A stretch of 64,000 nt of DNA from Trachythela sp. YZ-2020 (taxonomy: Eukaryota > Cnidaria > Anthozoa > Malacalcyonacea > Clavulariidae): contig JADLSH010000382.1 of NCBI GenBank assembly GCA_016169945.1, positions 744,001-808,000 on the forward strand. The letters are read 5' to 3'. The translations under genes and the position numbers were made by a program. Below the pieces are notes generated by a model, which saw only the letters and a list, made by a program, of their open reading frames with translations, did not search any database and was not told the DNA's origin. Position 1 is the stretch's first letter, and the number at the start of each line of letters is the position of its first letter. Positions 1-64,000 of the stretch are shown here, in pieces.

Positions 1-289
1 CGAAGGCCCTTCGTCTGGAAGTTAGTAGAATGGGTCGGGGGAAAATATGTGCTTTTATTGTGAATACAAAAGCGATCACGTGCTAAAAAATAAACCAATC
101 AGATGGATTTAATCAAAACAAACTATAAACAAAATATGGAAATCACATCACAAAATACAATAGCATGTAAGGAGCAGCGAACAAATATAACACAGCAAGA
201 AAGACAGAAAACAAAGAACGAAATATTAGATAAGGTGAGATGTAGAGTATCTGCTGATGGGAGGCATAAACAGATAGGACTCATAGGAG

Positions 290-901
290 TTAAATGTAAG
301 AGAGGCGCTCATTAATGCCGAGAGGATGAATGGTGCCAAGTTGGGAAATGAGACGCAATTCTTGGCTTTTGCGGCTATCATTACTACCAGAAATGGGACA
401 CAGAGCTCGAATTCTCATATCTGAAACACTGTGATTGCCAGTGTTGAAATGTCTGGCAACAGGTTGTTTAACATCATTGTTTACGACAGCACGACGATGC
501 TCATCAAACCTTATTCTTAAATATCTAACAGTTTCACCAATATAGAGCTTCCGACATTTACTGCATGAAATACAGCAGATGAGATGAGAGGAGGTGCACG
601 TGAAATGGTGCTTAATGGTGTACTTAGATTTTGGTGCCGAAATTGTAGTGGAAGAATCTATATACTTACAGGTTTTACACAGATTCACACCACAAGGAAA
701 CGTGCCATTAGGTGACGACGAGTCCTGTGGTAGAGAGCTGTGTACTAGGGTTTGACGGATATTTTTACTATGTCGAAACGAGACTAAGGGATTATTGGTG
801 AAAATGGAGGTCGTTTCAGGGTCGTTTTCCAAGATATGAATATTCTGAAGACTTTTAATGGTAAGGAAGAAAACGTATTTTACTAATAAAACTGATTTCA
901 C
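290..901 (-). pseudogene. Penelope-like element remnant, GIY-YIG C-terminal part
   Basis: The minus-strand reading frame has a Cys-rich linker (motifs CGVNLCKTC and CCISCSKC) followed by a GIY-YIG endonuclease core: YIGET, then LRIRFDEHRRAV, PVARHFN, a NHS motif and a final PLGINE. In Penelope-like elements this domain follows the reverse transcriptase and nicks the target DNA. No RT is left upstream at higher coordinates, so this is a truncated copy with about 200 codons of the C-terminus. It differs clearly from the second GIY-YIG element at 4.9-7.1 kb. The first 289 bases of the window would be its 3' flank; I see no terminal repeat there. Confidence 0.75.
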
Positions 902-904
902 TTG

Positions 905-1480
905 CTACAAAAAATGGCAGGACGACAGACAGGATCGCTATAAAGCACATCTTTTCAATATTATTAGATGAAATTATTACAAAGGAAGCTGAAATGGGAA
1001 ATCTGCAAAACAGAAGCCAGTACGGCTGTATGAAGTGGTGCAGCCATAGGGAGCTGAATGCTGTACAATGAGAATGACGGAAATACAAAGGTTGATGGTT
1101 TATCGATGAAGGAAAAAGTGAGGAATGAAGAGATCAGAAGAAGGTGCGGAATGGTAGATGTCGCAGAAAAGGTGGAGGAAGCAAGGCTGAGATGGCAAAT
1201 GGACGTGTAATAAGAAGAGATGAAGGAGATCCGGTAAGAGACGTTATGGGGCAGGAGATAAAAGGAAACAGAGGATTGGACAGACCGAAGAAGAGTTGGA
1301 TGGACTGTGTAAAAGAAGATTTGGATATCAAGGAAATGATAGTGGGCATGGTGAGGAATAGAAAATGATGAAGGACAAGGATCCTAGCAGCCGAACCGCC
1401 CTGGGTCAGTGTGGGAGCAGAGCTGGGTAATGCTACAAGGAGAAGTTTACAAAACCGTTGAGAATACAAGGGCTTGTGGA
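905..1480 (+). pseudogene. LINE 3' end fragment (RT C-terminal tail)
   Basis: Three frames together contain pieces like the tail of endonuclease/RT LINE proteins: a basic stretch, then RGLDRPKKSWMDCVKEDLD at about 1276-1335, then an SRTALGQ-like ending. LINEs of the RTE/jockey type often end in G-R-P-[RK]-K-x-W-x-D-x-[VL]-x-x-D-L. Frame changes and stops show a dead copy. There are no RT motifs, so the assignment rests on this tail alone. Confidence 0.45.
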
Positions 1481-3374
1481 CATTTAACCATGTTTTTCCC
1501 GTCTCTCAAGATTTCTTGTTTTAGTTATGATTTTATATTGATAGTAGGAATATTTTAAGGTTATTTCCTTTAAATTGTGTGCTTCCGAATTTCCCATCTG
1601 ACAACTAGTTTCCTTATAGCTTTCGAGTGCTTCGATGAAATATAAATATAATGTTAAATTTTGTGTATGCACTTCAAATGATAGTAATGTTTTTCACAGT
1701 TATTCTTTCCATATACGGTATTCAATAGGGTTTCGCGACAATAGCATTCTTTGCGTGTATTTTCATACGACTTTTTAACACAAACTGCAGCACCATTTCG
1801 GAAAGACACATTGTTCACAATTTGAAAATATGGACTTTTATGTCTTGTTTCCTCCAATTATAATTTCTGAACTTTGCTTGTAATTGTTTTTAATATCATG
1901 ATTGAAATACGGTCTGTTTTAAAATATTTTAAAACTCGCGAGCCGTATACTTTTAAGGAAAGTTTTACCTGGGTGTTCGCAAACAGTGCAGTAAACAAAA
2001 AACCGCAGGCGAAGCGAGCAAAGGTTGAATATTGTTCAAATCTTTCCAATTTTACTTACAAGAGTGGATACTAAATAGTCTTAGTAGTTAAATAGTTAAA
2101 TAGTCTTAAACAACTAGGACTATGGTGTAGACCCTATGACTACTTTGTAAAGCAAAATAGCGAGTGCAAAAATACATTCGTTATTACTATAATGTGAAAT
2201 GAACCGAATGCTAATATAGTATCAATTATCCATTCCAACATTGTTTGGGACTTATTTGTTAGTTCGTTTTGACGTTATACATGTAAGTCATGGATGTATT
2301 TGTATGTAATATATTCAATAAATAATTCAATAAAATTGATCTATTTTGGTGTGATACAAAGCAGATAATGAAATCAATGCTTTCGGTGAATGTGGAAAAT
2401 TCCCGTCTTTCTTCACCTCATAAAAATATTCTTACCATTGCACTCAGATTAATTCATTATTTTGTATAATACATTAAACAAACCTCGACAATCATTTTCA
2501 TTCACGTTCGTTGATGTAAAAAAAAAATGGTACAAGCTGTCTCCCATTTCTTCCGCTTTGGTTTTCACATATTCATGCTTAAAGTGGCTCGTTGCAGTAA
2601 TAGCAGATAGACGTCATCCTCGCGTGCTCAGCGTGGAAAATTCTTAGTCTCTTGACAAGAGCAGGCGAAGTCATTTTTGAGTTTTCGAGTGTTAATCTTG
2701 CATAGAAAGACGCCGTTATTTTAAATCGTAAATAGTTAAAGTTCAATAACTACTTATGACATTTCGTCAAGTATGTTTTTCACGTACTACCGTTTGTTAT
2801 TGTCAAAATCTGCGACATGTCGCATGTTTGCTTCGATGAAGTTTTTAAACTTTGTATTCGTTACGGCAATGTACAAAATATGCGATATTTTAAAATATCG
2901 TAGGAGCTCTACGTAGGAGCCTTTTCTTAAAAACTGATATTTGAAGTAATTTTACATTTGGTTATTGTGCGGAAATATAGAAAATTTAGGAAATAATGTA
3001 AAAGTACGACATTTCTTAATTTGAATTTTTACCATGACAACGAAGACATTTAACACTTTTTGTTTTTCGTAATATGCATTGTTGTAGTAATTTTGTGGCT
3101 GAGTTTCGTGATCATACCTTACAGGATGAGGAAATAAATGAATGGACCTTAGAGCATATTTACGTGCTATTAAATTAAAACTGTAGGGATCCACACCTTA
3201 AAGCTACTGGTTGCCAATGGCGGGTTAGCGACGCCATTTTCGGAACCGTGATGCATTGCTCTAGCCTGAAAATTCACTTTATTGAGAGAATGGCTCATGG
3301 ATATTGAAACCAAAATGTTAGGACTTCCGACATTGAGGAACGGTTATTGAAAACAAAATATGTTTTTCACCTAC
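1481..3374. other. non-coding, AT-rich, no gene seen
   Basis: Only short accidental reading frames occur here. There is a small inverted repeat around a centre at 1910-1960 (AAATATTTTAAAAC-like) and runs of A. No transposon ends, splice-supported exons or tandem arrays were recognised. It lies downstream (minus strand) of the EGF exon, so part may be an intron or 3' flank of that gene. Confidence 0.4.
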
Positions 3375-3497
3375 CTTTACAACTTACTCCATCTCCGGTG
3401 AAACCTTCCCGACATGCACACGTATAGGAGCCTAATGTATTGGTACATAACGCGTTCTCATGGCAATTATCAGTTCCGATAGTACATTCGTCAACAT
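3375..3497 (-). CDS. calcium-binding EGF-like domain exon of a host gene
   Basis: Read on the minus strand, this 123-base exon encodes a full cbEGF module: DVDEC start, C-x6-C, C-x4-C spacing with [12 protein letters not shown], then C-x8-C ending GDGVSC. It has the D-x-D-E calcium site, the Asn hydroxylation-like motif and all six cysteines. It is preceded by an AG acceptor (TAG just above 3497) and followed by a GTAG donor (3374-3371). The first Asp codon is split, so the exon is phase 1 on both sides and a multiple of three, as is usual for shuffled EGF exons in extracellular matrix and receptor proteins. The neighbouring exons are not visible here. This is the best candidate for a living host gene in the window. 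Confidence 0.85.
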
Positions 3498-4540
3498 CTA
3501 AATGAAGTATACAATAATTCATAAATAATCAGTGACAAACTAGTGGACGGTTGTTTCAAAATAATAATACTTGAGAATGCGAGCACGTAACGCTGATCAA
3601 CTCTCGCCTTCTTAAATTTGTATTAAATCCGATTGCCCTGCTACGCACATTCGCAAAAAGGTCGTTCTTAGTGTTTTCTACCGTGCTACGTATTTTCTGC
3701 ACTAAAAAAGAGTTTAATTTACATTGATGTCATTTTCAGGAATGCGTGCATTTTATTACACCAGTGTCACTTACATTTGGGTGATCTATAGCCGCCATTT
3801 TGCTACTTCTTTAATTGTTTTCAAGTTTAATTTTTCGCGCCAGAATTGTACAAGGAAATAGCATAGAGAGTATAATTGAATCCAGTGAGCATTGCGCGAT
3901 AAATTCAGTCAAAAGAAAGAAAGAGAAAAATGTTAGTTTCCCAATCAGGGCAGATTTAAGTCATGTGTAAGTCTCTGGTTTGAAATAATTGGCTGCATTC
4001 AAATCTCTTTAGTATCGCAGCTTTGGCAACAACAAAATATTTTTATGTAAGCGAAAATATCACTGGGAAGAATACGAAAAACCATAAACTCAGTACGAAA
4101 AAATTTCTATGTATTCTAAATCTTTACATAGGTGTTGATATTTAAATATATATTGAGGATAATCCTGCACAAAACCGTTCTGGTACAATTGTTTTGTCTT
4201 CTCTGTTGTGACAAAGACGCTCCTATGTCTAAAGTTATCATGCTAGTTCTACCAAACATTTTGATTGCTTGATGCCAATTCCCTTTTTAACATTATATTA
4301 AAAGTACATTGGGTCACATAATGATAGTTTTTACTAAATTCGATGGTTAAACATTTTGGCATTTGTTCATGAGATCTTTCTTGCTGTGATAGTGTCGCTA
4401 AAGGGTTTTCAATGTAGGCAAGAAGGCACGAATTTATATCCGGAACTTACATCCGGGATAACAAAATTTGTCTTCATTAGCAAGCTTCAATTTTCCTCTC
4501 AATTTACTCGCAATACCCTCCTTATTCTTTTACTATCTCT
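3498..4540. other. non-coding, probably intron of the EGF-exon gene
   Basis: No reading frame, repeat end or RNA gene was recognised. Position next to a minus-strand exon with a good acceptor suggests intronic sequence. Confidence 0.35.
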
Positions 4541-4855
4541 TTGGTAAATCTGGCGAATGAGAGTTCTGGCGATATCAACTTCTTTCTTCTTGTTTTCACT
4601 TTTCAACCCCTGCGTGCAGGCCCTAATGAGCTAAAGAGCCATTTTGCTTCAACATCCGAGCGAGTAACTGGCGTCTCACCGACATCTACAGAACAATGCC
4701 TTCACCATCTCATTGAATCTCTACCAGAAAACCCTGAAACCACGTTTTCATTAGAACAGGTAACTTACAATGACATCCTTAAAGAGATCAAAAGCTTGAG
4801 GTCTGATTGCTCTTGTGGCCCGGACAATGTTCACGTAAAGTTACTTACGAATATT
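4541..4855 (+). pseudogene. LINE reverse transcriptase, N-terminal fragment
   Basis: The frame has NELKSHFAS followed by FSLEQVTYNDILKEIKSLR and then SCGPDNV. This is the segment just before the RT palm in CR1/jockey-type LINEs (NxxFxS, then V..I...K...GPD..P). It stops where the Penelope-like element's terminal sequence starts at about 4856, so the PLE probably inserted here. No start codon or downstream RT motifs remain. Confidence 0.6.
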
Positions 4856-4941
4856 CGTAGACCTAAACCTACACGTATATTCGCACCCGTATATCGGTTG
4901 TGCACTCTTGTTTACGTTATTCATTTCTACTTAACTTCAAA

Positions 4942-7119
4942 ATGCGGCAATTTCGATTTGACTATTCACTAAAGAATATCCCTATACCATCACAGGACGC
5001 TTATTTGAAAAATTTGATTGAAAAAGTGGAAAGTGTAATAAAACGTATGAGATGGAAAGCTAATTTCTTTCTTAATAAAAACCAAAAATGTGAAAACCAA
5101 AACAACCATTTCGGCCTTGCATCCAACAAAACACTTTCTATTCCGGAAATGAAACCTTTCGAAGACGACCTTATAAAATTAATCGAAAATTTACAATTTC
5201 GGCCATATAGGAACCAATTTCAGAAATCTTTGACCAATGATCTAAAGAAAATCAATTCGTCTCCCAACATTTTCATTTTTGCAGACAAAACTAGGAATAT
5301 TTATGAAACCTCGCTCGACACATACAACAAGCTCTTATATGACAATATCACAAAAACATATAAGCATGGATCCGAGGACACTATAGATGAAATTGATTCA
5401 GAACTAAAAAACATTTCGAACAATTTAGGAATCGGCGACAGAATTGAAAAAATGAAAAAACGCGAAGCATTTATATCTTTAAAAGATCACAAAGAAAATT
5501 TCGAAAACAATCCAAAATGCCGATTAATTAATCCCGCTAAAAGCGAATCCGGAAAAATAAGCAAAGTTATTTTGGACAAAATTAATTCCAATTTGAGAGA
5601 AAAACTGAATTTAAATCAATGGAGGAATACAAAACAAGTTATTCAGTGGTTTGGCAATATAAAAGATAAGGACAGACACAGTTTTATTTCGTTTGACATT
5701 GTGGATTTCTACCCATCTATTTCTGAAAAACTATTGGACCAAGCTTTATCTTGGGCTTCAAATTTGGCTACTATACCTGAAAACGATATTTCAATAATAA
5801 AACACGCTAGAAAATCTCTCCTTTTCAATACCGGAATTTCATGGATAAAAAAAGATCGCCATAGTTTGTTTGACGTTAGCATGGGCAGTTTCGACGGCGC
5901 GGAAATTTGTGAGTTAGTAGGCCTTTTCATTTTAAACCACCTGAGTAAGAAATTTGGCAAAGAAAGCATCGGCCTATATAGAGATGACGGTTTGGCTATT
6001 ATAAAAAGTAAATCAGCACGTTTAGCAGACAAAACAAGAAAATATCTCCACAAAATTTTCGAGCAGTTTGACCTAAAAATTACCGCCGAATCAAATTTAC
6101 GCATTGTAAACTTTTTAGATGTAACTTTCGACCTTAACAATGGAAAACATAGGCCCTATAGGAAGCCCAATGACGATCCACTATACATAAATATGCACTC
6201 TAATCACCCACCGAGCATCACAAGGCAACTACCTGCATCAATTAACAAGCGCATCGCACTTCTTTCATCAGATGAGCAAACTTTTCAGGAATCTGCACCC
6301 ATATATCAGAACGCACTTAGGCATAGCAACTTTAATCATGAACTTAGCTACACTCAGCACACACCGCAAAAACAACGCAGGAATAGGCAACACAACATCA
6401 TTTGGTTCAACCCACCATTTAGCAAGAGTGTTAGCACAAACATGGGACGTAATTTCCTTAGTCTAATTGACAAGCATTTTCCACCACACCACAAGCTACA
6501 TAAAATTTTTAACAGAAATACAGTTAAAGTAAGCTATAGCTGCATGAACAATATTAAGTCAGTAATCACTAAACACAATGCACGCATATCTAGAAATAAC
6601 AAGCCACAGGAGAGGGACACTACCAATTGCAGTTGTAGACAAAACACCATTTGCCCGCTTCAAAAACAATGCATGACTAGGGACATAGTCTACAAAGCAA
6701 CAGTCACAGTAAGCAACACAAACACGATCAAAAATTACATTGGCATGACTGCAACCACATTCAAAGAGCGATTGGCCAACCACCCTAAATCTTTTCAGCA
6801 TAAAAAGCATGCAAATGACACGGAACTTTCGAAATATATTTGGACATTGAAAGAAAACAATAAGGATTTCAGTATTAATTGGCAAATTTTAAAACATTCT
6901 ATTTCGTATACGGGAGGATCAAAACGATGCAATTTATGTTTAGAAGAAAAAATTTGTATTTTGAAAGAAAAAAACAAGGATTGCTTACTCAACAAAAGAG
7001 CTGAAATAATTTCACGATGTCGTCATCGTAACAAATTTCGCGTAAACAACGCAAACAAAGCCATGCATGCACACATTGTCTCCCACACACACCCCCACGC
7101 CCCGGCAGGAAGCATATAA
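4942..7119 (+). CDS. reverse transcriptase with C-terminal GIY-YIG endonuclease (Penelope-like)
   Basis: An uninterrupted ORF of 725 codons counted from the first ATG at 4942. The RT has motif A as FDIVDFYPS at residues 251-259 and the catalytic box YRDDG at 346-350, both aspartates intact. This is followed by FLDVTF, a PYRKPNDDPLYI block and NPPFS, typical of a widespread invertebrate RT family. A Cys-rich segment (about residues 560-578) precedes the GIY-YIG domain, which begins at YIG 599-601 and ends with LLNKRAEI and CRHRNKF. The RT would make cDNA primed at a nick cut by the GIY-YIG domain. The absence of stops over 2.2 kb makes it one of the youngest elements here. Clade within the PLEs is uncertain. 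Confidence 0.85.
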   Translation: MRQFRFDYSLKNIPIPSQDAYLKNLIEKVESVIKRMRWKANFFLNKNQKCENQNNHFGLASNKTLSIPEMKPFEDDLIKLIENLQFRPYRNQFQKSLTNDLKKINSSPNIFIFADKTRNIYETSLDTYNKLLYDNITKTYKHGSEDTIDEIDSELKNISNNLGIGDRIEKMKKREAFISLKDHKENFENNPKCRLINPAKSESGKISKVILDKINSNLREKLNLNQWRNTKQVIQWFGNIKDKDRHSFISFDIVDFYPSISEKLLDQALSWASNLATIPENDISIIKHARKSLLFNTGISWIKKDRHSLFDVSMGSFDGAEICELVGLFILNHLSKKFGKESIGLYRDDGLAIIKSKSARLADKTRKYLHKIFEQFDLKITAESNLRIVNFLDVTFDLNNGKHRPYRKPNDDPLYINMHSNHPPSITRQLPASINKRIALLSSDEQTFQESAPIYQNALRHSNFNHELSYTQHTPQKQRRNRQHNIIWFNPPFSKSVSTNMGRNFLSLIDKHFPPHHKLHKIFNRNTVKVSYSCMNNIKSVITKHNARISRNNKPQERDTTNCSCRQNTICPLQKQCMTRDIVYKATVTVSNTNTIKNYIGMTATTFKERLANHPKSFQHKKHANDTELSKYIWTLKENNKDFSINWQILKHSISYTGGSKRCNLCLEEKICILKEKNKDCLLNKRAEIISRCRHRNKFRVNNANKAMHAHIVSHTHPHAPAGSI

Positions 7120-7139
7120 GCGGTCATTTCTTTTCGATA

Positions 7140-7193
7140 CTTGTAAACTGCCTGATGATTCTTTTACAGATGAAACAGCCTGTTGCAGACAAG
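7140..7193 (+). ncRNA. type I hammerhead ribozyme core, copy 1
   Basis: The conserved boxes are present in order: CTGATGA (7152-7158), a weak stem II (TCT/AGA), GAAA, then a very short stem III (ACA/TGT around a GCC loop) and the cleavage triplet GTT. Stem I is formed by CTTGT...CTGC upstream and GCAG-ACAAG downstream. Predicted cleavage follows base 7184. Short stem III type I hammerheads are known in Penelope-like elements, which matches the ORF just upstream. Stem II is weak, so activity in this copy is uncertain. Confidence 0.65.
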
Positions 7194-7308
7194 TTTTGAG
7201 GTAAGCGAAAAACTATAATTTGCTCTAACTATATGTTGTCGAGCACTCTTTGCGTTTCGTAGACCTAAACCTACACGTATATATATGCGTACACGTATAA
7301 ACTGCCTG

Positions 7309-7346
7309 ATGATTCTTTTACAGATGAAACAGCCTGTTGCAGACAA
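7309..7346 (+). ncRNA. hammerhead core, copy 2 (truncated stem I)
   Basis: Same CTGATGA...GAAA...TGTTGCAG core as copy 1 in a tandem repeat of the terminal unit, but the 5' outer strand of stem I (CTTGT) is replaced by CACGTAT, so only the CTGC/GCAG inner part can pair. Confidence 0.5.
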
Positions 7347-7545
7347 GTTTTGAGGTAAGCGAAAATCTATAATTTGCTCTAACTATATGTTGTCGAGCAC
7401 TCTTTGCGTTTCGTAGACCTAAACCTACACGTATATATATATATATATAAATAAATAAATACGTGTAGGTTTAGGTCTACGAAACGCAAAGAGTGCTCGA
7501 CAACATATAGTTAGAGCAAATTATAGTTTTTCGCTTACCTCAAAG

Positions 7546-7599
7546 CTTGTCTGCAACAGGCTGTTTCATCTGTAAAAGAATCATCAGGCAGTTTACAAG
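7546..7599 (-). ncRNA. hammerhead core, copy 3 (inverted)
   Basis: The reverse complement contains the whole set: CTTGT, CTGC, CTGATGA, GAAA, TGTT, GCAG, ACAAG. It forms an inverted pair with copy 4, separated by about 20 bases. Confidence 0.6.
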
Positions 7600-7621
7600 T
7601 ATCGAAAAGAAAAGCTTGATA

Positions 7622-7675
7622 CTTGTAAACTGCCTGATGATTCTTTTACAGATGAAACAGCCTGTTGCAGACAAG
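7622..7675 (+). ncRNA. hammerhead core, copy 4
   Basis: The full hammerhead unit repeats once more on the plus strand, head to head with copy 3. Followed by TTTGAGGTAAGCGAAAA as in the other copies. Confidence 0.6.
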
Positions 7676-7705
7676 CTTTGAGGTAAGCGAAAAACTATAA
7701 ATAAA

Positions 7706-8772
7706 TAAATATATATATGGGTCTAAGTCACTACAGTCCTGGTCTATGTGACTATAGCCGTAGACTTGTAGGACTATGGTGCAGACTCTATGAGTATACT
7801 AGTCTTGGAACCAAATAATTATAGCTTTCGTTATAGCCTTGTTGAATAATAGTTATATTACGACATTAACAGATAGATAACATTTTGCAGTCTATCCGAA
7901 CAACATGATCATCCACGTTAGCGAACTGGCTTTTATGTCATATTTTAATTTCTAATTCGTAATAAGCTTGTACTAAATCTTTCGATATCTTCATTTGCTC
8001 AATCATAAAATTAGTAGAAAATTCAAATATTTCTGTCATCTTCTTTCCATAAAAAGCAAAGCTATGTTTGTGTGACGTAATTCTATGCGTCTGTCCGTGG
8101 AAATAATATTGATTGCTACTTGCAGACCATATTTTGTCGTGCCAATAGATATTTAATTCATACCTTCTTGTCCTTCTGCTGGCACGAATACCAAAATAAA
8201 CAACAAAAGATAGAATACCTTCGGCTTCCACGACATCTAGTTAAAAACAATTGCTTTATGATTAGATCTATGCATAATCAGGCATACGCAAGATATGCTC
8301 TTTATATCTAGTAGCTACGTATCTATACGCTACATAATCAACGACTGAAAATTTTAAAACTCTAATCTATAAGATATCATAAGCACTATATCACAGTGAA
8401 TTAATATAATAAGTTACATGTTTATCAATATATTATTAAAACTAGGCAAAAATTATAGACAGATGAAATTATGTAAATATGGCTAGGTAAAACTGTAGTT
8501 ATATACAATTATTAAAATATAGCTAGGTCATATTAAACACGCATCGGAGAAGACTGTATAAAGAGTATAGTTCTACACTTTGGAAGAGATAAACTTTGGG
8601 AGTTACAAAGATCATGGCTTTGTGCATTTGTTCTCGTTTCCGGCAACATATGGCTCAAGTGTGGCCGCATATCCTATCAACGCCATACACTTAGTAACTG
8701 GCACCCAGGAATGGCTAAAGCTTCGTATCAATAACAGCAAATAATGTTTCAACTTTTCCTAACTACTAACTA
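7706..8772. other. non-coding, no gene recognised
   Basis: A short tandem-like motif with GTGACTATAG/GACTATGG occurs at 7740-7800. A 97-codon minus-strand frame (7938-8231) looks like nothing I know. Otherwise AT-rich and featureless. Confidence 0.35.
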
Positions 8773-9860
8773 ACTAGAAATACATGCATGCAGCAAATCC
8801 TCTCCGGATTATACATTTTGGATTGGAAAACGGAATTGAATCCGCCTACACCCCTTCTTCACGACGCACTCAAAGGCTATCGCCATATGAAATGTATTAT
8901 ACTTGATGTAAACACTTTGTTTCCGTTCATTTAATTTGTGCGGTAAAATAGTGGAAGGAAACAACAATATTTTGGATTTTTGCAAAATTTACTTTTGGTT
9001 AATGATTTTTAGAAGGATAAACAATAATGGTAGTTTTGTTTCAAGCAGTGGAAGCACTGTATCCATGGGAACACGATCAATGATATGATTTATATGAATT
9101 TCTTTTTCCGCAGTACAAAACAGGTTACAAAAGCAGCAAAAATAATTAAAACATTAGTTGATTTTAGCAATAGAAAGCCAAAATGCACGATGCAGGTATG
9201 TTCTAATGCATTTTATAAGCTCCAAATAATGTTACATGCAACCTTCAATTCCGTTCACTATAACGTTTCGAAAAGTTCATAAAACTAAACTGCATTTTAC
9301 CGATGTCCGATAAATTAGCTTTTGAATTAAAGTCAGTTGAAAATGCACAATTCTCTCGTAAAATGATTTCGCTCTCCTTTCAATTTAGAGCTTTTTGATA
9401 ACATGAAATATAGGCTACTTTGACTGAAATAAAATGAACTGAGTAAGTAAATAAAGCAACATTCTTAGAGCTATAAATTATTAAAGCAGGCTATATTAAA
9501 TAACAAACTTGCCATTTCTATTTTTCGATCATATAATGCCCCTTTTTTATCCTTATAAAGTATAAACGAAAAAATTCGTTCCGCAGCTCTTCCTGAAGTC
9601 TCAAACAGCGACCTTTAATTCAGAATTTTTCATGTTTTTTTTATAATTCGCTCATTCCACTCCTGACAATCCGCCATACTTTTGAGATCAGTGAGATGAT
9701 CACCCATGAACCATAAAACTTGAAACATAGCCACGCGCCCAAGGTCATTGATGAACTTTAGATCTCCCATAGCTTTCTTTTTCCCCGGGTGTAATAAATA
9801 GTCGAGTGGAATTGGTACCCTCGCCCCAGGCTATCTCCCGGAGCGGTGTCTACCTTCCTA
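8773..9860 (-). repeat. dispersed 1.1-kb repeat, diverged inverted copy
   Basis: The reverse complement of this block matches the copies at 12139-13240 and 25570-26672 along most of its length: the GC-rich end (CCCTCGCCCC...CCCGG), GATGAACTT, TATAATTCGCTCATTC and the far end CTAGAAATACATGC. It is more diverged than the other two copies. There is no coding capacity. The GC-rich end with a small hairpin and a CTAG-like terminus suggests a non-autonomous Helitron, but this is unproven. Confidence 0.7.
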
Positions 9861-10828
9861 ACAAACTAATTTTCCTAACTAATCCACTGTTATAAAACAC
9901 CGCTTTTTCCATTCAAATATATCTTCTTCAACGAATGGAAAATTTTAATTCCGAATGGGTATTATATAGATTTATTTCGAGATTTAGTAAACATTCACAA
10001 TTCATAGTGTATTGTGTAAGTTGCCTGTATATTCGCAGCCGCAGCCTAATGTTGTTTATGGTATACTACAAAAAACGTTTTCTTACCTATACTAATGTTC
10101 TCTCCTCTGTTGTGAGCTCGACAGGTTTGTTGTGTACGATGTCGTGAACCGTATGGCTTATGTTTCTAGTTTAGGTCAGATTCCCAACTTCTATACGAAA
10201 TGCTTTGTAAAGTTTGTAATTATAATTTATATGATAATAAGATCTAAAATATTCCGTAATGAGCCATTTTCGTGCATGCATGTTTTACATAACGGAAACA
10301 TTAACCCACACAAAATTACTACAATTATAAATGAGACTAGTCCCTCTATTCAAGCAACCGAACGATCTTTAAGACTCTAGATTTCAGTCAAATAACACCA
10401 AAATATTAAAAATTTAAAATGATCGAATTCAGATCTTTAATTATTCAATCAGTTTGAAACGTTGCACGTCAAGTAGACCAAAAATTAAATCTTCGGTTCA
10501 AAATTTGTTTCTCTTATGTTGGCCGAATAAAATTAATGTGCTGTGCTGCGTTGCGTTGCGCTGTGTTGTGTTGTGTTGTGTTGTGTTGTGTTGTGGTGTG
10601 GTGTGGTGTGTTCGGAGTTCTGAATGATATATGATACTAAGCACTGCACCATGATGACATTTAAAATATATTAGCTTGGTACCTTATACAACCTAAAGTG
10701 CAAGTCCATGATCATGCTTGTTTGAACCGTTACAAGTATGTGTGGGTGTCTTTAATTCGATAGAATTTACAACAATTGAAACAATTTTTATCCTAAATTG
10801 GGCTTGCCCTATACGAGGTCAAGTGCTT
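9861..10828. other. non-coding spacer with pentamer microsatellite
   Basis: Contains a (TGTTG)n / (TGGTG)n microsatellite at about 10541-10612. At 10699-10760 lies a diverged extra copy of part of the neighbouring palindrome (TGCAAGTCCATGAT...GTGTGGGTGTCTTT). Confidence 0.6.
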
Positions 10829-12072
10829 CGGAGCTTTACAAAAACAATGACTAAAGCGCAGCATTCTTTAAAATGGCGACGAAAACATCGTTCTCACTAT
10901 CACCCGCTCAAAGTGTGCGTGTGTATGCGCTCCCATATATGCACGGCCATGCATCGACCGTCGAACAGAAGCAAAGGATAAATCGAAAATGTAAATTCCG
11001 CATAACACGCTTGGTGAATTTCGAATTACTTCAATTACGTTAGACAAAGGCTTCTTTTTCATTCAATAGAGTGGTACTTGCGTCAAAGACACCCACACGT
11101 ACAGTATGAAAACATTATTATCATAGACTTGCACGAAAATTGTATAAGGACTTCGAAACAATTCGAGATTTTGTTATTCTCAGGAAGATCGGACAATCGC
11201 ATTTTCCTTCAAAATGATACCATTGCTGTAAGCTTCGTGATTCAAAGCTTGGTTTTCAAAATAGAAATCAAGAGCAACGGTATCTCCTACCGTACAGCTT
11301 GCTAGAACAAATATCCAGGGCTGTCTCAAAGCAACGTAATTCAATAATATGGCACGACAATATTTGTGAATTCAAAAAAATGATATATATTTAAAGTTTT
11401 ATATTCAGAAGGAACTATTTCAACAATGTCGATATTCTGTTCAAAAAAACTTCCGTTTTCTATTTTGTTTTTCCGTTGCAACAAACCTTTGCCCTAAAAA
11501 GAAACAGGAGATATATATCATTTTTTTGAATTCACAAATATTGTCGTGCCATATTATTGAATTACGTTGCTTTGAGACAGCCCTGGATATTTGTTCTAGC
11601 AAGCTGTACGGTAGGAGATACCGTTGCTCTTGATTTCTATTTTGAAAACCAAGCTTTGAATCACGAAGCTTACAGCAATGGTATCATTTTGAAGGAAAAT
11701 GCGATTGTCCGATCTTCCTGAGAATAACAAAATCTCGAATTGTTTCGAAGTCCTTATACAATTTTCGTGCAAGTCTATGATAATAATGTTTTCATACTGT
11801 ACGTGTGGGTGTCTTTGACGCAAGTACCACTCTATTGAATGAAAAAGAAGCCTTTGTCTAACGTAATTGAAGTAATTCGAAATTCACCAAGCGTGTTATG
11901 CGGAATTTACATTTTCGATTTATCCTTTGCTTCTGTTCGACGGTCGATGCATGGCCGTGCATATATGGGAGCGCATACACACGCACACTTTGAGCGGGTG
12001 ATAGTGAGAACGATGTTTTCGTCGCCATTTTAAAGAATGCTGCGCTTTAGTCATTGTTTTTGTAAAGCTCCG
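10829..12072. repeat. large palindrome, two 562-bp arms
   Basis: The arm 10829-11390 is the reverse complement of 11511-12072, to the eye practically without mismatch, around a 120-base spacer. Identical translations appear on opposite strands of the two arms, which are a by-product of the symmetry and not genes. Such near-perfect arms mean a recent event or gene conversion. It sits between inverted copies of the 1.1-kb repeat, so the structure is an inverted repeat within an inverted repeat. Confidence 0.9.
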
Positions 12073-12138
12073 TTTTGTGTTAATTGTTCCTACGTAGTAA
12101 TTGTAGTAATTATGTTCTAACTTCCCGTGTGTGGAGTT

Positions 12139-13240
12139 GACCACAATAATCCCCGAGCCGGCGCGAAGCGCCGTGCGAGGGTACTAATTCCGCGCGGATA
12201 TTTACACCCGGAAAAAAGGAAAGCAATGGGAAATCCAAAGTTCATCAAGTTTTGCGGGCGCATGGGTGTGATGGGTGGTCATCTCACTAATCTTTGTTAG
12301 GAGCGAATGAGCGAATTATAAAAAAACATGAGTAAGTCATATCAGTAAGTCTTTTTGGGACTTCAGGAAAAGCTGCGGAACAAATTTATCGTTTATACTT
12401 TATAAAAAAGGATAAATAGAGATAGATAGTCGAAAAAATATGGCAAGTTTCTTATATTAAATTGTTGATATAGCCGTAAGAATGTTGTTTTATTTACATA
12501 GATTTTCATTTTTTCACAATTAAAATATCCTATATTTTATGCTATCAAAAAGTTCCAACTTAAAAGGAAAGCGAAATCGTTTCACACGAGAGAATTTGTA
12601 TATTTTCTACTGATTTAATTTCAAAAACTAATTTATAAAAGGCAGTTTAGTTTTATAAACTTTTGGCGACGTTTTACTTTTAGTAAACGGAAGGTTGCAT
12701 TTAAACATTAATTTGAAGCTTATAGAATGCATAAGAACATACCTACACCATATATCTCAGATTTGTATGGCTAAAACTGTAAAACAACTAATATTTTAAC
12801 TATTTTTGTAGTTTTTGTAACCTGTTGTTTTGTACTCCATAAAAGAAGTTTATTTTATCGTGTTGCCATGGCTACTGTGCTTCCTCTTCTTGAAACAAAA
12901 TTTCTATTTTTTATTCTTTCAAAATAAATTTCCCAAAATAATATTGTTTCCTTCCACTCTTTTAATGGCAAATATAAAAGGAAGCCACAGTGATTACGTC
13001 AGGTAAAACATTTCATTTGGCGATAGCCTTTGATTGCGTCGTGAAGAGGGGTGTGAGCCAAGGATCCAATTTTGTTTTCTATGCCAAACATTTGTTTTGA
13101 ACGCAGATATCCGACTCGCCTACAACCTTTGCATGGCAGATTTTTTGATAAAAAAGATTAGCAATAGTAATGTTTTGGAATGTAATGTCTGGCAATGTTC
13201 AGCTGGGGCGAGGGGTTACTGCAAGCATGTATTTCTAGTA
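12139..13240 (+). repeat. dispersed 1.1-kb repeat, copy A
   Basis: Nearly identical to 25570-26672. Both start AATAATCCCCGAGCC with the hairpin GGCGCGAAGCGCC and end GCATGTATTTCTAGTA. Copy A has an extra TATACTTTATAAAAAAGG-type segment near 12400 missing from the other copy. A small frame at 13034-13300 is also present, shortened, in the second copy; it has no recognisable domain and I do not call it a gene. Confidence 0.85.
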
Positions 13241-13649
13241 GACATAATAGCGAGCTTAAGATCTACGACGACGCGGCAGTCGACAACGCCACATAAATAA
13301 TTATGTGAATATAAAGAGACCGTGATTGAACAACATTCTTGTTTTAGCTCACAGCTTGTTATTCATGACTTTTAAAACGTTTCAACTGCAGATATCGACT
13401 ACAATGCAGGCTGTAAAAACAAACGCGAAATGAAGCTATTCATCCTTCTGACTTGCCGTCGTCCTGAAGACGTAAAAATGCTCTAGTTGGCGTCATTAGA
13501 GACCTTACGATTTTAAGGTCTCTATCAACAAGACAGAGACGACGTTGAGAATTCTCTTGGGACTACAAGTTTTTCCATTGCTTTACAAGAAGCGAAAAAC
13601 TTCATTGTTAGAAGGGCCGCGTCGTCGACGTTGGCGTTGTAGATCTTAA

Positions 13650-13879
13650 GGCAATTTTCCATTACAGCCGCTTTGCCCGTGCGGGCGGAGCGACCATGTT
13701 TCAACTTTCGCTGTAGGTGTCTAGCATGAGATTTTTTCGTCCGCTTTACACCTCGCGGACACGCCTGAAAGTTGAACTACATTCAACTTTCTTGACGTGC
13801 CCGCGCGACTAATTATTCACGTGATTCGAATCGGTCGCTTCGCCCGCGCGGGCAAAACGACCGTAATGGAAAATGGCCT
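13650..13879. mobile_element. MITE with inverted ends, TTA(A)-type duplication
   Basis: The left end GGCAATTTTCCATTAC and right end GTAATGGAAAATGGCC are imperfect inverted repeats, followed inward by GCCCGTGCGGGCGGAGCGACC and its complement-like partner. Flanked by TTAA on the left and TTTAA on the right. No coding capacity. The 409 bases before it (13241-13649) hold a small hairpin (AGAGACCTTAC / TTAAGGTCTCT at 13497-13523) and nothing else recognised. Confidence 0.6.
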
Positions 13880-14633
13880 TTAAGCTCCTAATCTTTTTAC
13901 TAAAAAACGGCCATTCTGTACGAATTCGTGGGAGATTTAGAATTGCTACTTTAGAATTGCTATTCGGTTCAAACTTTGCTCCGCTTTTTTCTTTTTGTTT
14001 TGGTATTCAACAAACGTTCACAATCCAAAAATTCAAGAAACAGATTTTAAACTTCAGAAATCTTTAGGTGTGTTGTAGACACTGCTGAGCTCTTTGATCT
14101 TGAAATCTAAGCTTAATATCAAGCGTATTACTTACAGTTACAGTTAAAGAAGAGAAAAAGTCTAGGATATTTTGCACAGTACTTCATTGAACATAAATTA
14201 TATACGCAAAGTCCTTGATGATGATCTTTGTTTGAGCAGTATATAATTATGTAGACATATTCAATATAAATATCTCTAATAAAAATAAAACACCTTTTCG
14301 TCCAATATTTCGTTGGAAAGGGACCTAACAAGGTGGTGAGAACTGAAAGTTGATCTATTCCATCTAGATGGATTGAGTTTGCAGTATAAAAACAAGGTTT
14401 TCCTATGGGAACTCTCTTTTGAATTAAGTCGTTCTTCCCTTTTTACTTATATTTAGACAAAGTGGACCCTCGCTGTGGGGCGGAGCAACGCGGTGGCTAA
14501 TGAGGGTGGGGCTTTGCCCCAATTTAGTGTGTTAAAAAAGGCCCTGAAGTGTGCCCTGTGCGTACGCTGCAATTATTATGTAGACTTTCCGTACACGTGT
14601 TGGTGGATGCTTGCGGATATGTGCCGGTAGATA
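13880..14633. other. non-coding, no gene recognised
   Basis: AT-rich sequence with a GC-richer patch at 14460-14520. No element ends or exons seen. Confidence 0.35.
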
Positions 14634-14641
14634 TGTTAGAC

Positions 14642-15019
14642 CAGTGAGCTCTATATATATATATATATCTGGAGTGAGAACTTATGTCCAAAAAGTGAAG
14701 CCAGAGATGGCGGAAATTGACGTCCAGTGCCAATCCCTTTCTATTGTTTTCGACCGCGCGGTTTGAACAAGCCGGCAAGGAGTGTGCCGAAATTTTGTGT
14801 TTTTACTCCGATGTAAACAATAACATCATGATTTTATGAACTAATAACTTGATTAGCGATGCGATCTGTTAGTATAAACTGGAATTAGCTAGAAAAATGG
14901 TATGAAAACTGTTTATGACCTTCATGAGTTTGGACGTCAATTGCCGCCATCTTTGGCTTCACTTGGCCTATTGGCCGAACATTAGAAGTTCTTACTCCAG
15001 ATATATATAGAGCTCACTG
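14642..15019. mobile_element. hAT-type MITE with perfect 8-bp target duplication
   Basis: The terminal inverted repeat CAGTGAGCTCTATATATAT continues inward (CTGGAGTRAGAACTT and further) and is mirrored at the right end ...GAGCTCACTG. The element is bounded by the exact 8-base direct repeat TGTTAGAC (14634-14641 and 15020-15027). An 8-bp duplication plus a CAG-starting end is the hAT signature. The 378-bp body has no ORF. Confidence 0.85.
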
Positions 15020-15299
15020 TGTTAGACATGCACCTTATTGATCATTATTTATTATATGATTCATACATCATACCTAACTACCATGGGTATATTGCAGGTG
15101 TCATTATGAGGAGATTGAAAACTTAGAATTTGAGGAAAAATAGGGGGCTTTGGTTCTGCAAGTTGTTTGTATATATAAACTAAATTACTGCCATTATATT
15201 ACGGATATAGACATTGTAGACAATAGCACACTGCATGAGTGCTAGTTTGACTGAGTAATTACACAAAAATTAGCCAGTATACCTACATTAAATATATAA

Positions 15300-16045
15300 C
15301 AATTCTATACTACAATATTATAATGAAAATTAATTAAGATTAATGATGTGCTTACGAATAAGTTTCTTAAATATATTAATATTGTCAGCAGCCTTAAATT
15401 CATCAGGCAAACTGTTCCATATTCGTGGACCCATATACCTAAGGGATTTTTGACCATGGTTAACAGTTTTAAACCTAGGTAAAGTTAGTACATCATTTCC
15501 TCTAAGGTTATAATTAGAGATTCGCAATTTAAATATATATTTGATGTACTGCGGGGCTTGATTATAAACAGTTTTAGAAATAAGTATTGCAATGTCTTGA
15601 AGACGACGATTATATAGAGTTGTTTTGGACCTATCCTGGAAAACACTCCTCAAAGCCCTTTCATTAAGTTTTTTAATTTTTTCTGCATCACGTTTTCGAC
15701 AAAAATGGCATACAATTGAGTAATAGTTTAAATGTGAAAGTATAAAGGAATTATAGAGCTTTATTTTTGCATCAAAAGGGACCAGTCGTTTAAATAAACT
15801 CAATATCGCAACTTGTCGGCTAGACTTTCTACATATATTGGCAATATGTTGATGAAAAGTCAGCTTATCATCTAATGAAACTCCCAAAATCTTAATAGAT
15901 GTCATTTATTGAAAGCAGCTGCCCTGCACTTGAACTTGAAGATCAATACCAGATATACCTGGAGCTAATCCAAAGCTTTTACATTTTGAGGGGTTTGCTT
16001 TGAGGGAATTTTGATTAAACCATTCTAATGTTAGCTCGAGATCAC
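15300..16045 (-). pseudogene. LINE 3' fragment (RT C-terminal region)
   Basis: The minus strand encodes SIKILGVSLDDKLTFHQHI, FILSHLNYYSIVCHFC, LNERALRSVFQ and finally GPRIWNSLPDEFK. This is the post-RT thumb/C-terminal region of CR1/L2-type LINEs (LGV..D..L....H, R..W...P.....). A stop separates it from an upstream segment (SKCKSFGLAPG) at 15906-16000. The RT palm is absent: a 5'-truncated dead copy. Confidence 0.8.
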
Positions 16046-16286
16046 TATTTAGTGTGCCTCAAAATGTTATGACTAGTATGTTATTATACACTCGTTAACA
16101 TTGAATTTAATGTCAAATTTAACCTTAGACGTTTCGGAAAGCGTTTACAAATGTTCATAAAACGTAAACTGTTTTTGCCGATAAATGTCGTCTTTGACTA
16201 TGAAATACAGTCTTAGCTTTGAAATCATGCTTTTTTGTGTAACGTATATATATTTGAGTCAATATAGCCACAGAGAAATAATAGAT

Positions 16287-16436
16287 ATTAACTACTTACT
16301 AACTGAGCGTTCGGTCTGTACGGTAAAATATCAAGCTGAGGTCTTCTGTATTGACCGAGCGATAGCGAGGTCAATACAGCAAGACCGAGGCTTGATATTT
16401 TACCGTACAGACCGAATAGTCGAAGTTAGTAAGTTG
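16287..16436. repeat. hairpin MITE
   Basis: Inverted arms with GGTCTGTACGGTAAAATATC on the left and its complement on the right surround a small centre with GACCGAGCGATAGCGAGGTC. Outer parts (ACTTACTAACT / AGTTAGTAAGT) also pair. About 150 bp, no coding capacity. Confidence 0.7.
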
Positions 16437-16986
16437 TTTATTATATGGCATTTCAGACAACAAAAAACAATTCATTTTGCCAAAAATTGGTCACGCGAGG
16501 GCAAAGTACAAAGTCCGAAACTCAAAGCCGGTCATTTTCAAATGTCAAAATAATTTCAATGATACAAATTTGTCTTAGTTTTTTACAAATTTATCTAATC
16601 TTAGCTTAGTAAAACTACTCTACAGTACCATTTATAGAATAAAATATAAAATTAATAGAAAATATAGTGATATTGAGCTATCGGATCAAGGACAAAAACT
16701 TCTTGACCGCGTTCTTGACTGTTTTAGTTTATAAAAAACGACTTGACTTCGACTTGAGCCAACAAAACTTGATTTTATCCCTGTAGTTATCCCTTTTCCG
16801 TATTTTTCATTGTTTTAAATTATTTTTAAGGATTTTTTAATGCTTTTATTGGTTTGAAATGTGTTCAAGTCGTCGCAGGGCAATAAGAATACCGTATTGC
16901 CCGTGGGCAATACGGGAAAATCCTGCCTCGTCAGCGACCAATCAGATTGCGAGATTCACCAAAACAAGCACTTGCCATATAATAAA
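16437..16986. mobile_element. MITE with TTTATTATATGGCA ends
   Basis: TTTATTATATGGCA at 16437-16450 and its exact complement TGCCATATAATAAA at 16973-16986 bound a 550-bp non-coding body. The right part contains GCGACCAATCAGATTGCG. It directly abuts the hairpin MITE on its left. Family not assigned; flanks do not show a clear duplication. Confidence 0.6.
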
Positions 16987-18922
16987 ATATAATAGTAGAT
17001 ATCGAATATTATTATGGCAAAAAAGATAGCAGGTCCTTACAAATTTGCCATTTTGACTTATGATGCTTTTGAATTTTTCTTCCTCAAAATTAAAAAAATT
17101 GTCAAGATACCTTCTTATAAGCTAAATGCCTTTCGTTACAAATCTAAAAAAAAGATACAAGCCTCAATGTGTTCTTATGCTCTATAATTCATGGCAGATG
17201 ATTTTCTCCATCAAAAGGAATAGTCTTGTATATCAATAATCTAACACACTATCTGCCACACTATCTGACACACTCAGTGTAATCTCCCCTCCTGGGCATA
17301 TACCCGGGAACATCAGCAGCAACAAATACCCAATCCACAGGGGGATGTTACACCTTCATATTGATTGGTGCATTAGTTGATATAACCTATTATATTTGAC
17401 TCTGTTTAACTGCACTAACCCATTGAGCTGGCAGCTGCGCCCTACTTTGCTATATATTTTACTTTTTCTAACGCCAGACGATTCTATTTGCACATTAATG
17501 AGTCAACAAAACTATCTGCCAATGCATCTTGTTAATCCATTGAGCAGCAATGTGCCCTACTTTGCTGTTTTACTCTGTCTCATACCAGACAATTTTACTT
17601 GACGTCAAGAGAAGGGTCTTAATGGGTTAACACACGAAGTGCCTGTTCATACGAGTTCGCTTACAGAGCCTTGCCTAACCTCTTTCACTGGCTATCTCCT
17701 CTTGGGGAGCAGACACCCTGTCTGGAGCTGGTCGCGTGGCTCCCAGATTCTGGGTACTAAATTCGAATTGTACTGAGGGAGGAATGGTTGAGGAGTGTGT
17801 TTGTTGCCCTTCCAAAATTGCTACTTTTTGTGTTACAATTTTGGGAAATTGTTAATCATTCTCAACATTGAAGTATCGGAGACCTCAATAAGCAGTGTAT
17901 CAGTACATTTAACATACTGCTGTGTCCTCGGACAAACATCTAAGACTTTAAAATGGCAAAAGTAAACTGTGAATAGTTTGTTATGGTAGAGACGGCAAAG
18001 ACATAGTCATAAATATATATACTAATATAGCCAGGCCATATTATTTATATATATGATTGCTATTGCAATAATATATTGAACTCACTGCAAAGTTCAACTA
18101 TATAGAAATATTTTTGTACACTTTATCTGAACTTTATATCTCCTTGCATATTTCTAGTTTGAGCCAAGTGAAGAATAAGGTATATAGTATCTTGTTGTAT
18201 AGTACATACTTTATATGTGACAAATCGGTCGGATATACAGCATGAATGCATTAACTAAGTCAATCGAACTAAATGATAACATAATTTTGCACCTAAGGCT
18301 CAGCCAATGTAATATATATTGAAGTTACGACCCCCTTTGTCTTTGACTTGGCGTTGTATAGAACTCCCTCAATCTATTAAAAAAAATCCATATTTTTGTT
18401 CTAGGAAAGTCCAATATATCAACTAAAATTATAACTAATTACCCTGCATAAATAAAACGGGATTTATTAAAAAAACGCGCGAGCCATTGCAATGCAGCCC
18501 TATTTATTGGGGGCTGTATACTTCAATTGTCCGATATATCTAAATGAGAATCAACAGGACTTCAATGACATTGATATATTTTTAATATATAAGCATAAGC
18601 GAACATAACAACAATTTTAAGGTGGATATTTAAGCTCTAGTGGATCTGTTTGCCCGAGTCCAAACACACTCTCCATGTTTGTTTAACGTCTATAATAATA
18701 TTCAATATTGTTCTGTACTACCGACTTTCTTCAAATTACAGTTGCTATTGCAAAACGTTTAACTCTTAACCTTAAACTAACACGAAAAACTTATTTTCTC
18801 TATATAGACTATATGTTTGTAAACAAGAGAGCAGTAACAAAACCTTCAAACCAGACTTAGCTACATAATTGTTCTTTAAAACCAAAAAGGAACAAATATT
18901 ATTCGCAAAATTATTGGTACTC
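16987..18922. other. non-coding with TTAACCCATT repeats
   Basis: Nothing coding is seen. Two copies of a repeat of about 100 bp occur at 17412-17520 and 17532-17630 (see the separate entry). Confidence 0.4.
17412..17630. repeat. two copies of a ~100-bp TTAACCCATT-ended repeat
   Basis: Each copy begins near TTAAYCCATTGAGC, contains GCCCTACTTTGCT and CCAGACRATT; the second ends AATGGGTTAA, giving short inverted ends. A third copy lies at 22902-23013. Probably a tiny MITE family. Confidence 0.6.
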
Positions 18923-18925
18923 CAG

Positions 18926-20009
18926 GGGCCGGTTGCATCAAAGGTGGATAAATCGCTATCCAGTGGATAAGTCGCTAATCAGCGGATAAATTTTATCCAG
19001 AGTAAAAATCGCGTTGTACGAAGCTTGGATAGCGTTGCCCGGCGGATAAAAATGTACTATGATCCGTTGGATAAATTTATCCGAGGTCCGGAGGTAGTTT
19101 AAATCTACTATCCAGCGGATAAACTCGAAGTTCCAAGACAAAACAGTAAATATTTCGGATGAAAGAGGGTCGGATTGAGACAGAAATGCAATAATTATGT
19201 TTATAAGTCAACATCCTTAATGCAATATTAAACATAAGTACTCACTTTTGTAGTTTTGTATATATTTTTGACTGAATATCCCATGTCGGTGGCAGTGTCG
19301 ACCGGCATTCTTCAGATCCTTCTCTTTTATATAGTTTGAAAACAAGCAGTAAATTTCTCACTTTTAGTCAGTTTAAAAACACGATAAACGTAACGAAAAC
19401 GAAAACAAAAACGAAACAAAATTAGGCAATAGACAACAAGACAGCGAATTTTGTTCGTTCGCTTTGATTAGCTAATCAAACTTGAGAGAAAATGTTCTTA
19501 AAATTGTTATGAAATGTGTGCAAGGTCAAGGAACAAAATATTGAATGTATTCTACAGGAAAAAGTATACTCAACTCATATACTAAACAGCTTCTGCCTCT
19601 GCTGTTGTCTTCGCATAAACAAAGATCGTGAAATGCTAGCTAGTGAATAAAAACACCACAGGTACTTCACGTACTATGAAAATGTACAACAAAATCATAT
19701 AAGTCTGACTATATTAATACTAGTGACGACGGACTGAAAAAGAACAATACAACCAACAACGGGAAATTTATCGTTAAGTTAAGTTCACAAAAGCTTAGCA
19801 CAGCTGATGTTGAGGTAAGAAATTTCAGGAAAATCCGGGTTTTTTCGGGTTAAATTTGAGCTTATCGGACGGATAGCTATCCACCCTGCTATCCGTGCTT
19901 CGTACAACTCATTTTTATCCAACGGATAACTATCCATCGGATAGAAGATTTATCCATCGAATAGGACTTATCCACCGGATAACTTATCCACCTTTGATAC
20001 AACCGGCCC
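18926..20009. mobile_element. PIF/Harbinger-type MITE with CAG duplication
   Basis: The ends GGGCCGGTTGCATCAAAGG (left) and CCTTTGATACAACCGGCCC (right) are inverted repeats, flanked by CAG on both sides (18923-18925 and 20010-20012). Subterminal zones hold many GGATAA / TTATCC boxes in both orientations, likely transposase-binding sites. 3-bp CWG duplications are known for some Harbinger transposons. 1084 bp, no ORF. Confidence 0.75.
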
Positions 20010-20012
20010 CAG

Positions 20013-20559
20013 AACTCCTGTACAACGCTAACTCATTGTAATTGACATTTAAACTTTGCAAGTGGAAGTATGTAATATGACACTTTTCCCTCACCCCCTA
20101 AGGCAATATAATTTTGGAGAGACACGTGACCAGCCCACCCAGGTTTTTTTCTCCCTAAGAGAAAAAAGCATGGGAACGAGGTTGAGCCTTGCCTGACAGT
20201 GCCCCAATGAAAAAACTCTTGGAGAAATGGACACCTGAATAAATATCACTAAAATAATAATCTTGCCTCTTAGTAATTCTATTATAAGGATTTCCATCAC
20301 ATTCATATGAGGAAGTGGGCGGACTAGTTTGGCAAATCCAGGCTGTATTTTTCCGAGATCATAGGTAGGGGGTGAAACATTTTCGATATAAGCACACTAC
20401 TGAGTAGCGAAGTGAAGAAAACAAAAATGCCAAAATCGAACATAAATTTATAACGTTCAATTTTTAATTGCTTTCTGGATACAAAAGCATCACCATACAA
20501 GTCTAATCGTGGACTGAGCACCTTCTAGCAAATCTTTCACTAACTGATGAAGAAAGATA
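20013..20559. other. non-coding, no gene recognised
   Basis: Short frames only; nothing recognised. Confidence 0.35.
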
Positions 20560-20985
20560 AAATGTTACCTATCAGCGATGGAACAGTGGAAATCCAAAGA
20601 ATGGTATCAGCATAGGATTGGAGTTGTAACTGCTTCAAAAGAAAGAAAAGTTTATAATGCCCAACTAAAGTTACGGAATAATTCAAAGCTTAGAATTGTT
20701 AATCTGGTTAAGCTATTACATCTCCAAAATGTGCATTTAAGAATTCCCCAAAGATTTCAGTTCATCCACGAAATGCAAGAGAATGGGGTTTAGTTCATGA
20801 AGACTGTGCAAGAAGACTATAGAAGAGCATACAACAAAGTGGAAAGTAAAAATCACTATAAGTTTAGTCTTGCTTGCAAAGGACTTCTGATTTCTAAGGC
20901 TAAGCCTATGATTGTAGTTAGCGTTGATAACATCCGTACATGCCAATGTGATATGAGTTGTCAGATTGTATTATAAGAATAGGTA
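20560..20985 (+). pseudogene. YqaJ-like exonuclease domain, N-terminal fragment
   Basis: The frame has KSKEWYQHRIGVVTASK, matching the conserved start of YqaJ-type viral recombinase/exonuclease domains (S..W...R.G.ITAS). After a frameshift come HEDCARRL-like, NHYKFSLACKGLLISKAKP and a VSVDNIRTC segment, where this family has its G.S.DG-type active-site strand. Here the fragment reads VSVDN. The rest appears at 22640-22880. Such genes are abundant, often transposon-borne, in cnidarians and other invertebrates. Broken by frameshifts, so a pseudogene. Confidence 0.55.
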
Positions 20986-21795
20986 ATAGAACCTCCACTG
21001 GCGTTAAATAATTTATATGTTATGTTCTTTATGTAATTGTGTATGTATGTATGTCCCCTATTATATAATGTATGGTGTAAATGGCTTTTAAACAATCATG
21101 AGGGTCTGAAAGCTAGACCGTGCCGTAGAAAGTCCAAAAGGCATGTGAAGTATAGCCTGTACTGTATATCATACAGCCTTAAATAACAGGTCTTACAGAT
21201 TGTGTATTGTTGGTAGTTACTGCATGTAGGTGTGGTTTGTTTGGTGTATATATGCTCAATTCCCAGGGTCTGATTGGCCATGCTGTGAAATACGGCATAA
21301 GCTAGATCAGATTCACCAGCAATATAGGTCTAGTTTAACCTACATTGGAATTACTGGTGTATTATTTATGTACGTATATGATACAGATGGTGATTCATTA
21401 GGTTTTTATTGTTCACAGGGTCTGAGAAATAGACCGTGCCGTGAAGTATAAGTACAATTTATAAACTAGGCAGTGTGATAGTTGTTTCATGAACTATAAT
21501 GTGAATTACTTATTCATATGTGTTAAAAACAGAAAACATATAGGAATGAAATATTCGATAACTTTTTGCGAGAAAAAAACAAACAAAAAACCCCCCCCAA
21601 AAAAACAACAAAACAATAAAAACAAAAAACAAATTAAATATAATAGTGAGAGAGATAGAATTGAAAAAGCTGTGACGGCACTGAGCTATATCATACATCT
21701 CACAGAGTCTTGAGTCGACCATGCTTGTGAGATATGTTAGCTGATAGTGGGTAGATTAGAAAAGGGAAATAGTCATGTTTGTGTTTTAACGCTTT
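20986..21795. other. non-coding with short direct repeats
   Basis: A motif GGTCTGARARMTAGACCGTGCCGTG occurs at 21103-21126 and 21419-21443, each near GTGAAGTATA. A C/A homopolymer patch lies at 21585-21640. No gene. Confidence 0.4.
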
Positions 21796-21840
21796 GGCCC
21801 TCGACGCGTTTCGATCGTGAGATCTTCATCAGGAGGGACT
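21796..21840 (-). ncRNA. compact type I hammerhead ribozyme
   Basis: On the minus strand: GTCCCTC, CTGATGA, a GATC/GATC stem II with a TCAC loop, GAAA, a minimal stem III within ACGCGT, the cleavage triplet GTC, then GAGGGCC closing stem I with five base pairs (CCCTC/GAGGG). All invariant core bases are present. Predicted cleavage is 3' of the C opposite base 21803. The 45-nt size with tiny stem III matches retroelement-borne hammerheads. No retroelement ORF is adjacent, so it may be a remnant of a Penelope-like or related element. Confidence 0.7.
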
Positions 21841-22639
21841 TTAGGGTTGGGAGTTGATGTTTTGGTATTGTTAAAAGAGTGAGAAGATAAATAAAACAAA
21901 TAAGTGTGTGGTTGAAAAGTACATGATTTCATGGAACGGAATAATGTGGAAACATGATGCAAAAATAAAATAAAATATAGTGATACACTAAACTGAAATA
22001 GAATATTTATAAAACTTACAAAATGATATGTTGCGTGGTAAACCACATCTGCCAGCCATCGTTATAATTTTGCTTTTTATCACGAGTGTGTGTTTGTGAG
22101 AATGAATATTGGTTTTTATGTGGTATTGGTTTTATATTATCTTGTTCTGAAGGAATGACGTAGATATGTAGACTAGATAGCGTGTATTTTCGTCAGATGG
22201 TAATTGGATAAGATAAGTATGTCAGTTTATGGTGGTCTTAGGCCAAGCGACAAAGTTTTGAGGAATGTTGTGGGATGTTCATTAGTGATGTGTTGAGTTA
22301 GAACATGTCTTAATCAAGATATTGTGTTGAAAGATATGTTGCATATGTGTGAAATCAGTTTTAAAATGGAACATGAACAGGCAGACAAAAAATATATGGA
22401 ATCTTTAGTAAATATATATGATAATTATTGCCATGACGTTGCTATATATAAGTTATTTACTCGTTAAAAACAATTTTTGTCGAGTCTGCATGCGTTGGAG
22501 AACCGCAGGAGTGTTCGTCTCTTGTATGCCCAAAAACAAAAATGAGATTAGTTTTGAGCACCCGAGTGCGTTAATTATTGTACATAAAAATTGTGTCCCT
22601 ATTACAACAATGAGTGTTAATGAAATTCAAAATATATTC

Positions 22640-22880
22640 GAGAATGTCCTGTAGTCATCTGTGATGAGCCATGAATTCACGTGTGTGACTTTGTAGTGTG
22701 GAAAGAGAAAGGAATCCTCTTTGTTGCTATTCCATTTGATAAGGAATTTAAGGCCTCTTTGTGCGAACGTATTGAAAGCTTTTGGTTTGGGACAATTCTG
22801 CCTGTCATGGTACAGGAGTTAACAGATAATGATTGTGCTAACTTTGCAATCAAATATCAAATATCAACACGTGGTCTCAA
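22640..22880 (+). pseudogene. YqaJ-like exonuclease domain, C-terminal fragment
   Basis: Encodes HEFTCVT- then CDFVVWKEKGILFVAIPFDKEF and FWFGTILP. In YqaJ-like proteins the last conserved block reads [CY]DF.VW......ER...D..F........FF...LPEL. It fits as the continuation of the 20560-20985 fragment, separated by 1.65 kb with a hammerhead and small repeats, either an intron or inserted sequence. Confidence 0.55.
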
Positions 22881-22901
22881 CCGCCGAATCTAATAATTTC
22901 A

Positions 22902-23013
22902 TTAACCCATTATCTTGCAATGTGCCCAGATGCGCCTTACTTTCGTATTTTACTCTGTCTAACGCCAGGCGAATTTACTCATCAGTGGCAGTGTCCTGCC
23001 AGTTAATGGTTAA
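22902..23013. repeat. TTAACCCATT-ended repeat, third copy
   Basis: TTAACCCATTATCTTGCAAT...CGCCAGGCGAATTTAC...GTTAATGGTTAA, the same family as 17412-17630, with short inverted ends. Confidence 0.6.
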
Positions 23014-23040
23014 TTTGTCTAGTTTTTAAATTTTAGAAAA

Positions 23041-23362
23041 TGTTGTCACAGATATCCCGGTAAAATGTGATGTGAAAACTGTTCAGAATGCAACCAAGCG
23101 ACCATTGCGAAATATTAATGTTGGTGATATTAACATGTATTTGACCTGTATTAAAGGATTAGAGCCAAACCGAGTCGTCAATGACAACATCGTCCATATG
23201 CTGTTGAAGTATATGTGCTCAAAAGGACATTTCAAGTACCAAATCTACCTGTGTGGATTACAGCCAATATGTGAGAATTCGCTATTTTGTTGCAGGAACA
23301 TTAAAGATTGCCAAATCCCATTAGTCGGCACATATTTTTATACTGCTCTTTCTGGAGAATAA
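23041..23362 (+). pseudogene. unrecognised gene fragment, weakly Ulp1-protease-like
   Basis: The frame includes INVGDINMYLTCIKGLEP and VVNDNIVHMLLKYM, reminiscent of the N-terminal helix region of Ulp1/SENP cysteine proteases (D...L....WLND..I..YL..L). The catalytic His, Asp and Cys are not seen. It directly follows the YqaJ-like fragment on the same strand. The call is weak; it may simply be a decayed ORF of an unknown element. Confidence 0.25.
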
Positions 23363-24003
23363 GAAACCAACTCGTATACTAGGTAATGAACATGCAAAAA
23401 AATGTGTCCCAATGTTGTGCATTAAATGTTGTTTTCAGATTACCGTCTTTAACACCTATAGTAGATACTTTATCCTTAAACTTCATTGCAGATCAGCATG
23501 CGGAAGTATTCTTCAAGCCAGAGATATGATTTTCTATTTATACCAATTAACAGAAGGTAATAAATATTGTACATCTTATACTAAGCCTACTTCCTTAATA
23601 TATACCGTATATATATAATATGTCCTCACTCTCATAACGCCCCTCCGTTTGAATCTATCCGCCCCCCTACCTTCATTATTCAGTTCCACCCAACCCCAAC
23701 AATGACATGTGTGATGCTTAGAATATGTAATCTTTCGGCAGCTACCATTGGCTTATGAGTGTTCTCACTCCTTGGTAAGTAAAGACATACATTGTATAAA
23801 AACAGTAGGTACCAAATATTGTGTATGTATAGGCATGTTCTGATAATGGACTCGCTAACATGGGACATTAATACTAGGAGAAATTTCTTGTTCAGTCTTC
23901 TTCTCAGATAACCATGCATAGTGCGAAAAGGATGTTCATCATGTGGTTTACCTAATAACACCAACAATGAGTTACCAGAGTGTTTGAATAACAGACCAAC
24001 AAC
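23363..24003. other. non-coding, no gene recognised
   Basis: Short frames only. Confidence 0.35.
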
Positions 24004-24253
24004 ATGTCAAAGCGTTTTTAATGCCAGTTTAATTTCTTCTCAATTTCCCCCAAGATTTGGGAAGTTACATGCACAACAGAGAGAAATATTGTGAAAAAGT
24101 CCATACATGTCTGTGTTCCCTTCTCTTCAGTGTGCTTTGCTGAAAACCATGTATGGACTTTTTCACAATATTTCTCTCTGTTGTGCATGTAACTTCCCAA
24201 ATCTTGGGGGAAATTGAGAAGAAATTAAACTGGCATTAAAAACGCTTTGACAT
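24004..24253. repeat. 250-bp hairpin with ~106-bp near-perfect arms
   Basis: Bases 24004-24109 and 24148-24253 are reverse complements, from ATGTCAAAGCG at the left edge to CGCTTTGACAT at the right, with a 38-base loop. I see no mismatch. A transcript would give a long double-stranded RNA hairpin. Confidence 0.9.
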
Positions 24254-24438
24254 TTATACCCAATTTAAAGATAATTTTAATACTCTAACTCATTTGTGAC
24301 TGTAAATTTTCAAACAAAAGTAAAATTGACGAGCAAAAGTAAAATTGAAGTAAAATCGACGAGCAAAAGTCAGCATGCGTACGTAATGAGAATATGTAAA
24401 TTAATCGAGATCAAAAATGTCTCTTGAGTTCAATTATA

Positions 24439-24636
24439 AAAGAAATAGAAAACCTTTATTCCTGTGTTTCTATACAGTTATAGAAACACTTGTGGGAGTT
24501 TGGGAGAACTCGAAATAACGTGGAAAAACTCGCTCTACGGGCTCGTTTTCCCACTGATTATTTCTCGTTCTCCCAAACTCCCACGCGTGTTTCTATAACT
24601 GTATAGAAACACACGAAAAAATGTTTTCTATTTCTT
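24439..24636. repeat. imperfect inverted repeat / small MITE
   Basis: Arms AAGAAATAGAAAAC / GTTTTCTATTTCTT and GTGTTTCTATACAGTTATAG with its complement enclose a centre. Within each arm, TATACAGTTATAGAAAC is itself a local palindrome. Confidence 0.75.
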
Positions 24637-24675
24637 AAATGTGGCACAGGTGATATTGATATAAATAACTTACAA

Positions 24676-24795
24676 GTAATAAATATCCTGCTAGCTGTTC
24701 CAGGTGCAATACCAAATAGGTCAGCGAGCATCAATATGCTTGGCTTTCTCCTGAACCTGGCCAAAATGAAATAAGTTGTTGCCAAACAGTTAATA
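24676..24795 (-). pseudogene. helix-turn-helix exon of a PIF/Harbinger-like transposase
   Basis: Minus-strand translation TYFILARFRRKPSILMLADL then FGIAPGTASRIF matches the HTH region upstream of the DDE domain in Harbinger/IS4-type transposases (L..LR.......LA..FG.S..TVSRI). It ends at ACTT|GTAAGTTA, a good splice donor. The catalytic exons are not found nearby, so this is an isolated exon or remnant. Confidence 0.5.
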
Positions 24796-25569
24796 TTCTC
24801 AAATTGTTTTTATTCTAAAAAATAAAAATATACATTTAAATGTTAGCATTCTTATATATTGATTTATGTACAGTTACACTCCCATTAACGATGAGTCACC
24901 ATGACTCTGTTGCACAGGAAAGGGTGCACCAGGGCATCTTTTTCGTTTGTTTCTTGAGGAGAAAACTTGTCTGGTGTTAGAAATACCGGTAGTAAACCAA
25001 GAAATTGGGAACATTATAGCTTAATGGTGGACAAGAGACATGGGTTAACCCGTTTAACACAACACATGTTCCCATTGAAAAGGAAAATCCTGCAACATTA
25101 GACAGTGAGCCTTACATAGCAGTATGACGTTTAGAAGTGTTTTTCTAACACCTTTTAGCCTTGTCCATTTTACTCCCTTCCACATATATAATTTGATTAT
25201 ATATAATTTGATTCCACATATATAATTTGTTTGCCTTTGCTTTGACAAGATTGTACAGTGCTTTTAATACCTCGATATTCAACCCTACAGAACAAAACAA
25301 AACATAAGAGGAGTCATCACATAAAACAGGCTGACTGAGTTGATATTATGGCTCAGTATTTACATCCAGGTGTATGTAGTTGGGTGTAGTATCATTTCTT
25401 TGGGTGGTCAAAAAATCCATCTGAAATAAGTAAGTCCATCTTAGGGAAGTTAGTAGTGCTAGTGAGATTGTATCTCATTACCTTACTTCAATCAAAATAT
25501 TGGCTAACTTTTCAGTTTCCAATGATTAGTTTTTATGACCACAGGCAGAAGAGGTTTTACGGAAGTTGT
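24796..25569. other. non-coding, no gene recognised
   Basis: A short duplication of CACATATATAATTTG occurs at 25182-25230. Otherwise nothing recognised. Confidence 0.35.
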
Positions 25570-26672
25570 AAAATAATCCCCGAGCCGGCGCGAAGCGCCG
25601 TGCGAGGGTACTAATTCCGCGCGGATATTTACACCCGGAGAAAAAAGGAAAGCAATGGGAAATCCAAAGTTCATCAAGTTTTGCGGGCGCATGGGTGTGA
25701 CGGGGTGTGATGGGTGGTCATCTCACTAATCTTTGTTAGGAGTGGAATGAGCGAATTATAAAAAAACATGAGTAAGTCATATCAGTAAGTCTTTTTGGGA
25801 CTTCAGGAAAAGCTGCGGAACAAATTTATCGTTAAATAGAGATAGATAGTTGAAAAAATATGGCAAGTTTCTTATATTAAATTGTTGATATAGCCGTAAG
25901 AATGTTGTTTTATTTACATAGATTTTCATTTTATCACAATTAAAATATCCTATATTTTATGCTATCAAAAAGTTCCAACTTAAAAGGAAAGCGAAATCGT
26001 TTCACACGAGAGAATTTGTATATTTTCTACTGATTTAATTTCAAAAACTAATTTATAAAAGGCAGTTTAGTTTTATAAACGTTTGGCAACGTTTTACTTT
26101 TAGTAAACGGAAGGTTGCATACTTGCATTTAAACATTAATTTGAAGCTTATAGAATGCATAAGAACATACCTACACCATATATCTCAGATTTGTATGGCT
26201 AAAACAATTAATATTTTATTTATTTTTGTAGTTTTTGTAACCTGTTGTTTTGTACTCCAAAAATAACTCCATAAAAGAAGTTTATTTTATCGTGTTGCCA
26301 TGGCTACTGTGCTTCCTCTTCTTGAAACAAAATTTCCATTTTTTATTCTTTCAAAATAAATTTCCCAAAATAATATTGTTTCCTTCCACTCTTTTAATGG
26401 CAAATTTAAAAGGAAGCCACAGTGATTACGTCAGGTAAAACATTTCATTTGGCGATAGCCTTTGATTGCGTCGTGAAGAGGGGTGTGAGCCAAGGATCCA
26501 ATTTTGTTTTCTATGCCAAAAATTTGTTTTGAACGCAGATATCCGACTCGCCTACAACCTTTGTATGGCAGATTTTTTGATAAAAAAGATTAGCAATAGT
26601 AATGTTTTGGAATGTAATGTCTGGCAATGTTCAGCTGGGGCGAGGGGTTACTGCAAGCATGTATTTCTAGTA
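25570..26672 (+). repeat. dispersed 1.1-kb repeat, copy B
   Basis: Near-identical to 12139-13240 from AATAATCCCCGAGCC to GTATTTCTAGTA, in the same orientation. Its different outer flanks (AGTTGTAA left, TAGTTACC right) define the repeat ends. It differs by small indels near 25690, 25830 and 26240. Confidence 0.85.
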
Positions 26673-27229
26673 TAGTTACCTGTATAATGCACACACTTCT
26701 TTGGGTCGGTAACTTTCCATGACATCCTGACCCTTACATTGTTCATTTGGGGTGTCTCCAAACTCAATCTGCGACTAAACCGAAAAGCAATTTCTTTATG
26801 TTATCAGATATTCACTTGTCAAGGCCAGCCATGTGTTTCAGGTTGTTTCAGGTTCATTGATATGAAATGACATTATTATTTTACTTTTTGGAATTTCATA
26901 ACGATTGTTACGATTGGTCAAAATATGGGTATACTGTGATGTATCCATCAAGACAAAGCATGCAGGCACACATACATACAGAACTGGCCATTTTTGGTGG
27001 ATAATTGCATAATTACCCTGCAGGAAAATCTTGGGGTAATACCATTGCTTGCGCAAGGCAGACACTAGCCTAATATAGGGAAGATGGAGTTTTATTAATT
27101 GGTCGCCTTTTGCAGGCTGCTCGCCTTTAGCTCGAAACGTCGAGATTTTGTTTATATCTTTTTGGCACACGCGAATCAACCCTAATTTGTTCTATATGTC
27201 CGTGGCCGACGCTGAATTAAAGTGTACTA
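26673..27229. other. non-coding, no gene recognised
   Basis: A 113-codon minus-strand frame (26838-27179) has no recognisable domain and no paralogue here, so it is not called. Confidence 0.35.
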
Positions 27230-27335
27230 TAGTAGAAGGTGTTAGTAGATGGAATCCTCGACCGGTGCAGCGCTCTAACCAATTGAGCTACAGAGTCCAG
27301 TTGCTGAGCATTAACCGCAAGTCCGGTATATAAGA
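27230..27335 (-). repeat. tRNA-derived SINE
   Basis: The minus strand has TGTAGCTCAATTGGTTAGAG, an A-box like that of tRNA genes, and then GGTCGAGGATTCC, a degenerate B-box. It ends in CATCTACTAACACC, which recurs at 28070-28095. The tRNA fold is incomplete, so a SINE rather than a tRNA gene. Confidence 0.6.
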
Positions 27336-27350
27336 TGGGAGTGATTGGCG

Positions 27351-28010
27351 TAAGTAAGTAAGTAAGTAAGTAAGTGAACTTTATTTAGCCACGGTAGACT
27401 CATCAGGATTTACACGCTTATAAAATTAATAAAATAAACAAAGGAAAGTTACATATTACAAATGGTACATAATATCATATTTACATAGGTACCTGTTTTC
27501 CATGAGTGCCGTGCAATTAATAATATTGGATAAAATATTTAAAATTATCGAATGAGGTTGCTGCAGTCAAACTTGAACTTGTGTAAAGAACTAGCCTGTC
27601 GTAACTCGACAGGAAGGGAGTTCCACAGTACCGCACCACTATAACCAAAACTATTTTTCAAGTAGTTTGTGTGCGGTTGTGGCAAAGCTAATTTGCCACT
27701 GGTGTCTCTCAACGCATAATTTGTGATACTACTGCGATCAACAAACATTTCGGAAAGGTAATCTGGTGCAAGACCATTCAAGGATTTATACACCATGATA
27801 GCCTTAGCAATTCTACGCTGAGATGTAAGCTTTTTCCAACCGAGTTTTTCAAACAGATAATCGGCATTTCTATCGTAACTAGATGACGTCAGTACTCTGG
27901 CAGCACGATTTTGCAGTTTTTGTAATTTATCCGCCAGAGTACTACCGCAGCTATCCCAGATAACGGAACAATAGTCGAAATGGGGTTGGACTAAGCAATT
28001 GTATATATGG
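27351..28010 (-). pseudogene. L2/CR1-type LINE 3' fragment with (TTAC)n tail
   Basis: The minus strand encodes, from high to low coordinates, a CSVIWDSCGS-like block, LQKLQNRAARVL, MVYKSLNGLAPDYLSEMF, YALRDTSGKLALPQP and GAVLWNSLPVELR. This is the typical C-terminal end of L2/CR1 LINE polymerase. The 3' end is a (TTAC)n microsatellite (27351-27375 as AAGT on the plus strand), the usual tail of this group. 5'-truncated and dead. Confidence 0.85.
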
Positions 28011-28069
28011 CGTATATGGTGTATGGGTAAATATCAAGATTTTTCTCGGCATCTCATTCGATGGGATTA

Positions 28070-28235
28070 CTAGTAGGTGTTAGTAGATGGAATACTCGAA
28101 CGGAAATATTTATAGCTATACATTTTTTTAAACCTAGCCAGGAGCAGTTGCGAAAAATGCAACTTAGGTCCCCTGGCAGGAATTGAACCTGCGGCCCTGC
28201 GATTCCGTACATCGCTCTAACCAGCGCTCTAACCA
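28070..28235 (-). repeat. tRNA-derived SINE, second copy/type
   Basis: The minus strand starts GTGGTTAGAGCGCTGG (A-box) and has the B-box GGTTCAATTCC (28179-28189). A small hairpin GTTGC-ATTTTTC-GCAAC follows, and the end matches the SINE at 27230. A tandem GCGCTGGTTAGAGCG duplication is seen in the A-box region. Confidence 0.65.
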
Positions 28236-29982
28236 CTATTGCCTAAAAAAATCCGCGCATTTTTCGGAGACTGGTTCTAGAATATTTTATATATAAAAAA
28301 GCAACGAAATTTCATAAATCTTGCCAAAATCATAGCAGTACATCTAAATTCGACTTTCTAATGTCTAGAACTGACTATATAAAAGGTAAATAAGCGAGAA
28401 TTTACGTTATTGGCTAAACAAAACCGCGCATTTTTCGGAGACTGGTTATTTATAAATAAATATGAATATTTTATAAATAAAAAAGCAACGAAATTTCATC
28501 AATTTTGCCAAAATCATAGCAGTACATCTAAATTCGGCTTTCTAATGTCTAGAACTGACAATACAAAAGGTAAATAAGCGAGAATTTACGTGCTTTTTTC
28601 TTGGACTACTTCACGCGTACTTTAGCTTCCTGCACTACACCACACCTTATGCGCCACATATGTAAATGTATATGTTATAAACAGGTCTATCTATTAAACA
28701 AGATCGTTCTATAATTCATTTTTCTTGTAAAAAGTAAAAGATTCCGGCGTCGCTTTATATACGAAATCATGGCATAAAATCAATGTTCATACAAAACTTG
28801 ATTATCGTTGCGTAACCATGTGCGCTATTTTAACGAAATTGTCAGTAAACCACGTCCACAACTGTAAACTATACGATACAACAGGGCTGCCAGCCGAGGT
28901 TTTCTGTAGTATACTGTAGTATACTACAACACAAAACGGCTTCCAGCTGAGGTTGAACTTTAATTGTGTGCCAGTGTAGGTGGTGTCTTTACGTAATGAA
29001 ATACTGCTGTTGTGTTGGATCAATTTACATGAAAAATTATTACTATTATTATTATTATTATTATTATTACATTACAGCATGGCTGTTAACCGAGGTTATT
29101 TGTAGTATACTATAGTATACTACAATACAACACGACTACCAGTCGAGGTTAGTTGTGGTAACATTGTAATACAATACTACAATACAACATGCACGGCTGC
29201 CAGCCGATGTTATCTGTTGTATATACAATATAGGGGTAAATATTCTAAATTTTGCGCATCTCACGAGAGAGAACTGGATGTTGAAGGTGTTTGTAGGTGT
29301 TTCTAAATTCCTGCCAGAGGGCCATGCTATAGTATACTACAGATAACCTTGGCTGGCAGCCGTGTTGTGTTGTAGTATAGTATTACAGTGTAGTATTACA
29401 GTGTTACTACAGATAACCTCGGCTGGTAGCCGTGTAGCATACAGATAACCTCGGCTGGTAGCCGTGTAGCATACAGATAACCTCGGCTGGCAGCGTGTTG
29501 TATCGTATATTTTACAGTTGTGAACGTGGTTACTGACAATTTCGTTAAAATAGCGCCACGTGCGCCATGTTACACAACCACAATCGAGTTTTGTATAAAC
29601 ATTGATTTTTTGCCATGATATCGTATATAAAGCGGCGCCGTAATCTTTTACTTTTTACAAGCAAAATGAATTATAGAACGATCTTCAGATAGACCTGTTT
29701 ATAACAAATAAATTTACGTATGCGGCGCATAAGGTGTGGTGGAGTGCGGAAAGCTAAAGTACGCGTGAGGTAGTCTCCTGAAGTTTTAATTTTTGTCATA
29801 GCCGCTTTCGTTTTTTTCTCACTTATTTATCTTTTATATAGCCAGTTCTAGACATTGGAAAGACGAACTAGATGATGTAAGGCTATTATGATGTAAGGCT
29901 ATTATGTAATTTCGTTGCTTTTTTTTTATAAAAGATTCTTGAACCAGTCTCCCAAAAATGCGCGGATTTTTTTAGCCAATAG
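28236..29982. mobile_element. foldback element with long, internally repeated arms
   Basis: The ends CTATTGCCTAAAAAAATCC (left) and GGATTTTTTTAGCCAATAG (right) are inverted. The pairing continues through AAGCAACGAAATT, AAACAGGTCTAT, GTAAAAAGTAAAAGATT and AATTGTCAGTAA up to about 28895 and 29483. The left arm has an internal direct duplication (28241-28402 vs 28415-28590). The centre holds a (TTA)n microsatellite at 29035-29070 and many small CTGGCAGCCGAGGTT / GTAGTATACTA palindromes. No ORF. Confidence 0.75.
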
Positions 29983-30069
29983 TATACTGTAGCACAGCCC
30001 GATTGGCAGCCGAGCAATCGGAGGCGTTTTTTCCGGCTATAAGCCTGCGGCAAACGCGCTAATCGGGTG

Positions 30070-30303
30070 TGTTGTCACATTTGAATGTCCGCCATGGCAG
30101 TCCGCCGTATTATTGAGATCAGTGGGAGGTTCACCCATGACACCCATAAAACATAGCCACACGCCGACGATCATTGATGAACTTTATATCTCCCATAGCT
30201 TTCCTTTTTCCACCAGGTGTAATAAATAGATTAGCGGAATTAGTAACCTCGCCCCGGACTATCGCCCGGAACGCCTCTTCGCGCCGTTGGCCCGGGGACT
30301 AGT
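30070..30303 (-). repeat. dispersed 1.1-kb repeat, terminal fragment
   Basis: The reverse complement begins ACTAGTCCCCGGGCC and GGCGCGAAGAGGCG, then TACTAATTCCGC and GATGATCGTCGG-like sequence, matching the GC-rich end of the repeat at 12139 and 25570. Only the first ~230 bp remain. Confidence 0.7.
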
Positions 30304-31411
30304 ACATCAAGAATATTTTTAAAGTTTGAACATGTTTTGAAATTAAAGAAATAGAGAACATTTTCCTGTATATTTGGTCCATTAGTAATGGTGGATTTCT
30401 GTTGCCTAGCAAGGTTTAACTGGCTTCATTTTCTGCACCATTCATTGAACAACAAACTGCCCTATCGAGTCTGCTTTTCAGAGCAGTAAGCCTATTCAAT
30501 TAACGTGGATTTCTGAAGGTCAAAACTCACAACCCTCAAAACCTCAACCTTTAAACGTGAACAGCACAATAGAGGTGTTGTCTCGTTCAACATTAAAGTA
30601 AACTGGCGTAATATTTCTCTTGGATTACATTATTTATCAATATTTCTTCGTGATGTCTTCAGTTACTTTCTTTTATCTGACTTGCTTGTCCATTGTCACG
30701 TAAAGCTTATAAAACAACGTTTTAATGAATGCTTTAGTGATTCCTTAATTTCACGTGCAAATATGTGATTGACTTAAATTTTCACAATTGATACGTTCAT
30801 ACAGAATTACTGTTTAGTCTAATAAGACTCCATCACTCAAGTGAAATCCCCTGAGTTCTACTTTTACTAAAGGTCACTAATATATAACAGTTTTCATTAC
30901 TTCAAGACTTGTCCACAAGTTCGATGAAATCGAGGTGTATTTATTCGTTATTCCATGTCGTAAATCTCTTTGTCAAAGTCTTTATTAGAGTAATTTTGCC
31001 ACAATCTGCGAGCTGAAGCGGGTATATTTCATCCAGACTGACATCACATATTTCGTCGATTGTAGATGACTCCACTTTATCACGACTGGATTTCCAACAC
31101 GTTTGTCTGGTTTGAACTTTTTTAGAACAGATAATCACAACTCAACTGAATTATCACATATGGCAATGGTCAAGAAAGAAAATAAGAGCAATTGTGTCCG
31201 GGAAAGACAAACCACAAGGAGAAAGAAAGAAGCTAATAAATGACTGACATAGAACACAACAAGGATATGATTGGGAATCTAAACATACAATACAACGAAT
31301 GGTTTCATAGAAGATTTTGACACAGAATACAACAAATATTTGACAAGAAATTCTGACATGTAATAACAAAAGAGATATCACAAAGAGATATGTGATAGAA
31401 AATGGTTCGAA
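30304..31411. other. non-coding, no gene recognised
   Basis: Nothing beyond short accidental frames. Confidence 0.35.
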
Positions 31412-31414
31412 TTA

Positions 31415-31559
31415 AGGCCGTTTTCCACTTCAAACGTATCGTATCGTCACGTACCGTAGCATTTTCTTTTGTGTTGAAGTCATTAGTTCTACCCGAGTGC
31501 TCAGGAAACAAAGAAATAGCAACATTTCGGTACGATACGGTTGAAGTGGAAAACGGCCT
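31415..31559. mobile_element. 145-bp MITE, TTA duplication
   Basis: Inverted ends AGGCCGTTTTCCACTTCAA and TTGAAGTGGAAAACGGCCT are flanked by TTA on both sides (31412-31414, 31560-31562). Inner repeats CGTATCGTA and TACGATACG also pair. The TTA duplication and short length fit PIF/Harbinger or Tourist-type MITEs. Confidence 0.8.
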
Positions 31560-31562
31560 TTA

Positions 31563-32160
31563 GAAGACAATGGTTGAGAGGAATTTACAGCTTCACATAA
31601 CATAATATTATAATTAATTAACACATATGACTGTAAACATAACAGGAATGTTATATCTTTATCATCCTCATTCTTTTTACACATCAAATTTTAATTTACA
31701 CATGTGACTACAACATTGCTGTTTTCAACATTTTCGCTGCTGAGTGGACCACCTACTAGCAAGTACCTGGTATAACGTAATAATTTAAACAAGGTGACAA
31801 CCTGGTACAGGTTGTTGGATAAAACCTCGACACACGGACATGGAAATATAACGGAAGTAAGTTCTGCTACGTCAAGCACGAGAAATAATGTTTCCCGTGA
31901 GTCATCAGTGACAAATTATCAATGCAGAACCGAATTGAACCATACATGAAAACTTTAAAGCAAGTTCGATCAAGTTAGAGACAGAAGGCTAGGAAAAACA
32001 TTAAGTTCTTACTTATATTGGTATCAACTGAACGCATCTAGTAAATCATTTATGTATTCTTTTCAAATTTCTTGCTGTTTTGGAAGGCAATTTCTTTTCA
32101 TTTCATAAATGGGTTCCATTAATAATTTTTGGCACAAAATGTGAGAGCTAAAATATATTG
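31563..32160. other. non-coding, no gene recognised
   Basis: Short frames only. Confidence 0.35.
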
Positions 32161-32162
32161 TT

Positions 32163-32712
32163 TTGCGTATGGTAAACCTAATTTATGCAGCTTGCTTTGA
32201 CGCTATCCCTACCGCTATTCGTTCGACGCCAGTTGAAAATCGCTTTGCTCGCCTGGCTATCGAAGACTCTGTTGTTGAAGTAAACAGCTTGCCAGTGGAA
32301 GCTGATACCAACGGAAACATCCGTATGCAAATCAGTGATTACAGAACCAAACAGAAGCTGGATTTCTGTAAATTAAACATGACCAAAGGCAAAGGAAATA
32401 AAAGAAAATTTGCCCACTCAAATGGCAGAAACGCAGAAGAAAACCTTTATCATTGGGGACTCTATGATAAAAAAGGGACTCCATGAGGAAAGAAAATTGA
32501 AAGAGCACTCGTACAGTGGAGCCACTGTAAGTCAACTACACCAAAGATTTGAAGAGAATTGCCAATAATTCTGCACGTCAGAACAAACGACTTGGTGAGA
32601 GAGGATGCCGACAAGGTGGCGGTAAAGATGGATGAACTAGTAGAAGAAATAAAACATCGCACGAAGAGAGTCGCTGTTTCAGTTTCCAGACGTCATAAAG
32701 AGGTATGATGGT
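32163..32712 (+). pseudogene. LINE ORF1 / SGNH-esterase-like fragment
   Basis: The frames contain a GLYDKKGTP segment, then IILHVRTNDLVREDADKVAV and ELVEEIKHRTKRVAVS. CR1-type LINE first ORFs often carry an SGNH hydrolase domain with a V[IV]HVGTND block; here the Gly is replaced by Arg. Stops and frameshifts are present. It is cut at about 32717 by the piggyBac left end. Confidence 0.55.
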
Positions 32713-32721
32713 CGAGATAGA

Positions 32722-34743
32722 CCCTGGGGAACCCATGGGGTCACATATGACCCCACTATATTAAAATCCCATTGTTAGTGACACGTTTGATGCTAATCAT
32801 TTTTTTCCACTAAAACCCAGAATCCCACACATGACCCACCCGGAAAAGTGACCAGGTGCCGAATTTGTGAAATTACGTCATTTGAAATTCTCTAACAAAC
32901 ATGGCGGTTTTCACTGTGAATATATTTATTTTGAATTGTGATTTTCAAGCAATAATCAAGCCATAAAGAAGCAAGTTATATATATTTTAATGACTGGAAC
33001 TAAAAGATGAGTTATTAGTGAACATGTGAAACGTATTTTGGTGAGGTTTTTGCGAATTTGCGTTGCATACAGCAAGTTGTAAAATCGATGGGTCACATAT
33101 GACCCACTGGGTTACTGTGAACGTTTTTGTCATTTTTATCCAGTGGTCAGATTTTCGAAAGGTGATAAAGTATAGTGATGGATTAGCATATATATCAATC
33201 AATACTTTACACCAACTTGGCTAGGGTTTTGTAGAATTATTGTTTGGGTAGAATATAAAGGTTCTGTTTATTTATAGTGTCTGTTTTCTTTTTCATCATT
33301 CAGTTTATCATGGCTAGCAGTAGAAAGCAAGATCATCTTTATACTGTTGAGCAAGTTTTAGATGAACTTGATGTTGATGATAGTGATGTCAGCCTAGGTG
33401 GCCCAAGCGATGAGTCGGATAGTGATGAAGTCTATGTCCCAGGTAACATTGATAATTTAGAGAGTAGTGACTCTGAAAGTAACCATGAACGCTTATCAGA
33501 GGTGACTGATGAATCAAGTGGTGATGATGATAATGATGATGTACCTCTCGCAAGAAGATTGGGCATCACCAATAAGTGGAAAACCAAGACCAAACCAAAA
33601 TATAGATGGCGAAAAAAAGATTTTGAAGCACCCCAAGATATATTTCAGGGTGAAATGGTTGAACCAAGAGATCCAACTGGAATAACAGAGACACCTTTAC
33701 TCTACTTCAAGCGGTTTGTGACAAAATAAATGATAGAACTGATTGTGGAGTATACCAATAGATACAGTGTCCAAAAGAATGGTAAATGTGTAAATACATC
33801 GGTGAAAGAAAGTAAGTACTGGGCATGTTCTTCAAAATGGGCATTGTTGAGATGCCTGCAATACGGATGTACTGGAAAAGGGAAACTCGGTACCCTCCAG
33901 TTACAGAAGTCATGAGCAGGAATAGATTCCAGCTACTTCTTTCTTTGATTCATTTCGTGGACAAGGAAACTGTGTCAGAGGAAACAAAGAAAGACCGCCT
34001 TTGGAAAATGCGACCATTTCTGGACATGTTCCGAGTTCAGTGCCTTCAGACTACCGCTGCAGAACATCAGTCCATTGATGAAATTATGATATCCTACAAA
34101 GGAAAATTTTGGCAAATACAGCAGTATATAAGGGGTAAGCCGCATCCACGGGGCTTCAAAGTATGGGCTAGATGCTCTGTGCATGTATTCCTCCATGACT
34201 TTGAAGTCTATCAGGGAAAAGGTGGAGATAAGGGAACAAAGGAGCTTGGCATTGGAGGAGACGTTGTTGTAGAGCTGTGCGAAACTCTTCCAAAAGATGT
34301 AGGGCACAAGATATATGCTGACAATTTCTTCACCTCAGTTGGACTAATAGAGAAATTGTCAGACGACGGATTTCTTTATACTGGGACTGTGAGAAAGAAC
34401 CGTCTTGGAAGAAAAAGCCCTCAAGAAGAAAGGACGAGGATCACATAATTTTAGAGTTGAAGCGAAGACCAATACCATCTGTGTTAGATGGCAGGATTCA
34501 AAAGCAGTAACCCTCATGTCGAACTATGCTGGTACAGAGTCTATCGACAAAGCCCGCCGCTGGGAGACGAGTAGCAAAGAGTACACCGAAGTTGACCGCC
34601 CATACATCATCAGGGAATACAATACCCACATGGGTGGTGTTGATATGCTGGATGCCCACATCTCCCGTTGTAAGTATTCCATTCGAACACGGAGATGGTA
34701 CCTTATACGTTTTGTTTATTTTTATGTCTTGGGTTCCCCAGGG
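32722..34743 (+). mobile_element. piggyBac transposon 1
   Basis: The left end CCCTGGGGAACCCATGGGG and right end GGGTTCCCCAGGG are inverted repeats starting CCC, as in piggyBac. TTAA follows directly at 34744-34747; the expected left TTAA reads TAGA, so it has mutated or the insertion was rearranged. A palindrome GGGGTCACATATGACCCC lies at 32738-32755, with a second similar one near 33090. The transposase gene fills the interior. Confidence 0.8.
33310..34743 (+). pseudogene. piggyBac transposase (DDD), broken
   Basis: It begins with ATG at 33310 and a long acidic N-terminus (S/D/E-rich), then a basic patch and LLYFKRFVTK. An in-frame stop at 33727-33729, a frameshift near 33810 and another near 34425 interrupt it. 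The three catalytic aspartates of the DDE_Tnp_1_7 domain are visible: SIDEIMISYKG, KIYADNFFTS and MGGVDMLD. The C-terminal Cys-rich zinc motif is missing because the frame runs into the right end of the element. It would have cut and pasted at TTAA sites; this copy cannot. Confidence 0.85.
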
Positions 34744-34747
34744 TTAA

Positions 34748-37719
34748 AGTTAATCTATCAGTTATGTTTAAAACATAATATATATTTCCGATGAGAGGGG
34801 CCATCCTGTTTCGCCCCAGTCTCCCACCGTGTTTCGGCAACCGTAATTCCCATTCACCAGGAGGCGTTGGGTCACGTTCAGGTGTCCGCTTCTCCGGTGC
34901 AGAATCTATTGCCCACCGTGCATCATTTACCCAATAATATGCTTCAACCCCCTGGTTTGGTCACAAATTTATCCCTTCTTCTATATTCCACACATATGAT
35001 CTGAGAAAAAGTTCTAATCTACCACAGCCTAATTGTCCAACACTAAAAGACATGAACTATCCTTAGAACGCTGAACAACTTGGAACAATTCAGAATTTCA
35101 GCTGGTGAGTATATAGTCTACCTGGTTAATTCATTTTCTAAAATATTCTCTCAGACGGAGGCAGAGTTAGGGCGAACTGAGCAGAAAGAAAACATTGGCA
35201 AAAAGATATGGAAGCTGTGGGAAATACAGAAGCCACAGATTTTGGCAGCATTGACGAAGAACCAGTGCGGGCTGTCAATAACATATTAGTAAAGTTGGAT
35301 GATTGTGAAGTGACAGATGAAAGAGGTAATTTAATGATGTCTAATCATTACAGCGACTTAGTATTGTAGAATTACAATACAGGTTTTGAGGAGACATTTA
35401 TGTAGTACGTTTATATTATCGACATGGATTAGTAAAGACTTACATATTCAATAATGCATGTGTGTATACAGTATACAGTAAATTTATTTTGTGTTTAAAT
35501 ATTTTTTGTAGAGTTAGAAAACCGCTGCATCATGGCAGCTTCGCCGTGTGTCCTTGGGGGGGAACATTTTTGGAAGTTGTTCTTGTAAGTAAATGTTGTA
35601 TATTTCCTGCCGAGCGCAGCGAGGCAGCACACTAAACTTGACATAACTCTTGCCAGTCCACTCCCGAACTATGTATAGCGTGGTTCCAAGGCATATTTTA
35701 ACATATATACTGGGGGGGCCAGTTGGCCCCCCAGGCCCTCTTGATGGCCCCCCACTCACACAAAATTGGCCCCCACTCCCTGGGCCCTTTATACATTGGG
35801 TCGTTTACAGAGTAAATGATTTGTCTGTGTTAAAGTTCTCTTAAAGTTTTAGTTATAACATTGAAATACTATCGACTTTCAATTTCCCCCGGACCCTTAC
35901 AGGGCTCGCGCCTTCAGCACTCAGATTAAGGGCCTTTTTTCACAAATGATCCCCCACTTAGAAATCCTTAAAACATGCCTTGCGTGGTTCAATCTCGATT
36001 ATGAAAAATTTTGGATGTCAGATTTTGACAAACAATGGAATGATGACGTTCTGTAACGTATTATGTTTACTCTGAAGTTTAAAGTTACATACTCCAGATT
36101 GTTTACGGAAGAAATATTAATTATCCGAACATAGTCCGAACACCCATCACAGCGATGGCAATTTCTAAACTAGCAGGCGACGAGGAATTCATGTTTACAC
36201 GTATTCAAACTATATTCAAACTATATTCAAACTATATTCAAACTAGATTCAAACGAAGCCATTATGCTCGTTAAAATCAATACAAACGAAGAATTGTTGT
36301 GTCTGTTTGCTGTGAATCAGACCATAGTTACAGACGAAGGCATAATTGTTGTGTCTGTTGGCTGTGAACAAACAGAAAGTTACAACTGTACAAAATACTG
36401 AACGAAGCGCTGTGCTTGTGAAAAATATTGAAAGGTAAGACAACCTTGTTGCGACTGTAGAGTACTGTATAAATGGGAGTAACAATTGAGCAATATCGTG
36501 CCCGAATAGGAGCACATAATAATGTGGGAATAAAAAAGTATTCAACCCAACTGGAAGGTAACTTTAGTTACATAATGTTGATGTTATTTCAGCTGGGTAT
36601 AAACATCATTGTATTAATAATATTGGTGCAAGTATTTCACTTGTGTATACTGTACTTTATTTGCCAACACAAAAATTGGCAGAACATATAAAGTGACTAA
36701 GTATTTCCAAGGTAATATAAAGTGACTAAGTATTTCCCACAACCCCTCAGTTGTATCCTTACTGTTTGGATTACATTATCAGTTTATCAAATATAATTAA
36801 AAAGCTATAATTTTACTCACCAAAAACGTTGACGCGAACACTTCACCTGACCTGACCTCGTGGAACCTCGTCGCAACCCGCAAATGTGGCTGGTATTCAA
36901 TTCAAAGATAAGAACAGGATTGATGAAATGGGGTATATTTTTGTACAGTACAATATTTAGAGATAAGTGTAAGTTGTGTTTTAGATTCTTTCCCCATGAA
37001 TGAAACGCTTATGTCTGCTCAATTTGCAGGATAATTCTGATGTGCTGCAAAGATCAAAGAATGTTCAACCCCACGTCTATTAAGCCACTGGACCTCTGGA
37101 AGAGATAAGTGCGCTAGCCTTAATTGCAGAGGGAATGGTAGTCATAAAATTTAGATCGTACAGCATAATAAATGCTGTTATACATGTTTACTTGCAACGT
37201 ATTACGTTTTTAACGCTCAGTACCCAAAGGGGACGACGAGTCACAGTAAAAACATTTATATGTTCTTGGAGCATATTCTGTTAGGTAGTAGTGACCAAAC
37301 TCTGCCAATTGGAGTAGAAAACTTTTTAGCACAATTGTAGACGAACGCTATGCATTTGTATCGATGATATACTAATGATATTGTGTTAGGCAGGAGTGAT
37401 TAAACTCTGGTTGTAGAGGACTTTGTAGAACAATTGTAGACGAACGTAATGCATGTAGATCAATGGCGAGAGTGCACCGCTTATCTCTGGAATTTGAATT
37501 TTCTTTAAATGCTTTTTGTACTTTAAATGTGCAGAACAGGGCAGGACAGCATGTGCCATTGCACATTTTGGCCAAGGACTGTTGCAAGAAGCATTTTAAT
37601 ATCCCGTATGTATAGAAAATCTATTCATGAGGCTGTGAGGATTCGTTTGATATACAATGTGCCAAAGAAATGGTTTTTCCTCGAAGATTTAGTCATTTTG
37701 AAAGTTTGTCCCATTTTAA
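34748..37719. other. non-coding region with small tandem repeats
   Basis: A TATTCAAAC 12-bp tandem repeat lies at 36202-36250. Two imperfect direct repeats of about 110 bp with ACAATTGTAGACGAACG lie at 37268-37370 and 37380-37470. A G/C-rich GGCCCCCCAGG patch is at 35709-35790. No exon or transposon end was recognised in the rest. Confidence 0.45.
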
Positions 37720-39091
37720 CTTCGGATGGGGTCGTATACGACCCCAGCAAGCAACCCTTTCCGTTTTTGCCGGGTTTTGCGGGTGAACGAGAATTTGAAT
37801 GCCTGCAATGAAATCTGGGATAGTTATGCTTCATTCTCATACCAAACAACCAAAGAATTCATCGAAATTTTGTGAAATAAACTGCTTTTTTGTTCGAAAA
37901 TATTCCATCCTTGAGAAATATGATATGGCTGAACAGTTGTACAACAGAGATGAGGTTTTCGAGTTTGTTTTAGTCAATTCTGGCGAGGAAAAAAGCGATA
38001 GTGTCGATGATGTTCAAGATGAATTTGGTCAAGAATTAACATTGCCTGATGTGAGGACAACACGAGAGAGAACAACTGCTTTTTCTTGATGAAGAATTGA
38101 ACGAAGTAAGTGTCACAATTATCTTTCCTATTCTACTGTCGTTTGTGGGAAATACTATACATAAAATGATGAAAATATCAAGAATATTATGTCTGAATAG
38201 ACGACATATGAAATACAATTTGTTTTGTTTTATATTTTTACTTTTTAGTCTGAACTTTCTGACCATAACAATGATGATGAGAATGATGAATTGGCAGGGG
38301 AAATTGTAAGTTGAAATCTAACTGTGTTTCGAACAATTATTGTCCTAATTCTTGGCTCTTATTCCTCTCATAGTTCTATCTCATCTGCTCTCCCATGTAG
38401 CTTTCCCCAGAGTCAACCACTGCAGATGATGAGCTGGGACCAAGTTCGAAAAGAAGTAAGAGTACATCCAAGAAAAAGGGCAAGGCGAAGAAATCTAGCC
38501 AGAGAGGAAATTCAAAGAAAGGAAAAAGTGTACCCAAAAAGAATGAGAAAAGTGCTGAACTGCCGTGGAAAAAAATTGTAGGAATTGACGATAACACTGG
38601 GTCTTCTATTCCATTTGTACTGGCCCGTCAAGACGAGCTCTCCAAGCAACAACCATCATGGATTTATTGAACTTGTTTATTCCGCTTACACTTGTACAAA
38701 GCTGGGTTGACGAGACAAATAGATATGCTGCTGTAATGAGAAACAGAAAACCATTGAATATGAAATGGCTGATGTTTCTGCTTGCTTATATTGGAATGGT
38801 GATTGCAATGGGCTTAGTAAATCCTCCATCAGTACTAGATTATTTCGCCACTGAGTCAATCTTGTCGCACCCTTGGTTCCCTTCGATACTCAGCAGAGAC
38901 CGGTTTCTCCTGATATCAAGGTATTTTCATGTGTCGGATGATACACAATTCCCTGGAGACAAACTGGATAAAGTTCGCCCATTTGTTGATCATTTGATCC
39001 AATCCTTTCAAAGCCACCGAGAAATCAGCATTGATGAGCAGATGATTGGCACCAGATGTAGAATAAGCTTCATCCAGTACATTAATATTTA
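37720..39091 (+). mobile_element. piggyBac transposon 2, right part lost
   Basis: TTAA (37716-37719) is followed by CTTCGGATGGGG and the palindrome GGGGTCGTATACGACCCC (37729-37746), matching the layout of element 1. The gene inside ends at about 39090 where LINE sequence begins, and the right terminus is missing. Confidence 0.65.
37925..39091 (+). pseudogene. piggyBac transposase, N-terminal part, intron-containing and broken
   Basis: An acidic start beginning MAEQLYNRDEVFEFVLV (37925) is followed by likely introns: a GTAAGTG donor at 38105 to a TTTTTAG acceptor near 38249, and a GTAAGTT donor near 38306 to a CCCCAGAG acceptor near 38412. Next is a basic Ser/Lys stretch, a frameshift at 38665, and the transposase core: LLNLFIPLTLVQSWVDETNR, RYFHVSDD and the first catalytic Asp in ISIDEQMIG. 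The remaining two aspartates are lost behind the LINE insertion. Splice sites are predicted by eye. Confidence 0.7.
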
Positions 39092-40842
39092 GTTATAAAT
39101 ATAGTCCTAAATAGTTACATTGCTATTCGGTAAACAACTCCATCTTGCAGGGACGAGACTTAGCACTCGCTGTTAATAACGGGTTTTTAGCCGCCACTAA
39201 ATCGTTACCGCCGCTTTCAATTACTGATAAATTATCTGTGGAAGAACCTACCGTTTTGTACCCTATCTCCGTTGTTGATGTCGAATCGCGTTTAAAAGCA
39301 GTTAAATCGAATAAAGCTCCTGGTCCAGACTCTCTGCCAAATTGGATTCTCAATAACTTTTCAATGGAGATTTCAGAACCTGTGACAATGATTTTTAATG
39401 CCTCCATTAAACAAGCACAAGTTCCAACGCAGTGGAAAGATGCAAATGTCGTTCCCGTCCCTAAGACATCCCCGGTCACGGATATATCTTCAGACCTGCG
39501 ACCTATATCTCTGACCGCCACGCTCTCAAAAGTTCTTGAATCATTTCCATTTCAATGGATTATGGATACCATTAAGTCTCAGTTGGACCCAAAGCAATTT
39601 GGATCGTTAAAAGGCTCTTCTACGATAGACGCATTAATTAGCATGTTCCACTGTTGGTATTCTAACACAGACGGCAATGGCGAGACTGTTCGTGTTTTTC
39701 TGCTTGACTTTAGTAAAGCATTCGACAGAATCAACCACAAAATCCTGATAAAAAGATGCAATTACTAAATATTGATAAATCCTTAATAAACTGGGTTATT
39801 GATTTCCTGATGCAAAGAAGACAGAGGGTGAAATTGGGTTCTTCGTTCTCTGATTGGTCCTTGGTAAATGGAGGCGTCCCGCAAGGTACAATCCTTGGCC
39901 CATTACTTTTTCTCATCATGGTCAACGATTTGGCTATTAACCACAAAGATAGATGGAAATATGTTGACGACACTAGTCTCTCAGAAACAATCGGTAAAGG
40001 TTGTCAAAGTAACCTGCAATCCGTTATTAATAATATCGATCAATGGTGCACGGAAAATGATATGATGCTTAATCGTTCTAAATGCAAAGAGCTAATTATC
40101 TCGTTCGCTAAGGACGTCCCTAATCTTCGACCATTGTTTATTAAAGATCACTGTATGTCCCCAGTTTTATCAGCAAAGGTTCTTGGTCTGTACTTTTCTT
40201 CTGATCTTAGTTGGAACTTACATGTTGAACACATAGTATACAAGGCATCAAAGAGACTTTTTTTTCTCCGAGTGCTTAAACGCAGCGGTCTTGGAGGGAG
40301 TTCTCTAATTCAAGTCTATACCACATGTATACGACCTGTGCTTGAATATGCATGCCAGGTTTGGAACTTAAACTCCCCTGACTACTTAAAGGAAGAAATC
40401 GAAAGAATTCAGAAGCGAGCCCTACGAATAATATGTCCTGACCTGTCATACCGCAAAGCCTTGGAAGTTTATGAAATATCCTTGCTCTCTCAAAGACGAA
40501 ATAATTTATGTAAATCCTATTTTAAGAAACTTCTCAACCCGGAAAATAAGTTGAATGAACTCATCCCTAATAAACGCGAAGACTTACGTACTTACAATCT
40601 ACGTAACGATCAGCATATTAACTTAATTAATTGTAAGACTACAAGATTTAGTAAAAGTTTTATTCCTTCTAGTATCGTATCATATAATGATTCATTTTAA
40701 TTGTAATATAAATTTTAGTTTTAATATACCGTATATATTACTATATGTATTAGTTTTTATCATGTAATTTAAATGTCAACTCTGTACAATTCAGCTCTTA
40801 GCTGCCATTCAGATTTTGTAATAAAATTCAATTCAATTCAAT
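39092..40842 (+). mobile_element. 5'-truncated CR1/L2-type LINE with (ATTCA)n tail
   Basis: Contains the RT gene and ends in TAATAAAATTCAATTCAATTC, a pentamer tail typical of such LINEs. It interrupts piggyBac 2 on its left; on its right it borders the Ty3/gypsy LTR fragment. Confidence 0.75.
39145..40700 (+). pseudogene. LINE reverse transcriptase, one frameshift
   Basis: The first part (39145-39768) has the APGPDSLPNWIL block, LRPISLTATLSKVLE and motif A FLLDFSKAFDRINH. After a frameshift near 39750 the second part (39756-40700) carries GGVPQGTILGPLLFL, motif C YVDD (intact), the thumb region LGLYFSSDLSWNLHV, and TTCIRPVLEYACQVW. The endonuclease is absent owing to 5' truncation. It is well conserved apart from the single frameshift, so insertion was fairly recent. 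Confidence 0.85.
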
Positions 40843-41529
40843 ATGGAAGGGACTTGAAAAGAATAGGAGTTTCCGTGGGAGACATTCGAGGAGCGAGGTT
40901 TGAACTTTAGATTAAAGGCGTTTGTACAAAGTATTCTTTTATTAAATACATATCTCTAATAAGTAAACACAGAGATATTACATTGGCGACGAGGATGGCT
41001 GAAGATCTAGCACCGCAACAGGCACATGCAACAAGGCAACGTAAACGTTCATAGTCAGTCGGTTTCAATACAACCCGTGCCAGAATTTAATCCCGATGCG
41101 GAAGTGCGCGCCAGTTTGGCAACGCGTTGTAATACGTGGATAGAATATTTCGAAATGTTTATCATCGCTAGTGGTATAAAAGATAAAAAGCAAAAACGTG
41201 CTTTACTACTCTATCAAGCAGGTTCGAGAATACGTGAGATCTTTCGACAGTTAAACGAAACGGGGACAGACGAATAATACGATGTCGCTAAAGCAAAACT
41301 CAAAGAACATTTTGAGCCCCAAAAGAATCGTCGATACGAAGTGTTTAAATTTCGCGAAGCAAAAGAAGAACCGAATGAAACGCTTGACAAGTTTCATACT
41401 CGATTACGGTCACTGGCGCAGACGTGCACCTTTGCTGATGCTGATTTCGAGATCGAACAACAGATCATTATGGCGGGTACTTCATCACGAATAAGAAAGA
41501 AAGCATTACGAGACCCTACATATGAAAGA
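40843..41529 (+). pseudogene. Ty3/gypsy retrotransposon: LTR end, primer site and gag
   Basis: An LTR remnant ends near ATATTACA at 40984, followed by TTGGCGACGAGGATGG, a sequence often seen as primer-binding site/leader in metazoan gypsy elements. The gag frame has FNPDAEVRASLATRCNTW, FEMFIIASGI and, after a stop at 41275, KLKEHFEPQKNRRYEVFKFR and TLDKFHTRLRSLAQ. It breaks at TGAAAGAT (41522-41529) and resumes at 52019 with the same 8 bases. Confidence 0.75.
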
Positions 41530-41559
41530 TTGGACGCTACGAGACCCTACATTGTAAGG

Positions 41560-42540
41560 TTGCTCAGGAATTTTCAAACATGGCCAAAATCACTTGCGGA
41601 GTTCCGCAAGGGTCAAACTTAGGACCTTTACTTTTCCTGATTTATATCAACGACTTGCCAAACTGTTTGACGACCACGGAAGCATCGATGTTTGCTGATG
41701 ATACTAATCTATGCTGTAACGGGAAATCATCAGTGGATATTGAGCAGAAAATCAATATAGACCTTGACAATATAAAAAAATGGCTAATTTCGAACAAATT
41801 AACATTAAATACTAAAAAAACGGAATACATGATCATTGGTTCCCAGAATAGGCTTAACAATATACTTTCAAATCCAGAAATTCTTATTGGGGACCATAAG
41901 ATAGAGAGAGTCGCACACAAAGAATTTCTTGGTGTAATTGTGGACGAGAATCTCAACTGGCACAAACATATTGACACTCAATGCAAAAAAATTCAAAAAA
42001 CATTGCTCTATTAAGAAGGGCTAAAAATTACATCACAGAAAACGGGCTAATTATGCCATACAATTCTTTAGTTCTACCATACTTTACTTACTGTTCAACC
42101 GTGGCCAATCATGGAAATAGTACACATATTGACAAATTACAAAAATAACAAAAAAGAGCTACACGAATTATTACCAGCTCGAATTACGAAATCAGAAGTG
42201 CAGACATATTAAATAGGCTACATTGGGAACCAATTAAAAGGACCCTTAACCACCGCGAAGAAGTAATGACATTTAAGGCACTACGAAAAACGACACCAAA
42301 ATACATATCAGACTCATTACACTTGTCAAAACGATACTTACGCACTGCGAAGCAACGACCGAAAGTTTAATTTACCAAAACCTAAAACTAATTTCTTAAA
42401 GAAAAGCTAAAATACCGCGGCGCTACGGCATGGAACAATTTACCAAAGGAAATTGTCGATGATTTTGAAAATCTTTCAATACCTGCATTCAAACGACTTT
42501 TAAATGAGGTTATGCAAACGACTTTTAAATGAGGTTATGC
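41560..42540 (+). pseudogene. LINE fragment inside the gypsy gag
   Basis: Encodes RT motif B (CGVPQGSNLGPLLFLIYIN), motif C FADD and KEFLGVIVDENLNWHKH. Frameshifts and stops follow, then LNRLHWEPIKR and finally AWNNLPKEIV. A 25-base tandem duplication of CGACTTTTAAATGAGGTTATG occurs at its end (42490-42540). Motif A and everything upstream are missing. Confidence 0.8.
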
Positions 42541-42723
42541 AATAACCAAGGTTAACAGCTAGGGAACCTGTGTCGTTACGTCAGCGTATCACGTGACCGG
42601 GGGTGTAGCAATTAGCATGTTTGCGTAACCGCGGCATTAACGATCTAACCACAGCACAGCTGGCATCGACGTTACGGTTTAAAAATTATTTTAAAAAAAA
42701 GAAGCTTCAGTTTATGGTTGGAT

Positions 42724-43210
42724 ATGGCTTCGGACAATCTCTCAAACACAGGAGATAGTACCCATTCAGGATCCCTGACTTCGACAGTGGCTCCGGTTGT
42801 GTGTGGGGGGGGGGGCAGCATTCCAGTCAACGGAGTTCGTGAATGGCCTAAAAACGGTGATCAGCGAAGTTCTGCAACAGTCTCGGGAACCCGTAGCCCA
42901 AGTGAACCACCTTGAACAACTCGGAGACCCGGCTCGCAAGTTCCATGCTTCTCGATCTGAGGTAGGAAATGGTTCAGAGCAACTTTCGCAATGCCAAACG
43001 TCAGGTATGTTTAATGCTCCGTTATTTATTCAGACTAGTGGTGTTGATTCCCAAGCTATTCCTTCCTCCGACAGTCAATCGAACACAAACGCGCGCAGTC
43101 ACAATGATCACGAACACGTTAATCCACCTAACGCATCGGTGGATTTGTATAAATCTAGCCCAGAAAGCGCCTTTGTTCTCGGCCCTGGCCGGTCTCCCAT
43201 CCCGCTAAAT
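42724..43210 (+). pseudogene. gag-like first ORF of a DIRS-type element
   Basis: The start at 42724 gives a Ser/Thr-rich N-terminus (MASDNLSNTGDS), then a run of Gly from a G9 tract at 42805-42813, which probably causes the frame change. Then come STEFVNGLKTVISEVLQQS and, at the end, VLGPGRSPIP. The latter motifs are characteristic of the ORF preceding RT in many invertebrate DIRS-like elements. A stop then interrupts the frame that continues with HEYIEMSDLISENLEEP. Confidence 0.6.
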
Positions 43211-45042
43211 TAGTAAAAAAGATCGTGTCCCACGAATATATTGAGATGTCGGATTTGATATCTGAAAATTTGGAGGAACCTCAAAGTGAACTTACTTCAT
43301 TTACAATTGAAGGCGCTTCGATTGTTCAAAAAGCATCGGATATCCATACGTGGTCAGCACCAATATTTAGACACAGCTGCTCTGGACAATTTTCCATTTA
43401 ACGTTGACACTTTTGACACGCTCTTGGCCGCCCATCCGGATCGCGTTACAGTTAATTATGTAGTTAATGGGCTTCGCGAGGGATTTCGTATTGGTTTTAG
43501 ATCTCCTAATGTGATTTTAAAATCAGCGCAAACAAATTGCTGGTCAGCGCATGCGCACCCGCATGTTATCGATAAATATTTAGCTAACGAAGTTCATGCT
43601 CGCAGGGTGGTCGGACCTTTCGACGCGCCTCCTTTCCCAAACATTCATAATTTATTAGTCGTTTTGGGGTGATTCCAAAAAAAGGCAAGCCCAATTCTTG
43701 GCGGTTAATTTTAGACTTATCTTTTCCGTCCGATCATAGTGTAAATGACGGTATATTGAAATCTCATTTTCCAGTGGTGTATAGCATGGTTCAGGACGCC
43801 ATTCGTATGATTATTAGAACTGGTAAGGGGGCCTTAATGGCCAAAGTCGATATCCAAAAAGCTTACCGCATTGTACCAATCCACCCAGCTGATCGATACC
43901 TTCTAGGCATGAAATGGCGGGACAAATGTTTCGTCGATTTAGCTCTACCCTTTGGCCTCCGTTCCGCGCCAGGCATTTTTAATACCCTAGCGGATCTCGT
44001 CGAATGGATTTTACAGAATAACTATGCCGTAACGGACTTGCTACACTATCTCGATGGTTATTTTACTCTCGGACCTGCTGGTGCTCTAACGTGTTATAAT
44101 ACTGTCAATGCAATTCAGCAAGTCTCGCGTGATCTTGGCCTGCTGTTAGCTCCTGATAAGTGTGAGGGCCCCACTACTTGTTTAATCTTTTTGGGTATAG
44201 AACTGAATTCTGTCAGCATGACTGCACGTTTACTGCATGAAAAATTATCGGAGTTACAGACTATCATTTCGGAATGGGTACAAAATAAATTCTGCACGCG
44301 CAAACAACTGGAATCCTTGGTGGGTAAACTCTCTCATGCGTGCGGAGTCGTGGCATATGGCCGCACCTTTCTACAGCGTCTCATTAATTTACTTCGCTCT
44401 TCGCAACCACGCCAGAAATTTATCCGCTTAACCAAACAAGCCCGCTTGGACCTACAGTGGTTGTACTATTTTTTACCCTCCTGGAACGGCATTTCGTTTT
44501 TCGACCTTCCAGAATGGACCCCGGTGCCTGATTTCGAACTTTCGACTGATGCGTCTGGTACTAAAGGTTTCGGCGGGTGTTACAACAACGAGTGGTTCTC
44601 GGCGGCGTGGTTACCCGCTCAAGAACGGTTCGGTATGTCCTACAAGGAATTGTACGCAATTGTTGTTGCATGTTACCTTTGGGGCCACCGATGGCGTCAT
44701 CAACGAGTGCTCTTTCACTGCGATAATCAACGTGTCGTCCAGATTCTCAAATCTGGAGCGTCTAAGGATGATGCCACCCTGGATTTGGTCCCAGAGCTGT
44801 TTCTTATTGCAGCGAAATACGATTTCCGCCTCTCTGCGGTACACGTCCCTGGCAAGGAAAACCTTCTCGCTGACGCGTTATCTCGCTTCCAATTACAGGA
44901 GTTCTTCCGTCTGGCCCCCCAAGCATCCAAGGTTCCCGTGCCCATCCCACCAGAACTGCAAGCTCGGCTGACCTCCAGTCTCTACGGGAACAAGCCACGT
45001 CTCAGCTCCTTAAGGGGACTTTCTACCCTAAATTTCGGTTAG
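43211..45042 (+). pseudogene. DIRS-like reverse transcriptase-RNase H
   Basis: An upstream part (43286-43672) has DNFPFNVDTFDTLLAAHPDR and the GLREGFRIGF block. A frameshift at about 43672 leads into the RT: VIPKKGKPNSWRLILDLSFP, motif A KVDIQKAYR, LPFGLRSAPGIF, then YLDG where the catalytic YxDD box should be. RNase H follows: STDASGTKGFGG, CDNQ and KENLLADALSR. No tyrosine recombinase follows, although DIRS elements need one to integrate, so the 3' part is lost. The second active-site Asp changed to Gly makes the RT inactive. Confidence 0.85.
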
Positions 45043-45870
45043 AAGGTCAAAATTTCAAAATTAGTTTCATTTTATAGTGGTAGGATTACTTGTTAACATA
45101 CTCTTTACAGAATGTTAAAATTCAGCTTAGTTCTGGAGATACGGAATTTTTTTCTGATTACCATAATATAAAATGCCAGGGTGCATTTGAAGGGCGATAC
45201 GCCGAAGATCTTCGGCGTGGACTTCAAAAAATCGTGGCGTATCGGCGTGCAATAAAGGATTTTTTAGCGTTCTGGCGTACATTGAAAATTAGATAGTCTA
45301 TAAAATGGCGTAATTTGGCGTCACGGCGTCTTCGAATTTCGTAAGTTTGCTTATCGTAAGTCGTATAAACGCGCCGCTACGAGTGTAGGAAGCATGGCGA
45401 CAGAATGAACCATGTTTTGAAGAATTCTGGTCCTATTATATTTGCATATTACATGACGTTCTGTAGCCAACTGGCTGTTAGACGCGCGGGCACTTATTAA
45501 CACGAAACTTATTCAATTTTAAACTGTTCTTTTTCTCGGGTCAATAATCTCAATCTCGAGTCAGTTTAATGTAATTTCTATTGGCTGTAGGATTAACTTT
45601 CATTTAATGTTTTAATTTTAATTGTTTTTACTCTGGCTCTTTTTGGACCACATGGTCCACATTGACCACATAGCACTGTAATGATAAAGTTACATTCACG
45701 AAATTTTTGTTTTTCTGATTTGATGATTTCAGTCAGGTACATGTATAATATTGTCATTTTATCAATGAAATTATGTGTTAAAACTATACCACCTGATGTT
45801 TTTAGGTTTTTTAAAATTTATAAAAAATACCTATGGCTATGTTTTATGATATTTTACATTTAAATCTCAG

Positions 45871-46018
45871 ATGGCCCACATATGTCTTGTTTGTGGCAAA
45901 GAGGTTGGAGAAGCACATTCATGCAAAACGTGCAAGACTTTTGTCCACATCGTGTGTGGAACTGCCGAGGGTGAAGAGGGGTATGGTCAAAAAGTTCTTT
46001 GCAACATCTGCCAAAATG
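45871..46018 (+). CDS. zinc-finger exon of the hAT transposon
   Basis: The frame MAHICLVCGKEVGEAHSC continues with CKTFVHIVCG and ends CNICQNG, giving C-x2-C, H-x1-C-x2-C, H-x2-C and C-x2-C: a compact two-zinc (RING/PHD-like) finger. It is preceded by TCAG and followed by GTAAAT, so it is probably an exon spliced to 46523. It may help recognise the element's ends or bind another protein; function is inferred only. Confidence 0.6.
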
Positions 46019-46522
46019 GTAAATAATACAATTAATGACCAGGGTTTTTTCATGGATTTTTCTTGGGTCTCAGGTTCTGTTTTTCCAGAGAAGATTGAGT
46101 TCAGCTCAGTACTCAGCTAGTCAGCTCAGCTGGGAATCTGCGGCTCCCCCAATATATTCCATGATCGTCAGTCACTTACTTGAGACAAAAAACTCTGTCT
46201 TTGAAAATTTTTATCTTCTTTAAAAATCATATTATAATTATGTTAACGTGCACACAACATGCGCCCACAGTTTTAGTAATCATATCGGTAAAACGTCATT
46301 ATATATGATCATCCCAAAACGACCGGACCAGTCCAAACATAGAATGCACACTTTTCGTCTTTTCCTAGTGTTGTGTAATGAATTTTAACCTTTTCTTACA
46401 CAAAATTAACTTAAAAAACCCTGACTTCTATTAATCATATATCCTGCTTTTAACTATTATTGAACATTGTGAATTTCTGTCATGCCTAGCTATAACATAA
46501 ACTCACATTCATTCCAATCTAG

Positions 46523-49500
46523 TCTCTAAAAGTGATGACGACGACTTGCTTGTCGACTTGCCAAAAAAGAAAGCACCTAAACGTCAAGTTCCATGGGACT
46601 GGCAAAAGGGAGCCCCTGTCTCAAAAAAGCAACAACCACCAGCAACAAATAAAAGTGTTAAGTCATCTGAAAAGTATATATGTATGGCGTGTCTTGAGCT
46701 TTCTCTTCTTGGAAAAAGAGATGAGAAATTTGCATCCCTATGTAGAAGAGATTCATCCAGTGTAAACCGTCATAAAGAGAGATGGCACAAAGGGCAAGAA
46801 TCACGCTCATGCACTATTGTCCCAATCACTGCACCAGAAGTTCGATCAACGCGCAATGACTGTAAAAAATCCGAAACCCGCAGCCAAGTTTCCAAAAGAC
46901 TGAGTCATCAGAATCCCTGAAGCCCAACTATTAATCAACTAAATCCGGCTACTTCTCAGTCTATCGAAGTCGATCAAGAGTCAGATAGTTCCAGTTCGTT
47001 GGAGGCGAAAAGTCAGGCAACGTTGCTTTCATTTAGGAAAGCCGATCGATCTTCATCCACTTCGATTAATGATGTGATGAACGCAATTGAAAAGTTGTCT
47101 CTCAAGGTAGACCAGTTTGAGAAGCAGCATGCAACCCTCGAGCAGATGTTTTGTGAGGATGATAGTTTGCGACTGGCTATGACTAAAATGCGTGAGGCGA
47201 GAAATATTTACGACCTAACCGATGCATCAGAGTTAATAGAATTCTTTTACGATGAAGATTCAGAAACGGGCATACTTCGTTGTTTGTCTTGCTATAAAAT
47301 GCATCGATCCGGAAAACCCTTCCTTGGTCGTTTAAGTCCGTTCGAAGCACAGCGCAAGTTAAATCCTTTCACGAATGGTAACATCTGTTCTGGGATACTC
47401 TTAAATAAGGATACCACTCGGCTTTTGATTGAAGGAGGAAATCAAGCATGGTATAGGCAAAAAAAGTCGTGCATCGACCATCTCTGTCTTGTTGGAGATG
47501 GTTCAAAGGTTCATAAGAATTCAATTGAGGTTTATCAGCGAGAGAAGGAGAATGAGAAGAAAAGAGCATCCGCCACAAGTAATATATTTCGTGCAGCTAT
47601 TACGGATCTTAAGGTTGGGGCAGCAGCACTGCATTTTGAGACACTAATCTCATTACTAGCATGTTGTTCAGTTGACGTAGGGAATATTGGACATGGCCGT
47701 AACAAGTTTAACGAAGTTCTCTATTGCTTAGAAAAAACAGTCAATCGAAGGATCAATGACTGGTTGAATCGTCCTCTACCATCTACACAACTTCCACCTC
47801 ATGTATGGGCGACTGTCGATAAGGCTACGCCATCTAGAACAACAAATCAAGCTGTGCTTGTGGTTGCACGAGACGAAAATGGTGCGCCTTGCCCAATTCC
47901 CGTCGATGCTCCTGTTGTTTACGAAACTGCTGAGGTGGCCTCGTATGATACACTGGCGAAGATTCTGACTGAAGCTATTGAGAACAACTTTTCGAAGGAC
48001 GTTCTTTCTCGGCTGTGTGGCGTGTCTGCAGACGGTCCATACCAAGCGTGTGGATTCCGTGCAAAGCTGATCGAGATCCTAGGAATTGCGGATAATCCTG
48101 ATGATAATTTGGCACTTCCAGTTACTTGGGATTCCGCTCATGCTTTAAACCTCGCCGTGGTTGGTGTGAAGGATTCTGATACAGCGACAGGTGAAGCATT
48201 TCGAAGGTTCGTGAAGCGGTGCAACGTCTTCAACACGCTCTTGGCTAACGGTAAAGGTTTTGCTTTCCTTCAGATTGTTGATAAATCCTCCAGAAGACCA
48301 GTCTCCTACGCTTGTCAACGATTTGCCAGTTCATCATTTGATCAATGGTTGAAAATTGAAAAAAGTTATGCTTCTTTTTGGAAGGCATTCGAGTTGCTGC
48401 ATCCTAATCGAACTGATGAAGAACAGCTGCAATACATGATTGGTGGCTCGGATTTCGTCGCCGATTTACTTGCCTTCATTGATGTGCTACAACCGGTCGT
48501 TGATCTGATGTTGCGAGTCCAGTCACTCGACACTCCTATGTGGAAGTTAAAGTTATTGTGTACAAGGTCATCCCCAGACATTTCCACGCTTAAATAAAGT
48601 CAAGGATAACCTCAGGCCCGGTTGTAAATTTCAAGGAGTCACACTTTTGGAGGGTTGGCTTGTCACCAAGGATGATGGAAGCCAAGCGTTAGATAAACGA
48701 TTCACTTGGAAATTGCGAGAGGATGAGGACATCTACGCAGATCACAAGCGATTAGCATTGGATTTAAAGAACTCTTTGGAAGAAAGGGTTGAATCCGTCA
48801 CCTCTGATCCTTCGCTTTCTATCCTGCAAGTATTTGACGCAGTTTTACTGGTAAAGTTGCATTGTGGCTGCACCTCTGAAGAGAAATTGAAATTGAATGT
48901 TAGCGATGGAGAATACGACAACTACGGAGTGGAGGAATGCAAAGCAGTATTGGCCACTGTTTCCAAAATGCCCCACGTTATAGAGTCTGGTATGGATTTC
49001 GATCCTCGATTAGCATTCAGATATATGTGCCAAATTAAAGAGGCTGTGAAAGCAGGAATCTGGAAACTATTGTGTCCGGAATGGTTTATCCAAACAGGAG
49101 ACAGTAACACTCCAGCGCCACTTCCTCAAGATGCCAATCTTGTTCGCTTTCAGTCCGTGCAGTCAGAAGATTACGCTTTAGACACATATTTTGAAATGGA
49201 ATTTTCGAATGGCAAGAAATTTAAAGTTCGTCTTCATGAGCAAAGTGTCTATAAGTCATTTTATTCGAATGAAGAAGTGTGTGGTATTGCCAAACCACCG
49301 TCGTGCGCTGTTATTGATATCGTTTTGGCTAAAGGTGGGCCGATGAGGGCACAACAGCAATCTGGAGGACAGGCAAACCAAACTCTTGCGAGAAGAACGA
49401 AACTTAATTGGTGTTTGCCATCTGTTAAGAACTGTGAATCCATTGTCAAGGAGAGTGTCCAATTGTACCTAAAAGGGGATGATGAAATGAGACCACACAG

Positions 49501-49606
49501 GCAGCGGGCTTTCTTTTCCGAAAAGTACTGCGTTTCGAAAGTTGTTGATAGGGTGGATTCCGATGTTGGCCGATGTCCCTTTCTCGTGAACGCTGATCAC
49601 TGCTGA
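46523..49606 (+). pseudogene. hAT transposase, in-frame stop and frameshift
   Basis: The exon starts after CCAATCTAG and encodes an acidic/basic leader, then a BED-like zinc finger (CMACLELS...RHKERWH). A TGA at 46918-46920 stops it in frame; beyond it the same frame runs to 48597. That part contains HVWATVDKATPS (first catalytic Asp region), VSADGPYQACGFRAK (second Asp region) and PVTWDSAHALNLAV. A frameshift near 48600 leads to a last part (48647-49606) starting LEGWLVTKDDGS. Two lesions in an otherwise well-kept gene point to a recently dead copy. Confidence 0.75.
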
Positions 49607-50201
49607 TTAAACATTCATTTGCCCAGATTGACTGAATGCCAATACATGCATGCACATAATACACAAAGACTTAAATAAGAGAAATTTTTTTGTTGATGTT
49701 TGCATTATTACTTGCATTATTTTGCATTACAGACTGTAACTGTAAATAAAATTTGAAATCTGCCTATTTGAATCCTTGATTTGCTAACACTGTACCTGGC
49801 GTTTTATTTGTTAAAATTTTTTCATGGATATTTAAAAACATGACCATGTCGGCGCGAAGCTAATATGCTGCTGGCGCATCTTCGGCGTGAGCTTAACTTA
49901 AAATGCACCCTGGATAAAATGGGATATTTAAATTACCGTTGTCATGGAAACGGAATGCATTTTGCCAAAAAACCGGTTAAAAATCCGGTCACAAACGGTC
50001 AATTATTCATGAGATATTGACCGTGTTCGACTTGACATTCCTAGCAGCCTGGGAACAATAGTATTTTTCAGGGGGGGGAGATCGTGGCATAAATCGTATT
50101 CGAAGTTCGCCACGTTTGTTGACATCAGTTTGACTGTGTTTCGAAAATATTTGATTGGATTTACAACGGAAAATTGCTGTTTTTTGTTTTGTTTATTTCA
50201 C

Positions 50202-51893
50202 AAATGCCTAGAAAAAAGTCGTGGTATTCCTTCGTGGGATAAGAGTCAGGAAAGGCAATCTCAAAATGCTTCTGAATGTTGTAGTTCGACGGCCATTTTG
50301 GAGCCTGTTGTTGCCGAACTAGATGGCGATTTTAGCGATAAAAATGAAGAAAATCGGCCAGCGAGAAAAAAATTATGAGATCTGCTGAATCTACTAGCAG
50401 TGGTTTGGTAGGAGATGAGGAAATTCATGATCAACATCATGATCCATCAAAACCATATTATGTTGAAGATCCTGGGTATCGATTTTTTCATTTCTCTTCA
50501 ACCCGAGAAAAGCTTCGGTGCAATCTAAAGAAGGACAATCCAGAGATTTTGGATGATGATATAGTGGACATTTCTGTGACTTTTGATGGCACATGGTCAA
50601 AAACAGGCCACACAGCCAACTATGGATTTGGATTTGTCATTTCTGTTGAAACAGGTCAAGTCTTGACTATGGTTTCAGGTCGAAGGTTTGTACTGCATGT
50701 AACAAACAAAAAGCAGATAAAGATTCTGATGAATATAAGGAATCGCATGCCAAACACCAGCAACTTTGTGGAAAGAACTATGATGGCAGCAGTGGCAACA
50801 TGGAAGTTTCGATTGCAGAGGAGTTGTGAAAACGTTCCCTTGATTTCAAGATGTGTTACAAATATATGGTTTGTGATGGCGATTCCAAGGCTTATACAGC
50901 AGTGTATGGAAGTTGCAAGACATGTGAAAAGTATGAAAGGATGGATAGACAGAACAAAGAACATGAGAAATGGATAAAGTCAAAGGATTATACAAAATGG
51001 AAAAAAGAGCATGAAGAAGAAAGTGTTGTTTGTTATCGTGTAAAAAAATTGGATTGTATCGGCCACGTTCAGAAAAGACTTGGAACTGCTCTCAGGGATT
51101 TGAAAAAGAAAACAAAAGGGAAATTGAAGGATGGCAAGTCAGTGGGTGGGAAAGGTCATAGACTGTCTGACAAAACTATTGACAAATTGCAAGAGTACTA
51201 TGGTAAAGCTGTTAGTCGGAATGCCAAGTCGGAACAGGAAATCAATACTGCTATCGTATGCAGGATGCTATCTTTGCTGTTCTTTACCATACTGTGATGC
51301 TGTCTGATACAAAGAGAAGGCATAAGTTTTGCCCAAAGAATGCAGATTCGTGGTGCCAATATGTAAGAACAAAGAAAGAGGTTGATCCGAAGGTCCACTA
51401 TCTTGATCCAGTTTTCCTTGACGTCCTTCTACCATTATTCACTCGACTCAGCGATCGTTCTTTGCTTCTTCGGTGTTTGCCTGGTTTTTCCCAGAATCAA
51501 ATTGAAAGCCTAAATGGTATTGTTTGGACTAAAGCCCCCAAACATAAATACAAAGGACCTAAAGCAATGGAAATGGCTGGAATGTCTGCTGTGCTTCAGT
51601 TTGACAGTGGATCGAAAGCTCGGCATAGCGTGATGACCTTGGCTAAGATACCACCCAGTGAGTATACAACACAAGCAGGAATAAGTAAGGACAAAATGAG
51701 AATGAGAGGTGCTGCTAGAAAAGCCTGTGAGCTACAGAAAAAGAAAAGAGTTGCCCAAAGGCAAGCAAAACTCGTGAGAGAGCAGAAAGCCAGAGAAAGG
51801 GAAGGCGGACCTTCGTACGCCAGTGGTGCTTTCAATGAAGAAGCAATACTGGCACCAAAACAACCAAAACGAAGAAGAAAGAACAATAAATAG
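50202..51893 (+). pseudogene. Mutator-like transposase, several frameshifts
   Basis: The start MPRK near 50202 is broken by a one-base change in an A-run. Then come a PGYRFFHF-like block and VTFDGTWSKTGHTANYGFGF (first Asp). After a shift near 50690 come GSSGNMEV-type sequence and MVCDGDSKAYTAV (second Asp). Later blocks are CIGHVQKRLGTALRDLKK, GGKGHRLSDKTIDKLQEYYG and, after another shift, FSQNQIESLNGIVW with the Glu region. These blocks are characteristic of the Mutator-like transposase family common in cnidarians and arthropods. The C-terminus is very basic. No terminal repeats were found by eye. Confidence 0.75.
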
Positions 51894-52018
51894 AAACTAA
51901 GACTAATTGTATCCTTGAAACATGGATGATTTGTTTGCTAGATGATAAAGTTTGTTGAACAGGATGCATATTATTAGGGATATGATTAAATAATAATAAT
52001 AAATAATAATAATATATT

Positions 52019-53183
52019 CTGAAAGATATTCTCGTTGATGGACGGCGTGGTGAACAAAGCGCATATCAGGCACGAAATATCGAGGCGAAAGAACCGAAAT
52101 ACGACAATCTAACCGAAGTGAAATCGAAGCAACAATGCCATTTCTGTAGAGGTTCATACCCACACAAATAACTTCCCAGCAAAAGGGAAAGACTGTCGTA
52201 AATGCGGGAAGCAAAACCATTTCGCGAAGGTCTGTCGTGGTAAACCGAAACAATCGAAGCCTCAGTATGATAAGGAACGAGAGCAAAAAGAAAGAAAACG
52301 ATCTATAACTCAGCGTAAACCTACGGACAGTGATTCCGATGCAAGCTCAGGCAATTATCTATACGCAGTAAAAAGTAACAAAACACCGACGGTTCGCGTC
52401 ACAGTATCTAAACATTCATTCGACGCGACAATAGATACGGGTGCTACGATTAAGGTAATAGACAAAACAACATTTGATAAAATGGACGGAGTTGAGCTTA
52501 AGAAAACAAACATCAAAGCGTTTGCATATAATGCACAAGAACCAGTTAAATTCCAAGGGAAATTCGAAGCTCTAGTCGAGACTCGAAAGCGTGTCGCTGT
52601 GGCAACCTTTTACGTGGCAAAAACGCGAGACAGTGGAAATTTGATATCTGCCACAACTGCCCAAGAACTCGGGGTAATCAGCCTACACATCAACAAAGTA
52701 TCAAAGTCAGAAGATACTAAAATAGGCAAAATACTATCGAAGCATGCGAAAGTATTCAGTGGTTTTGGAAAATTAAAGGACGAGACAGCCAAACTAAATA
52801 TAGACCAAAGTCAGCAACCTAAAGCCCAACCGCAAAGGCGTATCCCATACCACATTCGTGAAAAAGTGACATGTGCATTAGAGGAATTAGAAAACGATGA
52901 CATCATAGAACGAGTACCTGAGAACCAACCTACCCCATGGGTATCCCCGATTGTAGCAGTACCAAAGAAAGACTGCGTAAAAGGTTGCGTAAGAATTTGT
53001 GTCGCCATGAGACAAGCCAACGAAGCTATAAAGCGTGTGAGACATCCAATCTCTACAGTGGAGGACATCAGCTTAGAACTAAATGGTGCAAAATGGTTGT
53101 CGAAACTCGTCTTGTCGCAGGCATATCACCAGCTAGAACTGGACGAGGATAGCCGGTATATCACAACTTTCAGCACACACGAA
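52019..53183 (+). pseudogene. Ty3/gypsy gag end, protease and RT start
   Basis: It resumes gag with LVDGRRGEQSAYQARNIEAK. After a frameshift there is the CCHC knuckle CRKCGKQNHFAKVC, then the aspartic protease motif TIDTGATIKVID. RT follows: KAQPQRRIPYHIREK, WVSPIVAVPKK, and motif A SKLVLSQAYHQLEL, in which the catalytic Asp of KLD is Val. It ends at FSTHE exactly where the 2.1-kb foldback element inserted. Confidence 0.85.
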
Positions 53184-55268
53184 TAGTCTAGGACCTGTAT
53201 AGGAGTTTGTATGCGTTTCATTTAGCACAGGCAATCTCAACTGTTTTAGGGTAAAATGACCATGGCGGTCAACATGGCATATGTGCGAAAACCTGAATCC
53301 GGGACGAAAGTCCTGAAACCCCGCCCTGAAACGGCAGTGCCGACATAGCTCTAACTTCCGAAAAGCAGAAGCGACAGCCTTTCTGAAGTGCTTATAGTGT
53401 TTAGAAGGTTGCTTTTAGGGGTAGTTATTGGAAGGAAAAATTTGTCTAAGTATAATATTTTACAAGAAAATGACCATGCACCACCCCAGGTCAACTGCTA
53501 ATTATCCATGAAATAACTAATATACCTGGCAGAGATTAAATTTTCTTATTTCCTAACAATTTTTATCATCGGATGAAAAATTTAATATAATTATTGTACA
53601 TTTCATATTAGGATTGACATTGTTTTGTTTAAATATAATACATTTTATTCCACTTACCCCCCACCAAAACACGATTTCAGCCATATTTTGCCGTCTTGTT
53701 TGCTTTTTATCGCCGAATCTCGCAAGTATCATCCAATTGTTGTACTTTTACATAATGATTGATGGCTAAAGAAGATTTCAACCAAGTTTCGTCAAGTTTT
53801 GAAGCAGTGCAGTGTATTTTATCTTCGATATTGTGTCCTTCGATATTTCGTCAAATAGCGGCCATTGCAATGCCTCGCCGCTTGTCTTCCCGATAAATGC
53901 CACTTCTTCGTCTTCATATGTATTTAGATTACAGTATCCAAGAGTACTTCATTGTAGAATAGTCCCAATCGAAAAACTAAGTAGTATAGTCCACTTGAAA
54001 GGAAAAAACCTCCATAACAAATTTAGGATCAGAATCAAAGACACAAGTTTAAAAATAATTTGAAAGTCACGCGCAATCTTCGCGAAAACTCTCGTGGCTG
54101 CTTGACAGGGGGCAAACATTTTCACGAAACGCTGATTCGCCACCACAGAACCCAGTAAATATATTATATTTATTGTATTTTTATGATTTATGATAAAAAC
54201 AATAGAAAATACGCAAATATTTATTGGTTTTTTTCATAAATCATAAAAATACAATAAATATAATATATTTACTGGGTTCTGTGGTGGCGAACCAGCGTTT
54301 CGTGAAAATATTTGCCCCCCCCCTCTGTCAAGTAGCCACGAGGAGTTTTCGCGAAGATTGCGCGTGACTTTCAAATTATTTTTAAACTTGTGTCTTTGAT
54401 TCTGATCCTAAATTTGTTATGGGAGGTTTTTTCCTTTCAAGTGGGACTATACTACTCTAGTTTTTCGATTGGGACTATTCTACAATGAAGTACTCTTGGA
54501 TACTGTAATCTAAATACATAATATGAAGACGAAGAAGTGGCATTTATCGGGAAGACAAGCGGCGAGGCATTGCAATGGCCGCTAATTTGACGAAATATCG
54601 AAGGACACAATATCGAAGATAAAAAACACTGCACTGCTTCAAAACTTGACGAAACTTGGTTGAAATCTTCTTTAGCTATCTATCATTATGTAAAAGTACA
54701 ACAATTGGATGATACTTGCGAGACTCGGCGATAAAAAGCAAACAAGACGGCAAAATATGGCTGAAATCGTGTTTTGGTGGGGGGTAAGTGAAATAAAATG
54801 TATTATATTTAAACAAAACAATGTCAATCCTTATGAAATCTACAATAATGATATTAAATTAAGCATAGTTTTTCATCCCATGATAAAAATTGTTAGGAAA
54901 TAAGAAAATTTAATCTCTGCCAGGTATATTAGTTATTTCATGGATAATTAGCAGTTGACCTGGGGTGGTGCATGGTCATTTTCTTGTAAAATATTATACT
55001 TAGACAAATTTTTCCTTCCAATAACACCCCTAAAAGCAACCCTTCTAAACACTATAAGCACTTCAGAAAGGCTGTCGCTTTTGCTTTTCGGAAGTTAGAG
55101 CTATGTCGGCACTGCCGTTTCAGGGCGGGTCATTTTCAGGACTTTCGTCCCGGATTCAGGTTTTCGCTCATATGCCATGTTGACCGCCATGGTCATTTTA
55201 CCCTAAAACAGTTGAGATTGCCTGTGCTAAATGAAATGCATACAAACTCCTATACAGGTCCTAGACTA
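53184..55268. mobile_element. 2.1-kb foldback element, ~1-kb arms, GAA duplication
   Basis: Arms 53184-54200 and 54227-55268 are inverted copies with few differences, around a 26-base spacer. The ends are TAGTCTAGGACCTGTATAGG and its complement. GAA flanks both sides (53181-53183, 55269-55271), and the gypsy RT frame reads straight on across one GAA, so the borders are exact. There is no coding capacity; frames in the arms are mirror images. The class is unclear: 3-bp duplication without CACTA or Harbinger-type ends. Confidence 0.9.
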
Positions 55269-55271
55269 GAA

Positions 55272-55426
55272 GGCTTATTTCGATATAAGCGCTTGAATTA
55301 TGGTACCAATGCTGCAGCAGAGATTTTTCAATATACTTTGCAACAACAACTACAAGGTTTATCTGGTGTGCAAACATAGCCGATTATATCATAGTCTACG
55401 GCAAAACACGTGAGGAACATGATATC
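55272..55426 (+). pseudogene. Ty3/gypsy RT, continuation
   Basis: Encodes FRYKRLNYGTNAAAEIFQ and NIADYIIVYGKTREEHD. The catalytic box normally read ADD is ADY here. It stops at GATATC (55421-55426), where the Polinton-like element begins. RNase H and integrase are not seen. Confidence 0.85.
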
Positions 55427-55524
55427 AGTAGGTTAAACCCCCCATATGGGGTCGGAAGTAATTAGTATTCAAGATATGTTGAGAGTGATGACATTTGTCG
55501 CGCCATATGATGTCATGAATTATC

Positions 55525-55625
55525 GCATAACATTTGTCGTATAACATTTGTCGCATAACATTTGTCGCATAACATTTGTCGCATAACATTTGTCGCATAA
55601 CATTTGTCGCATAACACATTCGTCG
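55525..55625. repeat. 14-bp tandem array CATAACATTTGTCG, copy 1
   Basis: About seven units with small variants (TATAACATTTGTCG; last unit CATAACACATTCGTCG). It is followed about 75 bases later by AAGTATAAATTG, a TATA-like box, and then by the Cys/His gene. Not a CRISPR array: units are contiguous without spacers. Confidence 0.9.
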
Positions 55626-55756
55626 CGGGACAATTGTCGCGCCACATGATGAATTGTTACAGGATTTCCCGCCAAAATGGCATACTAATGAGTGTACATA
55701 GTGAAGTATAAATTGAAAAGGTTATTTTTTCATACAGATTTTTTAAGCAGTCAGAG

Positions 55757-56237
55757 ATGGAAAACATATGTGATTTGATGAATGCTATGAGTATTTCCCC
55801 AAAGGAAGGAGAGGTGTTCACGGCCAGTTATTTAATTGTGGACGAAGCAGAGGTGGAAAAACGTGTGTGATTTGATGAATGCTGTTGCCTGCGAGGTCGG
55901 AAAGCTTTGTGAAGAAAAGTGTCTAGGTTGTGAGGTGAATCACCCTAGTCCAAGAAGACACGAGTATCTTATGTTATCGAAGGAAGAAGGATGGTTAATG
56001 TATGGCTTGGAGGCTGTGGAGCGTGTGTTGATGCGGGGAATCCTGAGCAAGAAGTTTGTTGAGGCTGTTCGTGTGATGAAACTGATATATTACGAACGTG
56101 CAAAGGAACATTATAAAAACATGTGGAAAAATCATGAAGTAACTCTTGATTTTTTGAAGAACCTGAAGAAGAGTTTGGGCTTTTACGAGTTTCAGCCTAT
56201 TTTGAACTATCTTACGTATTGGAGCGAAGATCAGTGA
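55757..56237 (+). pseudogene. Cys/His-rich small protein A of the Polinton-like element
   Basis: The conserved part is CDLMNAVACEVGKLC, CLGCEVNHPSPRRHEYL and then helical sequence to SEDQ at 56237. Proteins with a C-x-G-C-x(3)-HPS-x(3)-H core are, as far as I recall, frequent in Polinton-like and related elements; their function is not known to me. No ATG suits the main frame. An ATG at 55757 opens a short frame with the same CDLMNA motif, so an internal duplication of about 100 bp or a frameshift has disturbed the 5' end. Confidence 0.5.
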
Positions 56238-56461
56238 GACAATAAAACACTTTTATAAGTTAACATGTATGAAGTTACATTGTATGTATTTTAAAGTTAT
56301 TGTAAATTTGATGATTTTTAACACAGATGTTTATAAAACTGATATGTGTTGTTTAAGTGATTTTTCAGTTTGAGAACATTAAAATAATGTACTAAACTGT
56401 TCTTGAAGTTTATTTTCTAAATAGTTTTGATATGCATTTTTGTGGTCACTTTCGTGAGATT

Positions 56462-56937
56462 TCAATTATTCGTCTGTTCCTTTGACAAAGTATGTGTAGC
56501 TAGGCGGTAAACTAAAATAACACTCTTCATAAGCTTCCAGAGGATCGGTCTGGGGATTCCATGTAGATAAATCGCGTAGTGTCCATAGTAGCGGTTGAAT
56601 GTGTATATCCCGATATATGTACAGTAACGTTTTGACACACTTAGTCTCAGGATCTTCCTCCACGCACAACAAATGTTCTGCGATATCTTCGCTGATTTTA
56701 ACACTTTAATAGGATTCTGGTAACTTCAATAAACTCTTGCCAAACTAAGTGTTGGCTGTTAACTTGTTTTATGGCAGCCAAACCGTGCATTTGCCATCCT
56801 TCCTGTTCGGTCATCATTAAACAGTCATGTTGATTTACTTTACAGCCACAACAGAATTCGCGGCGTATGTTTTGAATTTCGCATGCTACGGTTCTAGTGT
56901 AGATTATTCCAACAGGCGAAACATTTTGTTTGAACAC
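56462..56937 (-). pseudogene. Cys/His-rich small protein B, inverted paralogue
   Basis: The minus strand encodes CEIQNIRREFCCGCKVNQHDCLM and then EQEGWQMHGLAAIKQV, parallel to CEVGKLC, CLGCEV and KEEGWLMYGLEAVERV of protein A. After frame changes near 56700 it ends in a different C-terminus (ETKCVKTLLYIYRDIH, SYTYFVKGTDE). The two genes converge on 56.24-56.46 kb. Probably diverged duplicates; protein B is frameshifted. Confidence 0.55.
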
Positions 56938-57211
56938 TCCATAGTCAAAGCTAGTGTATAACTGAATCCTTTGCCTTTGACAATTTCAAAATATACAGAG
57001 CAAAATCAGACATTTTTACGTGCACTTCACGTGCGACCTTGATCTTAACCTTAATTTTTAACCTTTACAGATGACCTTGGAAGCTCGCATTGATCCTGTG
57101 CAACTTTGGCGCCAGGATGACGCGCGAAATGTATGTAACAAGTCGTCTTGGGGAAAGAAGCGGAGAGTTTTGCTCTGAGAACGGTACTGGCAAGGCGAAA
57201 ATTTTGCGGAG

Positions 57212-57445
57212 ATGGATAGAAGAGAGAGACACAATGAGAGGCATAGAAGACACAGGGAAAGGCGTAGGGAAGCCGACATCAGGCTCCGAGAAGAGCTCGT
57301 CAGGCTCAGAGAGTTTTATAATTTTATGTTAGAGAATGATTTTGAACTTGTTGAACTATATGAGATGGAGAGAAGATACAGGGAGCAACCGGAAGCCTGG
57401 CAGCAAGATACGGACGGCCTAGAAGACATTCTACGGGGAGCTTGA
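57212..57445 (+). CDS. small Arg/Glu-rich protein, unknown
   Basis: 77 codons from ATG 57212. The first 28 residues are almost all R, E, H and D (RRERHNERHRRHRERRRE), then a helix LREELVRLREFYNFML, ending ILRGA. It looks like a basic nucleic-acid-binding tail followed by a coiled coil. An A/T-rich 3' flank with AATAAA-like signals follows. Unrecognised; could also be chance, but the composition shift at its start and end supports a gene. Confidence 0.45.
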   Translation: MDRRERHNERHRRHRERRREADIRLREELVRLREFYNFMLENDFELVELYEMERRYREQPEAWQQDTDGLEDILRGA

Positions 57446-57759
57446 TGAATAAAATATAAAAAATAAATAAAAAAAATAAAAAAACACGGTCCTTTTAAGA
57501 ACCACCAAAACTATAAGAGAAAATCAATGTAAACTGAGTGTTGGTATAAAGAGATGTTTTTTATCCGTCGATTTTGGGATGTATCAAGCACGATATTCTA
57601 CAACCGGAGCTGCAAGTGAAATATGTAAGTGTTTTCTGTTTTTATTCAATATTTATTAGTTTGTGAAAATGCTACAGCCCTAAGGGAAATGTTTTCTGTG
57701 TAATGAATGCGTTTAAGTGTAAATATCGATTTATTCGTTCAAATTCTTTTTTATAAAAT

Positions 57760-57943
57760 GTGGTGATTCCTAAAGGAACCTGTTTTTTTGTTTTTTCAGA
57801 CTTGGTTTTCCAACCACAGCCCGTACACCTCTACTTCCACTTTGGGGCAGTGCTGATACGCGTTGGCTGTCGGTGTTTCACACAGGTTTCTAACCAAATC
57901 AGTTTGCCCATCAGTGTTTCGGCCTTAGGACAACTAAAACGTT
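57760..57943 (-). pseudogene. KGG/EKDLL protein, C-terminal part
   Basis: The minus-strand frames carry SCPKAETLMGKLIWLETC and then YQHCPKVEVEVYGLWLEN, continuing the gene whose N-terminal part is at 60445-60834. A frameshift lies between the two blocks. Cys, His and acidic residues suggest a metal-binding or nuclease-like fold, which is inference. The gene is split by the nested 2.5-kb element with one AACGTT copy on each side. Confidence 0.6.
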
Positions 57944-58061
57944 AGTAGCTTATCCGGGCTATATAGCGAGTAATTAGTATTCAAAATGGCGTCGCGTGCG
58001 TCATATTGGGAAGTGACGTCATTTTGCGTACGTACAGGATTAGAAGTAATTAGTATTTGTG

Positions 58062-58224
58062 TGACGTCATTTTGCGTACGTACAGAGAGAAAATAAAGAA
58101 CAACAGAAAGTTTTGTGTTGGATTTTATTTAAATTACACACAATAATTTAAATGTTTCTTCTAGTAAGAGTCGTTTTATAGTTTTGACTTTATTGTTCTA
58201 TAGCCATGGTTTCTTTAGACTCAT
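58062..58224. repeat. inner inverted repeat, left copy
   Basis: GACGTCATTTTGCGTACGTA, then AATAAAGAACAACAG, TTGTGTTGGATTTTATTTAA, AATTTAAATGTTTCTTCTA and AGCCATGGTTTCTTTAG, all mirrored at 59428-59570. On the minus strand it reads as the 3' end of a gene (KETMAIEQ then stop, AATAAAG). Confidence 0.8.
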
Positions 58225-58245
58225 CTTCGTGCAAATTCACCCACT

Positions 58246-58443
58246 TCATTGCGCGTTTTTCGCCATTTTCATTGGAGCTTCTGTGGAGCTTCTGTAAAGC
58301 TTCTGTAAAGCTTCTGTGAAGCTTCTGTGGAGCTTCTGTGAAGATTCTGTGGAGCTTCTGTGGAGCTCTCCAAAATATGAGTAATTAGTGACGCTTGGAT
58401 GCATGCATAAATTAACACAGACAAAGATTAACGTTTTAAACAA
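58246..58443 (-). pseudogene. minus-strand ORF remnant with tandem repeat
   Basis: A 12-base-type repeat AGCTTCTGT(A/G)(A/G) at 58275-58370 gives a repeated LHRSSTE-like peptide. Farther on, the minus strand leads in another frame to a short end, KETMAIEQ. I think this is the remnant of a second, inverted copy of a gene end, not a functional protein. Confidence 0.3.
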
Positions 58444-58514
58444 TGTATTCCTTTAGGTATAACAATTATTTACACAATATTAAACATATTGTCCAGCTTT
58501 TACACTGTTTTCTA

Positions 58515-58625
58515 TGCGAGGGTCGATGTGAGGTCGCCGTGAGGTCGATGTAGGGTCGATGTGAGGTCGATGTGAGGTCGATGTAGGGTCGATGTAGGGT
58601 CGATGTGAGGTCGATGTGAGGTTGA
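58515..58625. repeat. 11-bp minisatellite GGTCGATGTGA
   Basis: About ten units of GGTCGATGTRRG-type sequence in tandem. A single further unit lies at 58686-58700. Confidence 0.85.
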
Positions 58626-58829
58626 TGGCCAAACAAGCCAAACAAACAGGCAGGAAAGGAAGTAAAATAAACTTCTAACTCTCTGTGAGGTCGATGTGGG
58701 GTACCGATTCAAGTCCGGTTCGGTAGATGTAAACATTTCGGGGTTCTGTAGGGGTTCCCTTGGGGTTCTCTCGGAGTCGACCTATGAGCGCAAGGAAGCG
58801 TCTGCTCATAAAAGTGCCGTGCTGCTGGA

Positions 58830-59384
58830 ATGAGCTGCAAATTTTGCGGAAAACAATTTAGCCGCGGTTATAATCTACGCAGACACGAAAAGGAATACTG
58901 TCCACTACGCGAACAACAGAGAGATATGTCAGAAACAGAAAGTCAGATAATGGATTCCGAAGACTATGATTCAACAACTTCAACTCATGGGTCTGAGTCA
59001 GAAACTGAGGATCCTTGGATACCAATGATAGAAGAAGCAAAGCAAAGAAGTAATACAGCTTTTGAGGAAATGAAAGAGATCCTTATAAACAGCGGTCTTG
59101 ATGAGCAATCTGCTACCGACAACGCTTACACCAATATTCTGCTTGAACTCCAGAAGGAACTTGAAAATATTTATATGCAACGTCTCCTGTGGATGAAACA
59201 ACTAAAGAAAGATCCCGTACATAGAAAAATAATGAAGACAAAGGATGCGCTTGTGGAAAGCGATGACTTTGATCCAGAAGAAGCTTTAGAAGCAGCTATT
59301 GATAAGAGGAAATTTCTTATAAAAAGACTTTTAAAGGATTACGATTTTGATGAGGAAGATGATGACGCAGAAAGCGATGATTAA
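58830..59384 (+). CDS. C2H2 zinc-finger protein of the miniature element
   Basis: 184 residues from ATG 58830. An N-terminal C2H2-like finger, CKFCGKQFSRGYNLRRHEKEYC (C4, C7, H20 and C27 in place of the last His), is followed by an acidic Ser/Glu stretch and EDPWIPMIEEA. A conserved helical part follows: LWMKQLKKDPVHRKIMKT, FDPEEALEAAIDKRKFLIK and an acidic tail. I recall this domain pattern in many uncharacterised cnidarian and fish proteins. Intact, with a TATA-like CATAAAAG at 58807 just upstream. Probably a DNA-binding regulator; the function is inferred. Confidence 0.8.
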   Translation: MSCKFCGKQFSRGYNLRRHEKEYCPLREQQRDMSETESQIMDSEDYDSTTSTHGSESETEDPWIPMIEEAKQRSNTAFEEMKEILINSGLDEQSATDNAYTNILLELQKELENIYMQRLLWMKQLKKDPVHRKIMKTKDALVESDDFDPEEALEAAIDKRKFLIKRLLKDYDFDEEDDDAESDD

Positions 59385-59427
59385 ATTCGGTCAAACGGTC
59401 TAATACGGTCCGAGACTTTGCTAAAGA

Positions 59428-59570
59428 AACCATGGCTATCGAATAATAAAGCCAAAACTTATTAGAAGAAACATTTAAATTGTTGTGTGTAATTTAAATA
59501 AAATCCAACACAAAATTATCTGTTGTTCTTTATTTTCTCTCTGTACGTACGCGTACGTACGCAAAATGAC
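59428..59570. repeat. inner inverted repeat, right copy
   Basis: Complement of 58062-58224. It forms the 3' flank of the zinc-finger gene, so that gene's polyadenylation signal (AATAAA at about 59498) lies within the repeat. Confidence 0.8.
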
Positions 59571-59712
59571 GCCATTTTGAATATTTAATTATACCGTATA
59601 AATTATTCTCAAAATAATGGTTATTATTATCTTAGTAGAAGTGGAAACACCGTTATAAATTCTATGCGTACGTACGCAACGCCATGTTACCATAGTAACG
59701 AATCTCTTTTTT

Positions 59713-59726
59713 TATATAAATAAATA
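59713..59726 (+). promoter_or_regulatory. TATA-box region of the bZIP-like gene
   Basis: TATATAAATAAATA lies about 55-65 bases upstream of ATG 59781. It follows CGTACGTACGCAACGCC, similar to the element's CGTACGTAC boxes. Confidence 0.5.
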
Positions 59727-59780
59727 AACGTTTTGACCTTCACCTTAAATTTGGGCAAGTTTGGGCAAGTTTTTTAAATC

Positions 59781-60203
59781 ATGGAAAAATTAACATATGC
59801 TCAACGCGAAGCACAACGTGCAAAGAATAGTCGCCAGAAGAAAAAAGACGAGTTAACAGAACTAAGGGCACTTCGTCAGTACTTACTAAAGGAAAACCCC
59901 GACCAGTTAAGAAATTTCGAAGCCCAATATCCGAACAGCAACGCACCTCAAACCACAACAACAACACCATTTGAAGTTATGGCAAAACCTCAAGTTGCAA
60001 GTGAACCATTTGAGAACAATTCGCCTCAAATCAATGTTTTTCCTCCAGAACTGCCTCAAGTCGCCACTGGACTGCCTCAGAACAACCTTTTAGGGTGCAC
60101 ATTCGATGATGAGATAAACAAACTGTTCAGTTGTATCAATAAGGATTTATTTCCATACGATAAATACATGGAAGACCTTTTTAACATTAATATGGATTTT
60201 TAG
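59781..60203 (+). CDS. bZIP-like protein of the miniature element
   Basis: 140 residues from ATG 59781. The start QREAQRAKNSRQKKKDELTE resembles a bZIP basic region (N..xx..SR..KK), followed by LRALRQYLLKEN, a short imperfect leucine heptad. The middle is Gln/Pro/Asn-rich. It ends in an acidic-aromatic segment (FDDEINKLFSCINKDLFP, MEDLFNINMDF) like a transactivation domain. The next gene up is the zinc-finger protein on the same strand. AATAAA lies at 60301. Likely a transcription factor; the short zipper leaves doubt. Confidence 0.65.
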   Translation: MEKLTYAQREAQRAKNSRQKKKDELTELRALRQYLLKENPDQLRNFEAQYPNSNAPQTTTTTPFEVMAKPQVASEPFENNSPQINVFPPELPQVATGLPQNNLLGCTFDDEINKLFSCINKDLFPYDKYMEDLFNINMDF

Positions 60204-60444
60204 TATTTATATTTTTAGTATTTACATACATTTGAAGAACATTTATATATTTAAAAAACTTTTGTTATTCTAAAGTATGTTTACAACAGTTCTATGTTGA
60301 CAATAAAAATTTGAAAACAATTTGCTCATTTTCCTCTTCGTGCGCACACCCGTGCGCACGCGACGCCATTTTGAATACTAATTACTATCGTGCGCACGCC
60401 ATTTTGAATACTAATTACTCGCTATATAGCCAGGATAAGCTACT

Positions 60445-60834
60445 AACGTTCCAGGTTAATGGGGGGATGTTGAGGTCTGCTAACAGGTCTTTTTCAGAGT
60501 GTCCCCCTTTGTATGCGACGACGGATTTTGAGTTTTTGCGCGTAGTATGGTAGAGATTCGTGATTATTTCTTCTAGGGTTGATAGAGGGAAAGCGTCAAC
60601 TCTAGCGGGCACATCAAACGGCAGTTTGTGAATATAAGTTTGCGCGTAGTTGCACGTCCTTCGGTCTTTGGCTGTCAGATCACTCCAGCGTAGGCCAGCA
60701 TCAAAAAAGAAGGATTGGGCTGTAACGTCTCCAACTTTCAGGGAGCCTAATTCTTTACAGAAAGTTTTCTGTTTACAAAGTATCCGTCCATGTCTATGAT
60801 CGCGACGACATTTTGAAATTTGAAAGCCAGACAT
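60445..60834 (-). pseudogene. KGG/EKDLL protein, N-terminal part
   Basis: From ATG (complement of 60834) it encodes FFFDAGLRWSDL, DRRTCNYAQTYIHKLPFD, FPLSTLEEIITNLY, and then VAYKGGHSEKDLLADLNIP. I recall this set of motifs in uncharacterised proteins of invertebrate Polinton-type and related elements; biochemical function is unknown to me. A one-base change in a C-run at 60461-60466 shifts the frame just before the nested element. The rest lies at 57760-57943. Confidence 0.6.
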
Positions 60835-60923
60835 TTTGAAAATATTCAATGTACATGTATACTCATTGATCTGTCTTATATCGACTCCTATAGGATGACA
60901 TCAGTCTAAAAATAGCATTGTCG

Positions 60924-61028
60924 CATAACATTTGTCGCATAACATTTGTCGCATAACATTTGTCGCATAACATTTGTCGCATAACATTTGTCGCATAACA
61001 CTTGTCGCATAACATTTGTCGCATAACA
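60924..61028. repeat. 14-bp tandem array CATAACATTTGTCG, copy 2
   Basis: About seven units, same orientation as the array at 55525. It is followed by AATGAG and AAGTATAAATTGCAAGTATAA, again a TATA-like motif. Minus-strand frames through it give a repeated MRQMLCDKCYATN peptide, which is an artefact of the repeat. Confidence 0.9.
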
Positions 61029-61135
61029 TGAATATTAATGAGAAGTATGTTCGACGTGATCTTAAGTTTGTGCAAGTATAAAGTGCAAGTATAAATTGCA
61101 AGTATAAAGTGCGATAAGTATTGTATTAAACTGAA

Positions 61136-62450
61136 CAATATTGACCTGAAGATAAATGATAGCCAACATGCATTCACTGGTGAACGATCGACGGTATCTG
61201 CATTAACCTGCATCTCACAGAACTGGTTCAATGTCACAGATAATTTACGTGATAACAAGAATGGAGTACATGCCTTGTTCATAGACTTCCGCAAGGCTTT
61301 CGACCTTGTGGATCACGGCATTTTGTTAATGAAATTAGCGAAAATGAATGTGACAAAAGGTTTCTGGCTCTGGACGCGAAGTTTTTTGGAAGGCAGGAGT
61401 CAACAGGTCAATCTTGTGGGAACACTATCATCGACAAAATCGTGTCCTGCTGGAGTCCCTCAGGGCTCTGTTATCTCCCCCTCGCTCTTTAATGTATATG
61501 TGAACGACTTTGAAAATTCTGTTCCAGATCATCTATCTATAAACACCTGTAAATACGCAGACGATTGTACACAAGATGAGGTTGTTGCACAAGAGACAAC
61601 AAGTCATATGCAAGACGTTCTGACGCATCGCAAAATGGGCCACTGAGAACAAGATGAAGATAAACTCCCAAAAAACCAAAGATATGTGGATTTGTTTTAG
61701 TAATGCGATTCCAGAACCAGCTCCGCTTGTTATAGATAGCGTGAATATAGAAAGAGTTAGCTCATATAAGTTACTTGGAGTGTGGCATCAGGACAATCTA
61801 AAATGGAACCGTCACGTAGAAGAAATGGTAAAGAAAGCAAATAAACGTATATTCAGTCTGAGAGAATGCCGCACAGCCAAATTACCACAAGAAGTTGGCC
61901 TCACATGCTATCAGACGAAGATAAGATCTGTGCTAGAATATGGAGCAGCAATTTGGGGCGGTCTGCCAGAATATCTTGCGGACGAAATTGAGAGTACGCA
62001 AAACAGATGTCTAAAAATATTTGGAATCCCTAGAGATAATTTAAAATCATTACGAGAAAGAAGAAACGATGTTGCTATGGAGGAACTGAAACGAATTCAA
62101 ATTGATGCTACCCACCCCTGTCATAAGTTTATCCCTTTGCCAACATCTCATACTCATGATCTGAGAAGAAACACTAGTATTCCATACCCAATATCATACA
62201 CCAAAAGACACGAACAATCTTTTATCCCAAGGGCAATTGCTCTTTTAAATAAGTATGATCCAATTAGACGATAGATTATTTGATAACATGATTATTAGAA
62301 CCATGCAATTAGACGATAGATTATTCTATATACTAATAAACAATTAATAATTTAACCATTTTTATAGTTTTGTACATATCATATATTATTGTATAGAAAT
62401 TATTCTTACAGCTGTAAATCCATTGTATTTTTTAACTAAAGATGGATATT
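61136..62450 (+). pseudogene. LINE RT fragment inserted in the Polinton-like element
   Basis: It encodes NDSQHAFTGERSTVSAL, motif A FIDFRKAFDLVDH, motif B PAGVPQGSVISPSLFNVYVN and motif C YADD (intact). A frameshift near 61645 and the post-RT part (LLGVWHQDNLKWNRHVEE, SVLEYGAAIWGGLPEYL, PRAIALLNKY) follow, with the stop at 62274. The tail is AT-rich with TTATTATTATTC. It is 5'-truncated. It lies between the second promoter-like array and the GRF gene. Confidence 0.85.
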
Positions 62451-62484
62451 AAAAGATTATTATTATTCATTTTAAGTTGCAGAG

Positions 62485-63014
62485 ATGGAGTGTTTACATG
62501 GAAAACCAGCTTCTTGTTCTACCACGAAAAAAGGTTCTTTCTGGTTCTGTGGACAAAGACCGAGCTGTGGATTTATTTGTTCAGAGGACGAGGGTCAGCT
62601 ATTTCACACGGCTTTGGCAGCTTGGAGAGCCACCAATTTAAAGCACCGAAAGCCTGCAAAGTTACGTGTGGTCAAGGACATGTTGAAAGAGAGCTTTGGT
62701 CGATCGTACTTTACGTGTGTGAAAACCCGTGTTCCCTTTGGATGTGGGCAGACGAGAATCAAATCGAGAAACCAAACTGTTATCATGGACAACCGTGCTC
62801 CGTGAAGAAAGTGAAAAAGAAGGGTCGTAACAAAGGTCGAAAGTTATTTTGCCGTTCTGACGAAACACAGTGTGATTATTTTGAATGGGCACCTGAGAAA
62901 CTACCAAATCCGTCTCGTGTTGAAGAACCTTTTATACCGCTGTTCTACAACACTTTTATTCTCAACAGAATTGAAACATTTATAGAATTTTCAGTTGAAT
63001 TAAAACATTTATAG
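62485..63014 (+). pseudogene. GRF zinc-finger protein, frameshifted
   Basis: From ATG 62485, MECLHGKPASC and FWFCGQRPSCGFICSEDEG form a GRF-type finger (C3, H5, C, C). HRKPAKLRVVKDMLK follows. A frameshift near 62720 moves to the frame with CENPCSLWMWADENQ (second GRF end) and a third unit, CYHGQPC with LFCRSDETQCDYFEW. GRF fingers bind single-stranded nucleic acid in topoisomerase 3, NEIL3 and similar proteins. A multi-GRF protein of this shape is, I believe, common in cnidarian Polinton-like elements. One frameshift; otherwise well kept. Confidence 0.75.
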
Positions 63015-63131
63015 AACAATATGAAGAGTTTAACCACGTATAACCTATTTTGTAATGTTATGATTTCAAATATATAATTGAAATGTTTCACATTGTGTGC
63101 TCATTTAATGTTGGTGTGTTAAGTGGGAAAG

Positions 63132-63482
63132 ATGGATTTGATTTTTGACGAATTGCGAAAAAATGACGTTGACATTGATATGAAAACGTTATCACATCAC
63201 ATCAATTATTTACTTGGGCGTCGCAAACCTATGTATCAAGCGCTTCTTGCAAAATCTCTTAATTTAACAACTACATTCTATGAGATGGATGTTAACAATT
63301 TTGGTCGTGCTATGTCTTACTTAACCTTGGTTTATTTGATGAAAGACTCTGAGGACGTTACACGTAGAGCGGTACAAGTAGTTGCTACACTTCTTAAAAG
63401 CTTTGATTTCTCAGAGTTTAAGATTGAGGAAAGTTTTTTCAGAAAAATGATTTCTTATGCCAAGCGTATTTTTTCACTATAA
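63132..63482 (+). CDS. small helical protein, possible Bcl-2-like (BH1) motif
   Basis: 116 residues from ATG 63132, intact. Helical and hydrophobic throughout: FDELRKNDVDID, HHINYLLGRRKP, FYEMDVNNFGRAMSYLTLVY, RAVQVVATLLKSFDF. The segment N-[NF]-G-R followed by hydrophobic residues resembles the BH1 region (NWGR) of Bcl-2 proteins. Bcl-2 homologues are reported in some Polinton-related animal viruses (adintoviruses). There is no clear BH2 or membrane anchor and the protein is short, so the similarity is only suggestive. It lies 50 bases upstream of the ATPase on the same strand. Confidence 0.45.
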   Translation: MDLIFDELRKNDVDIDMKTLSHHINYLLGRRKPMYQALLAKSLNLTTTFYEMDVNNFGRAMSYLTLVYLMKDSEDVTRRAVQVVATLLKSFDFSEFKIEESFFRKMISYAKRIFSL

Positions 63483-63534
63483 ATTACACGAGCATGGGAA
63501 ATAAAACTTATTCAAAGTTTTGCACGCATGCACG

Positions 63535-64000
63535 ATGGATGTGATATTTAAAACGCCTGCAATTTTTTATATTTGTGGGCAGACTCAAAGTGGCAAATCA
63601 TATCTCGTTCACTGTATGTTACATCATTTAGATGAATTATTTTATCCTGTTCCGACCAAAATAATATACTGTTATGGAGAGTATCAACTTATGGAGAGAA
63701 TTATCTATATCGAACGTTGAATTGGTGGAAGGTTTTCCCAGCGATTTGTACGACATGACAGATGGGTGTGAGAACTCCCTTGTCATATTGGATGATTTAA
63801 TGTCTCAGTGTTCCAACGATCAATGTGTCTCAGATCTATTTACCCGCGGTTCTCATCATCGAGGCATATCTGTATTGTACCTGACGCAACATTTATTTCC
63901 ACCCGGCAAATTGTCACGAACGATCAGTCTAAATTCACATTACATGATGATATTCCGAAATCCCCGCGACTCGCTTGGTATTCAACACTTGCCAAACAAA
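63535..64000 (+). pseudogene. packaging ATPase (FtsK/HerA-like, Polinton type), frameshifted and partial
   Basis: From ATG 63535 the Walker A motif GQTQSGKS is at residues 15-22 (63577-63600). A frameshift between about 63680 and 63720 ends the first frame at a TGA. The second frame carries Walker B LVILDDLM (63779-63802), LFTRGSHHRGISVLYLTQ and SLNSHYMMIFRNPRDSLG before the window ends. This order is diagnostic of genome-packaging ATPases of Polintons and related double-stranded DNA viruses. The frameshift shows that this copy is dead here. Confidence 0.85.

What the first reader, a model, noticed from the sequence alone, without database searches (positions are those of the whole stretch)
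57944..60444. Miniature Polinton-like element carrying only two regulator-like genes
Exact 6-bp duplication AACGTT, 50-bp inverted ends starting AGTAGCTTATCC, and an interrupted gene that continues on both sides prove a discrete 2.5-kb unit. Polintons are usually 10-25 kb with polymerase, integrase and capsid genes. This one has just an intact C2H2 zinc-finger gene and an intact bZIP-like gene in the middle of an otherwise decayed region. It may be a satellite that uses a helper Polinton's integrase and replication and brings its own transcription control. I know of no described family with this layout.
Basis: partly seen in the sequence, partly recalled or inferred. Interest (0 to 1): 0.88.

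Follow-up and report, generated by a model that had tools for sequence, protein, structure and literature searches.

The report
Chimeric miniature Polinton, ATPase gene lost
A 2.5-kb jumping DNA in a large eukaryote-like genome turns out to be a cut-down hybrid: one part comes from tiny two-gene Polinton-type elements that carry a zinc-finger gene and a virus-type DNA-packaging motor gene, the other part is the end of a full-size Polinton.

Summary
The unit is real: 57944-60444, inverted ends beginning AGTAGCTTATCC, 6-bp duplication AACGTT, inserted in a broken gene that 15 of 15 relatives match on both sides. Its Polinton class was tested: a 14.3-kb element in the same genome with a DNA polymerase B gene has the same kind of ends, 6-bp duplication and subterminal repeats. 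But no two-regulator family was found. That layout matched end to end at only two places, which share flanks, so one insertion event. In 21 of 21 other fetched loci with the zinc-finger gene, an A32-like packaging ATPase gene, or a piece of it, lies beside it; the complete ones (8 sites) are 2.7-4.0 kb with 6-bp duplications. In the window element most of that gene (1.3-1.5 kb) is deleted, its last codons remain, and from a shared 16-bp repeat onward the right third is a full Polinton's end, bringing the "bZIP-like" gene, whose bZIP assignment is weak. The zinc finger is C2HC-spaced. The wider find is the mini-Polintons coding only a zinc-finger protein and a packaging motor: candidate satellites that might redirect packaging. 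Helper use is inferred, not shown; genome-wide counts could not be made.

The parts
57938..57943 (.). left target-site duplication AACGTT
   Evidence: 6-bp duplications in related copies
60445..60450 (.). right target-site duplication AACGTT
57944..60444 (+). whole mobile unit, 2501 bp; second copy at G000:C390:15689421-15691945, 95%
57944..57992 (+). left terminal inverted repeat, AGTAGCTTATCC...
   Evidence: (I2)
60396..60444 (-). right terminal inverted repeat
   Evidence: (I2)
57969..58218 (+). left subterminal arm with iterated units (AGTAATTAGTATTCAAAATGGCG; CGTACGTAC) and two TGACGTCA sites at 58014 and 58062; largely the inverse of 59421-59583
58190..58261 (-). remnant of the 3' end of the packaging-ATPase gene (KWVNLHEDES..KETMAIEQ stop)
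   Evidence: compared with the L093 ATPase C-terminus
58249..58273 (.). approximate scar of the 1.3-1.5-kb ATPase deletion (element positions ~306 to ~330)
   Evidence: collinear mapping on L112, L120, L121, L105
58268..58627 (.). two 11-bp tandem arrays in the spacer that lies between ATPase and zinc-finger genes in relatives
58830..59384 (+). intact C2HC zinc-finger gene, 184 aa; 505 relatives in the protein collection
59408..59446 (+). second copy of the ATPase C-terminal codons (VRDFAKETMAIE stop) inside the right arm
59421..59583 (-). inner right arm, the original subterminal region of the zinc-finger mini-element
59568..59583 (.). 16-bp repeat GACGCCATTTTGAATA at which the mini-element sequence changes into Polinton right-end sequence
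59584..60444 (.). segment derived from a full Polinton's right end
   Evidence: 95-97% to C82 and C389 ends over element positions 1765-2476
59781..60203 (+). intact 140-aa gene with a basic N-terminal helix ('bZIP-like'); also at the ends of larger Polinton-type elements
60463..60846 (-). right-hand part of the interrupted gene (5' part)
57799..57941 (-). left-hand part of the interrupted gene (3' part)

Best explanation
The element is a non-autonomous, chimeric derivative of a family of miniature Polinton-type elements. Complete members (2.7-4.0 kb, 6-bp duplications) code for two proteins only: a C2HC zinc-finger protein and an A32-like genome-packaging ATPase, both reading outward. In the window's lineage most of the ATPase gene was deleted, and a crossover in a 16-bp subterminal repeat put the end of a full Polinton, with the 140-aa basic-helix gene that sits there, in place of the right terminus (most simply before the insertion; see the third rival). 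The unit inserted in a copy of a repeated gene, giving AACGTT twice; that locus was later copied to contig C390. Inferred: movement was in trans, using the integrase and protein-primed polymerase of resident Polintons, which share the terminal motif and subterminal repeats. The zinc-finger protein most likely binds the family's repeats as its own regulator or recruiter. In the complete minis the ATPase most likely drives packaging of the small genome into a helper's capsids.
For: Ends and duplications: 7 mini loci had the exact end motif at both ends; 6 of 7 have perfect 6-bp duplications and 1 has 5 of 6 (two of the seven, L093 and L104, are one site). A looser scan of 22 loci gave 8 two-ended sites, 7 perfect and 1 with one mismatch, whose flanks do not match one another. 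A 14,344-bp element on C82 starts AGTAGCTTAACC, has AGCGTA on both sides, an open 1347-codon polymerase frame (PF03175, E 8.9e-48) and the 140-aa gene near both ends. Subterminal AAAATGGCG first occurs at position 40 or 45 at both ends of 6 of 9 minis (window included) and in 5 of 5 Polinton-type ends. ATPase: PF04665 at 5.7e-7 and 8.9e-7, above cutoff; present whole or in part in 21 of 21 fetched zinc-finger loci other than the window and C390. Its remnant in the window and the collinear gap. Crossover: left of 59568-59583 97.8% to L093 over 884-1648, right of it 95-97% to C82/C389 over 1765-2476. Median dN/dS: ATPase 0.28 (18 pairs), zinc finger 0.39 (121), 140-aa gene 0.55 (11).
Against: No integrase or capsid gene was identified in the fetched elements (only chosen ORFs were scanned), and no step of movement, binding or packaging is shown. 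Window copy and C390 are one event, so mobility of the chimera itself rests on a single insertion. The window's terminal 25 bp differ from those of C82 and C389, so the exact Polinton parent was not found. Ends of L120, L121 and L123 lack the shared subterminal repeat. Many minis have a broken gene, and the C390 copy's zinc-finger ORF is shortened to 163 aa. dN/dS used only open ORFs and non-independent pairs; 57 of 207 pairs were dropped (dS of 0.02 or less, or not computable).
Confidence: 0.85

Rival explanations
1. Dedicated two-regulator Polinton satellite family: zinc finger plus bZIP factor form its control circuit and the helper supplies the rest.
For: Both ORFs intact; the 140-aa protein is modelled with a long basic helix; two TGACGTCA sites in the left arm, a motif that I recall as a target of CREB/ATF-type bZIP proteins.
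Against: Among the listed matches only two places cover the whole element and they share flanks. In the other fetched loci the genes are apart: the zinc finger with the ATPase, the 140-aa gene at Polinton-type ends. TGACGTCA is absent from the 5 ends that carry the 140-aa gene outside the chimera. bZIP pattern and Pfam models fail.
Confidence: 0.05
2. Plain internal deletion of one full-length Polinton that carried all these genes; a dead, MITE-like remnant.
For: One deletion is clear (ATPase) and the right end is a Polinton end.
Against: No zinc-finger gene was found in the fetched parts of the four larger loci with the 140-aa gene (C82, C389, C151, C281). The minis' ATPase is only 24-33% identical to the ATPase of the C281 locus. 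Complete minis with both ORFs open exist (L112, L120, L121).
Confidence: 0.08
3. Variant of the best explanation, not exclusive of it: the chimera formed after insertion. A zinc-finger mini-element sat at the site and its right end was overwritten by gene conversion from a Polinton.
For: Shared repeats give ample homology; the terminal 25 bp of both ends still match each other although C82 and C389 ends differ there.
Against: The converted tract would have to stop just inside the terminus; both present copies (window and C390) carry the same chimera, so nothing shows an earlier state.
Confidence: 0.25
4. About function only, not exclusive of the best explanation: ATPase and zinc finger are passive cargo, not satellite functions; the minis spread as any short non-autonomous element would.
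For: Many minis have broken genes (for example the zinc fingers of L093 and L104; the ATPases of L106, L114 and L123).
Against: dN/dS of 0.28 and 0.39 among open copies; 505 zinc-finger relatives, the best 120 of them 59-76% identical; ATPase active-site motifs kept in 6 of 6 aligned copies, 6 of the 7 open ones.
Confidence: 0.35

Closest known systems
Polinton/Maverick elements (vertebrate Mavericks, PMC8097293, passages read)
   Same: 6-bp duplications; ends of AGT type: the paper gives (AGT)2//(ACT)2 as the commonest motif, here AGTAGC//GCTACT; inverted repeats; same-genome relative with a type B polymerase
   Different: 2.5 kb; no polymerase, integrase, protease or capsid gene
Adintoviruses and kin with zinc-finger regulator genes (PMC11071296, passages read)
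   Same: some are reported to carry zinc-finger regulator-like ('Ziftr') genes
   Different: viral gene sets; the zinc-finger genes there were not compared with this one
Phage satellites of the PICI type (recalled, no call)
   Same: small element with its own regulator and its own packaging component, dependent on a helper; analogy for the complete minis only
   Different: bacterial; here no helper dependence, induction or particle is shown
Transpovirons and virophages (recalled, no call)
   Same: small elements tied to larger viruses
   Different: different gene sets; no giant virus is known to be involved here
IS3EU / GingerRoot DNA transposons (PMC10045372, passages read)
   Same: 6-bp duplications, integrase-like enzymes in the autonomous members
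   Different: complete IS3EU families have TA..TA ends; here AG..CT
Composite-like transposons such as KolobokP (PMC9587614, passages read)
   Same: modular architecture
   Different: KolobokP has long terminal direct repeats and its own transposase

Membership tests
Polinton/Maverick, autonomous element | 6-bp target-site duplication | tested here: met
   AACGTT here; 6 of 7 two-ended relatives perfect, 1 with 5 of 6 (7 loci, 6 sites); AGCGTA for the polymerase-bearing C82 element
Polinton/Maverick, autonomous element | AG..CT (AGT-type) termini with inverted repeats | tested here: met
   AGTAGC..GCTACT; motif per PMC8097293
Polinton/Maverick, autonomous element | protein-primed type B DNA polymerase | tested here: not met
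   no room in the element: after 184 and 140 aa the longest ATG-started ORF is 74 aa; a type B polymerase is present in the C82 element (protein priming not tested)
Polinton/Maverick, autonomous element | retroviral-type integrase | tested here: not met
   no ORF of fitting length in 57944-60444; not identified among the ORFs scanned from larger elements either
Polinton/Maverick, autonomous element | capsid, protease and packaging ATPase genes | tested here: not met
   only the last codons of an ATPase remain
Zinc-finger + ATPase mini-Polinton (family seen here) | C2HC zinc-finger gene reading outward toward the terminal repeat | tested here: met
Zinc-finger + ATPase mini-Polinton (family seen here) | A32-like packaging ATPase gene | tested here: not met
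   deleted, remnant 58190-58261; so a derivative, not a full member
bZIP transcription factors | basic-region signature (pattern recalled) | tested here: not met
   pattern search empty; Pfam bZIP_1 only in the C82 copy at E 0.11, 13.1 bits against a cutoff of 27.6
bZIP transcription factors | continuous basic helix with leucine zipper | tested here: inconclusive
   single-sequence model, helix 6-38 at pLDDT about 90-96, whole-model pTM 0.31; only about two leucine heptads by eye
Satellite of a Polinton (helper-dependent, packaged) | moves or replicates only with a helper | not testable with these tools
   inferred from shared ends and missing enzymes
Satellite of a Polinton (helper-dependent, packaged) | recognition sequences shared with a resident helper | tested here: met
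   AGTAGCTTA ends; first AAAATGGCG at 40 or 45 at both ends of the window element, of 5 of 8 other minis and in 5 of 5 Polinton-type ends; absent in L120, L121, L123. That these are recognition sequences is inferred
IS3EU | TA..TA termini | tested here: not met
   ends AG..CT; definition from PMC10045372

The most novel reading that the evidence does not exclude
The complete two-gene mini-Polintons are genuine satellites of Polintons in a eukaryotic genome: they borrow the helper's integrase, polymerase and capsid, but bring their own packaging ATPase and their own DNA-binding protein so that helper particles are filled with the small genome, a eukaryotic counterpart of phage satellites that redirect packaging. 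The window element would be a derivative that has traded its ATPase side for a helper's end and with it a helper gene.
Probability: 0.3. Interest if true: 0.87.

Novelty: new variant of a known kind. Interest (0 to 1): 0.62.

Why it matters
Polintons are usually discussed as large self-replicating elements. A resident family of 3-kb elements that keep only a zinc-finger protein and a packaging motor, with signs of purifying selection on both genes, would point to a parasite of Polintons inside a eukaryotic genome and would give indirect evidence that Polinton-type particles are made there, which is an open question (PMC8097293, abstract as listed: particles have not been observed). The window element adds a clear case of end exchange at a 16-bp subterminal repeat, a way by which small elements can change helpers or pick up helper genes.

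Tried and rejected
Viral contigs: neither gene of the element, nor an alignment of 27 zinc-finger proteins, nor the mini ATPase (alone or as alignment A3) found a relative. A 15-letter end motif gave 75 viral contigs; I did not open them: 14 fixed bases seemed too few for a collection of that size (my estimate, no control run). A 20-letter subterminal motif gave 0. Prokaryote contigs: 0 relatives, 0 motif hits. The 140-aa protein had 0 relatives among 12 candidates. Zinc-finger model: no structural match at E<=0.001 among viral or PDB structures. The ATPase had no meaningful PDB sequence match (3 at E 0.21-0.96). Rfam: 0 matches in the window. IS3EU was considered and rejected by its termini. 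TGACGTCA as a target of the 140-aa protein was considered and set aside: the motif is in 6 of 9 minis checked (window included; first 450 bases of each end) but in 0 of 5 Polinton-type ends that carry that gene (first 800 bases). Paper searches, 10 in all: none of the listed titles and abstract starts showed a zinc-finger + packaging-ATPase mini-Polinton; a search for six names of non-autonomous Polintons gave 0 papers. Subscription journals and Repbase are not in that library. Of papers I saw passages (PMC8097293, PMC2836005, PMC10045372, PMC9587614, PMC11071296, PMC6431247, PMC12220804) or outline and abstract (PMC12324425). The organism is not known to me from any call; a cnidarian is my guess from recall.
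Full report
What is there. The window is G000:C280:744001-808000 of a 578-Mb, 396-contig genome. At 57944-60444 lies a 2501-bp unit with inverted ends (48 of 49 bases match) and AACGTT on both sides. It sits in a gene read on the minus strand; 15 of 15 protein relatives found with the right-hand piece also match the left-hand piece at E<=0.01, with residues running on across the site. AACGTT is palindromic, so on this copy alone the duplication could be 6, 4, 2 or 0 bp. Two ORFs are intact: 184 aa with one C2HC finger, and 140 aa.

Copies in the genome. A search with the whole element reported 200 matches, 40 of 1805 first-look candidates having been scored, so counts are lower bounds and part of the rows was not listed. 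Among the listed rows only two places match from end to end: the window and C390:15689421-15691945 (95%). Their flanks are alike for about 0.7 kb of the 1.5 kb compared on each side (90 and 94%) and share the duplication, so they are one insertion copied later with its surroundings. The other listed rows match only the zinc-finger part, the spacer, the 140-aa-gene part, or the ends.

The zinc-finger half. In 21 of 21 an ORF or fragment of a second gene lies beside it (17 with long matches, 4 with only 35-59 N-terminal residues). Several loci are copies of one site with shared flanks (L093/L104; L108-L111; L115-L117, which compared 14 of the 21). The second gene codes for about 430 aa with GPSQSGKT and IIILDD motifs, kept in 6 of 6 aligned copies (6 of the 7 open ones), and hits Pox_A32, the poxvirus packaging-ATPase family, above cutoff (E 5.7e-7 and 8.9e-7); PHROGs gives a terminase large subunit at 1.2e-5. 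Its N-terminus carries a finger resembling a 113-aa protein of the C82 Polinton (44% over 36 residues). In the complete elements both genes read outward, and the last ATPase codons recur in both arms. Of 29 loci scanned, 7 minis besides the C390 copy had the exact end motif at both ends; 6 of these 7 have perfect 6-bp duplications and 1 has 5 of 6. A looser scan of 22 loci gave 8 two-ended sites of 2.7-4.0 kb, 7 perfect, with unlike flanks. Both ORFs are open over near full length in L112, L120, L121 and also L122. Others are broken: two stops in the zinc-finger frames of L093 and L104, split ATPase frames in L104, L106, L114 and L123, among others.

Selection. Among ORFs that are still open (at least 330, 150 and 115 aa), median dN/dS is 0.28 for the ATPase (7 ORFs, 18 pairs, median dS 0.41), 0.39 for the zinc finger (19 ORFs, 121 pairs, dS 0.04) and 0.55 for the 140-aa gene (6 ORFs, 11 pairs, dS 0.036). 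3, 50 and 4 pairs were dropped (dS of 0.02 or less, or not computable). Pairs are not independent and open ORFs were chosen, so this is support, not proof. The zinc-finger protein has 505 relatives; the 120 listed are 59-76% identical over 85% or more of its length, which suggests wide spread. No relative was found for the 140-aa protein in the same collection (0 of 12 candidates).

The Polinton half. The 140-aa gene lies at the ends of larger elements: C82 (both ends), C389, C151 and C281. The C82 element runs from 11798615 to 11812958 (14,344 bp), has AGTAGCTTAACC ends and AGCGTA on both sides, carries the 140-aa gene near both ends, and has a 1347-codon open polymerase frame (PF03175, 8.9e-48). 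The C281 locus has, behind an altered copy of the 140-aa gene, a GRF finger gene, a broken ATPase 24-33% identical to that of the minis, and an ORF like the adenovirus protease, below Pfam's cutoff (E 0.0021). I identified no integrase or capsid gene; I did not fetch all of these elements, and only chosen ORFs were scanned. That C389 and C151 are Polintons rests on their ends and the shared gene.

How the window element arose. Left side: element positions 1-306 match the mini's terminal repeat and positions from 330 on match the spacer before the zinc finger; in L112 the corresponding points lie 1.39 kb apart, with the ATPase gene between, and the other minis mapped give a net loss of 1.3-1.5 kb. 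The window keeps KWVNLHEDES..KETMAIEQ-stop, the ATPase's end, on the minus strand at 58190-58261, and VRDFAKETMAIE-stop at 59408-59446. L090 and L091 show the same contiguous left part without either gene, so the deletion is probably older than this copy. Right side: up to GACGCCATTTTGAATA (59568-59583) the sequence follows the mini L093 (97.8% over 884-1648); from there on it follows the C82/C389 right ends (89-90% over 1602/1608-1823, 95-97% over 1765-2476). The terminal 25 bp match the window's own left end rather than C82 or C389, so the exact Polinton donor, or a later correction of the terminus, remains open.

Mechanism. Shown: shared end motif, shared 6-bp duplication length, subterminal repeats shared by most minis (6 of 9) with 5 of 5 Polinton-type ends, no room for polymerase, integrase or capsid genes in minis of 2.5-4.0 kb, and open frames of two genes in several minis. 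Inferred: the Polinton integrase inserts them, and protein-primed replication copies them from the shared ends. The C2HC protein probably binds the subterminal repeats; in its model residues 64-127 are helices at high confidence, the whole has pTM 0.42, and no solved or viral structure matches at E<=0.001. For the ATPase, packaging is the function known for its family, so a complete mini could steer its own DNA into helper capsids. For the window copy, without ATPase, only mobility by borrowed enzymes remains; its 140-aa gene is best seen as part of a borrowed end. That protein has a predicted basic helix and, by eye, an acidic C-terminus, but fails the bZIP pattern and Pfam.

Verdict. What deserves follow-up is the zinc-finger + packaging-ATPase mini-Polinton family. 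In 10 full-text searches of open-access papers I saw no description of it among the listed papers; subscription journals and Repbase could not be searched.

Noticed in passing
G000:C82:11798615-11812958 (L085, L086): Polinton with the 140-aa gene near both ends, so a protein-coding gene is duplicated by the inverted repeats; the right side also holds a 2.3-kb insert with tandem repeats and a fragment of the gene family that the window element interrupts.
   Followed up: partly
window 57258-61127 and G000:C390: The stretch shared by C280 and C390 ends about 0.7 kb beyond each side of the element; the interrupted gene (relatives of about 145-210 aa, no Pfam name, 15 found) recurs in the genome beside minisatellites and may be carried by a repeat of its own.
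   Followed up: partly
L090 (G000:C163:626000-631000) positions 1152-3182: Head-to-head copies of the left arm and spacer, about 2 kb, without either gene: a fold-back, MITE-like derivative of the same family.
   Followed up: no
window 53184-55268 and 10829-12072: Large self-complementary stretches (2.1 kb at 95%, 1.2 kb at 94%), that is long hairpin-type inverted repeats.
   Followed up: no
L107, L112, L114 ends: Up to 15 GTACGTAC units within 450 bp, mostly 13 bp apart, in the terminal repeats of minis, and TGACGTCA at position 76 or 114; neither motif is in the 5 Polinton-type ends checked.
   Followed up: partly
A3, mini ATPases: The C-terminal half is nearly identical among copies while the N-terminal finger region differs strongly, which suggests exchange or conversion of gene parts among minis.
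   Followed up: no
G000:C147/C166, C49/C188/C197/C198, C241 (two places)/C96: Same mini insertions found at two to four places with shared flanks: segmental copies or uncollapsed haplotypes in the assembly.
   Followed up: partly
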